A stretch of 64,000 nucleotides of DNA, taken from NCBI GenBank assembly GCA_019245575.1, contig JAFARE010000007.1, positions 1 through 64,000 on the forward strand. The letters are read 5' to 3'. This document shows positions 1 through 64,000 of this stretch, piece after piece; the first letter of the stretch is position 1, and each line of letters starts with the position of its first letter. A model generated the notes under the pieces. That model did no database searches, had not been told where the DNA came from, and saw only the letters and a program-made list of their open reading frames with translations. The DNA is from Candidatus Dormiibacterota bacterium. Lineage in GTDB: Bacteria > Chloroflexota > Dormibacteria > Aeolococcales > Aeolococcaceae. A program made the translations under genes and the position numbers.

Positions 1-1
1 G

Positions 2-550
2 CCCATTGCCGCAACCATCTTCTGCTTCATCCTCGTCGCCAACTGGATCGACTTCTTCCCGCTGCAGCAGCCCGTGGTGCCGGCGAACGCCGATGTCAAC
101 CTCACGTTCGCTATGGCGATCACGGTGATCGTCATCGTGCAGTGGTACAGCATTCGCGTCCTCGGCTTTCGCGGCTACCTGCGCCGGTACTCAAAGCCGT
201 TCGAGCTCGGGAAGTTTGCGCGCGCGGTCTTCGTTCCGCTCAACGTCATCGAGGAGATCGCGAAGCCGATCAGCCTCGCCCTCCGGCTGTTCGGCAACAT
301 CTTCGGCGGACTCGTGATGGTGTATATCCTCACGCTGGCGTTCCACGCATTTGCCGGATCGGGTCCGATCCTGACCACGATCTCGCCGCTGTGGCTCGCG
401 GCACTCGTTGCCTGGAAACTGTTCGACGTGTTCCTGATCGGCACGATCCAGGCATTCATCTTCATGCTCTTGACCATCATCTATTTCGGCATGGCGCGCG
501 AGGGGCTCGAGGAGGAGCACCACGGCGCCGCAGCACACGCAACCACGTGA
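2..550 (+). CDS. atpB: ATP synthase Fo subunit a (5' truncated by window edge)
   Basis: Frame open from base 2; conserved [20 protein letters not shown] motif; first gene of atp operon. Confidence 0.96.
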
Positions 551-563
551 GGAGAGGCGACAC

Positions 564-818
564 ATGAACCACGCACTGGCCATCATGGGAGGGCTCATCG
601 CAGCCGGCATCGCACTCGGCGGCGGCGCCATTGGCGCAGCCATCGGTGACGGTCTCGCCGGCAGCGCGACGATCGCAGGCACCGCTCGTCAGCCTGAAGC
701 GCAGGCCAGGCTGCAGACGACGATGTTCCTGATCATCGGCCTTGTCGAGGGCATGTACTTCATCAACCTCGCGCTCGGCTTCTTCTTCGTCTTCGTCATC
801 GCCAGCGGAGTCAAGTAG
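564..818 (+). CDS. atpE: ATP synthase Fo subunit c
   Basis: 84 aa, two TM hairpin, [11 protein letters not shown] polar loop, conserved Glu in second helix (GLVEGMYF). Confidence 0.97.
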
Positions 819-824
819 CGGCTG

Positions 825-1358
825 ATGGGCATGTTGCTCGCAGACGCGGGTCTGCTCGACATCAACGGCACCTTCATCGCCGAGGTGATCGCGTTCATCC
901 TCATGATCCTGGTGCTCGGCCGCTACGCGTACCCACGCATCATGAAGGCGGCCACCGAGCGCGAGGACAAGATCGAGGCCGGACTCCGTGCCGCCGAGGA
1001 GTCACAGCGGCGCCTGGCGCAGGTGCAGGATGACGTCGCCAAATTGCTCGAGCAGGCGCGCGAGCAGGCGCGCGAAATCAGTGCCCGCGCCCATCGCGAT
1101 GCCGTCGTCGAGGCGCAGGAGGTGCTGGTCAAGGCTCGCACCGACGCTGAGGCGCTCCTCGTGCGCGCTGAGGCAGAGATCGGCTCCGAGCGCGACCGCG
1201 CAATCCAGGAGCTGCGCGCGCAGGTGAGCGCCCTCGTTGTGGATGCGGCCGGACGCGTCATCGGTGAGGCACTCGACGAGAAGGCGCACAAGCGCCTCAT
1301 CGACGAGGCGCTCACCAAGGTCGGCGACGGCAAGGCGCCCGCTGGACGGGACAGCTGA
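825..1358 (+). CDS. atpF: ATP synthase Fo subunit b
   Basis: N-terminal TM followed by long charged coiled coil; operon position. Confidence 0.95.
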   Translation: MGMLLADAGLLDINGTFIAEVIAFILMILVLGRYAYPRIMKAATEREDKIEAGLRAAEESQRRLAQVQDDVAKLLEQAREQAREISARAHRDAVVEAQEVLVKARTDAEALLVRAEAEIGSERDRAIQELRAQVSALVVDAAGRVIGEALDEKAHKRLIDEALTKVGDGKAPAGRDS

Positions 1359-1888
1359 TGGCGGCGGCGAGCAGCGTGGCGCGCCGGTACGCGGCAGCGT
1401 ACTTCGACCTCGCGAAGGAGGCGGGCGACATCGCGGCATGGCGCGACGAGCTGGCCGCGGTGGCGGAGGCGCTCAGCGCCGACGAGGTCGCGGAGGCGGT
1501 GATCAACCCCAAGCTGCCGCTCGCGGAGCGCACCCGCCTGGGTCTGCAGCTGCTCGACGGTGTGGCCGAGCCCGCGCGCAACCTGGCCCGGCTGCTCATC
1601 GAACGGCGGCGCAGCGCGCTGCTCCGGGAGATCCTCACGCACTACGACTCTCTGGCCGACCAGGAGGCGGGCGTGGTGCGGGCAGAGGTGACCGCCGCGG
1701 TCCCGGTGGACCGCAAGCTGGAACACGCGATCACCGAGGCACTCGCTTCCCGGCTGGGACGTTCGGTTGAGACGACGGTGCGCAGCGACCCGGCGATCGT
1801 CGGCGGACTTGTGATCCGCATCGGCGACCGCGTCATCGACGACAGCGTGCGCACGCACCTGCAGCAACTCCAGGCGGCGCTCGCCTGA
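1358..1888 (+). CDS. atpH: ATP synthase F1 subunit delta
   Basis: [15 protein letters not shown]-terminus and [25 protein letters not shown]-terminus typical of OSCP/delta. Confidence 0.96.
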
Positions 1889-1916
1889 CCCACGCATAAG
1901 AGGAACAACGACAGAG

Positions 1917-3440
<1,524 letters not shown>

Positions 3441-3449
3441 CCGTGAGGC

Positions 3450-3595
3450 TGCGGCGGTGGGGCACACCGCTTCGCCCGACACGCGGTCGGAGCCCCGCTG
3501 GGGCCCCGCCGCTCGACACTCGGCTCGACCTGCGCTCCGAGCCGTGCTGTCTCGCCTCCGTGACGGTCGGGCGCCGGGTGTGCCCCACCGCCGCA
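3450..3595. repeat. Long interrupted inverted repeat between atpA and atpG
   Basis: Arms tgcggcggtggggcacacc (3450-3468) and ggtgtgccccaccgccgca (3577-3595) are perfectly complementary (19 bp); nested pairs gcccgac/gtcgggc (3474-3480/3566-3572) and tcggagc/gctccga (3487-3493/3534-3540). Confidence 0.85.
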
Positions 3596-3632
3596 TCCCT
3601 CGCGAGACCCGAGTAGCCAAGAGAAGTCTTCA

Positions 3633-6580
<2,948 letters not shown>

Positions 6581-6584
<4 letters not shown>

Positions 6585-7633
6585 CATCGCCGCCCGGCCT
6601 CGACCTCGACGCCCTGGCCGCGTACCTCGCGTCCATGGGCGACCCGCCGCAGGGACCGCTGACCGCGTCCGTCATCCCGGGCGGCAAGTCGAATCTCACG
6701 TACATCGTCGACGCCGGCGAGCGCCGGCTCGTCTTGCGCCGTCCGCCGCTGGCACACGTGCTGCCCACGGCGCACGACATGAGCCGCGAGTACCGCGTGC
6801 TGGCGGCGTTGCGGGACACCGACATTCCGGTGCCGCGGGTGACGGCGCTCTGCGCCGACGCGTCGGTGCTGGGCGCGCCCTTCTACGTGATGGAGTGGGT
6901 GGACGGCCACGTCATCCGTGACACGCTGCCCGGCGAATACCCGGCCACTCCGGACACGCGGCGGGCGATGTCAGCCGCGCTCGTCGACACACTCGCTGCG
7001 CTGCATGCGGTGGTGCCAGGCGATGTCGGGCTTGCTGACTTCGGTCATCCCGCGGGGTTTCTGGAGCGACAGGTCCGGCGCTGGTGGATGCAGTGGGAGG
7101 CGTCCAAGACCCGCGACCTCCCCAGCATCGAGGAGCTGCATGGCCGCCTCGAGGACACGCTGCCGGCGCAGTCGCCGCCGGGCATCACGCACGGCGACTA
7201 CCGGATGGACAACGTGATGTTCGCGCCGCGCGATCCGGGGCGCATCGCCGCGGTGCTGGACTGGGAGATGTGCACCATCGGCGACCCGCTCTGCGACCTC
7301 GGGCTCATGCTCGTGTACTGGGCTGAGACGCAAGACGAGCCCTCCGCGCGGCGCTTGCAGGGGCGTGCGCTCACCGTCGACGACGGGTTTTACTCGCGCC
7401 GCGAGATCATCGAGCGATACGCGGCGGCATCGACGCGCGACCTGAGCGGCCTCGACTGGTACATCGCGTTCGGCGCGTACAAGCTCGCCATCATCGCGGA
7501 GGGCATCAATGCGCGGTTCCTGCTGGGCATGACCGTGGGCGACGGCTTCGACCAGATGGGCGAGATGGTGCCGCTCCTGGTTGATCGCGCCCTCGAGACG
7601 GCGTCGGGTCTTCCCCTGGCGCCGAGGAGCTGA
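6581..7633 (+). CDS. Aminoglycoside phosphotransferase-like (APH/ACAD11 N-domain-like) kinase
   Basis: THGDYRMDNVMF and VLDWEMCTIGDPLCDLG kinase motifs; followed by acyl-CoA dehydrogenase. Confidence 0.9.
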
Positions 7634-7636
7634 CAC

Positions 7637-8839
7637 ATGGACTTTGCCCCCACGCAGCGGGTGCGCGACCTCAGTGAGCGGATGTGGCTCTTCCTCGATG
7701 AGTGCGTACGTCCTGCCGAAGCACGGTACTGGAGCGAGTTCTCCGCGGCTCAGGTCCCGCACCGCATCTCCCCGGTGATGGAGGAGTTGAAGGCCGAGGC
7801 GCGCCGGCGCGGCCTCTGGAACCTGTTCATGCCGGACGAGCGGTTCGGCCCCGGCCTCAGCAACGTTGAGTACGCACCGCTGGCTGAGATCACCGGGTGG
7901 AGTCCGATCGCACCCGAGGCGACCAACTGCAGCGCACCCGACACGGGGAACATGGAGGTGCTCGCCCAGTTCGGCACGCCTGAGCAGCAGGAGCAATGGC
8001 TGAAACCGTTGCTCGCCGGGGAGATTCGCTCCTGCGTGGGCATCACCGAGCCCGACGTGGCCAGCTCCGACCCCACCCAGCTCGAGTGCCGCATTGTGCG
8101 GCAGGGCGATGAGTACGTCATCAACGGACGCAAGTGGTGGACCAGCGGCGCAGCCCACCCCAACACGCGCGTCATTCTGCTGATGGGGCTGACCGATCCC
8201 GATGGAGAACGCTACCTCCGCCACACGTTCGTGCTCGTGCCCATCGACGCGCCGGGTGTCACGGTGGTGCGCCAGCTCAAGGTGTTCGGTTTCGACGATC
8301 CGGGCAGCCACTGCGAGGTGCGCTTCGAGGGCGTGCGCGTCCCCGCGAGCAACCGCATCGGCGAGGAGGGAACCGCGTTTCTCATCGCGCAGGCGCGGCT
8401 GGGCCCCGGGCGCCTGCACCACTGCATGCGCGCGATCGGCCTCGCCGAACGGGCGCTGTCGCTGATGCGCGAACGGGCAAAGGCGCGGACGGCGTTCGGG
8501 AAGCGCCTCGCCGACCAGGGCGTGGTGCGTGAGCAGCTGGCGCGGTCGCGAGTCGAGATCGAGCAGGCGCGGCTGCTCTGCCAGAAGGCGGCGTGGATGC
8601 TCGACACGGTCGGCAATCGCGAGGCGCGCTTCGAGATCGCCGCCATCAAGGTGGCGGCCCCACGAGTGGCGTGTGACGTTGTGGACCGGGCCATACAGCT
8701 GCACGGTGGCGCGGGCGTGTCCCAGGACGTGCCGCTGACGCAGATGTACTCGTACGCTCGCGCGATGCGCATCTTCGACGGACCGGACGAGGTGCATCTT
8801 GCGACGATCGCGCGAGAGGAGCTGCGCCGCGAATCCTGA
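7637..8839 (+). CDS. Acyl-CoA dehydrogenase family protein
   Basis: GITEPDVASSDPT, INGRKWWTSGA, QLHGGAGVSQDVPLTQMY motifs. Confidence 0.95.
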   Translation: MDFAPTQRVRDLSERMWLFLDECVRPAEARYWSEFSAAQVPHRISPVMEELKAEARRRGLWNLFMPDERFGPGLSNVEYAPLAEITGWSPIAPEATNCSAPDTGNMEVLAQFGTPEQQEQWLKPLLAGEIRSCVGITEPDVASSDPTQLECRIVRQGDEYVINGRKWWTSGAAHPNTRVILLMGLTDPDGERYLRHTFVLVPIDAPGVTVVRQLKVFGFDDPGSHCEVRFEGVRVPASNRIGEEGTAFLIAQARLGPGRLHHCMRAIGLAERALSLMRERAKARTAFGKRLADQGVVREQLARSRVEIEQARLLCQKAAWMLDTVGNREARFEIAAIKVAAPRVACDVVDRAIQLHGGAGVSQDVPLTQMYSYARAMRIFDGPDEVHLATIAREELRRES

Positions 8840-9218
8840 CAACTTCAACCGGCTGCTGGGCGTCGAATACGTCGACGTCTCTCCGGAGTTGATGAGCGCC
8901 CACCTGCCGGTGGCGGAGAAGCTGCTCCAGCCGTACGGCCTGGTGCACGGCGGCGTCTACGCGGCGGTCGCGGAGACGCTGGCCTCGATGGGCACCGCCG
9001 TCGCGGTGCACGAGCGGGGAGAGGGCGCCGTCGGCATGTCGAACCACACGACGTTCCTCCGCCCGGTGACCAAGGGGACGATCCATGCGACCGCCCGGCC
9101 GCGGCACCGGGGCAGGACCACGTGGGTCTGGGACGTGGAGTGCGCCGACGACGACGGCAGGGTGTGCGCGATCTCGCGCGTGACCATCGCCGTCCGCCCC
9201 ATGCAAGCGCCGGGCTGA
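8799..9218 (+). CDS. Hotdog-fold (PaaI-like) thioesterase; start uncertain
   Basis: LVHGGVYAAVAETLASMG motif; only upstream in-frame start is TTG overlapping the ACAD gene. Confidence 0.85.
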   Translation: MRRSRERSCAANPDNFNRLLGVEYVDVSPELMSAHLPVAEKLLQPYGLVHGGVYAAVAETLASMGTAVAVHERGEGAVGMSNHTTFLRPVTKGTIHATARPRHRGRTTWVWDVECADDDGRVCAISRVTIAVRPMQAPG

Positions 9219-9224
9219 GCCACC

Positions 9225-10238
9225 GTGAACCCGCGTCAGCGCCTGCGTAACCCGCTGCGCCGCATCGGGATCGTGCTGCTGCTCTTCCTCGCGATCCTGG
9301 TGTACGGCACGGCCGGCTATATGATCGTGGGCGGCTATCCGTTTCTCGATGCGCTCTTCACCACCGTCACGACGGTCACGACGGTGGGGTTGCAGGTGCG
9401 TCCGCTCGACGCCGCCGGTGAGGCGTTCACCATCTCCGTCGTCGTCCTCGGGGTCGCCACGTTTCTCTATCTGTTCGGCTCGATTGTCGAAGCGCTGTCA
9501 GGCAACCGCTGGCAGGCATATCGGAGGTATCGCAGGATGGAAGCGCAGATCAACTCGCTGCGAGACCACGTGATCGTCTGCGGGTACGGACGTACCGGCA
9601 AGCGCGTCGCTCTCGAGCTGCGCCAGCGGCGCGTGCCATACGTGGTGGTGGAGATGAACCCGACCCCGCTGGCGGACGTGCAGCGGGAGCGCGAGCCGCA
9701 CATCGAGGGCGATGCCGCCAACGACGACATCCTGCACCTGGCGGGCATCGATCACGCGCGCGCGCTCGTGAGCGCGGTGGACAGCGACGAGCGCAACGTG
9801 TACATCGTGCTCACCGCGCGCTCGTTGAACCCGCGGCTGTTCATCGTGGCGCGCAGCTCCTATCCGGACTCGGTGCCCAAGCTGGAGCGCGCCGGCGCCA
9901 ACCGCGTGGTCTCGCCCTACAGCGCGAGCGGCACGCGCATGGCCGCGCTGGCGATGCAGCCGGCGGTGGTTGACGTGCTCGACTTCGTGAGCACTCCCGG
10001 AACGCAGATGAGCATCGAGGAGCTCGTGGTGGCGCCGGAGACGCCGGACACGACTGCCGGCGCCCTGCGCCGCTCCGCCGCGACCCTCCTGGCGGTGCAG
10101 TCCAAGGGCGGGTCGATCAGCGTTGGTCCGCGGGACGAGCAGACACTGAACGCAGGCGACATCGTTGTGGCGATGGGCACGCGCGACCAACTCGATGCGC
10201 TAGCGGGGCTGTTGCGACCGGCCGAACCGGCGAGCTGA
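9225..10238 (+). CDS. Ion-channel protein with TrkA-N/RCK domain (K+ channel-like)
   Basis: TTVTTVGLQ selectivity-filter-like segment, HVIVCGYGRTGKRVALEL Rossmann motif, TrkA-C-like C-terminus. Confidence 0.9.
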   Translation: MNPRQRLRNPLRRIGIVLLLFLAILVYGTAGYMIVGGYPFLDALFTTVTTVTTVGLQVRPLDAAGEAFTISVVVLGVATFLYLFGSIVEALSGNRWQAYRRYRRMEAQINSLRDHVIVCGYGRTGKRVALELRQRRVPYVVVEMNPTPLADVQREREPHIEGDAANDDILHLAGIDHARALVSAVDSDERNVYIVLTARSLNPRLFIVARSSYPDSVPKLERAGANRVVSPYSASGTRMAALAMQPAVVDVLDFVSTPGTQMSIEELVVAPETPDTTAGALRRSAATLLAVQSKGGSISVGPRDEQTLNAGDIVVAMGTRDQLDALAGLLRPAEPAS

Positions 10239-12378
10239 TCAGCGGCTGAGCATCAGCGTGGCTGACGCGCCGCCGCTGGGCGTCACCTGCACGGTGAACA
10301 GCTGCGTCGCCGCGCTCCACGCGACGGGGACCTGGGTGTCATTGACCGCCGCATGCGGCGGCGACGGAGACCACCCTGACATCGTCGCGCTGTGCTCGCT
10401 CGGCGCGAACGAGACGGCGGCGCGCACGGCGCCGTTGTCAGCGAGAGACGCCACACGCTCTGCACCCAGCGTCACGAGCTGCTGGCCATCACCAATGAGG
10501 GCGATGCCCGACGGCCCTACGGGCACGACGATGTCGTAGCTGACGCCGCCGTGTGTGGCACCGGTGTAGGTCTGGCCGGCCGGCACCACCCGGCCCGTGT
10601 GCGTGAAGTAGTCGTACACGTAGGCGTCACCGTGCACTCCCACGTCGGCCGGGCTGAACGAATATCCGGTCGACCCACCCCGCGCGTACGCCACCACGTA
10701 CGCCGCCACCATCCCGCCGCCGTGGTCGGTCCGCGTCGCCGCCACCATCGGCGCCGGCGCCGAGTGTGCGGCCGCGGCCTGCGCGTCCGCGATGTACGAG
10801 CTGTCCAACGGCACCAGTGGCGAGTCCGGCTTCACGATGACCCCGTCGGCACGCACGCTCTGCAGAAGGTTCGCCGCGTCCACCTGGCCCTCGGCGTCGC
10901 CGACACCGACGGGCCCAGCCGAGAGCGTCGAGAGCAGCAGGTTGTCCGTCTCGCTGCTCATGAAGACGTCGCTCCAGGGCAGCAGACCCGCCTCGCGCGC
11001 CAACTCCGACGTGTACAGGAACGCATCCCAGCGCGAGCGCTCGAAGCGGTCGGTGCTCACCCGGATGTTGGTGATCGCCGGCCAGCGGCTCGCCTCCAGG
11101 AAGTAGCGCGGTGTGGCCATGCACAGCTGCACCGTCTGCTTCGCGTCAGCCGCGCCCTGGTTGATGGCGGTGAGCAGCGCCGGAGCATCCGACAGCGTTT
11201 CGCGCGGCGCCGCGTTCTGCTCCAGCCAGTCCTGTTCGTACATGACCGTCCCCCCGGCCGACGTGCTCCGCAGCACGTCGCGGTAGTACGCCGCCGAGAT
11301 GGGCACGTTGTCGGACACCGCGTACTGAGCGCGGTACGGGCTGTTCGGCGCGAGCCACCGTGCGTGCGTGACCAGGGGAAGGCCCAGCGCGTGCCCCACA
11401 CCCGTGATCCCGTCGGGCAGGTATCCGGGGTCGGCCTCGTAGAGGTATATCCCATGGTCCTTCGAGTCCTTGCGGTACCACCATGAGTCGAGCTGCACGT
11501 ACCCCAGCGGCACACTCTTGGCTGTGAATTCGTCGCGCATGGCCACGAGCGTTTGCTCGTAGGTCTGACCGGGTGCGTGGCGGTAGTAGTACGTGGCGCC
11601 GTTGTCGGTCCAGTAGCCGACGCGCTGCAGCACCACCGATGTCGTATCAACAGCGGTGCGCGCGTTGACGGCCCGCAGCGCGGCGCCCCAGGTGTCGAGG
11701 GTGGCGTTGATGCCGTGGCCGGCCGCCAGCAGCGTCGCGTGGCTGAACCCCGCGGGGAGGCTCGGAATCGCGGCATCGATCGCCCCGCTCAAAACGCCGC
11801 TTGCGCGCGTCTGGGCCGCCACCATGAAGTTCGCGCCGGGCGACATGACGTAGGTGTTCCCGGCGCCGTCGAATGCGGTGAAGGGGCCCTGCACGCCGGG
11901 ATCGGTGAACGACGGCAAGGCAAACGCCGAGTCCCGGTAGCCGAATGTGTATGGCAGCGCAGGTGTGCTGGTGAACGACGGAAAGGGCGCGGTGTTCGGC
12001 GATGCGTCGAGGTAACGCGTGATGAAGCGCGCCAGACCGGAGCTGTCGTACACGCGCACCGTCGCCTCCCTCCGCACGTTCGCATTGGTGTACGCGGCCG
12101 TCACGGCGGAGTACGCGCCGATCTCATCGGTGCCGTTCGACGTCGTGACCGACGTGGGCGGCGCCCCCAAGGTCCCCGCAAAGGTGAACCGTGGCGAAGC
12201 AAAGACCACCGAGTAGCCGCCGTCGGCCCTGAACTCGGCCGACGTACCGGAGCCACTCGTGACGCCGCCCACCATGCGCGGCGGTGGCTGGCTCAGCAGC
12301 GTGCGCACCCCGAGCGCGGCCCCCGCGACGACGCAGGCCGCCAGCACCAGGATGAGCAGCCGCGCGCGCAGCGTCAGC
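10239..12378 (-). CDS. Membrane-anchored/secreted glycosidase-like protein (TIM-barrel, GH-D/GH31-like by eye); start uncertain
   Basis: N-terminal TM after overlap with upstream gene; VGYWTDNGATYYY, GYVQLDSWWYRKDS segments. Confidence 0.6.
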
Positions 12379-12999
12379 TCAGCGGGCCTCAGCGGATCGC
12401 GCGGCGAACCATGCCAGGCTGGCGGGCAGCACGAACGGCACGAGCAGGAGCCGCAGCCAGTCCCACATCGTGTTGCCCCGAAAGCCGGTCCAGCCCCATC
12501 CCAATCCGTAGCCACCGATGAGCACCACGGCGAAGCCGGCCAGGAGCACGAGACCCGCCGTGCGCCAGCGGCGCTCGAACCGGCGATGCGTCTCCAGCCA
12601 CAGCGGCAGCGATGCCACGACGACCGGCAGCGCGAGCAGCTCCAGCCAGTCCCACAACGTGTTTCCCTGAAACCCAGTCCAGCGCCATCCCATCGAGTAG
12701 CCGCCTACTACGAGCACGGCGAACACCGCGACGGATCCCGCGAGCACGAACCGCCACGCCATCCGCCGGCGAGCGCGCGTGCGATACCAGAGCGGCAGCG
12801 TCGCGAGCGCAACCGGCAGCACGATCACGTGAAGCAGGTCCCAGAGCTGGTCGCGGCTCGACACGCCGGTCCAGGGCCAGTGCAGGACGTAGCCGCCGGC
12901 GAGCGCGACAGCGAGGGCTGCGGCGCCAAGCGGGATCACCCAGCCCGCGAGTGCGGGCGCACGGCCCGCCGCCGGTGGCGTGGACCGTGCGACGCTCAC
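12379..12999 (-). CDS. Multi-TM membrane protein with three tandem GY-x-GW-x-WTG-x(5)-LWDWL-x-LL-x-LP repeats
   Basis: Three about 65 aa repeats in translation; stop codon abuts start region of downstream gene. Confidence 0.75.
   Translation of the reverse strand: MSVARSTPPAAGRAPALAGWVIPLGAAALAVALAGGYVLHWPWTGVSSRDQLWDLLHVIVLPVALATLPLWYRTRARRRMAWRFVLAGSVAVFAVLVVGGYSMGWRWTGFQGNTLWDWLELLALPVVVASLPLWLETHRRFERRWRTAGLVLLAGFAVVLIGGYGLGWGWTGFRGNTMWDWLRLLLVPFVLPASLAWFAARSAEAR
12410..12900 (-). repeat. Three-fold tandem intragenic repeat, period about 195 nt
   Basis: ccagtcccacatcgtgttgccccgaaagccggtccagccccatcc vs ccagtcccacaacgtgtttccctgaaacccagtccagcgccatcc, plus a more diverged third copy at about 12800-12895. 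Confidence 0.8.
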
Positions 13000-14082
13000 C
13001 TATGCGACGGTGATGCTCGCGTCGAGGTAGACGTCCTGGATCGCGTTGAGCAGCTGCACGCCTTCCTTCATCGGACGCTGAAACGCCTTGCGCCCACTGA
13101 TCAATCCCGTCCCGCCGGCGCGCTTGTTGATCACTGCGGTGCGCACCGCGTCGGCGAGGTCACCGGAGCCCTTCGACTCGCCGCCGGAGTTGATGAGCCC
13201 GGCGCGGCCCATGTAGCAGTTCACCACCTGGTAGCGGCAGAGGTCGATCGGATTGTCCGATGTGAGCTCGCTGTACACCGCGTCCGCTGTCTTGCCGAAG
13301 TTGAGCGCCGTGAAGCCGCCGTTGGTCGTGGCCAGCTTCTGCTTGATGATGTCGGCCTCGATGGTCACGCCGATGTGGTTGGCCTGGCCGGTGAGGTCCG
13401 CCGCAACGGCGTAGTCGGTGCCGTCCTTTTTGAACGCCGAGTTGCGCAGGTAGCACCAGAGCACGGTCGCCATACCGAGCTCGTGCGCCTTGGCGAACGC
13501 CACCGAGACTTCCTGGATCTGCCGGTCGGCCTGGTCCGAGCCGAAGTAGATGGTGGCGCCCACCGCCACGGCACCGAGGTTCCACGCCTCGCGGACCGTG
13601 CCGAAGAGGATCTGGTCGAACTTGTTGGGGTACGTGAGCAGCTCGTTGTGGTTGAGCTTGAGGATGAAGGGGATGCGATGCGCGTACTTGCGCGAGACCG
13701 AGCCGAGGATGCCGAACGTCGATGCCATCGCGTTGCATCCGCCCTCGATCGCCAGCTCCACCAGCTTGCCGCCGTCGAAGTACTCGGGATTCGGAGCGAA
13801 CGAGGCGCCGGCGGAGTGTTCGATGCCCTGGTCCACCGGCAGGATCGACACGTACCCAGTGCCGCCGAGGCGGCCGTGCCCATAGATGGCCTGCAGGCTG
13901 CGCAGCACCTGGGGCGAGCGGTCGCTGAGCGCCCACACACGATCCACGAAGTCCGGCCCGGGCAGGTGGAGCATCTCCTTGGGGACGGTGGTGCAGCGAT
14001 GCTGCAGCAGCGAGGCCGCCTCGTCGCCCAGGAGGCTCTCCAGGCTTCCTGCAGCGGTCGCGGTTGCGGTGGCCATGCTCAA
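13000..14082 (-). CDS. fbaB: Class I (DhnA/FbaB-type) fructose-bisphosphate aldolase
   Basis: [47 protein letters not shown] motifs. Confidence 0.92.
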
Positions 14083-14123
14083 CTCCTCGAAATCTGTGTG
14101 CTCTCGCGTCTAGTTTGGCGCAT

Positions 14124-14936
14124 TCACGCCGGCGCCGATGAGCGTCCGCTGACCGCTTCAAGGAAGTCGCGGATCAGCTGGCAGGTGTCCTCGGCACGAT
14201 CGACGTTGGACTGATGACCGCCTGTCACCGTCTCGAGGCGGGCTCCTGGAATGCCGCGCTCGATCACCTCGGCCTCCTCCATCGGGATGGGCACGTCCTC
14301 GAGGGCGTGGATCACCGGCGTGGGTGTCTGGATCTCGCCAAGGCGTGCCGAGATGTCGTCCCGGCTGTCGATGGCCCTGCTGGTCCGCACCAGGCCCAGT
14401 GGGTTGGACTCACGAAGCGCACCCAGCCAGCCCTCGACGGTCGCGGGGTTTGCCTGGATGAAGTCGTCGGCCAGGAAGATGCCGGGAAGGGCGGGCAGCG
14501 TCGCCTCCAGGTTGCCGGCCTCGACCACCTGGCGCATCCCCTCGTAGCGCTCCACCTTCTCCGGGTCCTCGGGGCGGGCGCTGGTGTCCATCAGGACGAG
14601 CGAGCGGACGTCCTCGGGGTGGCTCACCGCCAGCCGCATGGCGATCATCCCGCCCATCGAGAGGCCGACGACGTGGGCGGGCGCGATGCCGAGCTGCTGC
14701 AAGAGCCCATGGACGTCCTCGGCCTGGTTCCAGAGGTCGTAGCCGTCGTCGGTCGTCTCGGACTGCATCTGGCCGCGCAGATCGACCGCCACCGTGTCAA
14801 AGCGGTCCTTGATCGCGTCGATCTGCGGCCGCCACCAGGCGGCGCCGAACAGGTAGCCGTGCAGGAACACGACGGGCTCGCCCGATCCCTCGCGGATGTA
14901 GCGCAGTCTCACGCCGTTGCTGACGAGCGTCGCCAT
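14124..14936 (-). CDS. Alpha/beta hydrolase
   Basis: VVFLHGYLFG oxyanion region, VGLSMGGMIAMRLA nucleophile elbow, GGHQSNVD catalytic His. Confidence 0.92.
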   Translation of the reverse strand: MATLVSNGVRLRYIREGSGEPVVFLHGYLFGAAWWRPQIDAIKDRFDTVAVDLRGQMQSETTDDGYDLWNQAEDVHGLLQQLGIAPAHVVGLSMGGMIAMRLAVSHPEDVRSLVLMDTSARPEDPEKVERYEGMRQVVEAGNLEATLPALPGIFLADDFIQANPATVEGWLGALRESNPLGLVRTSRAIDSRDDISARLGEIQTPTPVIHALEDVPIPMEEAEVIERGIPGARLETVTGGHQSNVDRAEDTCQLIRDFLEAVSGRSSAPA

Positions 14937-14985
14937 CGCTGAATCCTCCGCAACTCAGGCTGATCCGGGTACGTTACGAGCGAAC

Positions 14986-16290
14986 ATGGAATACCTGCGC
15001 GTCGAGGGGGGCTGGCGCCTCGAGGGGCACGTGCCCATCTCCGGCAGCAAGAACGCGACGCTGCCGGTCATGGCCGCCTCGCTGCTCACCGATCAGCCGG
15101 TGGAGCTGAGCAACGTGCCCGACATCGAGGACATCGAGTCGATGGCGCGTATGCTGGAGCACGTCGGTGTGAGCGTGCATCGCCACGACGAACACCGCTG
15201 GCGGCTGCACGCGGCCGACGTCGCCTCAACCGAGGTGGGCCCCGAGCTGAGCCGGCGCATGCGCGGGTCGTTTCTGCTCCTCGGCGCGCTCGTGGCGCGG
15301 GCCGGTGAGGCCGCGATCGCCAAGCCCGGTGGTGACGACATCGGCATGCGCCGCGTGGAGCAGCACCTCGAGGGCCTGCGCCTGATGGGCGTGGAGGTTG
15401 AGGAGCGAGCCGACAGCTTCGTGGCACGGGCGCGTCGCCTGCGCGGGGCGCGCATCGACCTGGACATGCCCACTGTGACCGGCACGGAGAACCTGATGAT
15501 GGCCGCGGTTCGAGCCGAGGGCATCACCGTCATCAGCAACGCCGCGCGCGAGCCGCACGTGTACGACCTCGCCCGGTGCCTGGTGGGCATGGGCGCGCAC
15601 ATCTCCGGCGTGGGCACGGAGCTCATCGTGGTGGAGGGCAAGGGCGGCGCGCTGCACGGCACGACACACAGCGTCACCACCGACTACATCGAGGCCGGCA
15701 CGTACATGATCGTGGCGGCGGCCACCGGGGGCGACGTGGTCGTGGACCACATGCGCCCCACAGAGGTGCGCTGGCTGAGCAACAAGCTGCGCGCCGCCGG
15801 CTGCGAGGTGGTCGAGGGGCCGAACCACGTGCGCGTGCAGGGCCGCCGGCTTCGCGCCGTCGACGTCACCACGTGGCCGCACCCGGGCTTCGCCACCGAC
15901 CTGCAGCCGCAGTTCGGCGCGCTGATGACGCAGGCCGAGGGCACCAGCGTCGTCAGCGAAGCGCTGTACGAGAACCGCTTCCGGCACGTGCCGGAGCTGC
16001 GCAAGATGGGCGCGCGCATCGCCGTGGAGGGCCGCAGCGCCGTGATCACCGGCCCGACGCCGCTGCACGGCACCGACGTTGTGATCTCCGACATCCGCAG
16101 CGGCGCCGCGCTCGTTATCGCCGCGCTGTGTGCCGAGGGCGTGACCGAGCTGGCACACATGTACCATCTCGATCGCGGGTACGAGGACATGGACGTAAAG
16201 CTGCGGCGCCTTGGCGCCGTGTGCGAGCGCACCGGCACTGACGAGCCGGGCAGCCCGCTGCGCGACCTCACCGGCGTCATCGGCGACTGA
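14986..16290 (+). CDS. murA: UDP-N-acetylglucosamine 1-carboxyvinyltransferase (Cys-to-Asp active-site variant)
   Basis: [17 protein letters not shown]-terminus; PGGDDIG in place of PGGCAIG; full-length MurA. Confidence 0.95.
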
Positions 16291-16317
16291 TCGCTGTGGC
16301 TGCGGCGCTGCGCTGAC

Positions 16318-17319
16318 GTGCTGGGGAAGAAGGTCGGCATCGACCTGGGCAGCGCGTCGCTGCGCATGATGGTGAAGGGGGAAGGCGTGCTCACCAGCGA
16401 GCCATCGGTGATCGCGGTGCGGCGCGGCGATGTGACGGCGAGCATCATCGGCTCGTCCGCATTGGAAGCAGCGCAGAACGACGAGGAGCTGCGCCTCTAC
16501 CGGCCCATGCAGAGCGGCGCGGTGGCGGATCCTGTGGCCATGCGGGCGCTGATGCAGCACGTCGTCACCCGCGCCGTCGGCCGGCAGCGCATCTTCAAGC
16601 CGGACATCGTGGTCGCGGTCATGTCGGGCCTTCCGGCGGACGACCGCCGGCTGCTGCTCGAGGCCGCGATGATCGCCGGCGCGCGCACGGTGTACCTGCT
16701 GGATGCACCCATCGCCGCGGCGCTGGGTGCCGGTGTGCCGCTGCACGGGGCGAACGCGCACCTGGTGATCGACATCGGCGCGGGCAAGACAGAGGTAGCT
16801 GTGCTCGCGCTCGAAGGCACGATCGCGGGGCGCTGCCTGGCCGGCCACGGCGGCCAGCGTCTGCTCGCCTGCATCACCGACCATCTCCGCACCACGCACG
16901 GCGCCCGTCTGGCCCCGGCGGTGGTGGAGGACGTCATCGCGTCGCTCGCGCGCGTCGGCCCGCACGAGGAACGGCGGATGGAAGTACCCGAGTCCGGCCT
17001 CGGCGATGACGACCCTGCGCTGGCCATCACGTCGACCGAGCTGGCGCCGTGCTTGGAGGCGCACCTGCGGCCGATCGTCGAGGCGGTGGATGAGGTCATC
17101 GCCGATACACCGCCGCCATTGCACGAGGATCTGCGTGCCGACGGCGGGATCCTCTGCGGCGGCGGTTCGCTACTCGAGGGATTGGATCGCCTGCTGTCGG
17201 CACAGTGCGGCATCACCATGCGTCGCGACGGCGATCCGATCCTCTCCGTGGTGCGCGGCACCGGCTACGCGTCGGACAACCTCGACGTGCTGAAGCGCAA
17301 CTTCATGTATATCCGGTAG
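16318..17319 (+). CDS. MreB/Mbl-family actin-like protein (divergent)
   Basis: GIDLGSASLRMMVKGEGVLTSEPSVIAV, LVIDIGAGKTEVAVLAL, GILCGGGSLLEGLD actin-fold motifs. Confidence 0.88.
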   Translation: MLGKKVGIDLGSASLRMMVKGEGVLTSEPSVIAVRRGDVTASIIGSSALEAAQNDEELRLYRPMQSGAVADPVAMRALMQHVVTRAVGRQRIFKPDIVVAVMSGLPADDRRLLLEAAMIAGARTVYLLDAPIAAALGAGVPLHGANAHLVIDIGAGKTEVAVLALEGTIAGRCLAGHGGQRLLACITDHLRTTHGARLAPAVVEDVIASLARVGPHEERRMEVPESGLGDDDPALAITSTELAPCLEAHLRPIVEAVDEVIADTPPPLHEDLRADGGILCGGGSLLEGLDRLLSAQCGITMRRDGDPILSVVRGTGYASDNLDVLKRNFMYIR

Positions 17320-17362
17320 CCATCGCGCAACCCAACTGGTACGCTTGGCAAGTTCCATTCGC

Positions 17363-17391
17363 TTGACCTGAACGGGGCGGCTCGCTAAACT
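17363..17391 (+). promoter_or_regulatory. Putative sigma70-type promoter, TTGACC-N17-TAAACT
   Basis: -35 at 17363-17368, 17-nt spacer, -10 at 17386-17391, upstream of the 17.46 kb secreted-protein gene. Confidence 0.6.
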
Positions 17392-17460
17392 CCCGCTTCG
17401 TTCAGGCGCGGACGGTCCTTTTCAGGGGGGGTCTACGGATTTGGGGCATGTGAAGGGGGG

Positions 17461-20400
17461 GTGATGGGACGCGTCCGTCGCACCGCCCGAGCGTTCTCAC
17501 GGACTGCGCTGGTGGCCGGTGTCGTCGTCGCACTGGTCGGTGCCATTGCGCTGCTCAGGCCGTCCGGAGATGCTGGGCCCTCGTCGCTGCGCGCGGTTCA
17601 AACGGCGGCGACAGCGACGGGAACGACGGTGTGCGGGAACGTTAGCGTCCTCTCCTGGTCGGCAAGTCACGGCCCGTACCTGCTCTGCAGCTCCGGGGTG
17701 ACCATCCCGTCGGGGAAAACGCTGACCATCAGCGGTGCCCAAGGGACGGTGCATGTCATCGCGCAGGGGTCGGGCGGCATCACAGTGCTCGGCACGCTTG
17801 CCACCAGCCAGACATCGTCGAGCGCCAAGGTCGTCTTCACGTCGGCCAACGCCTCACCGGGTGCGTGGGCAGGCATTGCAACGTCAGGCACGAGCGCGGT
17901 CATCTCGCTGTCGTACGGCACGATTAGCAACGCAGTCATGGCTGTGAACAGTCAGTGCTTTTCGTCCAGCTGCTCGGTGTCGCTGGCGCACGTTGACATC
18001 GATCACACGTCGTCCGTTGCCGTTGACAGCACATCGACACTGACGATGACCGGAGGCAGCATCTCGTATCCAGGCACGCGTGACCCATCGGACGGATCGT
18101 CGCCGCCAGCGAGCGGCATCCTCGCGGGTGGGTCCGTGCAGTTGAACAGCGTCAGCATCAGCAACGCCCCCTCGAGCGCCGTGGTTCTTGCAGCAGTGGC
18201 AAATTCACCCACGGCGTCGGTCACTGGTCTGAACATCGTCAATGCCGGGACGGCAGGGGCGCCGGCGATCAACGTAGGGGGCTTTTTGGGTCAGGGTGCA
18301 TACGCTCAGCTGACGATCCAGAACAATGTCATCAAAACCAGTGGCAAGGGTGGAAGCGGCTACCCCGCAATCTCGATTGAGCACATGAACGTCCAATTCG
18401 GGACGGCGATCAGCGGCAACACCGGCGAGGGCAATTGCCTCGACGCGATCAGCTGCACCATCTGTTCGTCAAACAGCAGCTTCACGTGGGTGACGCCGAG
18501 CAACAGCAGCGGCGTGCATCCGCTGGGCTACCTGTTCGTCGACGATTTCGACATGGGCAGCGCCACCCTCACTGTGCCCGCCAACGCCGTCGTGAAGACG
18601 CTCAACGGCGGCATCCACGCCGTTGTCAACACCAGCGGAACAGGCGCCGTGTTCACGAGCCTCACCGATAACAGCGTCGGCATCCATGCGTGTCCGTCGG
18701 TGCTGGTTGCCACCTGCACTCCCAAGCCCGGCGACTGGAGTGGCATCGACGACATTGAGAACGCGCATCTGGGCCAACCTTTCGCGGTCATCAACGGTGC
18801 CACGTTCCGATATGCAGCGATCGCCGTGGATGTGGAGTTCGCGGGCGGCGGATCGAGCGCGGCGGGCAGCGACGCCACGCTGAGCAACGTCAACATAGCC
18901 CACGGCTATGGCGGCGTGGCCGGCGTCAACGCGTCGGTTGCCATTGCCGGCGGGACGATCACCGACATGACGACGAACCCGAATCCAACCACTCAGTCGT
19001 CGCCGCCGCCACCGCAGTTCTGGGGTCCTGCCGGATACGGCGTCATGGTGCGGGGGACGCTGAGCATCAAAGGGACGACTGTTTCCGCCGTCGACGCCGC
19101 CGGCATCTCGGCGAGGGGAAACAACGTCACGATAAGCGGCAACACGGTCGCGCAGGCTGCGCGGAGTCTTCCCGCCATTGGTCCCGACAGAGGAGCCATC
19201 GAGGTCTTCGGCGACGCCACAACGATGACGCCGGCCACTACTGTCACGAGCAACACGGTGACGACCGCCGGTTCGTCGTCGAGCCCCGCATTCGCCATCC
19301 AGCTCTCCTACGTCAACGGCGATCTGGGAGCGATGCTTGCGGGCAACACGGGTGCGCAGAACTGGTCTGATTCCGTCTGGATTCCTTTCTCCATCGACAC
19401 GCACCGGCTCACCTGGGTGTCCGCCGTCAACTCCGCGTCACAGCATCCGCTCGGCTATGTCGGCGACGTTGAGGTGCGGGGCGCTGTCACCGTCACTGTG
19501 CCGGCCAACGCCGTGGTGAAGGGCATGATCGCCTTGAAAGGCGCAAGCTTGGACGCGACCGCGGGCGGTGCGAGCTTCGATATTTTCAACGACAACTCAG
19601 TCGGCGCACCGACCTGCTTCGGCCAGTACACCACCTGCGGTCAGATGGTGAACAACAACTTCATCATCGACGCCCAGGCGAACGGCTCGACCCCTGCCTC
19701 AGTTGCGATTGACAGCGCAACGATGCGGTTGGGTGGCATCCACGCAGCCGGAGACTCCCTGTCGGTGCACGACGTTCAGGTGAATGAAGCAAGCCCGGCG
19801 ATCACGGCCTCGGCTGCTCCTGCCATCTCGGTTGTCGGTTCGCATTTCACCAATGGCGGTACGCCGGTTGCGGTGCAGGACAGCTCCATTCAGCTGCCGC
19901 AGGATTTCGCGGGCAACACCGGCTACGGGAACTCGGCAGACGAGGTGTTGCTTGACAGCGACGTCGATACGACGAACTTCGCCTGGGCGGCGGCATACAA
20001 CTCCACGACCGATCACCCCCTGTACTACGCCGTGATGGACAACTTGACTGTGGATGACGCGACAATGACCCTGCCGCAGAACTCCAAGTTCACGGATGAC
20101 ACCGGCGGCTCGCTGATCTTCCGGGGAGGTGAGCTCGATGCCCAGGCAGGTGGCGTCACCTTCGACGGTACCGGCTGCGCATCGATCTGCGGATTCGGCG
20201 GTATTCAGCTCGAGTCGAGCACTGTGTCATCGAAGCCCGCTGCGAACGCCGTGCTCGACGGCGTCACCATCACACACGCCACCGCCGCCATTCAGACCAG
20301 CGGCGCCGCGAGTGCCTCCATGACATGCAGCCTGCTCACGAAGAATCTTCAAGGCGCCGTGTCGGGCGGCAATGGCATCACCATCAGCCAGAGCACACTC

Positions 20401-20718
20401 CCCGGCCAGCTGAACGGCCCGGATGTCGCTGCGAGCGTCCTTACGTATGCGCAGAACGACTGGTGGGGCCAGCCAGCTGCACCGCGGGCGGGGCAGACGT
20501 CCGGCCCGGTGGTCACGCAGCCCGCGCTCCTCGGTCCTCCGGCATGTGCACCGACGTCAGCACCTGCATCGGCTGCGTTAGCGTCACCGAGCATGACTAA
20601 GCACGGCGCCACTGCCGCGCAAGGCTACGACGCGGCATTCGTAGAAGCGGCGCCTCGAGTAAATGGTGCGGGACTCCTTCGGCGGACCCAAGTGCTAGCC
20701 GGAAAACTCATCCGATAA
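17461..20718 (+). CDS. Large secreted right-handed parallel beta-helix protein
   Basis: Signal/TM N-terminus, repeated beta-helix-like I-x-GNTG/N-x-V turns, QNDWWGQPAAP near C-terminus; start GTG 17461 or ATG 17464. Confidence 0.8.
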   Translation: MMGRVRRTARAFSRTALVAGVVVALVGAIALLRPSGDAGPSSLRAVQTAATATGTTVCGNVSVLSWSASHGPYLLCSSGVTIPSGKTLTISGAQGTVHVIAQGSGGITVLGTLATSQTSSSAKVVFTSANASPGAWAGIATSGTSAVISLSYGTISNAVMAVNSQCFSSSCSVSLAHVDIDHTSSVAVDSTSTLTMTGGSISYPGTRDPSDGSSPPASGILAGGSVQLNSVSISNAPSSAVVLAAVANSPTASVTGLNIVNAGTAGAPAINVGGFLGQGAYAQLTIQNNVIKTSGKGGSGYPAISIEHMNVQFGTAISGNTGEGNCLDAISCTICSSNSSFTWVTPSNSSGVHPLGYLFVDDFDMGSATLTVPANAVVKTLNGGIHAVVNTSGTGAVFTSLTDNSVGIHACPSVLVATCTPKPGDWSGIDDIENAHLGQPFAVINGATFRYAAIAVDVEFAGGGSSAAGSDATLSNVNIAHGYGGVAGVNASVAIAGGTITDMTTNPNPTTQSSPPPPQFWGPAGYGVMVRGTLSIKGTTVSAVDAAGISARGNNVTISGNTVAQAARSLPAIGPDRGAIEVFGDATTMTPATTVTSNTVTTAGSSSSPAFAIQLSYVNGDLGAMLAGNTGAQNWSDSVWIPFSIDTHRLTWVSAVNSASQHPLGYVGDVEVRGAVTVTVPANAVVKGMIALKGASLDATAGGASFDIFNDNSVGAPTCFGQYTTCGQMVNNNFIIDAQANGSTPASVAIDSATMRLGGIHAAGDSLSVHDVQVNEASPAITASAAPAISVVGSHFTNGGTPVAVQDSSIQLPQDFAGNTGYGNSADEVLLDSDVDTTNFAWAAAYNSTTDHPLYYAVMDNLTVDDATMTLPQNSKFTDDTGGSLIFRGGELDAQAGGVTFDGTGCASICGFGGIQLESSTVSSKPAANAVLDGVTITHATAAIQTSGAASASMTCSLLTKNLQGAVSGGNGITISQSTLPGQLNGPDVAASVLTYAQNDWWGQPAAPRAGQTSGPVVTQPALLGPPACAPTSAPASAALASPSMTKHGATAAQGYDAAFVEAAPRVNGAGLLRRTQVLAGKLIR
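18409..20094 (+). repeat. Three internal copies of a GNTGxxN...HPLGYxxxxxxxxxxxTVPANAVVK module
   Basis: Copies at about 18409-18597, 19336-19521 and 19906-20094 in translation. Confidence 0.75.
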
Positions 20719-20757
20719 TTCAGTCCGCGTCGCTGCGACCGTTGAACTCGGCGCCGC

Positions 20758-21693
20758 TCAGCGCGACGCACCCCGTCCGAGACGCGCCAGGTGCTCCCAA
20801 AAGGCACGCACGGCGGGTGTCTGCGGCCCCTCGCGGCGCGCTGCCGTGAACTCCTGATAGACGCGCGGTCCGCGATTCGGCAGAACGACGAGACGCCCCT
20901 TTCGCACGTCGTCTTCCACGACAGAATGCGGCATGGCCGCGTAGCCAAGCCCGGCGAGCAGCGCTGCCAGCAGCGCGCCTTCCTCGAACTCCACAGCATC
21001 TGCTGGCTGAAGCCCCGCGAACAGCGATGCGGCTCGCATCGCGGTGGAGCTGCCGCCTTCATGCTCGAGCCAACGGTGGCCGGCGAACTCATCGAGTGGG
21101 GTGCGGCTTCGCGCCAGTGCGTGCGTTGCTGCAACAACCAGCACTACCTGTGTCCGCTCCAAGACCATCGTGGTGACGCCGGGTGCCACGATGGTGTCGC
21201 CGCTCACCACCACATCCGCTTCGCCGCCCAGCAGAAGCCCGACGAGTCGATCACGCGGCGCCAGTGTGATGTGCACGCGCACCTTCGGGTGCTCGCTGAT
21301 GAACGGCGCCAGCCACCCAGAGAGCCGGTGCGCGCCCATGAGGCGCCCCGACGCGACGCGAACCTCCCCAGCGTCGAGCCCCGCGTATGTCTGCGGCAAT
21401 TGCTGGATGAGCGCGACACCGCCGAGCACCTGCGCAGCGAGGCGCTGAACCTCAGTGCCGACGTCGGTGAGGCGCACGTTGCGGCCCACGCGTCGCAGCA
21501 GCGGAAGGTCCAGCGCCTCCTCCAGGCGGCGCACGAGCGCGCTGACAGAGCCCTGCGACATGTTCAAGGCCTCGGCGGCGCGCGTCACGTGCTCTCGTTC
21601 GGCCACCGCGGCGAAGGCGCGCAGCTGCTCGAGCGACACCTCGGGCCGGTGCTGTCCCGGGCTGGGCCTCCGCTGCCGCGTGATCGTTCGCAT
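20758..21693 (-). CDS. LysR-family transcriptional regulator
   Basis: LEQLRAFAAVAEREHVTRAAEALNMSQGSVSALVRRLEEALDLPLLRR HTH. Confidence 0.95.
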   Translation of the reverse strand: MRTITRQRRPSPGQHRPEVSLEQLRAFAAVAEREHVTRAAEALNMSQGSVSALVRRLEEALDLPLLRRVGRNVRLTDVGTEVQRLAAQVLGGVALIQQLPQTYAGLDAGEVRVASGRLMGAHRLSGWLAPFISEHPKVRVHITLAPRDRLVGLLLGGEADVVVSGDTIVAPGVTTMVLERTQVVLVVAATHALARSRTPLDEFAGHRWLEHEGGSSTAMRAASLFAGLQPADAVEFEEGALLAALLAGLGYAAMPHSVVEDDVRKGRLVVLPNRGPRVYQEFTAARREGPQTPAVRAFWEHLARLGRGASR

Positions 21694-21782
21694 CAGACGA
21701 ACGGAATCATACGATCAACCTGATTGCTCAATGGCTCCGTCGCGGCCCAGAGTTCGCGCCGGGATACGAGGAGGAGGCGGCC

Positions 21783-22688
21783 ATGGGCATCCACGTCGAC
21801 GGGTACGTCGCACTGGCCGGGTTGATCGTGGGCTTCGCGGTCGGCACGACGGGCATGGGTGGCGGCGCGCTGATGACCCCGATCCTCGTGCTGCTCTTCA
21901 GGGTGCAACCGCTCGCCGCGGTGTCCAGCGATCTGGTGGCCTCACTCGTGATGAAGCCGTTCGGCGCCGCGGTCCACGTGCGTTCGCGAACGGTGCAGTG
22001 GCGGCTGGCCGGTTGGCTCGTCGCCGGCTCGGTGCCGAGCGCCTTCATCGGCGTGCTCTTCCTGCGCGCCCTCGGGAACGGTCGTGCCGTGGAGAACGTG
22101 GTGTCACTGGCCCTGGGGAGCGTGCTCCTCGTCGCTGTCGCGGCCATGCTGATGAAGGCGCGCCTCGATGGGCGCAGGCGCACAGACCCAGACCCCATCG
22201 AAAACCAGGCGCTCCATGTCAAGCGGGTGGCCACCCTGACCGTCGGCGCGGTGACCGGCTTTGTCGTCGGCATCACGTCCGTCGGCTCGGGCAGTCTCGT
22301 CATCGCCTGCTTGCTCTTCCTGTATCCGCGTCTCCGCGGTTCGCAGCTGGTCGGTACCGACCTCACCCAGGCGATTCCGATGGTCGGCGCCGCCGCGCTG
22401 GCGCATGTGCTCTTCGGTGACTTCCATCTCGGCCTGACGCTGTCGATCCTTGCCGGCAGCATCCCGGGCGTCCTCGCCGGTTCGCTGCTGTCGGCCCGCT
22501 CGGCCAGCCTGCCCCTGCGCGCGGCGCTGGGGATCGTGCTCCTCGTCAGCGGCCTCAAGCTCCTCAACGTGCCGACGCCCGCCGTCGGCGCTGCCTTCGT
22601 CGTCGCCTCCGCGGCGCTGCTGACCGTGGCCGCGTACCGCAACCGCGCCTGGGTCTGGGTGAAGCGAAGCGCTGTCACGCCTTTGTGA
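21783..22688 (+). CDS. TauE/SafE-family sulfite exporter-like membrane protein
   Basis: GFAVGTTGMGGGALMTPILVLLF and GFVVGITSVGSGSLVIACLLFLYP repeats. Confidence 0.9.
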   Translation: MGIHVDGYVALAGLIVGFAVGTTGMGGGALMTPILVLLFRVQPLAAVSSDLVASLVMKPFGAAVHVRSRTVQWRLAGWLVAGSVPSAFIGVLFLRALGNGRAVENVVSLALGSVLLVAVAAMLMKARLDGRRRTDPDPIENQALHVKRVATLTVGAVTGFVVGITSVGSGSLVIACLLFLYPRLRGSQLVGTDLTQAIPMVGAAALAHVLFGDFHLGLTLSILAGSIPGVLAGSLLSARSASLPLRAALGIVLLVSGLKLLNVPTPAVGAAFVVASAALLTVAAYRNRAWVWVKRSAVTPL

Positions 22689-22750
22689 CAAGCGCACCGA
22701 CCCGCGCAAACCGAGGCCATGCCGGCGTGGCAGAGTCCGGCGGGGTATCG

Positions 22751-23956
22751 ATGAGGCGTCTGCTGCCGCTGCTCGCCCTCCTGGCGGCGCTCCTTCCCGG
22801 GAACGTCCGCGCGAGCACGCTCGCGCTGCACGTCAGCGGCTCGCATTTCGTGGACGGCTCGGGCAACGTGGTGCAGCTTCGGGGTTCCACGCGGTCAGGC
22901 GCCGAGTACGCGTGCTGGCACGGCAATTTCGAGGACGGCCCCTGGGACCAGACCGCCGTCGACGCCATGGCGGCGTGGCACTTCAACGTGGTCAGACTGC
23001 CGCTGGACGAGGCGTGCTGGCTGGGGATCAACGGCCTGCCGGCCGCGGGCGGTGAGCTGCACGGCAGTGCCGCCCAGTACCAGCAGGACGTGCACACCTA
23101 CGTGCAGGAAATTGAGCGCGACGGCATGTATGTGATCCTCGACAATCGCGACGCTGCTCCCGGCGGCGCTGCGCCGTCGCTCAGCGCTGTGATGGCGGAC
23201 GCCGACCATGCGCCCGCGTTCTTCGCATCGCTGGCGGCGAGCTTCAGGGACGATCCGGCCGTGCTCTTCGACCTGTACAACGAGCCGAACCGTCTGCCCG
23301 GCACGGACCAGCAGCAGATGGCGTGCGTGCGTGACGGCTGCGCGGTCACGGACCCGAAGCTCGGCAGCTATCAGTCAGCGGGTGAGCAGAGCTTGCTGGA
23401 TGCCATCCGCGGCGCCGGGGCGAGCCAGGTCGTGCTCGAGAGCTCGCCGTCGTGGTCTGCTGATCCCCGCTATTGGACGCAGTACGTCGTCAACGACCCG
23501 TTGCACCAGGTGGCGGCGACGGTGCACCCATATGACGTCAGCTACTGGCTGCACAACCCTCCGCAGTGGGCCGCCGAGCTGGGGGCGATCCTCAACGCAG
23601 GATACCCGGTGGTCGCGACTGAGACGGGCTCACACGACTGCCAGTCCGCATGGATCGACGGCTTCATGACCTGGGCGGACACGGCCGGGGTGTCGTACCT
23701 GCCCTTTGGTTGGCAGCCGTGGGGCTGCACCATGCCGAGCCTCATCAGCGATTGGAGCGGCACGCCGACGCCCGCCTACGGCATGGCGGTGCGGGTGCAT
23801 CTCGGGACGCAGGTCACGCCCGGGCCGATCGTCGGAGGCGGTGTGTCGCAGACGCGCTCCGGGTCCACCTCCACGGGATCCGCGAGCACCGGCGCGCGCG
23901 CGAACGGGCTCGACGCTTCCGCGAACAGTCCGCGCTGGCCGCTGCACCTCCGCTGA
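22751..23956 (+). CDS. Secreted glycoside hydrolase family 5-like (cellulase-type) protein
   Basis: Signal peptide MRRLLPLLALLAALLPGNVRA; VVQLRGSTRSG; FDLYNEPNRL acid/base motif; VATETG nucleophile. Confidence 0.87.
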   Translation: MRRLLPLLALLAALLPGNVRASTLALHVSGSHFVDGSGNVVQLRGSTRSGAEYACWHGNFEDGPWDQTAVDAMAAWHFNVVRLPLDEACWLGINGLPAAGGELHGSAAQYQQDVHTYVQEIERDGMYVILDNRDAAPGGAAPSLSAVMADADHAPAFFASLAASFRDDPAVLFDLYNEPNRLPGTDQQQMACVRDGCAVTDPKLGSYQSAGEQSLLDAIRGAGASQVVLESSPSWSADPRYWTQYVVNDPLHQVAATVHPYDVSYWLHNPPQWAAELGAILNAGYPVVATETGSHDCQSAWIDGFMTWADTAGVSYLPFGWQPWGCTMPSLISDWSGTPTPAYGMAVRVHLGTQVTPGPIVGGGVSQTRSGSTSTGSASTGARANGLDASANSPRWPLHLR

Positions 23957-24031
23957 CCGTGGTGGCGTCGCGGACGCCATTATTCTGGCGCCGGCGTCCG
24001 TCCCCTCTCCTGGATAACAAGTGAGCATCGC

Positions 24032-26803
24032 GTGCGCGAGTCGATTCGGCCTGAGCCGGTAGGACGGGACGCCGAGCTGGCGCTCGTTGACGCCTGGCTC
24101 AGCAGCGGCGTGCGTGTCGACGGGCGTGACACCACTGCGCGGACGCTGGTCATCGAGGGTGAGCCGGGCATCGGCAAGACGACGGTATGGGGCGAGGCCG
24201 TCCGGCGAGCCGGCGCAAGCGGCTGGAATGTGCTGTCCTGCCGCCCCCGGCCGTCAGACGCGTCGCTTTCGCATGTGGGCCTGACCGACCTCATCAGCTC
24301 CGTTGCCGATGCGGTTATCGAGGCGTTGCCGGCGCCGCAGCGCCGCGCCGTTCTGAGCGCGACGCTGCGCCAGGATTCGAGTGGCGGGCCGCTCGATCCG
24401 CGCGCCGTCGGCGCCGGCGTGATGGCGCTCCTCGATGGGATCGCAGCCGCGGCGCCCCTGCTGCTGGCAGTCGACGATCTGCAATGGCTGGATCGCGCGT
24501 CCGCGCGATCGATCGCGTTTGCGCTTCACCGGCTGCAGGGAGGCCGCGTGCGGTTGCTCGCAGCGGTGCGCTTGCAAGCCGTGCGCGCCGGTTCCGGGGC
24601 GATCGGCATCCTCGAATCGACACTTGGCACCGATGGCCTGGAGCGCGTGCGCGTCGGCCCACTTAGCATCGCGGCGCTTCACAAGGTGTTGTCGCGACAA
24701 CTCGGAACGTCGTTCACGCGTCCCGTGACCGTGCGCATTCACCGAGCATGCGGTGGAAACCCCTTCTATGCCTTGGAAATCGCCCGCGAGCTGCAGCGTA
24801 TCGGCGAGCCGGCACCGGGACGGCCACTGCCCGTCCCCGAGGACCAGCGCGAGATGGCGCTGCTGCGCGTGCGCCGCCTGCCGCAGGCGACACGGGACGC
24901 ACTCGCTCAGGTGGCGGCGATGTCCCGGCCGACGACGGCTGACGTGCAGGTCGCCGCCCTGGCGCCGGCTGAGGAGGCAGGGGTCGTCCGCGTGCAGCCG
25001 GATGGTTCGGTGGACTTCACCCACCCGCTCTTCGGCTCTTCGCTCTATGCGGCGCTGGCCGAGTCCGCGCGCCGCCGCCTGCATCAGGCACTCGCCACGA
25101 CGAGCGCGAACATCGAGGAACACGCGCGCCACCTTGCCCTGGGAGCACAGGGACCGGAGGAAGCCATCGCCGCAGCGTTGGACCGCGCGGCGGAGTCGGC
25201 GGAGGCGCGTGGCGCTGCCGACATCGTCGTCGAGCTCAAAGAACTTGCGCTCAGGCTTACGCCCCCGGCAGACAGCGAGTCGCTGGTGCGGCGCGAGCTC
25301 GAGCTGGCCGACCGGCGCTACTTCGCGGGCGACGCGAGCGGCGCACGCCGTCAGCTGGAGCGATGCCTGCAGTCGCTGCCGCCGGGCGAGGCTCGCGCTG
25401 AGGTCCTGCTGGAGCTGGGCAGCGTGGTGTGGACCCAGGGCGAGAGCGAAGCGGGACTGGCCTTCATGCAACAGGCGCTCGGGCAAGCGGAGTCGAAGAC
25501 ACTGCGCGCCAAGATCCACTCACGCGCTTCCTCGATGGCCGAGGACTTCGACGTGGGGCTGGAGCATGCCGAGGCGGCGCTGCAGTTGATCGATGAGCAG
25601 GAGGATCCACTGCTCTATTCGTTTGCCCTGCACAACGCGGCCCGCAACCGGCTGTTTGCGCGCGGTGAGGCCGACCATGCCGCCGTCGAACGTGGCATGG
25701 AGCTGCAGCGTGAGGCCGCGGCGTGGGAGGTGAGCGTGCTGCCCGCGTACTGGGCGCTGTACTTCGATGAATTCGATGTGGCGCGAGCGCGTTTCGAGCA
25801 CTTCCTCCAGGTGTTCCGCGTGCACGGCGATGAAGCGCGGTGCTGCTTCCTGCAATCGCATCTCGCTGTGCTCGATGCGCTCACCGGCCACATGGAGCGA
25901 GCGCGCGCAGAGGCCGCCGTCGCGCTCGACAGCGCGAAGGAAACCGAGCAGGGCACGTGGATCCTCGTCGCGCTGTGGGCCACGGGCCAGGTGGCCGCGC
26001 GCGCCGGCGAGCTCGATGCCGCCCGCGCGGCTGCGGGGGAGATGCTCGAGCGCATGCGATCGAATCCGGACATCACCTTGGAGAACATGGCGCGGGCCGT
26101 GCTGGGCCTCGCCGCGCTGTCGGCCGGAGACCATGCCGAAGCGGATCGTCAGTTGACGCGCTGCGAGGCGATCGTCGAGGGATACCACGCGCGCGAACCG
26201 GTGGCTGACCGGTTTCCAGCGGACCATGCGGAAGCCGTGATCAGCATCGGTGACCTGGATCGTGCCGACGTCCTCGTCTCACGTCTCGAGGAGCGCGCGC
26301 GCCGGCTGCCGCGGCCGTGGATCAACGCCGTTGCCGCGCGCTGCCGGGGGCTCCTCAATGCTGCGCGGGGAGACCTCGACGCCGCAATCACTGACTATGA
26401 GCGCGCCCTCGAAGCGCACCAGCAACTGGCGATGCCCAGCGAGCGCGGCCGGACTCTGCTCGCGCTGGGACGCTTGCAGCGGCGCCGCCGCGACGCGCGA
26501 GGAGCGCAGACGTCGCTGGCAGAGGCGGTACGCGTTTTCGAGGCCGGTGGAGCAGCCGCCTGGACGGCTGTGGCGCGTGACGAGTTGCGCCGCGCGCAGG
26601 GACGTCACGGCAGCGTGTTCGACCTCACGCCGACGGAAATGGCGGTGGCGCGGCTTGCCGCCGAAGGGCTGCGCAACCGGGAGATCGCGAGCCGCATGTT
26701 CCTCGCCGAGAAGACGGTGGAGGCGAATCTCTCGCGCGCCTATCTGAAGCTCGGCGTGCGCTCCAAGACGGAGCTGGCGCGGCGTCTCGAAGCTCCCGCC
26801 TGA
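24032..26803 (+). CDS. LuxR-family (LAL/MalT-like) regulator with AAA ATPase and TPR-like region
   Basis: IEGEPGIGKTTVWGEAV P-loop; LLAVDDLQWLD Walker B; C-terminal LTPTEMAVARLAAEGLRNREIASRMFLAEKTVEANLSRAYLKLGVRSKTEL HTH. Confidence 0.95.
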   Translation: MRESIRPEPVGRDAELALVDAWLSSGVRVDGRDTTARTLVIEGEPGIGKTTVWGEAVRRAGASGWNVLSCRPRPSDASLSHVGLTDLISSVADAVIEALPAPQRRAVLSATLRQDSSGGPLDPRAVGAGVMALLDGIAAAAPLLLAVDDLQWLDRASARSIAFALHRLQGGRVRLLAAVRLQAVRAGSGAIGILESTLGTDGLERVRVGPLSIAALHKVLSRQLGTSFTRPVTVRIHRACGGNPFYALEIARELQRIGEPAPGRPLPVPEDQREMALLRVRRLPQATRDALAQVAAMSRPTTADVQVAALAPAEEAGVVRVQPDGSVDFTHPLFGSSLYAALAESARRRLHQALATTSANIEEHARHLALGAQGPEEAIAAALDRAAESAEARGAADIVVELKELALRLTPPADSESLVRRELELADRRYFAGDASGARRQLERCLQSLPPGEARAEVLLELGSVVWTQGESEAGLAFMQQALGQAESKTLRAKIHSRASSMAEDFDVGLEHAEAALQLIDEQEDPLLYSFALHNAARNRLFARGEADHAAVERGMELQREAAAWEVSVLPAYWALYFDEFDVARARFEHFLQVFRVHGDEARCCFLQSHLAVLDALTGHMERARAEAAVALDSAKETEQGTWILVALWATGQVAARAGELDAARAAAGEMLERMRSNPDITLENMARAVLGLAALSAGDHAEADRQLTRCEAIVEGYHAREPVADRFPADHAEAVISIGDLDRADVLVSRLEERARRLPRPWINAVAARCRGLLNAARGDLDAAITDYERALEAHQQLAMPSERGRTLLALGRLQRRRRDARGAQTSLAEAVRVFEAGGAAAWTAVARDELRRAQGRHGSVFDLTPTEMAVARLAAEGLRNREIASRMFLAEKTVEANLSRAYLKLGVRSKTELARRLEAPA

Positions 26804-26876
26804 GTGAGCGCGATCGCTGAGGAGGTCACTGCGCCGGCCCTTACGCTGTGCGGTACAGACGTGCTACTGATGACCG

Positions 26877-27218
26877 ATGACCAGCGCGGTCGCCGCTCTC
26901 ACGATCGTCATCGATCCGTCTTCCGTGCTGGTTTGGATTGTGGTCGGCTTGGTGGCCGGGCTTGTGGCCAGCCGGGTGATGCTGGGCCACGGCCTGGGAA
27001 TCGTACTCGACGTCGTCGTCGGCATCGCCGGAGCGGTGATCGGTGGCTTTCTCGCCGCGTACTTCGGCGTCACCATCACAGTCCCGGGACACCCGATCGT
27101 CACTGAGATCATCATCGCGTTCCTGGGGGCGATCATCCTGCTGCTTCTCGTGCGCCTCCTCGGAATCGGGCGGCGACGCATGGCATTCTCGGGAAGGCGC
27201 CGGTCGCGGCCCCTCTGA
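26877..27218 (+). CDS. GlsB/YeaQ/YmgE-family small membrane protein
   Basis: WIVVGLVAGLVASRVM...GIVLDVVVGIAGAVIGGFLAA. Confidence 0.85.
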   Translation: MTSAVAALTIVIDPSSVLVWIVVGLVAGLVASRVMLGHGLGIVLDVVVGIAGAVIGGFLAAYFGVTITVPGHPIVTEIIIAFLGAIILLLLVRLLGIGRRRMAFSGRRRSRPL

Positions 27219-27229
27219 CCGCAGCGCCA

Positions 27230-27620
27230 CATGTGCCGGAATGGTTCGGGCACGTAGCCTGCCAGCAGCCTCCTCCAAGCCTCGCTGAGCGTATCGCGCA
27301 CCACGTCGTCGTCCTTCATCAGCCACGCGAGATGACGGAGCCCGTGCTCGATCACCTGCTCGTGCGCGATCGCGATCGCGGCACTCGTCGCCCCGCCGCG
27401 GGGCGAGCTCCGACCTCCCGACCGGTATCCCCGGCAGCTCCTGCGCCTGGTCGTTGCGGTTGACGACGACGAAGCTGAGGATCACCGCGCCTCGCGCGCG
27501 GCGCCACGACGTCGAGTGCACCAGCAAGGGCTCGCCCATCAGGTTGCGCGCCAGCCGGGACACAACCTCGACCGGGTCATCGTCGTCGCGCAGCTCGACG
27601 TACCACGGCGCCGGCCGCAT
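27230..27620 (-). pseudogene. Frameshifted conserved small protein (MRPAPWYVELRDDDDPVEVVSRLARNLMGEP... / ...ATSAAIAIAHEQVIEHGLRHLAWLMKDDD)
   Basis: Two overlapping minus-strand frames join into one coherent protein across a GC-rich run at about 27388-27405; no stop after VPEPFRH. Confidence 0.65.
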
Positions 27621-27717
27621 GGTCCGGCGAGCTCCGGGTCCCCGTCGTGGAGACGGAGGACGAAGACCTCGGCCTGCACAGGCCCCTCCGTGCCCCACAC
27701 CGGGGGAGAGTCGTCGC

Positions 27718-27855
27718 TCAGGCCGGTTGCGCCATCGCGAGCACCTTCTCGCGCGTCACCTGCATGTTGTGGGCCTCGTGGCCGTGGTCCTGTAGGGCCG
27801 GCACGATGGTGCCGATCGGCCCGCGGACCTCGTACCCGCACTCGCACCGGACCAC
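27718..27855 (-). CDS. Small DUF1059-like protein
   Basis: VVRCECGYEVRGPIGTIVPALQDHGHEAHNMQVTREKVLAMAQPA, GTG start. Confidence 0.65.
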   Translation of the reverse strand: MVRCECGYEVRGPIGTIVPALQDHGHEAHNMQVTREKVLAMAQPA

Positions 27856-27915
27856 ATACTCAGCCGACTCGTCGTGCTCGGACCCATCGCGCGCCGAGCG
27901 TAGCACCGCGCCTGA

Positions 27916-28701
27916 ATGACCGTGGCGCAGTGTGGCATCCTGCACCGGTTGTTCGTCCTCGACTGGCACATCTTCGATGCGCTCCCGGCCGGGCTCAACG
28001 TGACGCTGCCCGTCGGCGCGCACCATCTGTCCGCCGCCCCCGACGGTTCCGGTGAGCCATGGCGAGATCTCGTTGCGCTGTACACGCCGGTCGCATCGGC
28101 GGTGCGCGCCGCGGATGGCGTGCCCGTCGTGCTCAGCGGCGACTGCATCACACCGCTCGCCGTGCTCGCCGGTCTGCAGCAGCGTGGAGTCGAGCCGGCC
28201 CTGGTGTGGTTCGACGCACATGGTGACTTCCACACCGAGGACACCACATTCTCCGGCTACCTCGGCGGTCTGCCGCTGGCCAAGGCGGTCGGCCGCGGCG
28301 ACATGACGCTGCCCGAAGGCCTCGGAATGCGGCCGCTTGCAGAGGACCGCGCGGTCCTCGTCGACGGCCGCGACCTCGATCCGCCGGAGGTCACGGCGCT
28401 CGCGGAGTCACGGGTGGCACACGCCTCGTTGCGCGACGTCGTTGATGTGCTGCCGCAGGCACCGGTCCACTTGCACGTTGATCTCGACGTCATCGGATCG
28501 CAGCATCTGCGCGGGCTGCGCTTCCCCGCGCCCGGGCCGCACCGCGCGACCGTGGCCGCCGCGGTGCGCGCGGTCGTGGCGGCGCGGAGCATCGCCGCTG
28601 TCAGCGTCGCCGCGACCTGGTTCCCGGAGCGCACCGACCGCGGCCAGACGGACGCCGCCTTGGCCGCGGTCCTGGGCGCTGCAGGAGTTATCGCGCCGTA
28701 A
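27916..28701 (+). CDS. Arginase/agmatinase (ureohydrolase) family protein
   Basis: VVLSGDCITPLAVL, VWFDAHGDFHT, LHVDLDVI motifs. Confidence 0.85.
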   Translation: MTVAQCGILHRLFVLDWHIFDALPAGLNVTLPVGAHHLSAAPDGSGEPWRDLVALYTPVASAVRAADGVPVVLSGDCITPLAVLAGLQQRGVEPALVWFDAHGDFHTEDTTFSGYLGGLPLAKAVGRGDMTLPEGLGMRPLAEDRAVLVDGRDLDPPEVTALAESRVAHASLRDVVDVLPQAPVHLHVDLDVIGSQHLRGLRFPAPGPHRATVAAAVRAVVAARSIAAVSVAATWFPERTDRGQTDAALAAVLGAAGVIAP

Positions 28702-28704
28702 GCG

Positions 28705-30246
28705 TTACTGTGGCTTGCCGCTCGCCGGGTCGAGCAGCAGATGCCGGTCCTCACGCTGCCCGAAGTCGAACATCCCGTTGAGCGGGCCGGCGAGCGCGTC
28801 GAATGATCCGCCGCCGATGCGGGGCAGCGACCAGTTGTCCTCGATGAAGCGAAGGATCGACGACTGGTCGGTGGTCGAGTGGTCGACGAAGTTCTCGCGA
28901 CTGAACGGCGAGATCACCAGAAGCGGCTGGCGAGGGCCATAGCCACACCGGTCCTGGAAGCCGCCCAGCGGCGCGGCGGTGCCGCACTGTCCCGTGGCGC
29001 TCAGCGCGTCCTCCGTGGACTGCGAGTCGTTCACGATCGGTGACATCACGTGGTCGTACCAGCCATCCGAGTCGTCGTAGGCGATGACGACCGCCGTGCT
29101 CTCCCACGCGTCCGACCGCTGCAGCGCGTTGATGGTCCTCACCAGGAACTGCTGCTCGTCCAGTGGGTCGGAGTAGCCGGCGTGGCCGTCCTGGTAGCGC
29201 GCAGCCTTCAGGAAGCTCACGGCGGGCAGATGCTCGTCACCGAGTGCGGTGGTGAAGTCGGCCAGATCGTACTGATGGTTCGCCTGCCCGTTGTGGCCGA
29301 TCTCCTCGTCATTGGCGGGCGCCAGGTGATGCGGGTTGGACGTGCTGGCGTAGTACTGGAACGGCTCGTGGTGCGCGCTGTAGTCCTTCTGCGACGACCC
29401 GCCGATGTTCGCGTGCGACGCACCGCAGACGGCTTTGCCGCCGGTCACGGCGGTGGGCCGGAAGCCGCCCTGAAACCAACCCCACGTGACGTGGGCTGCA
29501 TTGAGCAGGTCACCGACGTTCTGACCCGAGAGCGAGATCGTCGAGCCGGACGAGCAGTCGTCGAATGCCGGATCGGCATCGCCGTACACGCTCCCGTTGT
29601 CCACAACGCCGGCCAGCGTCGCCGGGGTTGCGCCGTGCGTCTGGCCTGACACCAGGTTGAGCGCGCCCGGCGTGGACGGGCCGAAGACGGTGCTGTACGA
29701 GTTGTCGCTCATGGCGAAATGCTGCGCGTAGTTCCACAGGGCGGTCACCGTGTTGCCGTCGTAGTAGTCCAGCACCAGGTTGGGCAAGCCGATGTCCGGC
29801 GCGGAGCAGCTCGATGTGTTCGTGTACATGGGGAACCGGTCCATCAGCCCATGGTCGAATGCCTGCTGTTCCGGTGTGTAGTCGTGGTTCTGATCACACG
29901 TCAGGGGTTGCGCGTGCGACAAGCGGACAGGGTTCGCCCCGTTCGGGTTGCTGTTCAGGAGCGCGGTTGAGAGCCCGTTGACGGATGGCGTGTCCTCGCG
30001 CGCCGTGAAGTGGCTCCCGTCGGTATTGGCCGCGACCGGGTAGGTGCCGAAGTAGTGGTCGAAGCTGACGTTCTCCTGGAAGATCACGACCAGGTGCTTG
30101 ATCGGCGTGCGCGTGTCCGGGTCGGGACCCGCGGCGCTGGTCAGGACACCGGACGCGACGGTCGCCAGACCGGCCGAGGCTGCGGCGGCGCTCAAGACCG
30201 CCGACGTGACGAAGAGCCTTCGCATTCCGTCCTCCCCTGTGCTCAT
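28705..30246 (-). CDS. Secreted phosphoesterase (phospholipase C / AcpA family)
   Basis: IKHLVVIFQENVSFDHYFGTYP; AVVIAYDDSDGWYDHV; N-terminal signal. Confidence 0.9.
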   Translation of the reverse strand: MSTGEDGMRRLFVTSAVLSAAAASAGLATVASGVLTSAAGPDPDTRTPIKHLVVIFQENVSFDHYFGTYPVAANTDGSHFTAREDTPSVNGLSTALLNSNPNGANPVRLSHAQPLTCDQNHDYTPEQQAFDHGLMDRFPMYTNTSSCSAPDIGLPNLVLDYYDGNTVTALWNYAQHFAMSDNSYSTVFGPSTPGALNLVSGQTHGATPATLAGVVDNGSVYGDADPAFDDCSSGSTISLSGQNVGDLLNAAHVTWGWFQGGFRPTAVTGGKAVCGASHANIGGSSQKDYSAHHEPFQYYASTSNPHHLAPANDEEIGHNGQANHQYDLADFTTALGDEHLPAVSFLKAARYQDGHAGYSDPLDEQQFLVRTINALQRSDAWESTAVVIAYDDSDGWYDHVMSPIVNDSQSTEDALSATGQCGTAAPLGGFQDRCGYGPRQPLLVISPFSRENFVDHSTTDQSSILRFIEDNWSLPRIGGGSFDALAGPLNGMFDFGQREDRHLLLDPASGKPQ

Positions 30247-30512
30247 CGCCGACTCTGATCGGCGCTGGGGCCAACTTTGCCCGGCGCCTGGTGAAGGGCG
30301 CGGTGGCTGCGGGAGGTGGATCGATTAAGGCAAGCCCGCGCCGCGTGGTGGGTGGGTGTGAATCAGCGGCGACACGCCGCGTTCCAGGTTCTTAACACGG
30401 CTTGACCGCGTAGTTGCATGCGTGTCACGGATCGGTTCAAGGCATCCGCGGCACCTGCGGTCATGTGGCGAGATTCCGCTCGGTTATCCCGCAACAACGG
30501 AGGAACCGGGCA

Positions 30513-30725
30513 GTGCCCGAAGCGACCATGGACGTGTTGGTGACAGCGGCGGCGAATTCGCCTCGCACCTTTGTGTCGGTGTGCAGAGAGCTGCGCATCG
30601 AGCCTCGCGAGGCGGCGAATGCCCTGGATCCCAACGCGTTCGATGGCGGAACGCGGGTCAAGTTGCAACAGCTGCACACGTATCTGAGCCGTCCTGCGTG
30701 GCTCAGGGTGTTCAGCGGCTTCTAG
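30513..30725 (+). CDS. Small hypothetical protein (70 aa)
   Basis: GTG start with ggagg SD about 9 nt upstream; ends 11 bp before the next gene. Confidence 0.45.
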   Translation: MPEATMDVLVTAAANSPRTFVSVCRELRIEPREAANALDPNAFDGGTRVKLQQLHTYLSRPAWLRVFSGF

Positions 30726-30736
30726 AGGAGATCACG

Positions 30737-31999
30737 ATGAAGCCGACCCTGGTCGACGCAGTGGCGCTCAACCGCCGCTACCGCAAAGCGCCCGTGCGAC
30801 GCCGCCTGGCGGAATGCATTCTCGGCCTTGTCGCCCTCTCGCTCACCGGTGGGATCACCGTGAGCCGCGCGGCCGCGAGTCCGTTCATCCAGGCTTCGGG
30901 CACGCAGCTCGTGCTGAACGGCTCGGCGTACACATTCGTTGGCTACAACAACTACCGCGCCCCATCGATGCCCGGCGGCTACACGTGCGGCGGCGCGGTG
31001 TCGGACGCGCAACTGGACCAGATGATGGCGCAGGTGCGCAACGCCAGCGGCGGCACCATCGTGCGCACGTGGTTCTTCCAGAGCTACGAGAACGGCAGCG
31101 CGAACAACTTCGCCGCGTACGACCGTGTGCTCGCCGCGGCGGCGGCGCACGGCATCCGCATCATTGCCACGCTCACCAACCAGTGGGGCGCGTGCGAGCC
31201 GGGACATCCATATCGTGACCTCAGCTGGTACCAGTCCGGCTACCTGCAGCCGGATTCGGGATATGCCCTGTCCTTCAAGGATTTCGCCGTCTCGATGGCC
31301 GCCCATTACGCAAGCGACGACCGCATCGCGTTCTGGCAGCTGGTCAACGAGGCCGAGGCCAAGAGCGGCGGCTCGGGCGGATCCTGCAACGAGTCGGCGG
31401 CGGCGAGCGCGCTGCGCAGCTTCGGCGACACCATGACCCAGGCGATCCACTCCGTCGACCCGAACCACCTGGTGTCCCTGGGTGAGATGGGTGGTGGGCA
31501 GTGCGGCATGGCCGGTGCGGACTACACATACGTGCACGCCGGCGCGGTGCAGCTCTGCGAGTACCACGACTACAACAAGGAGACGCAGGGGCGCCCGCAG
31601 CACCTGCAGGACGACGAGACCGCATGCGGGTCGAGCGGCCTGAACAAGCCGCTGTTCAACGGCGAGGCGGGTATCCGCGGCGCCAGCGGCCAGCAGCGCG
31701 CCAATGAGTTCGACGCCAAGCTGAGCGCATTCTTCAGCGACGGCGGCGCGGGTTTCCTCATCTGGTCGAAGAGCGGCAGCGGTGGCTCATGGGACATCCC
31801 CGACGGCGACCCCACCGAAGCCGTGATGCTCAAGTACTCGCATGGCGGCCCGGGTCCGAGCACTGAGAACACTCCGCCGCCCACGTCGAACTCCACGCCC
31901 ACGCCCACCTCTGAGTCGCCCAGCCCCACGCCCTCGTCGTCACCGCTGCACTGCACGATCACCATCGACAACGGCAACGTCACGGGCCAGTGCCACTAG
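30737..31999 (+). CDS. Secreted GH5-like (mannanase/cellulase-type) glycoside hydrolase with Pro/Thr/Ser linker
   Basis: N-terminal signal, FVGYNNYRAPS, FWQLVNEAEAK acid/base, PLFNGEAGIRG nucleophile; PTPTSESPSPTPSSS tail. Confidence 0.85.
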   Translation: MKPTLVDAVALNRRYRKAPVRRRLAECILGLVALSLTGGITVSRAAASPFIQASGTQLVLNGSAYTFVGYNNYRAPSMPGGYTCGGAVSDAQLDQMMAQVRNASGGTIVRTWFFQSYENGSANNFAAYDRVLAAAAAHGIRIIATLTNQWGACEPGHPYRDLSWYQSGYLQPDSGYALSFKDFAVSMAAHYASDDRIAFWQLVNEAEAKSGGSGGSCNESAAASALRSFGDTMTQAIHSVDPNHLVSLGEMGGGQCGMAGADYTYVHAGAVQLCEYHDYNKETQGRPQHLQDDETACGSSGLNKPLFNGEAGIRGASGQQRANEFDAKLSAFFSDGGAGFLIWSKSGSGGSWDIPDGDPTEAVMLKYSHGGPGPSTENTPPPTSNSTPTPTSESPSPTPSSSPLHCTITIDNGNVTGQCH

Positions 32000-32068
32000 G
32001 CCGTCAGCGCAAACGCTGAGCCGCGGGAGCGGCGCGGCACGCCACGGGTGCGGCTAGCATCTGCGGCA

Positions 32069-32461
32069 GTGTCCGAGCCGCTCCTGCAGGGCCGGCCGCG
32101 CCGGCCCGCCGACGATTCCGAGATGGAACCCGATCCGCGGTTCACCCTGGCCAACGAGCGAACGTATCTCGCCTGGAACCGCACCGCGCTGGCCGTGATC
32201 GCCGGCGGTCTCGCGGTCACGCAGTTGGTCCGGCTGGGGTCCGCTGACACCGCGCCGGCGATTGCCGTCGGCATCACGCTGATCGTCGTCGGCGCCGCGC
32301 TCTCCTTCGCCAGCTACCGCAACTGGCAGCGCAAGGATGAGGCGCTGCGCATGGGCCGCCCGCTGCCACGCTCGTCGCTGCCGCGCATCCTCGCTCTGGT
32401 GGTCGGCGGGATTGCCGTCGTCGCCGTGCTGCTTGCCGCGCTGCTGCTCGCAGCGCGCTAG
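32069..32461 (+). CDS. DUF202 family (YidH-like) membrane protein
   Basis: PDPRFTLANERTYLAWNRTALAVIAGGLAV. Confidence 0.9.
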   Translation: MSEPLLQGRPRRPADDSEMEPDPRFTLANERTYLAWNRTALAVIAGGLAVTQLVRLGSADTAPAIAVGITLIVVGAALSFASYRNWQRKDEALRMGRPLPRSSLPRILALVVGGIAVVAVLLAALLLAAR

Positions 32462-33477
32462 AGCGAGGCCTCGATGCTGGCCAGCACGTCGTCGACGCGG
32501 ATCTGATCCATCACGGCGAGCGGCTCGGGGTCCGGCGCCTTTCCGTTGGGCCGCCGGCGCAGCCCCTGGATGATGCGGTGGTCAGACCCGTACGGCCCGC
32601 GCAGGCGCCCGTCGCTGGGGCCGAACAGTCCCACCGCGGGTGTCCCCACAGCGGCGGCGATGTGCAGCAGCGGCGTGTCGCCGCCGATGAAGAGGTCGCA
32701 GCGGGCCACGATCGCTGCCACCACGCGCAGGTCGGGCTCGCCGCTGAGGTCGGCTGCGGACGTGCCGAGGTCGAGCATCGTCTGCTCCACGACCTGCTTG
32801 TCCTCCGGCGCGCCCAGGAAGAGGACGCCGGCGCCGTGCCGGGTGGCCAGCTGGTTGGCCAGGATCGCGAATCGCTCCTGGTCCCATATGGCCTCCGGGC
32901 CCCGGAGCCCGTCGTGCTCGGCGTACCCGGCCCCGGGCGCCAGCGCCACGAGCAGGCGTCCGTCCGCGAAGCCGGTGCTGTGGATGACCTGGTCCGCCTC
33001 GCGCAGCGCCTCTGCGCCCGGCTCGTACGAGGGGGTGTGCAGCTCCTGGCGGATGCCCATCAGCGCCGCGAGCCGCAGCCACTGCGGCGCGCGGTTCTCG
33101 CCTCGTTCGGCGTGACCGCGGCGGGTCAGCAGGAACGACGAGAAGCCGCCGCGCGGCCCGATCCGCTCCGGGACCCCGGCAAGGAAGGCCGCCAGGCGCA
33201 GCCAGGGCGAGCGCGAGCAGATGAGCACCGCATCCACCCTGCGGCGGCGGAGCTCCAGCCAGACTCCCAGACCCGCGGCCGCACCCGGGTACCCGGAGAG
33301 CGCGCGACGGCCGGCCACCATGTCCACCGCGGGGATCCCCTGCGCGATCGAGGCGGCGCGCGCAGGACAGAGCAGGGCGATCTGGGCATTCGGCTCGCCG
33401 GCGCGCACCGTCCGCAGCAGCGGCGACGCCTGCAGCGTCTCGGTGATCCCGCCCGGGACGACGGCCACGACGTTCAC
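32458..33477 (-). CDS. Glycosyltransferase family 9 (heptosyltransferase-like)
   Basis: VVAVVPGGITETLQASPLLRTVRAGEPNAQIALLCP; CDLFIGGDTPLLHIAAAVGTPAVGLFGPSD. Confidence 0.92.
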   Translation of the reverse strand: MNVVAVVPGGITETLQASPLLRTVRAGEPNAQIALLCPARAASIAQGIPAVDMVAGRRALSGYPGAAAGLGVWLELRRRRVDAVLICSRSPWLRLAAFLAGVPERIGPRGGFSSFLLTRRGHAERGENRAPQWLRLAALMGIRQELHTPSYEPGAEALREADQVIHSTGFADGRLLVALAPGAGYAEHDGLRGPEAIWDQERFAILANQLATRHGAGVLFLGAPEDKQVVEQTMLDLGTSAADLSGEPDLRVVAAIVARCDLFIGGDTPLLHIAAAVGTPAVGLFGPSDGRLRGPYGSDHRIIQGLRRRPNGKAPDPEPLAVMDQIRVDDVLASIEASL

Positions 33478-33556
33478 GCGGGACACCCTACACGCGTCAC
33501 GCGGTTGTCGCGTCCTGAGTCCGTTCTCCGCGGACCGGTGCGACCATAGGGTCACG

Positions 33557-34525
33557 ATGGCGTCGTCGTTGCAGGGGCGGGACCTGCTCAGCATTGCGGA
33601 TCTCAGCGCGGACGAAATCACCGCGATCCTCGACTCTGCCGCCGCGGCCAAGTCGGGCGCCGACCTTGGCGCGCCGCTGCAGGGCGGCTCGATCGCGATG
33701 ATCTTCCAGCGCCCGAGCAACCGCACGCGCGTGTCCTTCGAGGTGGCGGTGCACCGCCTGGGCGGCCATCCCATCCCTTTGTTCAACCCCGAGGTCCAGC
33801 TCGGCGAGCGCGAGTCCGCCGGGGACATCAGCCGCATCCTCGACCGCTACGTGGACGGCATCGTGGCCCGCCTGGTGTCGCATCGCGACCTGGTCACCAT
33901 CGCGCAAGCGGCTCGCTCGCCGGTGATCAACGCGCTCACCGACTCGGAGCACCCCTGTCAGGTGCTCGCCGACTGCCTGACCGTGCGCGAGGCACTCGGG
34001 CACCTCGAGGGCGCGCGGGTCACGTACATCGGCGACGGCAACAACGTATGCACCTCATGGATCTACGCGGCCGCGCTCAGCGGTGTGGACTTCCGCATCG
34101 TGTGTCCGCCCGGCTACGAGCCTGCGCGTGGCGTGCTGGACCGAGGCGAGGCGCTCGGCGGGCGCGAGGTTTCGATCAGCAACGACGTCGAGGGCGCGCT
34201 GCGCGACACGGACATCGTCTACACCGACGTGTGGGCGAGCATGGGCCAGGAGGCAGAGCGGGAGCGCCGGCGCGAGGACTTTCGCGCGCTGCAGGTCAAC
34301 GACGCGCTGCTGGCGAAGGCGCCGGGCGCGCGTGTCATGCACTGCCTGCCGGCGCATCGCGGCGAGGAGATCACCGACTCCGTGATCGACGGACCGCGTT
34401 CAATCGTGTTCGACCAGGCGGAGAACCGCCTGTGGGTGCAGATGGCGCTCCTCGCGCTCATCTACGGGGCGGACACACCGCCGCGCGTCGACGCGCTCAA
34501 AGGCCCCGTGGGAGCCGTGGCGTGA
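33557..34525 (+). CDS. argF: Ornithine carbamoyltransferase
   Basis: SNRTRVSFEVAVHRLGG, HPCQVLADCLTVRE, VWASMGQE, HCLPAHRGEEI motifs. Confidence 0.93.
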   Translation: MASSLQGRDLLSIADLSADEITAILDSAAAAKSGADLGAPLQGGSIAMIFQRPSNRTRVSFEVAVHRLGGHPIPLFNPEVQLGERESAGDISRILDRYVDGIVARLVSHRDLVTIAQAARSPVINALTDSEHPCQVLADCLTVREALGHLEGARVTYIGDGNNVCTSWIYAAALSGVDFRIVCPPGYEPARGVLDRGEALGGREVSISNDVEGALRDTDIVYTDVWASMGQEAERERRREDFRALQVNDALLAKAPGARVMHCLPAHRGEEITDSVIDGPRSIVFDQAENRLWVQMALLALIYGADTPPRVDALKGPVGAVA

Positions 34526-35400
34526 GCGACTTCCTGCGCAACGCGCACTTCTTCCTGCAGAACATCAGCTGGCGCGACGTGCTCGACGTGCTCGTGGTGG
34601 CGCTGCTCCTGTACCAGCTGCTCAAGCTCATCCGCGGCACGCAGGCGGTGCAGCTGCTGCTCGGACTCGCCGTGATCTTCGTGGTGGGGTTCATGGCTCA
34701 GCTGCTGCAGCTGCGCCTGCTAGAGTTCATCTTCACCAACGGCACGCAGGCAATCGTGATCGCCGCCGTCATCCTCTTCCAGCCGGAGCTGCGCCGGGCC
34801 CTCGACCAGGTGGGCCGTCTGGGCCCGGTGCGCGCTCTGTTCGGCCATCACGCCGAGGCCGCGGTCGAGCGTGTTGCGGACGAGGTGATGCGCGCCGCGG
34901 GTTCGCTGAGCGAGCGGCGCACCGGCGCGCTCGTCGTCTTCGAGCGTGAGACCGGACTGGAGAACCTCGCGGCGACCGGCGTGAAGATCAACGGCGAGGT
35001 CACCGCCGAGATGCTCGCCACCATCTTCGTGCCCAACTCGCCGTTGCACGACGGTGCTGTGATCATCCGCCAGGGGCGGTTGATCGCCGCGGGCTGCGTG
35101 CTGCCCCTGGCCGAAACGCTCCCCGGCGTCGGGCGCATGGGCACGCGCCATCGCGCGGCCCTGGGACTCACCATGCAGAGTGACGCGCTCGTCCTCATCG
35201 TCAGCGAGGAGACCGGGCTGATCAGCGTCGCCACACAGGGCAAGATCTATCGCGGGCTCGACCAGAGCGCGCTGCGCGAGATGCTGCTCGCGGTGCTGGG
35301 CGGCTCGTCCGACTCAGGCAGGCCGATCCGCTCAGCGGTGTTGCGGCCGCTGGCGCGCGTGGGCACGCTGCGCACGATGGGGCGCCGGACACCGCCGTGA
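34522..35400 (+). CDS. cdaA: Diadenylate cyclase (c-di-AMP synthase)
   Basis: Three N-terminal TMs; LHDGAVII and GTRHRAALGL (DGA, RHR) motifs. Confidence 0.95.
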   Translation: MSDFLRNAHFFLQNISWRDVLDVLVVALLLYQLLKLIRGTQAVQLLLGLAVIFVVGFMAQLLQLRLLEFIFTNGTQAIVIAAVILFQPELRRALDQVGRLGPVRALFGHHAEAAVERVADEVMRAAGSLSERRTGALVVFERETGLENLAATGVKINGEVTAEMLATIFVPNSPLHDGAVIIRQGRLIAAGCVLPLAETLPGVGRMGTRHRAALGLTMQSDALVLIVSEETGLISVATQGKIYRGLDQSALREMLLAVLGGSSDSGRPIRSAVLRPLARVGTLRTMGRRTPP

Positions 35401-36389
35401 CCCTTCCCGGCTTCATCCGGCGCAACTTCAAGCTGAAGGTCGGCTGCACGATCATGGCGCTGATCACGTGGACCGGCGTCGTCTACGCGAGCAACCCGCC
35501 CGAGACGCGGCTGGTGAGCGTGCCGGTGCCGCAGTCCCAGGCATCGTTTCCCAGCAAGTTCACCCTCGTGCACCACGTGCCGGACCTGGCGGTGCGCATC
35601 GGCGGGTCGCGCTCCTCACTGGATGCGTTCAACCCGGCGTCGCTCACCGTCAACGTCGACTGGCACAACGTCAGCCGCGCCGGCCTGCAGCAGGTGCCGA
35701 TCTCCATCACCAACGTGGCGAGCAACGTCGAGCTGGTCGACCCACCGCAGAGCATCACCGCCGACGTCGACTACTACGACTCGGTGTCGCTGCCGGTGAA
35801 CCTCGTCGTCACAAACCCGCCGCCCGCGGGTTACACCATCGCGTCGCAGTCGGTCGCGCCCAGCACCGTCGTCGTCGCCGGTCCGCACCTGGAGCTGACC
35901 GACATCCAGGCTCGCGTCAGCGTGGACCTGGGGAACAACAAAACCAACTACGTGCAGATCGCTCCCGTCCTCATCTACGACGCGCACAGCAACCGGCTCA
36001 ACGACCTCAGTGTCACGTCACCGCCCGGCTTCACATCCAACGCGCCGCAGGGAACCGTGACCGTGACGATCGTGGTGAGCGCCAACCTGACGTCGCGGGC
36101 CGCCGCGGTGCGACCGCCGACCACGGGGAATCCTGCGCCGGGACACCAGCTGAGCGCGATCACCGTGTCACCGGCGACGGTCGTGCTCACCGGCCCGCAG
36201 ACGCTGCTCAACACGCTCGACTGGGTGAGCACGTCGTCCATCTCGCTCAACGGGCTCACCGGCAGCGAGACGGTGACGGTCAACGTCACGCCGCCCGCGG
36301 GTGTCACGTCATCGCCCACCAGCGTGGCCGTCACGGTCTTCATCACCGCGCTGCCCACGCCCACCCCCACCGCATCCTCGAGCCCGTGA
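35397..36389 (+). CDS. cdaR: YbbR-domain protein, CdaA regulator
   Basis: Single N-terminal TM, repeated YbbR-like domains, located between cdaA and glmS. Confidence 0.88.
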   Translation: MTLPGFIRRNFKLKVGCTIMALITWTGVVYASNPPETRLVSVPVPQSQASFPSKFTLVHHVPDLAVRIGGSRSSLDAFNPASLTVNVDWHNVSRAGLQQVPISITNVASNVELVDPPQSITADVDYYDSVSLPVNLVVTNPPPAGYTIASQSVAPSTVVVAGPHLELTDIQARVSVDLGNNKTNYVQIAPVLIYDAHSNRLNDLSVTSPPGFTSNAPQGTVTVTIVVSANLTSRAAAVRPPTTGNPAPGHQLSAITVSPATVVLTGPQTLLNTLDWVSTSSISLNGLTGSETVTVNVTPPAGVTSSPTSVAVTVFITALPTPTPTASSSP

Positions 36390-36439
36390 TCGAGGGCGCG
36401 TAACCGGCCCCATCCCGGCGTCGTTTCCAGGAGAGTCAC

Positions 36440-38275
36440 ATGTGCGGCATCATCGGCTACGCCGGCCCGCGCCCGGCGGCGCCAATCCTCCTCGAAAGCC
36501 TGCAGCGGCTCGAGTACCGGGGCTACGACTCGGCCGGCATCGCCGTGCTCGAACCCAACGGCGGATCCACCGTGGTCAAGAACGACCACAAGGTGGCGGA
36601 GCTGGTGCGCCAGGTCGAGGCCGAAGGGCTGCCCGAGGGGACGGTCGGCATCGGCCACACCCGCTGGGCGACGCATGGCCGCCCCAGCGTGGAGAACGCC
36701 CATCCCCACCAGGACTGCAGCGGCAACATCCACCTCATCCACAACGGCATCATCGAGAACTATCGCGAGCTGCGCGCCGAGCTGATCGGGCGCGGCCACA
36801 CGTTCTCCAGCGACACCGACACGGAGGTGGTCCCCCACCTCATCGAGGACCAATTCCGCGGTGACCTCGCCGCCGCGGTGCGCGGCGCGCTCAAGCGAAT
36901 TCGCGGCGCCTACGCGCTCGTGGTCATGAGCGCGGAACAACCGGATCGCATTGTCGGGGCGCGGCTCAACGCGCCGCTCGTCGTGGGCCTCGGTCATGGC
37001 GAGTCGTTCATCAGCAGCGACATCACGGCGCTGATCCCGTACACCAAGCGCGTTGCGCTGCTCGGCGAGGGCGAGGTGGTGACCGCCACCGCGTCGCGCA
37101 TCGACGTGCAAACCCTCGACGGCACCTTCATCGAACCTCGCGTGGTCACCGTCGACTGGGAGGCCGAGCAGGCGCAGAAGGGTGGCTATCCCCACTACCT
37201 GCTCAAGGAGATCCACGAGCAGCCGGACGCGGTGCGCAACGCGCTTCGCGACCGCATCACCGACGCCGGCATGGTGGCGCTTCCCGACGTGGGCATCAGC
37301 GACACCGACATCGCGAACCTCCGCGAATGCGTGCTCGTCGCCTGCGGATCGGCGTGGTACGCGGCGATGGTGGCGCGGCAACACATCGAGCGCCTCGCCG
37401 GATTGCGCTGCTCCGTGGAGGCTGCGAGCGAGTTCCGCTACTCGGACGTGCTCAGCGACGAGCACTCGCTGGTGATCGCCTTCTCCCAGTCCGGCGAGAC
37501 GGCCGACACCCTCGCCGCGGTGCGCCACGCCCGGCGCAACGGCGCCCGCGTGATCGCGGTGACCAATGTCGTCGGCAGCGCGCTCTCCCTGGAGGCGGAC
37601 GGCGTGCTGTACATGCAGGCGGGCCCCGAGATCTCCGTGGCCGCCACCAAGACGTTCGTGAACCAGATGCTGTGCGGCATCCTCCTCGCGTTGCACCTTG
37701 GCGATGTGCGCGGCGTGCTTGCTGTCGAGGAGCACCAGCGCATGGTGGAGGAGCTGCAGCGCGTTCCTGAGCTGATCGAGCGGGTGCTGGGGCTCGAGGA
37801 CGACCTGGGCCGCATCGCGCAGCGGTACGCGCACGCGCGGACCGCCATGTACATCGCGCGCGGCATGAACTTCCCGGTGGCGCTGGAGGGCGCGCTCAAG
37901 CTGAAGGAGATCTCGTACGTCCACGCGGAGGGGTATGCCGCCGGCGAGTTGAAGCACGGGCCCATCGCGCTGCTCGACCCCGAGGTGCCGGTGGTGGCGA
38001 TCGCCACGCGAAGCCGCACGCTGCCCAAGCTGGTGACCAACGTCCAGGAGGTCCGCTCCCGTGACGCCCCCGTGATAGCGCTCATCACCGAGGGTGAGGA
38101 CCCCTTCGACTCGGGGCTCGTGCAGGAGACGATCCCTGTGCCCGGATGCGACGAGCTGGTGTCGCCGTTGGTCGACGTCGTGCCGCTGCAGCTCTTCGCG
38201 TACCACATGGCCGTGCAGCGCGGCTGCGACGTCGATCAGCCGCGCAACCTGGCGAAGTCGGTCACCGTCGAATAG
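36440..38275 (+). CDS. glmS: Glutamine--fructose-6-phosphate aminotransferase (isomerizing)
   Basis: MCGIIGYAG, SIS domains, LAKSVTVE C-terminus. Confidence 0.98.
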   Translation: MCGIIGYAGPRPAAPILLESLQRLEYRGYDSAGIAVLEPNGGSTVVKNDHKVAELVRQVEAEGLPEGTVGIGHTRWATHGRPSVENAHPHQDCSGNIHLIHNGIIENYRELRAELIGRGHTFSSDTDTEVVPHLIEDQFRGDLAAAVRGALKRIRGAYALVVMSAEQPDRIVGARLNAPLVVGLGHGESFISSDITALIPYTKRVALLGEGEVVTATASRIDVQTLDGTFIEPRVVTVDWEAEQAQKGGYPHYLLKEIHEQPDAVRNALRDRITDAGMVALPDVGISDTDIANLRECVLVACGSAWYAAMVARQHIERLAGLRCSVEAASEFRYSDVLSDEHSLVIAFSQSGETADTLAAVRHARRNGARVIAVTNVVGSALSLEADGVLYMQAGPEISVAATKTFVNQMLCGILLALHLGDVRGVLAVEEHQRMVEELQRVPELIERVLGLEDDLGRIAQRYAHARTAMYIARGMNFPVALEGALKLKEISYVHAEGYAAGELKHGPIALLDPEVPVVAIATRSRTLPKLVTNVQEVRSRDAPVIALITEGEDPFDSGLVQETIPVPGCDELVSPLVDVVPLQLFAYHMAVQRGCDVDQPRNLAKSVTVE

Positions 38276-38298
38276 CGGGCGCGGGCCCGCGCCTCGAC

Positions 38299-38304
38299 TA
38301 GAGT
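38299..38304 (+). promoter_or_regulatory. Putative -10 hexamer TAGAGT ending 6 nt before the ATG
   Basis: tagagt-cgtcgc-ATG; no SD; clear -35 absent. Confidence 0.35.
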
Positions 38305-38310
38305 CGTCGC

Positions 38311-39543
38311 ATGCTGGTGGGCGTCGACGTCACGTCCATTGCTCGGGTGGGCGCGGTCGTGGAGCGCACACCGCGGTTCGCGACGCGCGTGTACACGGAG
38401 CAGGAGCGGCGGGTCTGCGCGGGCAAGCCGCAGCGATGGGCATCGCGCTGGGCGGCGAAGGAAGCGGTGCGCAAGCTGTACTCCTCGGGCGGCATGCCGA
38501 TGCCCGCGTATCGCGACATCGAGGTCATGCGCGGGCGGGGCGGTCCGCCGCGCGTGGCGGTGCGCGGTGAGGTCACGCCCATCGCGCTGTCGCTGACGCA
38601 CGATGCGGGCGTGGCGATCGCGGTTGCGGTCGACGCGGCTCCGCAGGCGCCGCGCCTGCTCATGCCCGCCTCGCTACGCCTGGCGGAGCGTCCGGAGGAC
38701 GGCCACAAGGGCACCTTCGGGCGCGTCGTCGTGATTGCGGGGGCGCGTGGGTACACGGGTGCGCCGCGCCTCGCCGCATACGGCGCGGCGCGCGCGGGCG
38801 CTGGGCTGGTCACCGTGTGCGTGCCCGAGTCGATCTATCCCATCGTTGCGGCCGCTTGCCTCGAGGTGATGCCCGCGGCGGTCGACGACGCCGGGTCCGG
38901 GGCGCTGCATCCCGCCGGCCTGAACGCGCTGCGCGAGCGCATGCGCACCGCCGACGCGGTCGTCATCGGCCCCGGCCTGGGCCGCGCGCCGGAGACCGAG
39001 CGCGTGGTCATCGACGTGCTCCAGAACGTGCCGTGCCCGGCGGTCGTCGATGCGGACGCCCTCAACATCGCCGCGGCAACCGGATTCGATTGGCGCCGCA
39101 CGCCGCAGCCGGTTGTGGTCACGCCACATCCCGCGGAGATGGCTCGCCTGGCGGGGATCGAGACCGCTGTGGTGCAGCAGGATCGTCGCGGGCTCGCCGT
39201 CGCATACGCGCGGGAGCGCGGCGTGACGATCGTGCTCAAGGGCAGCGAGACGGTGATCGCGTCGCCCCGCGGTGACGTGCACGTGGACGCGCACCGCGTG
39301 GTCGCGCTCGCCAGCGGCGGCACCGGTGACGTGCTCGCCGGCGTCATCGCCGCAATGCTGGCCCAGGGTCTGGAGGCGTTCGAGGCGGCGGTTGCAGGGG
39401 TCACCGTGCACGCGGAGGCGGGCGCGATGGTGCAGGAGCAGCGGGGCCGCGCCGGGGCGCTGGCGTCAGATGTGATCGAGGCGCTGCCGGCAGCGCAGGA
39501 GCGCCTGCGCCGCGCGCTCGAGTGGCTCAGCGGTCGTAGATGA
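38311..39543 (+). CDS. Fused holo-ACP synthase (AcpS) + ADP/ATP-dependent NAD(P)HX dehydratase (NnrD/YjeF-C)
   Basis: N-term GVDVTSIARV...WAAKEAVRKLYS...LTHDAGVAIAVA; C-term VVTPHPAEMARLAG and ALASGGTGDVLAGVIAAMLAQG. Confidence 0.92.
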   Translation: MLVGVDVTSIARVGAVVERTPRFATRVYTEQERRVCAGKPQRWASRWAAKEAVRKLYSSGGMPMPAYRDIEVMRGRGGPPRVAVRGEVTPIALSLTHDAGVAIAVAVDAAPQAPRLLMPASLRLAERPEDGHKGTFGRVVVIAGARGYTGAPRLAAYGAARAGAGLVTVCVPESIYPIVAAACLEVMPAAVDDAGSGALHPAGLNALRERMRTADAVVIGPGLGRAPETERVVIDVLQNVPCPAVVDADALNIAAATGFDWRRTPQPVVVTPHPAEMARLAGIETAVVQQDRRGLAVAYARERGVTIVLKGSETVIASPRGDVHVDAHRVVALASGGTGDVLAGVIAAMLAQGLEAFEAAVAGVTVHAEAGAMVQEQRGRAGALASDVIEALPAAQERLRRALEWLSGRR

Positions 39544-40603
39544 AGCCCTGGATTCCCCCGGAGTTGTTGGGCAGCACCCGGTAGTTGACGCGGTTCCAGC
39601 CGTTGAAGTTCATCTCCGACAGCTTGAAGTAACCCGCCGGTATGCCGGCTGCGGGGCCGACCGCCTCAACGTAGGCGACGTGACCGAAGGTGGGGCTGGC
39701 GCCGTCGCCGCCGGGCCAGAACACAACCACCGCGCCGGCGATCGGCGTGTGGCCTTCCTTGAAGCCCATCGCGGCCGCGTTGTAGAACCAGTCGCGCGCG
39801 TTGCCGCCCCACGGGACGCAGCGGCGCGACGCCACGTACCACGTGCACTGCCCATACGCGAAATGGTCGCCGCATGAACCGGTGCCGACGTGACCACCGG
39901 ATTGCTGCCACGCGATCTGCTCGTCGATGTTGGCGATCTGCGCGGCGATGACGCGCGCGGGCCCGCTGAGCAGGTTGAAGAAGTTGTTCCGCTGCAGCAG
40001 GTAGCTGAGCAGGCGGTTGCTCTGCCCGGAGAGCTGCGACTCGATCGCCGAGGCCTGCGCGAAGTCAGCCTTGATCTGGTTTGAGTCGCGGCGGATCTCG
40101 TTCTCCTGGGCGGCGACACGGTTGACCATGTCAGTGACCTGCTGCGACACCTGGGTGGCGTTGCGCAAGCGGTCCATGGCCTGGCTGAAGTTGTTCGAGC
40201 TGAGCACGGCGGCGAGCAGCTGGTCATTGCCCGTCGTCTCGAACGTCGCGCGGATCACCTTTGCGAGGGCGAACTTGTTCTGCGCGACCGTCGTCTGATC
40301 GCTGGTGAGCTGCTGGTTCAAGCTCATGAGCGCCGCGTTGAGCTGATCGAGTCTGGCCTGCTCGGCGAGTACCTGCTGCTGCTGCCGCTCGTAGGCGGCT
40401 TCGGCAGCATTGACCGCGCCACCGGCAAGATGCAGCGAGGGTTGCATCGCGGCAAGCTCTGCGATGAGCACGGCGCGCCGGGCGCGCAGTGCGTCGATCG
40501 AAGAGGGGGTCGCTTGAGTCGCTGCCGGGATGGACGCTATGCCGGTGGCCAGAAGTGCTCCGAGACTTGCCAGCACGAGGACCAACTTCTGGCTACGCCT
40601 CAA
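39527..40603 (-). CDS. Secreted coiled-coil + CHAP domain putative peptidoglycan hydrolase
   Basis: PcsB-like coiled coil; YGQCTWYVASRRCVPWGGNARDWFYNA and TFGHVAYVEAV CHAP Cys/His motifs; TTG start. Confidence 0.87.
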   Translation of the reverse strand: MRRSQKLVLVLASLGALLATGIASIPAATQATPSSIDALRARRAVLIAELAAMQPSLHLAGGAVNAAEAAYERQQQQVLAEQARLDQLNAALMSLNQQLTSDQTTVAQNKFALAKVIRATFETTGNDQLLAAVLSSNNFSQAMDRLRNATQVSQQVTDMVNRVAAQENEIRRDSNQIKADFAQASAIESQLSGQSNRLLSYLLQRNNFFNLLSGPARVIAAQIANIDEQIAWQQSGGHVGTGSCGDHFAYGQCTWYVASRRCVPWGGNARDWFYNAAAMGFKEGHTPIAGAVVVFWPGGDGASPTFGHVAYVEAVGPAAGIPAGYFKLSEMNFNGWNRVNYRVLPNNSGGIQGFIYDR

Positions 40604-40721
40604 TACGCTTTCCCTTTCCTGGACGCGGGCAGACTCCGCGAGGGCGTGCGCCCCTTTTGCCCATCGCGCTGGGCGCGGACGATACCGGGGTTCATGCGCT
40701 GGGCGCAACTGGAGCCTTTCG

Positions 40722-40727
40722 TATAGT
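40722..40727 (+). promoter_or_regulatory. Putative -10 hexamer TATAGT, 8 nt before thiL start
   Basis: tatagt-cgtttcgt-GTG; no recognisable SD. Confidence 0.4.
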
Positions 40728-40735
40728 CGTTTCGT

Positions 40736-41791
40736 GTGAGCACCTCGGTGCCGCTGACGGCAGTCGCTGGATGGGCCGCGGGCGGGGCGACGCTGGCCGA
40801 GACTGGGGAGGCCGACGTGCTGCGCCGCCTCGTGGCCGCCGCCCGGGAGCGCTCGGCGCCGGGCCTGGAGCTGCCCGCCGGGGACGACGCGGCCGTGTGG
40901 CGGCCCGCACCCGGTCTCGAGGTCGCTCTGAGCCAGGACGCGATCGTGGAGGGGAAGGATTTCCTGCGGGACTGGACCACGCCCAGACAACTCGGTCGCA
41001 AGGCTGTGGTGGTGGCGCTGTCCGACCTGGCGGGGATGGGCGCGGAGCCCGCCTGGTGCACGGCGTCGCTCTGCGCCCCCGGCTCGACCCGCCTGGGGGA
41101 CGTGGTCGAGATCCAGGCCGGGATGCTGGACGCGCTCGAGGCCGCCGGTTGCGCCCTGGCCGGCGGTGACGTCAGCGACATCGACGGCCCCCTGGTGATC
41201 GCCGTCGGGATCGGCGGCACGCTCGAGCCGGGGCAGGCGCTGCGCCGCGACCGGGGCCGGCCCGGCGATGCCCTCCTCGTGACGGGCGCGCTGGGCAGGG
41301 CCGCCGCCGGGCTGCGCCTCCTGCGCGACAGCCCAGGCGAGGCGCGTCTGCTCTCCGCAGCCGAACAGGCCTGGATCGAGGCCCAGGTGGCGCCGGAGGC
41401 GCGCGTCTCAGAGGGGCAGGCCCTGGTCCGGCTCGGAGCCGAGGCCGGCGGCGATATCAGCGACGGGCTCCTGGCGGACGCCACGTGGCTGGCGGAAGCG
41501 TCCGGGTGCTCAGCGGAGCTCTGGGTCGATTCACTGCCCGTCGACGCCGACCTTCGCGAGGCGTTCGGCGGCGCCTGGGCAGAGCTCGCCCTGGGCGGCG
41601 GCGAGGACTTCGAGCTCCTCGCCGCGGTCAGGCCTGAGCACCTTGCCGCGTTGCTGGCGGCCTGGCCGGCGCAGCTGGCGCCCCTGACCGTGGTGGGCCG
41701 GCTGGGCGACGGCGCCGGGCTGACGGTGCTGGAGCGCGAGGGCGGGGCGCCCCTGCCGGCGCCGCCGGTCTCGTCCCGGCACTACGGGTGA
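40736..41791 (+). CDS. thiL: Thiamine-monophosphate kinase
   Basis: GDDAAVW, LSDLAGMGAEP, GGDVSDIDGPL, DISDGLLADATWLAEASGC. Confidence 0.93.
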   Translation: MSTSVPLTAVAGWAAGGATLAETGEADVLRRLVAAARERSAPGLELPAGDDAAVWRPAPGLEVALSQDAIVEGKDFLRDWTTPRQLGRKAVVVALSDLAGMGAEPAWCTASLCAPGSTRLGDVVEIQAGMLDALEAAGCALAGGDVSDIDGPLVIAVGIGGTLEPGQALRRDRGRPGDALLVTGALGRAAAGLRLLRDSPGEARLLSAAEQAWIEAQVAPEARVSEGQALVRLGAEAGGDISDGLLADATWLAEASGCSAELWVDSLPVDADLREAFGGAWAELALGGGEDFELLAAVRPEHLAALLAAWPAQLAPLTVVGRLGDGAGLTVLEREGGAPLPAPPVSSRHYG

Positions 41792-42249
41792 CCGGCGGGC
41801 TGGTGCGGCGCTGCCAAGCCGAGAGAGACACGGTCGCGCTCGGGGAGCGGATCGGCGCCCGGCTGCAGCGGGGCGACCTGCTCAGCCTCAGCGGGCCGCT
41901 GGGGGCGGGCAAGACCGTGCTGGTGCGGGGCATGGCGGTGGGCGTCGGGGCGGACCCGCGGGCGGTGCGCAGCCCAACGTTCGTGCTGCACCAGGTCTAC
42001 CAGGGACGCGCGCTGCGCCTGCACCACATCGATCTCTACCGCCTGGGTAGCGGGGCGGACACGGCCTTCCTCGACATCGACGGGCTCCTCGAGGACGGGG
42101 CCGTCGCGGTCGAGTGGGGCGAGCTGGGCAGGCTCGACCGGTTCAGGCCGGCGCGCATCTCGGTTGAACCCGAGGATGGCGATGCGCGCGCGATCGCTCT
42201 CGAATCAGGCTCGCCGCCGCGCCTCGCGGAAGCGTGGGGCGCCGCGTGA
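41788..42249 (+). CDS. tsaE: tRNA t6A biosynthesis ATPase TsaE
   Basis: LSGPLGAGKTVLVRGMAVG; SPTFVLHQVYQG; HHIDLYRLG. Confidence 0.95.
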   Translation: MTGGLVRRCQAERDTVALGERIGARLQRGDLLSLSGPLGAGKTVLVRGMAVGVGADPRAVRSPTFVLHQVYQGRALRLHHIDLYRLGSGADTAFLDIDGLLEDGAVAVEWGELGRLDRFRPARISVEPEDGDARAIALESGSPPRLAEAWGAA

Positions 42250-42827
42250 GCGTCCTCGCCATCGACACCTCGTCGCGACGGCGCGTGGTGGCGGTGCTCG
42301 CCGGACGCGATGGGGCTCTGCAGCGGGCCGAGGTGCGCGGCGATGCGCCGGTGGGCGTGGTGCTGCCCCGCATGGTGGTCGAGCTGCTGCATCACGATGT
42401 GGAGGCGGTCGTGGTGGCAACGGGTCCGGGCTCGTACACCGGCCTGCGCGCCGGCATGGCCGCAGCACTGGGAGCCGCGCGGGGACGGGCCGTGCCACTG
42501 CACGGGATCGGTTCGCTCGAGGTCGTGGCCGCCGGGTGGCGTGCGGATGGAGTCGCACGGGGCTGCGTGGCCGTCGACGCGGGCCGGGGCTTCGCGCATG
42601 TCGCCGTGTGCCACGCGGGCCCAGACGGATGGCGCCTCGACGGAGCCCACCGGGTGGCCATCGACGCCGCGGAGCTTCGTGGCGCCGCGGTGGCCAGCAC
42701 CGACGACCTGCCGGTGCCCGGTGTCATCGCCGTCGACCCGGCGGCCGCGCTCGCCGCCGCGGTGCCCCGCGCGCTCGGCGCCCCCGCGCTGACTCCTCGA
42801 GGACTCGCGGCGCAGTACGTGGAGTGA
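42246..42827 (+). CDS. tsaB: tRNA t6A biosynthesis protein TsaB
   Basis: VLAIDTSSRRR; VATGPGSYTGLRAGMAAALG. Confidence 0.93.
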   Translation: MSVLAIDTSSRRRVVAVLAGRDGALQRAEVRGDAPVGVVLPRMVVELLHHDVEAVVVATGPGSYTGLRAGMAAALGAARGRAVPLHGIGSLEVVAAGWRADGVARGCVAVDAGRGFAHVAVCHAGPDGWRLDGAHRVAIDAAELRGAAVASTDDLPVPGVIAVDPAAALAAAVPRALGAPALTPRGLAAQYVE

Positions 42828-42892
42828 GGGTGGGGGTCACGGGGCGCGGTTATGATGGCCGTGCCAGCCGCCGCCCACGAGTCGAGTTTCTG

Positions 42893-43447
42893 ATGCAGGT
42901 CGTTCCCCGCCTCTCCGTGGAGAGGATGCGTTACGAGGACATCGCCACTGTCCAGCAGATAGAGCGCGAGATCTTTCTGTCGCCCTGGCCCAAGAATGCG
43001 TACGCGAGCGAGCTGTCGCAGAACCGGCAGGCGTGCTACCTCGTGCTGCGGCAGGGCGCCGTCATCGTGGGATACGCCGGCATCTGGCGTGTAGCGCAGG
43101 AAGCGCACGTGACCACGATCGGCGTGCGCGCGTCGGATCAGCGGCGCGGATACGGCACCGCGCTCTTCGCGGCACTCATCCATCGCGCGTACGAGATGGG
43201 TGCGCGCTGGATCACGCTCGAGGTGCGCAGCAGCAACCTGCACGCGATGCGTCTGTATGAGCGCTTCGGTTTCAAGGAGATCGGGCGGCGCCGCGGCTAC
43301 TACACCGACAACGGTGAGGACGCGGTGATCATGTGGAGCGACTCCATCCACGCTCCATCGTTCAAACGGCGCTTCGCACAGATCCTCAGCGGCATCCAGG
43401 CCGCCGGAGTCGGCGACAGTCCGCCGCCGGAGTATCCGAGCAGCTGA
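42893..43447 (+). CDS. rimI: Ribosomal-protein-alanine N-acetyltransferase
   Basis: GNAT fold: TIGVRASDQRRGYGTALFAALI; LEVRSSNLHAMRLYERFGFKEIGRRRGYY. Confidence 0.93.
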   Translation: MQVVPRLSVERMRYEDIATVQQIEREIFLSPWPKNAYASELSQNRQACYLVLRQGAVIVGYAGIWRVAQEAHVTTIGVRASDQRRGYGTALFAALIHRAYEMGARWITLEVRSSNLHAMRLYERFGFKEIGRRRGYYTDNGEDAVIMWSDSIHAPSFKRRFAQILSGIQAAGVGDSPPPEYPSS

Positions 43448-44460
43448 GACTCCTGGCCGTCGAGACGTCGTGCGACGAGACCGCGGCCGCGGTGCTGCAC
43501 GACGGGCGCACCATCCTGTCGAACGTCGTGTCGTCGCAGATCGCGATGCACGCGCCGCACGGCGGCGTCGTGCCGGAGCTGGCGTCACGCGCGCACCTGG
43601 AGAACATCGCCGATGTCGTGGACACTGCATTGCGTCCGCTGCCGGGCGGTCTCGACGACGTCGACGCGGTGGCGGTGACGCGCGGACCCGGCCTGGTCGG
43701 CTGCCTGCTGGTCGGCGCGCTGTACGCGCAGTCGCTCGCGGCCGCGCGCGGGCTGCCCATCGTCGGCGTGTCGCACCTTGCCGGACACGTGTACAGCGCG
43801 TGGCTCGCCGACGCAGCGCTCGAGCCGCCCTATCTGGCGCTCGTCGTCAGTGGCGGGCACACGGACTGTGTGGAGCTGCGCGAGCACGGCGTCGCCGTGC
43901 GGCTCATGTCGACGCGCGACGACGCGGTGGGCGAGGCGTTCGACAAGGTGGCGCGGTTGCTGGGCCTTCCCTATCCGGGTGGTCCCGCCATTCAGCGCGT
44001 GGCCGAGGGCGGTGACGCCAGGCGCTTCCCGCTGCCGCGCACGCGCCTGCCCGACGGGTTCTCGTTCAGCGGCCTGAAGACGGCGGTCCGCTATGCGGTG
44101 CGCGACCTGGGTCCGGCACAGCTCAGCGCCGAGGGGGTGCCGAGCGATCCGACGGTCGTGGCCAGCCTGGCGGCGTCGTTCCAGGAGGCGGCGGTGGACC
44201 AGCTGCTCGCCGGCCTGGAACAGGCGGCGCACCACACCGGCGCCGAGCGGATCGCGGTCGTCGGCGGCGTGGCGGCCAATCGCGCGCTGCGCGAGGCGGT
44301 CCGGCAGCGCTTCTCCGGCCTGCAGGTGGTGGTGCCGCCGCTCGCCCTCTGCACCGACAACGCCGCCATGGTGGGCGCTGCGGGCTGGCAGCGGCTGCGC
44401 CTCCGCGGTCCGGACGTGCCGGGCTTCGACGCCGACCCGGGGCTGGCCGAGTTCGCCTGA
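43444..44460 (+). CDS. tsaD: tRNA N6-adenosine threonylcarbamoyltransferase; start codon uncertain
   Basis: LAVETSCDETAAAVL; VVPELASRAHLENI; GVSHLAGHVYSAW. Confidence 0.95.
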   Translation: MRLLAVETSCDETAAAVLHDGRTILSNVVSSQIAMHAPHGGVVPELASRAHLENIADVVDTALRPLPGGLDDVDAVAVTRGPGLVGCLLVGALYAQSLAAARGLPIVGVSHLAGHVYSAWLADAALEPPYLALVVSGGHTDCVELREHGVAVRLMSTRDDAVGEAFDKVARLLGLPYPGGPAIQRVAEGGDARRFPLPRTRLPDGFSFSGLKTAVRYAVRDLGPAQLSAEGVPSDPTVVASLAASFQEAAVDQLLAGLEQAAHHTGAERIAVVGGVAANRALREAVRQRFSGLQVVVPPLALCTDNAAMVGAAGWQRLRLRGPDVPGFDADPGLAEFA

Positions 44461-44478
44461 CGCCGGCGCCGCGCCCGC

Positions 44479-44508
44479 TTGCGAGGTTGGCAGTCAATTC
44501 GCTAGAGT
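44479..44508 (+). promoter_or_regulatory. Putative groESL promoter TTGCGA-N18-TAGAGT
   Basis: -10-like TAGAGT at 44503-44508 directly upstream of CIRCE. Confidence 0.45.
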
Positions 44509-44509
44509 G

Positions 44510-44536
44510 TTAGCACTCAGCAATCAAGAGTGCTAA
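44510..44536 (+). promoter_or_regulatory. CIRCE element (HrcA operator)
   Basis: ttagcactc-agcaatcaa-gagtgctaa: perfect match to TTAGCACTC-N9-GAGTGCTAA. Confidence 0.98.
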
Positions 44537-44552
44537 TTTCGGAGGTCCTCGC

Positions 44553-44867
44553 GTGGCTCTCAAGCTCCGCCCCCTGGCTGACCGCGTCGTCGTCAAACCC
44601 CTCGAGCGCGAGGAGGTCACAAAGAGCGGCATCGTCCTGCCCGACACCGCCAAGGAGAAGCCCCAGGAGGGCACCATCGAGGCGGTGGGCAACGGCCGCT
44701 ACAACGAGCAGACGGGTCAGCGCATCGCGCTCGACGTGAAGGTGGGCGACCGCGTGATGTACGCGAAGTACGCCGGCAGCGAGGTCAAGATCGACGAGGT
44801 GGAGTACCTCATCCTCGCGGAGAAGGACATCCTGGCCGTCGTCGACACCAACGGCAAGAAGAAGTAG
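44553..44867 (+). CDS. groES: Co-chaperonin GroES
   Basis: [38 protein letters not shown]. Confidence 0.98.
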
Positions 44868-44872
44868 TTCCC

Positions 44873-46516
44873 ATGCCGGCCAAGGAGCTGCGCTTCGAGG
44901 ATGAGGCGCGCGCCGCGCTGCGTCGCGGTGTCGACGCCGTCGCCGGCGCCGTGTCGGTCACGCTGGGTCCGCGCGGGCGCGCCGTCGTGCTGGACAAGAA
45001 GTTCGGGCCGCCGGTCGTGAGCAACGACGGCGTGACCATCGCGCGCGACCTCGACTTCAAGGACCACTTCGAGAACATGGGCGCGCAGCTCGTGAAAGAG
45101 GCCGCCATCAAGACGAACGACGTCGCCGGTGACGGCACCACGACGTCGACCGTGCTGGCCCGGGCGATGATCGACGCGGGCCTGCAGCAGCTGGCCGCCG
45201 GAGCGTCGCCGACGGAGCTGCGGCGCGGGATGCTCGAGGCGGCCGACGCCGCCGTGGCCGCGGTGCGCGGCTTGTCGCATTCGGTGAGCGGTCAGGACGA
45301 CATCCGCCGCGTCGCCACGATCAGCTCGGGTGATGCCGAGATCGGCGCGATGATCGCGGACTCCTTCGAGAAGGTGGGCCGCGAGGGTGTCGTGTCCGTC
45401 GAGGACGCCCAGGGCCTGGTCACCGAGGTCGAGGTGGTGGAGGGGATGCAGTTCGACCGCGGCTACGTGTCGCCGTACCTGGTCACGGACCAGCAGGCGA
45501 TGGAAGCCGTGCTCGATGATGCCCGCGTTCTTGTCACTGATGGCAAGATCACGGCGGTCAACGACCTGCTGCCGTCGCTGGAACTCGTCATGCGCGCGGG
45601 ACGTCCGCTGCTCATCGTGGCCGAGGACGTTCAGGCGGAGGCGCTCGCCACGCTGGTGGTGAACCGCGTGCGCGGAACCTTCACCGCGGTCGCGGTGAAG
45701 GCGCCGGCGTTCGGCGAGCGGCGTGAAGCCATGCTGCAGGACATCGCTGTGCTGACCGGCGCGACGGTGATCAGCGAGAAGGTCGGTCTCCGCCTCGACG
45801 GGATCCGCGAGGATCACCTCGGAACCGCGGGACGGGTGACCATCACCAAGGACGACACCACGATCGTGCGTGGGGGCGGGACGCGCGACGCGATCGACTC
45901 CCGCTGCCGAGAGATCCGCCAGCAGATCGAGGAGACCACGTCCGACTGGGACCGCGAGAAGCTGCAGGAGCGGCTGGCGCGGCTCACCGGCGGCGTGGCC
46001 GTGATCAAGGTGGGCGCCGCAACCGAGGTCGAGCTGAAGGAGCGCAAGGCGCGGGTCGAGGACGCGCTCGCCGCGACGCGCGCGGCCATCGAGGACGGCG
46101 TGGTCGTCGGTGGCGGTGTCGCGCTCATCCGCGCGATCCCCGCGGTGCAGAAGCTGAAGCTCGACGGCGATGCGCGTGTGGGTGCGACGATCGTCTCCCA
46201 GGCGCTGCGCGAGCCGCTGCGCGTCATCGCGTCCAACGCGGGTGTCGAGGGCGCGGTCGTGGTGAACCACGTGACCGATGCGAGCGGGGACGAGGGCTTC
46301 GACGCGGTGTCGGAGACCTACGGCAACCTGCCCGAGAAGGGCATCATCGACCCCACCAAGGTCGTGATCACCGCGCTGACCAACGCGACGTCGATCGCCA
46401 CGATGGTGCTCACCACGGACGCGCTCGTCGCCGACGTCCCCGAGAAGGAGGAGGCCGCCGCCGGCGGACATTCCCATGCAGGCGGCATGGGGATGGACGA
46501 CGACATGGATTTCTAA
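44873..46516 (+). CDS. groEL: Chaperonin GroEL
   Basis: VAGDGTTTSTVLARAM; GGM-type C-terminus (HSHAGGMGMDDDMDF). Confidence 0.98.
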   Translation: MPAKELRFEDEARAALRRGVDAVAGAVSVTLGPRGRAVVLDKKFGPPVVSNDGVTIARDLDFKDHFENMGAQLVKEAAIKTNDVAGDGTTTSTVLARAMIDAGLQQLAAGASPTELRRGMLEAADAAVAAVRGLSHSVSGQDDIRRVATISSGDAEIGAMIADSFEKVGREGVVSVEDAQGLVTEVEVVEGMQFDRGYVSPYLVTDQQAMEAVLDDARVLVTDGKITAVNDLLPSLELVMRAGRPLLIVAEDVQAEALATLVVNRVRGTFTAVAVKAPAFGERREAMLQDIAVLTGATVISEKVGLRLDGIREDHLGTAGRVTITKDDTTIVRGGGTRDAIDSRCREIRQQIEETTSDWDREKLQERLARLTGGVAVIKVGAATEVELKERKARVEDALAATRAAIEDGVVVGGGVALIRAIPAVQKLKLDGDARVGATIVSQALREPLRVIASNAGVEGAVVVNHVTDASGDEGFDAVSETYGNLPEKGIIDPTKVVITALTNATSIATMVLTTDALVADVPEKEEAAAGGHSHAGGMGMDDDMDF

Positions 46517-46534
46517 GGCCCCGAATCGGTCTCC

Positions 46535-46666
46535 GCCTCCGCTCGGGGGTGAGGGTCGTTCCAGACCCCGGCGGTGACGCCTCCGGCGTCACAAGCGCCT
46601 CTACTCGCAGCCGGGACAGCGGCTGCTGCGTATGGTCCTGAACGATCCTCACCCGCCGAGCGAGGC
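46535..46666. repeat. Long imperfect inverted repeat enclosing two hairpins, groEL-asnB intergenic
   Basis: Outer arms 46535-46567 and 46634-46666; inner hairpins gtgacgcc-tcc-ggcgtcac (46574-46592) and gcagccg-ggacag-cggctgc (46607-46626). Confidence 0.82.
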
Positions 46667-46729
46667 TGCAACGCTTCACCCCAGATCAGGCGCCGTTACT
46701 CGCGGTCATGCCGTAGCGTTGGGGCTGAT

Positions 46730-49393
46730 ATGTGCGGCATCTCCGGGTTCTGGGGCCCGCGCGACCGAGCGCTGCTGGAGGCGATGACCCAGGCGCTGGT
46801 TCACCGTGGGCCGGATGACGTCGGCTACCTGGAGACCGACGGCGCGTCGCTCGGGTTCCGCCGGCTGAGCATCCTCGACCTGGAGCACGGCAACCAGCCG
46901 ATGTCCACGAACGACGGCAAGGTGCACCTCGTCTTCAACGGTGAGGTCTACAACTTCCGTGAGCTGCGCGCGGAATTGCAGCCGCTCGGGCACGGCTTTC
47001 ACACCACGTGCGACGCCGAGGTCGTGCTGCACGCGTACGCAGAGTGGGGCGTCGACTGCTTCCGTCGTTTCAACGGCATGTGGGGGCTGGCGATCCTGGA
47101 CGAGCGCGGCGCATATCCACGGCTCGTCCTGGCTCGTGACCACTTCGGCATCAAGCCGCTCTTCTACGCGCAGCACGGCGCACGCGTGCTGTTCGGTTCC
47201 GAGATCAAGGCGATCCTGCAGGACGCGTCGTTCCCCCGCGCGGTCGACGAGCAGCAGATGTTCGAGTACCTGCGGCACGGCCTCTTCGATCACAACGACG
47301 CGACGTTCTTCAAAGGTGTGCGCCAGGTGCCGGCTGCGGCCTACACGGTCATCGACGGCGAAGGCATCAGCGACACCAAGTACTGGACGCCGCGCCTGTC
47401 GGAGGACGGCGACCCTGATCCGGCCGCGTTTCGCGCCGTCTTCGAGCGCGCGGTGGAGCGGCGCCTGGTGGCGGATGTCCCGGTCGGCATCTGCCTCAGC
47501 GGCGGACTGGACTCGTCGTCGATCTGCACGGTGATGGCGCGCCTCCTGCGCGACCACGCGCCGGATGCGGTGTCACTCGGCGACCGCCTCAAGACATTCT
47601 CCGCATTCTTCCCCGGCGATCCCATCGACGAGAGTGCCTACATCCAGACCGTCCTGGAGACCACCGGCGCCGACAGCAGCGTCGTGGAGCCCACCGACCA
47701 GGACTTCATCCGCGAGCTCGAGGCCTGGGTCTGGCACATGGAGGAGCCGATGGTGTCGAGCGCGCCCTTCGCCATGTGGATGGTGATGCGGCTGGCGCGC
47801 CGGCAGGTGAAGGTCGTGCTCGACGGCCAGGCTGGCGACGAGCTTCTCGCCGGCTACGACCACTATCCGTACGTGTTCCTGCGCCAGCTGCTGCGCGACC
47901 GGCAATACGTGCGGTTCGCGCGCGAGGCGTGGTTGCTGCGCGACATCGTCACGCCACTGGTGAAGCGGCGCCTGTGGGAGCGGCGCCACCGCATCAGCCT
48001 GGACTCGCTGCTGCGCCCTGAGTTCACCGCGGGACGGCCGGCGCCGCACGATGACCGCGTGGCCGACGACCTGAAGCTGCGGCTGCTGCAGGACTTCGTC
48101 ACGTACAGCCTGCCGCCGCTGCTGCGCTACGAGGACCGCGCATCGATGGCGCACTCGCTGGAGGCGCGGCTTCCGTTTCTCGACCAGGAGCTGGTCGACT
48201 ACGTTCTCAGCCTGCCCACGCGAGCGATCATCAACAATGGTTGGACGCGGGCTGTTGTGCGCAAGGCGCTGCACGGCATGCTCCCCGAGAAGGTGGAGCG
48301 GCGGCGCAAGAAGATCGGATTCACCACTCCCGAGTTCCGCTGGTACCGGCGTCAGCGTGCGGTGCTGCAGAGCCTCATGCGCTCGCCCGCGTTCCAGCAC
48401 CGTCCCTACTGGCACGGCACCGCCGTTGCCGAGGCCTTCGCGCGCGCCTGCCGCGGCGAGATCGAGGAGAACATGTTCTTCTGGCGCGCAATCAACGCCG
48501 AGGTGTGGATGCGCATCTTCCTCGATGACCGCACCACGTCACTCGATGAGGGCAGCTACCGGTCCGGCTTCGTGCGCCGCGGCGACGCCGACGTGGCCGC
48601 AGAGCTCGGCGGGGGCGATGAGGCGCTCGCCGCCGCGCGCTTGAACTGGGGCCGGCATCTCTTCCTGCAGGACGGTGGGGCCGTCTGGGCGCGGTTTCCC
48701 TTGCGCTCCAAGCTGATCCAGCCCGGCGACGAGCTCGTGCCGGCCATCGCGGAAGCGCTTGTGCCCCTGCAGGAGGCCGGCGTCGAGGTCGAGGACGGCG
48801 ACCTGCTGCTCATCAGCGAGAAGACACTCGCGATCAGCCAGGGCCGTTCGTATCCCATCGAGGACATCCATCCGACGCGCCTGGCGCGCACGCTGTCGCG
48901 GTTCGTCAGCCACGAGCCCACGGGCGTCGGGCTGGCCCATCCCACGACGATGCAGCTCGCGCTCGAGGAGGCCGGCGCGCCGCGCATCCTGGTCGCCGCC
49001 GCGGCCGCGGCGGTCACCCGCCCGCTCGGCGTGCGTGGCGTCTTCTACCGCATCGCGGGCTACGGCCCCAAGGCGATCGACGGCCCGTCCGCGCTGAACC
49101 TGCCGCCGTACGACCGCTGGGCGACCAAGGCGCCGCTCGATCCCGCGGGTGAGGCGCGCCGGATCGCGCGCGACATGTCGGAGCGCACAGGGCGCGCCGT
49201 CGGCGTCGCGATCATCGACGCGAACGACATGGCCGCGGAGGTGTTCGCCACCAGTGACGGGGTTTCCGAGGCGGACGTGCTCGCCGTGGTGCGCGACAAC
49301 CCGCTGGGCCAGTCGGACGAGCAGACGCCCTTCGGTCTGGTGCGCCGGATGCGCGCCGCGGCGGTGCGCGAGCCGGTGCTCGCTCCCGCGTGA
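46730..49393 (+). CDS. Glutamine-dependent asparagine synthetase-like protein fused to CofE-like (F420-0:gamma-glutamyl ligase family) C-terminal domain
   Basis: N-term MCGISGFWG (Cys2), SGGLDSSSI PP-loop; C-term about 48660-49390: PLRSKLIQPGDELVPAIAEALVPLQEAGVEVEDGDLLLISEKTLAISQGR... GRAVGVAIIDAND. Confidence 0.88.
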   Translation: MCGISGFWGPRDRALLEAMTQALVHRGPDDVGYLETDGASLGFRRLSILDLEHGNQPMSTNDGKVHLVFNGEVYNFRELRAELQPLGHGFHTTCDAEVVLHAYAEWGVDCFRRFNGMWGLAILDERGAYPRLVLARDHFGIKPLFYAQHGARVLFGSEIKAILQDASFPRAVDEQQMFEYLRHGLFDHNDATFFKGVRQVPAAAYTVIDGEGISDTKYWTPRLSEDGDPDPAAFRAVFERAVERRLVADVPVGICLSGGLDSSSICTVMARLLRDHAPDAVSLGDRLKTFSAFFPGDPIDESAYIQTVLETTGADSSVVEPTDQDFIRELEAWVWHMEEPMVSSAPFAMWMVMRLARRQVKVVLDGQAGDELLAGYDHYPYVFLRQLLRDRQYVRFAREAWLLRDIVTPLVKRRLWERRHRISLDSLLRPEFTAGRPAPHDDRVADDLKLRLLQDFVTYSLPPLLRYEDRASMAHSLEARLPFLDQELVDYVLSLPTRAIINNGWTRAVVRKALHGMLPEKVERRRKKIGFTTPEFRWYRRQRAVLQSLMRSPAFQHRPYWHGTAVAEAFARACRGEIEENMFFWRAINAEVWMRIFLDDRTTSLDEGSYRSGFVRRGDADVAAELGGGDEALAAARLNWGRHLFLQDGGAVWARFPLRSKLIQPGDELVPAIAEALVPLQEAGVEVEDGDLLLISEKTLAISQGRSYPIEDIHPTRLARTLSRFVSHEPTGVGLAHPTTMQLALEEAGAPRILVAAAAAAVTRPLGVRGVFYRIAGYGPKAIDGPSALNLPPYDRWATKAPLDPAGEARRIARDMSERTGRAVGVAIIDANDMAAEVFATSDGVSEADVLAVVRDNPLGQSDEQTPFGLVRRMRAAAVREPVLAPA

Positions 49394-50535
49394 CCTCCAT
49401 CCCGGGCAGCGGCCTGCTGCGCTGGGCCGAGGTCGACGTGGACGCGTTGCGCCACAACGCCGCGACGTTTCGCCGCCGCATCGATTCGTCGGTGCGGCTG
49501 CTGGTGATGGTGAAGTCGAACGGCTACGGCCACGGCGCCGAGATCGCCGCGCGAGCTGCAGTCGACGGCGGCGCGGACTGGCTGGGCGTGTACACGCCGG
49601 ACGAGGCCCTGGCGCTGCGCGCGGCGGGGTTCAGCATCCCGTTGCTGGTGGCGGGCTGGAGCCCGCCGGCAACCCATGCTGCACTCGTGGCCGACGGCAT
49701 CGACGTCACCGTCTTCGACGCCGCGACCCTCTCGTCGCTCGCGGATGTCGCGCGCGCGGGCACGGCGCCGGCGAGCGTGCACCTCAAGCTGGACAGCGGC
49801 CTGGGGCGCATCGGTGTGCGTGCTGAGGACGTCGAGGGCGTGGTGGCGGCCCTCCGCGATGCCGGCGACGCCGTGCGCGTGGCCGGCATCTTCACGCACT
49901 ACGCGGATGCCGAAGGCGACGAGCCCTTCACGCGCGAGCAGCACGCGCGGTTCATGGACGGCGTGGCGCAGCTGCGGCCGCTCGCGCCGGACGCGCTGCT
50001 GCACACGTCGGGCAGCGCCGCGATCCTCAACTTTCCAGAGATGCACCACGACCTGGTGCGCCTGGGCATCGCGTACTACGGCTACGCGCCGAAGCATGCG
50101 CAACCGCATGTCGACGTGCGCGTGGCGATGAGCGTCTTCGCCCGTGTGGTGCAGGTGAAGTCCGTGAGTGCAGGCGAGTCCGTGGGCTACGGCCGCACAT
50201 GGAGGTCACCAGACGAACGCCGCATCGCGACGGCCGCGATCGGCTACGGACAGGGGCTGCCGCGCGCGCTGTCCAACCGGGGGGTGATGAGCGTGCGCGG
50301 CGAGCGCTGCCCGATTGTGGGCACGGTCAGCATGGACCAGACGACCATCGACGTCACCGGCGTGAAGGGGGTCGCGGCCGGCGACGAGGCGATGTTCTAC
50401 GGCGAGCGCGACGGGGCCCGCCTGGGCGCGGACGAGGTGGCTGCCACAGCCGGCACGATCGCGCACGAGATCCTCTGCGGCACCGCTGCGTGGGTGCCGC
50501 GCCTGGCACTCGAGCACTCGCCACCGGGCGAGTGA
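49390..50535 (+). CDS. alr: Alanine racemase
   Basis: VMVKSNGYGHGAE PLP-lysine motif; RLGIAYYGYAP; GTVSMDQTTIDVT. Confidence 0.95.
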   Translation: MTSIPGSGLLRWAEVDVDALRHNAATFRRRIDSSVRLLVMVKSNGYGHGAEIAARAAVDGGADWLGVYTPDEALALRAAGFSIPLLVAGWSPPATHAALVADGIDVTVFDAATLSSLADVARAGTAPASVHLKLDSGLGRIGVRAEDVEGVVAALRDAGDAVRVAGIFTHYADAEGDEPFTREQHARFMDGVAQLRPLAPDALLHTSGSAAILNFPEMHHDLVRLGIAYYGYAPKHAQPHVDVRVAMSVFARVVQVKSVSAGESVGYGRTWRSPDERRIATAAIGYGQGLPRALSNRGVMSVRGERCPIVGTVSMDQTTIDVTGVKGVAAGDEAMFYGERDGARLGADEVAATAGTIAHEILCGTAAWVPRLALEHSPPGE

Positions 50536-50564
50536 CCGCTGCCCGACTGCGGTACCGTGAGGGT

Positions 50565-51427
50565 GTGAGCAGACCGCTTCGGGTGGCGGCGGCCCAGTAC
50601 GAGCCGCGGGTGGGCGACCTCGGGCACAATCGCGCCGAGGCGGTGCGCTGGTCGCAGTCCGCCATGGAGCAGGGCGCTCGGCTCGTGGTCCTCCCCGAGC
50701 TCGCATCCAGCGGCTACGTGTTCGATGACGAGGCGGAGGCGCAGCGCACCGCTGAAAGCCCCGCGGACGGTCCGACCGTCGGCGCGCTGCGGCAGCTCTG
50801 CGCGCGGCACGACGCATACGTGATCGCCGGGATCAACGAGGCGGACGGTGGCTGCCGGCACAACTCCGCCGTCGTGGTCGGCCCCGAAGGGCTGATGGCG
50901 ACGTACCGAAAGCTGCACCTGTACTACAACGAGAAGTCATGGTTCGAACCCGGAGCGGACCTGCCCATCGTCGACCTCCCGTTCGGCCGCGTGGGGATGG
51001 TCATCTGCTTCGACCTGTGGTTCCCGGAGCCCGCGCGCGCGCTTGCCCTGGCAGGAGCCGAGCTCATCGCGGTGCCGACCAACTGGGTCGCATCCTTCAA
51101 GCGCACTGTGTGGGACGACCGCGGTTACTGCCAGGGCGATTACGTCGCCATGGCGACCGCGGCGCAGAACGGCGCATTCATGGTGTGCGCCGACCGCATC
51201 GGAGAAGAGCGCGGCATGCGCTTCATCGGCGCGTCGATCATCGTCGGCGCGGACGGCTGGCCCGTCGCGGGTCCCGCGAGCAAGGACGCTGAGGAGCTGC
51301 TCATCGCGGACATCGACCTGGACGACGCCCAGGCTGCGCGTGCGCGCACTCCTCGCAACAACCTGCATACTGACCGCCGCCCTGAGGCGTACCGCGTTTC
51401 CGAGGTGCCGGTCAGTCCAGTGAGGGC

Positions 51428-51431
<4 letters not shown>
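50565..51431 (+). CDS. Carbon-nitrogen hydrolase (nitrilase superfamily)
   Basis: VVLPELASSGY (Glu), YRKLHLYY (Lys), GMVICFDLWFPE (Cys). Confidence 0.93.
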
Positions 51432-55683
<4,252 letters not shown>

Positions 55684-55693
55684 AGTGGGCTCC

Positions 55694-57709
55694 ATGACGG
55701 CCACCCCGCGCAGCGCGCGCCTTCTCGACAACCACGAGATGCTGCGGGCACGACTGCGCGCGGCGCCGGACGGGCCCGGCGTCTACGTGCTGCGCGGCGC
55801 CGACACGCGCGTCATCTACGTGGGCAAGGCTGCCAGCCTGCGCAACCGGCTGCGCTCGTGGTTCACCGGCGTCGACTCGCTGGAGAGCCGCACTCGCCAG
55901 CTGGTCGAGCGCGTCTTCGACTTCGACGTGGTCGCCTGCACCAGCGAGCGCGAGGCGTTGATCCTCGAGAACACGCTCATCAAGCAGTACCGGCCGCGCT
56001 TCAACGTGCGTCTGAAGGACGACAAGAGCTATCTGTACCTGAAGATCCCCCGCCCCGGCGTGCACGACGCGGTGGCCCCCGGCACCGCGCGGGAGGAGGT
56101 GCGCAAGCCGCGGGGCGAGAGTGTCCGCCGGGCCACGCTCTTCCCGCGCCCGTACTACACGCGGAAGGTGATCCGCGACGGCGCGCGATACTTCGGGCCA
56201 TACACCAGCGCGCAGTCGCTCCGCACCACCGTGCGCTCGCTGCGCACGATCTTCCCGTTCCGGACGTGCAGCGACGAGATCTTCCGCCGCGGCCGCGTCT
56301 GCCTCGACTACCACATCAAACGCTGTGCCGGACCCTGTGAGGGCCGCATCGACGAGGCGCAGTACGCGCACCTGCTCGACCAGGTGCAGATGTTCATGGA
56401 CGGGCGGTCCGACTCGCTGCAGGAGGAGCTCACGGAACAGATGGACTCGGCTGCGACGCGGCGAGACTACGAGCTGGCAGCGCGATTCCGAGACCGGCTG
56501 CGCGCCATCGAGCGCATCACCGAGCGGCAGACCGTGCTGCGTGGCGGCGCCGCGGACGAGGACTGTATCGCGGTCGCGCTCGAAGCAGGGCATGCCATGG
56601 GGGCGGTGCTCAATGTGCGCCGGGGGCGTGTCATGGCGATGGAGACGCACGAGCTGGAGGGAGTTGCCGACCTCGACGCGGCGCAGTGTCTGAGTGCGTT
56701 TCTGCCCCAGTACTACGCCAATGTCACATCGGTCCCACGCCGCGTGCTGCTCAGCCACGAGGTCGATGACGCCGGTGTCGTCGCCGAGTATCTCGCCGAG
56801 CGGCGCGGCGGTCCTGTCGAGGTGCACACGCCGCAGCGTGGCGACGCCCGCCGTCTGGTGGAGCGGGCGGAGGAGACCGCACTGGTGACGTTGCGGCAGA
56901 AGCGCATCGTCGACGACTACGACTCCGACAAGACGGACGCGCTGCTCGACGACCTCGCGTCGCGGCTCGGTCTCGGCGCGCCGCCGCGCCGCATCGAGTG
57001 CTACGACATCAGCAACACGATGGGCACGAACTCGGTGGGATCGATGGTGGTGTTCGAGGAGGGGCGTCCGGCCCCGGCGCAGTACCGCCACTTCGGGATC
57101 AAGACCGTCGAGGGCGCCAACGACTTCGCCTCAATCGAGGAGATGCTGCGCCGCCGCTTCCGCCGCCTCACCGGGCGCGCGGAAAATCCTGACGACATCC
57201 CGGTGATCGACCCCGCCGGGGCGAACGGCGGAGAGGCGGCCGGCAACGGACACCGCCGCGCGCGCGACGACGCGGACGGCAGCTTCACGACGGTGCCGGA
57301 TCTGGTGTTGATCGACGGCGGCAAGGGCCAGCTCAACGCGGCCCGGCGCGTGCTCCGTGCCGCCGGGCGCGAGTCGGTGCCCATCTTCGGCCTGGCCAAG
57401 CGCAACGAGGAGCTGTTCCGGCCCAACGTCGCCGAGCCGATCGTGCTTGATCGTGAGAGCCCGACGCTCTTTCTGATCCAGCGCGTGCGCGACGAGGCGC
57501 ACCGCTTCGCAATCACGCATCATCGTGCGCGCCGCGGCCGCGCCGCCCTGCGCTCCAAGCTGGACATCGTGCCCGGCCTGGGACCCGTGCGCCGCCGCGC
57601 GCTGCTACGCGAGTTCGGCAGCGTCGACGCCATTCGCGACGCCCCGCTGGATGAGCTCATCAAGCACGTGCCGCGGCCGGTGGCGCTCCGGGTCAAGGAG
57701 CTGCTGTGA
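55694..57709 (+). CDS. uvrC: Excinuclease ABC subunit C
   Basis: GVYVLRGADTRVIYVGKAASLRNRLRSWF GIY-YIG; DLVLIDGGKGQLNAA; helix-hairpin-helix C-terminus. Confidence 0.96.
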   Translation: MTATPRSARLLDNHEMLRARLRAAPDGPGVYVLRGADTRVIYVGKAASLRNRLRSWFTGVDSLESRTRQLVERVFDFDVVACTSEREALILENTLIKQYRPRFNVRLKDDKSYLYLKIPRPGVHDAVAPGTAREEVRKPRGESVRRATLFPRPYYTRKVIRDGARYFGPYTSAQSLRTTVRSLRTIFPFRTCSDEIFRRGRVCLDYHIKRCAGPCEGRIDEAQYAHLLDQVQMFMDGRSDSLQEELTEQMDSAATRRDYELAARFRDRLRAIERITERQTVLRGGAADEDCIAVALEAGHAMGAVLNVRRGRVMAMETHELEGVADLDAAQCLSAFLPQYYANVTSVPRRVLLSHEVDDAGVVAEYLAERRGGPVEVHTPQRGDARRLVERAEETALVTLRQKRIVDDYDSDKTDALLDDLASRLGLGAPPRRIECYDISNTMGTNSVGSMVVFEEGRPAPAQYRHFGIKTVEGANDFASIEEMLRRRFRRLTGRAENPDDIPVIDPAGANGGEAAGNGHRRARDDADGSFTTVPDLVLIDGGKGQLNAARRVLRAAGRESVPIFGLAKRNEELFRPNVAEPIVLDRESPTLFLIQRVRDEAHRFAITHHRARRGRAALRSKLDIVPGLGPVRRRALLREFGSVDAIRDAPLDELIKHVPRPVALRVKELL

Positions 57710-58551
57710 CCCTGTGGGTGCTCACCGGCATGTCCGGCGCGGGCAAGGCGACGGCGCTGACGGCGCTCGAGCGAGCCGGTGTGCGCTGCATCGACAACCT
57801 GCCCGTCGCTCTGTTGCCGGCGCTGCGCGACACAGCGAGCGACGGCGTGGTGGCGGTTGTGATCGACGCCCGCCAGGGCGACGCGCTGGCGCAGGTCAAC
57901 GAAGGGCTCGACGGCGCCAGCGTCCTCTACCTCGATGCGAACGACGACGTGCTGGTTCGCCGGCTGGGGAACAGCACGCGTCCGCATCCGTGCGAGGCGC
58001 TGGGCCGAGGCCTCACCGCGATTGCTGCCGAACGCGCGATGCTCAGCCCGCTCCGCGTCGCCGCCGACGTGGTGATCGACACATCCGCGCTCACGCCGAA
58101 GGAGCTGCAGCAACGCGCGGTCGAACTCGTGAGTCCGAGCCGCGACGCGAGCCCCGCGGGGTTGACCGTGACCGTGTCGTCGTTCGGCTACAAGCACGGG
58201 CCGCAGCTCGACGCTGACTGGGTCGTCGACGCGCGCATGATCCGCAATCCGTTCTGGGAGCCGGCACTCCGCCCGCTGACCGGCCTCGACCCACCAGTGC
58301 GCGACTTCGTGATGCACGAGCCGGAGGCGCGGGAGCTGGTGCGCCGGCTGCAGGACCTGCTCTCCTGGGCCTGCGCGCGCTACGCCGACCACGGGCGCCG
58401 CTACCTCCACGTGGCGGTGGGTTGCACCGGCGGACGGCATCGCTCGGTGGTCATCTGCGAGGAGCTCGCCACCGCGCTGCGCGCCTCAGCGGCGGGCGTT
58501 GCGGTGCACGTCAGGCACCGTGACATGGAGCGGCCGGATCCACGGGAGTGA
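57706..58551 (+). CDS. rapZ: RapZ/YvcJ-family nucleotide-binding protein
   Basis: VLTGMSGAGKATALTALE P-loop; VSSFGYKHG; IGCTGG-type VAVGCTGGRHRSVVICEEL. Confidence 0.95.
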   Translation: MTLWVLTGMSGAGKATALTALERAGVRCIDNLPVALLPALRDTASDGVVAVVIDARQGDALAQVNEGLDGASVLYLDANDDVLVRRLGNSTRPHPCEALGRGLTAIAAERAMLSPLRVAADVVIDTSALTPKELQQRAVELVSPSRDASPAGLTVTVSSFGYKHGPQLDADWVVDARMIRNPFWEPALRPLTGLDPPVRDFVMHEPEARELVRRLQDLLSWACARYADHGRRYLHVAVGCTGGRHRSVVICEELATALRASAAGVAVHVRHRDMERPDPRE

Positions 58552-58627
58552 TGCGCGGGGCGGCTGCCGGCGGTGATAGTGTGGAATCGAGTGAAGCCAA
58601 TGTGTAGGCAGGGGAGGTAGCGGGTCG

Positions 58628-59635
58628 ATGCCGGTCAAGGTTGGGATCAACGGCTTCGGCAGGATCGGTCGCAACATCCTGCGCGCCGCGATGGAGCGCG
58701 CTGACGGGCTCGACTTCGTGGCGGTGAACGACATCACCACGCCCGCGACCCTCGCTCACCTGTTCCTGCACGACAGCGTGCTCGGGCGCTATCCGGGAAC
58801 GGTTTCCGCCGACGGTGACAGCATCCTCGTCGACGGCAAGCCCATCCGCGTCTTTGCGGAGCGCGACCCGCACCGGCTCCCCTGGGGAGACCTGGGTGTG
58901 GACATCGTGGTCGAGTCGACGGGGCTCTTCACGGACGCCGAGAAGGCGCGCGCCCACATCGAGGGCGGCGCGCGCAAGGTGGTGATCAGCGCGCCCGCCA
59001 GCAACGAGGACATCACCGTCTGCATGGGTGTCAACGACGCCGCGTATAACCCGGCGGAGCATCACGTCATCAGCAACGCGTCGTGCACCACGAACTGCCT
59101 TGCCCCGGTGGCGAAGGTGCTGCAGGAGTCATTCGGCATCGAGTCGGGATTCATGACCACGGTGCACGCGTACACGATGGACCAGGTGATCCTGGACGGC
59201 GCGCACAAGGACCTGCGCCGCGCTCGCGCCGCCGGCTTGTCCATCATTCCCACCACGACGGGCGCCGCCAAGGCGGTCTCACTGGTGCTGCCGGAGCTGA
59301 AGGGAAAGTTCCACGGCATCTCCCTGCGAGTGCCGGTCCCGGACGTGAGCCTGGTGGACCTGACGGCTACTCTCAGCAAGAGCGCCACCGTGGACGACGT
59401 GAACGCGCAGATGCGCGAGGCGGCTGACGGTTCGCTGCAGGGAATTCTTGCGGTGAGCGACGAACCGCTTGTGTCGATGGACTTCCTGCACGACAGCCAC
59501 TCGTCCATCTTCGATTCGCCGTCGACACTGATGCTCGGCGAGCACAACGTCAAGGTCCTGGCCTGGTACGACAACGAGTGGGGGTACTCGTGCCGCGTGG
59601 TTGACCTCGTCGATCACATCGCCCAGCGCCTGTAG
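58628..59635 (+). CDS. gap: Glyceraldehyde-3-phosphate dehydrogenase
   Basis: KVGINGFGRIGRN; ISNASCTTNCLAPV. Confidence 0.98.
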   Translation: MPVKVGINGFGRIGRNILRAAMERADGLDFVAVNDITTPATLAHLFLHDSVLGRYPGTVSADGDSILVDGKPIRVFAERDPHRLPWGDLGVDIVVESTGLFTDAEKARAHIEGGARKVVISAPASNEDITVCMGVNDAAYNPAEHHVISNASCTTNCLAPVAKVLQESFGIESGFMTTVHAYTMDQVILDGAHKDLRRARAAGLSIIPTTTGAAKAVSLVLPELKGKFHGISLRVPVPDVSLVDLTATLSKSATVDDVNAQMREAADGSLQGILAVSDEPLVSMDFLHDSHSSIFDSPSTLMLGEHNVKVLAWYDNEWGYSCRVVDLVDHIAQRL

Positions 59636-59647
59636 CCGTCGCTGCGC

Positions 59648-60844
59648 ATGACCAAGGCCACCATCGACGAGGCCGACGTCAGGGGGAAGCGCGTCCTGCT
59701 GCGCGTGGACTTCAACGTGCCGATGCGCGACGGAGAGATCGTGGACGACCGGCGCATCCGCAGCGCCGTCCCCACGATCGAAGCGCTGCGGTCGCGCGGC
59801 GCGCGCACGATCGCGGTCACCCATCTGGGCAGGCCCAAAGGCCGCGTGGACGACTCGCTTCGCGTCACACCGCTCGCGCGGCGTTTGGGTGAGTTGCTCG
59901 GTGTCGAGGTGCGCGTGGCGCCCGACGTCGCCGGCCCCGGCGCGCGCGAGGTGGTCGCGTCGCTGCACGACGGCGACGTGGGCATGCTCGAGAACGTGCG
60001 CTTCGAGCCCGGTGAGGAAGCGAACGACCCCGGCCTCACACAGCAGCTGGCGGCGCTGGCAGACGTGTATGTCAATGACGCCTTCGGCGCTGCGCACCGT
60101 GCTCACGCCTCGACGGAGGGCGTGGCGCATCTGCTGCCTGCGTATGCCGGATACCTCATGGCCCGGGAGCTGGATGCTCTCGGCGGCGTGCTCGAGGATC
60201 CGCGTCGCCCGGTGGTCGCCATCGTGGGCGGGGCCAAGATCTCCACCAAGCTCGCCGTGCTGCAGAACCTCGTCGACCGGGTCGACGTGCTCTGGATTGG
60301 TGGCGCGATGGCGTGCACGTTCTATCAAGCGCTCGGACTGGCGACCGGCCGTTCGCTCGTCGAGCCCGACCAGGTGGAGACCGCGCGGCGTCTGCAGGAG
60401 TCGACCCGCACGCGGCGTGCCGCGCTGAAGCTGCCGGTCGACGTCGTGGTCAGCGCCGCGCCGGACGGGAGCGCGCCGCACCACGAGGTGCGCGCTGAGG
60501 CGATTCCGGACGGCGAGATGGTGGTCGACGTCGGCTCGTCGACCACCGACGCGATTGCCGCCGACTGCCGCGACGCCGGCACCGTCGTCTGGAACGGGCC
60601 GCTCGGCATCTACGAGGTGCCGGCCTTTGCGGCCGGAACGCGGGCTGTCGCGATGGCGGTGGCGGATTCGCCGGCCTACACCGTCATCGGCGGCGGCGAC
60701 CTCGCGGCCGCGCTGCACGACACGGGTGTTGAAGACAAAATCGACCACATCAGCACCGGTGGCGGTGCCACGATCGAGTTCCTCGAGGGGCGCACGCTGC
60801 CCGGCGTCGCTGCGCTGCGCGAGCGGGAGGCGGCGCGTTCGTGA
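59648..60844 (+). CDS. pgk: Phosphoglycerate kinase
   Basis: [37 protein letters not shown]. Confidence 0.98.
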
Positions 60845-61602
60845 CCGTGCCGCTCGTGGCGGGCAACTGGAAGATGAACACGACGGTGGCAGAGGGCATC
60901 GCGCTCGCGCGGTCCGTGCGGGAGCTGGTCGGCTCGCCGCGCGATGTCGAGGTGGCCGTCCTGCCGCCCTTCACACACCTGTGGGCCCTGCGCGACGAGC
61001 TGGCGGGCAGCGCCATCCAGCTGGGTGCGCAGGACGTGTTCTGGGAGCTGGCGGGTGCGTACACCGGTGAGGTGTCGGCCGCGACTCTGGTGGAGGTGTG
61101 CGGCTGGGCGCTCGTGGGCCACTCAGAACGCCGGCACCTGCTCGGTGAGAGCGACGAGGCGGTGGGGCGGAAGTTCGCCTGCGCGTCAGCGACCGGCCTG
61201 CGGGTGATCGTCGCAGTGGGGGAGACCGAGGAGGATCGAGACGCGGGCGCCACGTTCTCCGTGGTGGACCGCCAGCTGGATGCGGCCTTCGCGCCGCTCA
61301 TCGCGCAGCCGGACCCGGACGGGTTCGTCATCGCGTACGAGCCGGTGTGGGCGATCGGGACGGGCCGGACAGCCACGCCCGAGCAGGCGCAGGAGGTGTG
61401 CGCGCACATCAAGCAACACCTGCGCGAGCGCGCGAACACGTCGCCGCGCGCGCTCTACGGCGGGAGCGTCACCGCCGCCAACGCGGCTGAGCTCTTCGCC
61501 GAACGCGACATCGACGGCGCGCTGGTCGGCGGCGCGAGTCTGCGCGCGGAGGAGTTCAGCGCGATCGTGCGCGCTGCAGCGGGCGGGATGCCGGAAGCAT
61601 GA
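60841..61602 (+). CDS. tpiA: Triose-phosphate isomerase
   Basis: [26 protein letters not shown]. Confidence 0.98.
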
Positions 61603-63149
61603 GCGCGCATCCGTTCGTGCTCGTGATTCTCGATGGGTGGGGGTTCAACCCGGACCGGTTCGGCAACGCCATCGCGCAGGCCGGCACGCCGCAGATCGAT
61701 GCGCTGACGCGCCGCTGGCCCAACACGCTCGTCGCCGCCAGCGGCGAGGCGGTGGGATTGCCGCGCGGCCAGCAGGGCAACTCCGAGGTCGGCCACCTGA
61801 CGATCGGTGCCGGCCGCGTGATCCACCAGCCGCTCTCGCGGATCAATCGCGCGATCGCGGACGGCAGCTTCTATTCGAACGCCGTGCTCTGCGCCGCAGT
61901 CGACGCCACCGCGGCGCGCGGCGCCGCGTTGCACTGCCTCGGCCTCGTGTCACCCGGGGGCGTGCACAGCCATCAGGACCACGCCATCGCTCTCGCCGAG
62001 CTGGCGCGCCGCCGGGGATTGGACCGCGTGTTCTTCCATGCCTTCACCGACGGACGCGACGAGCCTCCCACCAGCGCCGCGGGGTTCGTGCAGACGTTCT
62101 GCGACGACCTGCAGCGTGTGGGCGTTGGTCGTGTTGCCTCGTTGAGCGGCCGCTACTTCGCGATGGACCGCGACAAGCGGTGGGACAGGACTCGCCGCGC
62201 GTACGAGGTGATCGCCGGAGCCGGCGAGGGTGTCGCCGGCGACCCGGTCGCGTACATCGAGAGCCAGTACGCCCTGGACGTGACCGATGAGTTCCTGCCC
62301 CCGGTGTCGATCCTCGTCGACGGCGAACCGATCCGGGTCCAGGACGGCGACACCGTGGTGTTCTTCAACTTCCGTCCCGACCGGGCGCGGCAGCTCTCGC
62401 ACGCGCTCGTCGACCCGGACTTCGGCGCGTTCGAGCGGTCGCGGGTCCCACGGGATCTGACCTTTGTCACGTTCACGGAGTACGAGCGCGGCTTGCCGGC
62501 GGCCGTCGCGTTCCCGCGCGAGGATGTGCATCACACGCTGGCCGAGGTGGTGAGTGAGCAGGGGCTGCACCAGTTCCACGTCGCCGAGACCGAGAAGTAC
62601 GCCCACGTGACGTACTTCATCAACGGCGGCCGGGAACGCGCGTTTCCGCTCGAGGAGCGCCTGCTGGTCCCGTCGCAGCGTGTGGCGACCTATGACTCCG
62701 TGCCGGACATGAGCGCGCGTCCCGTGACCGAGGCCGTGCTGGATCACGTGAGGAAGCAGGCCGACGCGCTGATCATCGTCAACTTCGCGAACGCGGACAT
62801 GGTGGGCCACACCGGCGACTTCGAGGCGACGGTGCGCGCGGTCATGTGCGTGGACGAGTGCGTGGGGCGCATCGCGGATGCCGTGCTGCGCGCGGGCGGC
62901 GCGGTCCTTGTCACCGCGGATCACGGGAACGCCGAGCTGAAGGTGGACCACCGCGATGGGTCGCCGCTCACGGCGCACACCACGAGCCCGGTGCCGGTGA
63001 TCCTGTGCGGAGCGGGCGAAGCGCCGCTGCGAGATGGCGGCGGGCTGCGCGACGTGGCTCCGACGGTGCTCGCCGTGATGGGCCTGCCCGTGCCGGCGGA
63101 GATGACCGGCGCGCCGTTGCAGCGCCTCAGCCAGCGCGTCCTCACCTGA
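61599..63149 (+). CDS. gpmI: 2,3-bisphosphoglycerate-independent phosphoglycerate mutase
   Basis: LVILDGWGFN; QQGNSEVGHLTIGAGR; VTADHGNAE. Confidence 0.98.
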   Translation: MSAHPFVLVILDGWGFNPDRFGNAIAQAGTPQIDALTRRWPNTLVAASGEAVGLPRGQQGNSEVGHLTIGAGRVIHQPLSRINRAIADGSFYSNAVLCAAVDATAARGAALHCLGLVSPGGVHSHQDHAIALAELARRRGLDRVFFHAFTDGRDEPPTSAAGFVQTFCDDLQRVGVGRVASLSGRYFAMDRDKRWDRTRRAYEVIAGAGEGVAGDPVAYIESQYALDVTDEFLPPVSILVDGEPIRVQDGDTVVFFNFRPDRARQLSHALVDPDFGAFERSRVPRDLTFVTFTEYERGLPAAVAFPREDVHHTLAEVVSEQGLHQFHVAETEKYAHVTYFINGGRERAFPLEERLLVPSQRVATYDSVPDMSARPVTEAVLDHVRKQADALIIVNFANADMVGHTGDFEATVRAVMCVDECVGRIADAVLRAGGAVLVTADHGNAELKVDHRDGSPLTAHTTSPVPVILCGAGEAPLRDGGGLRDVAPTVLAVMGLPVPAEMTGAPLQRLSQRVLT

Positions 63150-63157
63150 CCGGCGCC

Positions 63158-64000
63158 TCACCCGCTGGCCGCCCAGTCGAGCGCCATCTGCGCGAGCATC
63201 GCCTGGGCGACCGCTGGTGCCTGGGGCAGCTCGATGTCGAGCTCGTGGTTGCGCGCGAAGCCGCCGCCCGACCAGTTGGCGCTGCCGAAGAGCACGCGTG
63301 ATTCGTCGGCCACGATCGCCTTGGCATGGAGCAGCTCGCCGCCGCTGCGATAGATCCGCACGTCGACGCCGCCCGTGCGCAGCGCCACGATCGACGGCTC
63401 GCTCGAGGGCTGCGACGGGTCGAGCAGCACCTCGACGTCTACGCCGCGAAGATGTGCCGTGATGAGCGCGCGCACGACTGATGTGTCGGTGATCACGAAG
63501 AGCTCGAGCCGCAGGGAGGTGCGCGCTGCGCCGACGACGTCGAGCACGAGCGGCCGGATCTCAGCGGCCGGAAGCGTGGCGGCGACCAGGATGCCGGGGT
63601 CCGGCAGCGGCGGCGGAACTGCCACGCTGCGCCCGCACGTGGCCAGGTCGCGCAGGAACACGCGGTCGAGGTTTGCCACCACGGGGCCGCGGACCTCCGC
63701 GTCGTAGTCGTGGTTGGCGGGAGACTTCACGCCCCAGTTGATGCCGCCGATGACGGCAACCGTGTCATCGACCACGAGGAGCTTGACGTGGTCGATCATC
63801 AGCTTTCGCACCGGATAGTCGACCACGTCGACGCCCTCGGAGCGCAACCGCAGAGCGGTGGCGGCGCTGGCCAGCTCTGATGGATCGTCGATGACGGTCA
63901 CGGCAACGCCGCGCCGCTGCGCGGCCTCGACCGCGGCCACGAGCAGCGGATGCCCGAACTCGTACACCTCGACGTGCACGCTCACGCGCGCTGTGTCGAT
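63158..64000 (-). CDS. Phospholipase D-like / cardiolipin synthase family protein (5' truncated by window edge)
   Basis: Two HKD-type motifs DHVKLLVVDDTVAVIGGINWG and HAKAIVADESRVLFGSANWSGG; frame open to edge. Confidence 0.9.
   Translation of the reverse strand: MDTARVSVHVEVYEFGHPLLVAAVEAAQRRGVAVTVIDDPSELASAATALRLRSEGVDVVDYPVRKLMIDHVKLLVVDDTVAVIGGINWGVKSPANHDYDAEVRGPVVANLDRVFLRDLATCGRSVAVPPPLPDPGILVAATLPAAEIRPLVLDVVGAARTSLRLELFVITDTSVVRALITAHLRGVDVEVLLDPSQPSSEPSIVALRTGGVDVRIYRSGGELLHAKAIVADESRVLFGSANWSGGGFARNHELDIELPQAPAVAQAMLAQMALDWAASG

Follow-up and report, generated by a model that had tools for sequence, protein, structure and literature searches.

Within the window, a 64,000-nucleotide stretch of DNA from a Dormibacterota soil bacterium, one reading frame joins an AsnB-type glutamine-dependent amidotransferase to a divergent domain with the fold of CofE, the F420-0:gamma-glutamyl ligase. 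Both the fusion architecture and the AsnB/CofE-like partnership, which also exists as a pair of separate genes, can be regarded as firm. On indirect, comparative evidence, a role of the pair in the cell wall is likely. Our more specific proposal, a single-chain cytoplasmic amide-forming enzyme that would act on a wall-peptide precursor and replace MurT-GatD, has a chance of being right that falls just short of even.

The frame at 46730-49393 is open throughout, encodes 887 amino acids, begins with MCGISGFWG and carries SGGLDSSSI (Table 1). An alternative GTG start at 46574, upstream of the ATG at 46730, would extend the protein to 939 amino acids, but the ATG is favoured because it places the Cys at position 2, as required by class II glutaminases. 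Pfam searches with the 887-residue protein matched GATase_7 (residues 44-164, E 1e-43), GATase_6 (residues 28-158), Asn_synthase (residues 234-595, E 3.2e-76) and F420_ligase (residues 658-838, E 6.7e-15, 55.6 bits, cut-off 25). The uninterrupted AsnB frame with a CofE-like C-terminus described in the first-pass annotation is thus confirmed. Searched alone, the C-terminal 249 residues matched F420_ligase with an E of 2.3e-16, and a PDB sequence search with them returned CofE structures only (7uld and 2phn at E ~2e-6). The AlphaFold model of the full-length fusion was poor (pLDDT 52), and domain contacts were not read from it. The downstream gene, alr, starts with a GTG and overlaps the fusion gene as first described. 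Two other frames of the window were read by eye: 38311-39543 is a single ORF that reads as AcpS with an NAD(P)HX dehydratase (NnrD) domain behind it, and 39527-40990 on the minus strand encodes a coiled-coil part with a CHAP-like C-terminus, likely a secreted wall hydrolase.

Table 1. Features of the fusion gene and its surroundings in the window, with the Amidase_3 fusions of Bacillota (coordinates within loci)
Feature	Coordinates	Strand	Basis or remark
groES-groEL, upstream border of conserved slot	44553..46516	+	gene order
Class II glutamine amidotransferase (glutaminase) domain, Cys2 nucleophile	46730..47428	+	Pfam; catalytic residues kept
Asn_synthase PP-loop domain, clade of AsnBs linked to CofE-like genes	47429..48514	+	Pfam; tree
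Linker, residues 596-638	48515..48643	+	stretch separating the two Pfam-defined parts
CofE-fold amide-ligase-like domain, divergent subfamily, residues 639-887	48644..49390	+	Pfam, profile-profile, AlphaFold, Foldseek
alr, alanine racemase	49390..50535	+	4-bp overlap with fusion gene
Amidase_3-CofE-like fusions (Bacillota)	L160:9386-11008, L161:8592-10250, L162:9813-11465, L164:8572-10245, L211:9362-11026		

At least 11 other species-level MAGs of Dormibacterota/Chloroflexota, drawn from several studies, carry this fusion as an open frame with 54-76% identity over the full length. This recurrence rules out an artefactual join of two ORFs, so the fusion is not an assembly artefact. The earlier judgement that the architecture is unusual was right, and no paper on the fusion or on a wall role for this CofE-like subfamily was found in our literature searches. 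An AsnB of the same clade in another genome (G099, L089:2881-5466) has no recognisable CofE-like match in its last ~120 residues and may be a decayed former fusion; that genome also has a stand-alone CofE-like gene on a different contig (L088).

The two parts are found together as separate genes as well. One genome of Chloroflexota (G003) and two of Patescibacteria (G365 and G211) carry them as distinct genes, with asnB immediately upstream of the cofE-like gene. Split genes of this kind often overlap. In the tree of sampled AsnBs, all those linked to a CofE-like gene group in a single clade (SH 0.998), whereas their CofE-like partners fall into two separate clades, the fused type (SH 0.994) and the split type together with one further member (SH 1.0). 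Descent of the pair from one origin, with fusion as a later step, is therefore not a simple explanation. Within one genus (g4), a fused gene in one genome (G054) and a split pair in another (G707) occupy the same slot, groES-groEL-X-alr-nitrilase-uvrD-ligA-uvrC; one form has replaced the other in place. The split genes overlap by 4 bp and are 41% (AsnB) and 37% (CofE-like) identical to the corresponding parts of the window protein. Since both forms are found in one slot, they probably perform the same job.

Relatives of the C-terminal domain at 34-50% identity are stand-alone proteins of ~230-300 residues, and a stand-alone gene is the usual form of the domain. With a 13-member profile, the family was detected in 95 of 250 Bacillota and 16 of 240 Patescibacteria genomes sampled; with a 98-member profile it was detected in 20 of 400 Chloroflexota genomes. 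Membership in the PF01996/CofE fold superfamily is significant by both profile and fold. Compared with true CofE, the 98-member profile gave a profile-profile probability of 98.9 (E 2.8e-17), and the best Foldseek matches of the AlphaFold model of the domain (pLDDT 91.1) were CofE structures only (E 4.6e-11, TM 0.58, 20% identity). The first-pass annotation was right about the likeness to CofE. Two fusions to other partners were seen in Patescibacteria: in L150 (9576-10985) the domain is joined to adenylate kinase inside a ribosomal-protein cluster, flanked by SecY-like and methionine-aminopeptidase-like genes, which is probably chance operon packing; in a Staskawiczbacteria MAG (L079:5986-7125) it is joined to a GNAT acetyltransferase, with a MurJ-like gene adjoining.

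Within the domain, D146, D192, N194, N219, P220 and P229 are invariant among 98 sequences, as would be expected for a working enzyme with these as putative catalytic residues. The DxN motif of CofE (D150 and N152) is kept as D192 and N194, and D146 probably corresponds to D109, as read from a gapped alignment; D109 and D150 are what we take to be the metal-binding residues of CofE. A hydrophobic helix at domain residues 113-128 (mean hydropathy 1.4) is suggestive of a membrane contact, but only that. The elements that bind F420 have not been retained. The A. fulgidus CofE motif TDTNGRC, whose residues G153-C155 line the F420 ring and, together with F92, contact the isoalloxazine (PMC10861534), reads IDANDxG in this subfamily, so that G153-C155 are not kept; a predicted helix takes the place of the F92 region, and less sequence follows the DxN motif. 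The C-terminal domain is a distinct subfamily with the fold of CofE and of the N-terminal domain of FbiB (PF01996, TIGR01916) that has lost the F420-contacting elements.

These losses bear on the reading that the domain is an F420-0:gamma-glutamyl ligase or another, folate-type, cofactor gamma-glutamyl ligase, for which the fold and the Pfam family speak. The equivalog model of CofE (TIGR01916, cut-off 180.65 bits) gave 36.8 bits with the window domain and 12-31 bits with the stand-alone relatives. The model of the putative folate gamma-glutamate ligase (TIGR04132, cut-off 350) gave 14-21 bits with the best relatives and no match to the window domain at E 10. The F420 biosynthesis genes that would be expected alongside such a ligase were not found either: in the 2.6-Mb host genome, no CofG was detected, the CofD model produced a weak match of 20.5 bits (cut-off 257), and the fusion was the sole PF01996 member, with no recognisable true CofE. 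At 89.6% completeness, the absence of any one of these genes alone is weak evidence. CofD and true CofE were likewise not found in two carrier genomes from the same family (G054 and G151). Four other genomes (G167, G003, G031 and G083) have a true CofE together with the CofE-like domain. With the pathway genes absent from the genome and the F420-contact residues missing, we reject an F420 role, and the cofactor-ligase reading as a whole is hardly tenable. The first-pass annotation had guessed that the enzyme forms amides in two steps, on a cofactor or on a wall or peptide substrate, and does more than supply Asn. This guess fits; of its branches, the cofactor one is not supported, and it is the wall one that the evidence below favours.

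The glutaminase domain of the AsnB part keeps all four of the E. coli AsnB residues Cys, Arg49, Asn74 and Asp98, the PP-loop is kept, and the score against the glutamine-hydrolysing AsnB equivalog (TIGR01536) is 437.5 bits, above the cut-off of 267.1. The E. coli Asp-site motif YDVTTIR is absent and E348 is replaced by Q. The same losses were observed in many other Chloroflexota AsnBs and in several AsnBs without a CofE-like link; hence we dropped them as proof of a different acceptor. The equivalog score, and the fact that the fusion is the sole AsnB-type synthetase found in the host genome, would fit an asparagine synthetase of the ordinary glutamine-dependent kind, carrying its C-terminal domain as a non-catalytic accessory or regulatory appendage. 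We consider this improbable. The invariance of the putative catalytic residues and the occurrence of the domain as an independent gene in three phyla argue against an appendage. In addition, no AsnRS above cut-off was found in the host genome and GatB is present, so Asn-tRNA can come from transamidation by GatCAB. The AsnB is therefore probably not needed for making Asn-tRNA, although asparagine synthesis itself stays compatible with the data.

Among the stand-alone relatives, the gene neighbourhoods suggest a link to the cell wall. At 74 stand-alone loci in Bacillota and Patescibacteria, the commonest neighbours were flippases of the Polysacc_synt/MatE/MurJ families (11 of 128 adjacent genes), which were missing from the top family list of 128 distant control genes. 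These flippases match SpoVB (TIGR02900): a SpoVB-like gene was located at position +1 in 11 of the 74 loci, compared to three occurrences at all remaining positions (Fisher p ~1e-10, a value inflated by relatedness, since the domain tree places the 11 loci in about two lineages). Six of these SpoVB-like genes converge with the CofE-like gene and are not co-transcribed with it. In five Bacillota loci, the domain is fused behind an N-acetylmuramoyl-L-alanine amidase (Amidase_3), and a SpoVB-type flippase directly follows four of these fusions, the exception being L161. Most Bacillota loci have neither an AsnB nor a wall gene adjacent. Inspection by eye of Patescibacteria revealed a MurJ-like gene adjoining the CofE-like gene in L079 and L081, and a run of mraZ-like, rsmH-like and PBP-like genes just downstream of it in L140 and L141. 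The fused gene itself adjoins one wall gene, alr, whose place directly behind it is conserved in part of the fusion family and not across all Dormibacterota.

SpoVB/Polysacc_synt flippases export polymers too, and QimC, a CofE homologue and the one related lead from our literature searches, belongs to an operon of Streptococcus pyogenes that has been linked to a wall modification of teichoic-acid-like type (PMC13059722). The pair might accordingly be seen as a peptide or glycopolymer enzyme outside the wall peptide, making a small amidated peptide, a storage compound or a surface-polymer decoration that the flippases export. This is rather unlikely, since fusion to Amidase_3 and the distribution of MurT speak for peptidoglycan itself and alr adjoins the fusion gene.

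The MurT pattern was obtained from a survey of 21 close relatives, in which five MAGs with the pair were compared to 11 without it. MurT_C was found in none of the five carriers (G000, G054, G151, G702 and G704) but in 10 of the 11 relatives without the pair (Fisher p 0.0014; 16 related MAGs), and the host genome has no detectable MurT_C. Two of the MurT matches had a GatD-like gene adjacent, as seen by eye. The carriers are 83-92% complete; thus, five chance losses of MurT are unlikely. Together with the gene neighbourhoods and domain fusions, this pattern provides independent support for a function in the wall.

That the AsnB/CofE-like pair replaces MurT-GatD is a testable proposal. Like MurT-GatD, it combines a glutaminase with an NTP-dependent carboxyl-activating ligase, the latter predicted here, and the two systems show complementary presence and absence in the close relatives tested. 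They are not homologous, since MurT-GatD consists of a Mur ligase and a class I amidotransferase, whereas the fused protein is built from a CofE-like part and a class II/PP-loop AsnB. The chemistry that we infer, from the use of a nucleotide and the sequence of steps to the substrate and its product, is as follows. The AsnB part would release ammonia from glutamine and amidate a carboxyl group of a wall-peptide precursor. With a nucleoside triphosphate and a divalent metal, the CofE-like part would convert a carboxyl into an acyl phosphate and couple it to an amine, which may be an amino acid or ammonia. The target would be the stem peptide, probably the alpha-carboxyl of D-glutamate and/or the third residue, and the pair would stand in for MurT-GatD in these bacteria. 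A plain copy of MurT-GatD is argued against by the AsnB having its own activating domain, which would make the CofE-like part superfluous.

Precedents for wall amidation by AsnB-family enzymes exist. AsnB/LtsA amidates mDAP in the wall peptide (PMC8554201, PMC7920481), and the N-terminal 600 residues of the fusion share its family and domain order. The host genome has a single AsnB, as do Listeria and C. glutamicum. The fusion differs by its extra 250-residue CofE-like part and by its position in a separate clade of the AsnB tree, whose sample contained neither a labelled LtsA nor a labelled AsnB of B. subtilis. Following the LtsA precedent (PMC8554201), AsnB might amidate meso-DAP and the CofE-like part carry out an unrelated second wall step, MurT absence being a coincidence in what are few MAG-based data. 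That a fused gene and a split pair exchange places in one slot implies a joint function, making this very improbable.

A joint function in the wall peptide would have a further parallel. Asl, the D-Asp ligase of lactic acid bacteria, is an ATP-grasp enzyme, whereas the ligase here is CofE-like. The proposed logic of ligating and then amidating is nevertheless that of Asl and AsnH, the latter being an AsnB-family member that amidates D-Asp of the cross-bridge (PMC3885529).

F420-ligase family matches of the type described here occur in many bacteria, including genomes without any sign of F420 synthesis. Through its fused and split forms, a branch of this family is tied to an AsnB amidotransferase, and the exclusion of MurT and the wall-gene context point to peptidoglycan. 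It is possible, though we lean towards doubt, that the pair is a second, non-homologous solution for the stem peptide that replaces MurT-GatD, and that the large and misnamed CofE-like family of Bacillota and Patescibacteria comprises new wall amide ligases unrelated to F420. If true, an orphan family would be explained and false F420 predictions corrected, and a new enzyme would be added to wall-peptide chemistry, a field of drug targets.
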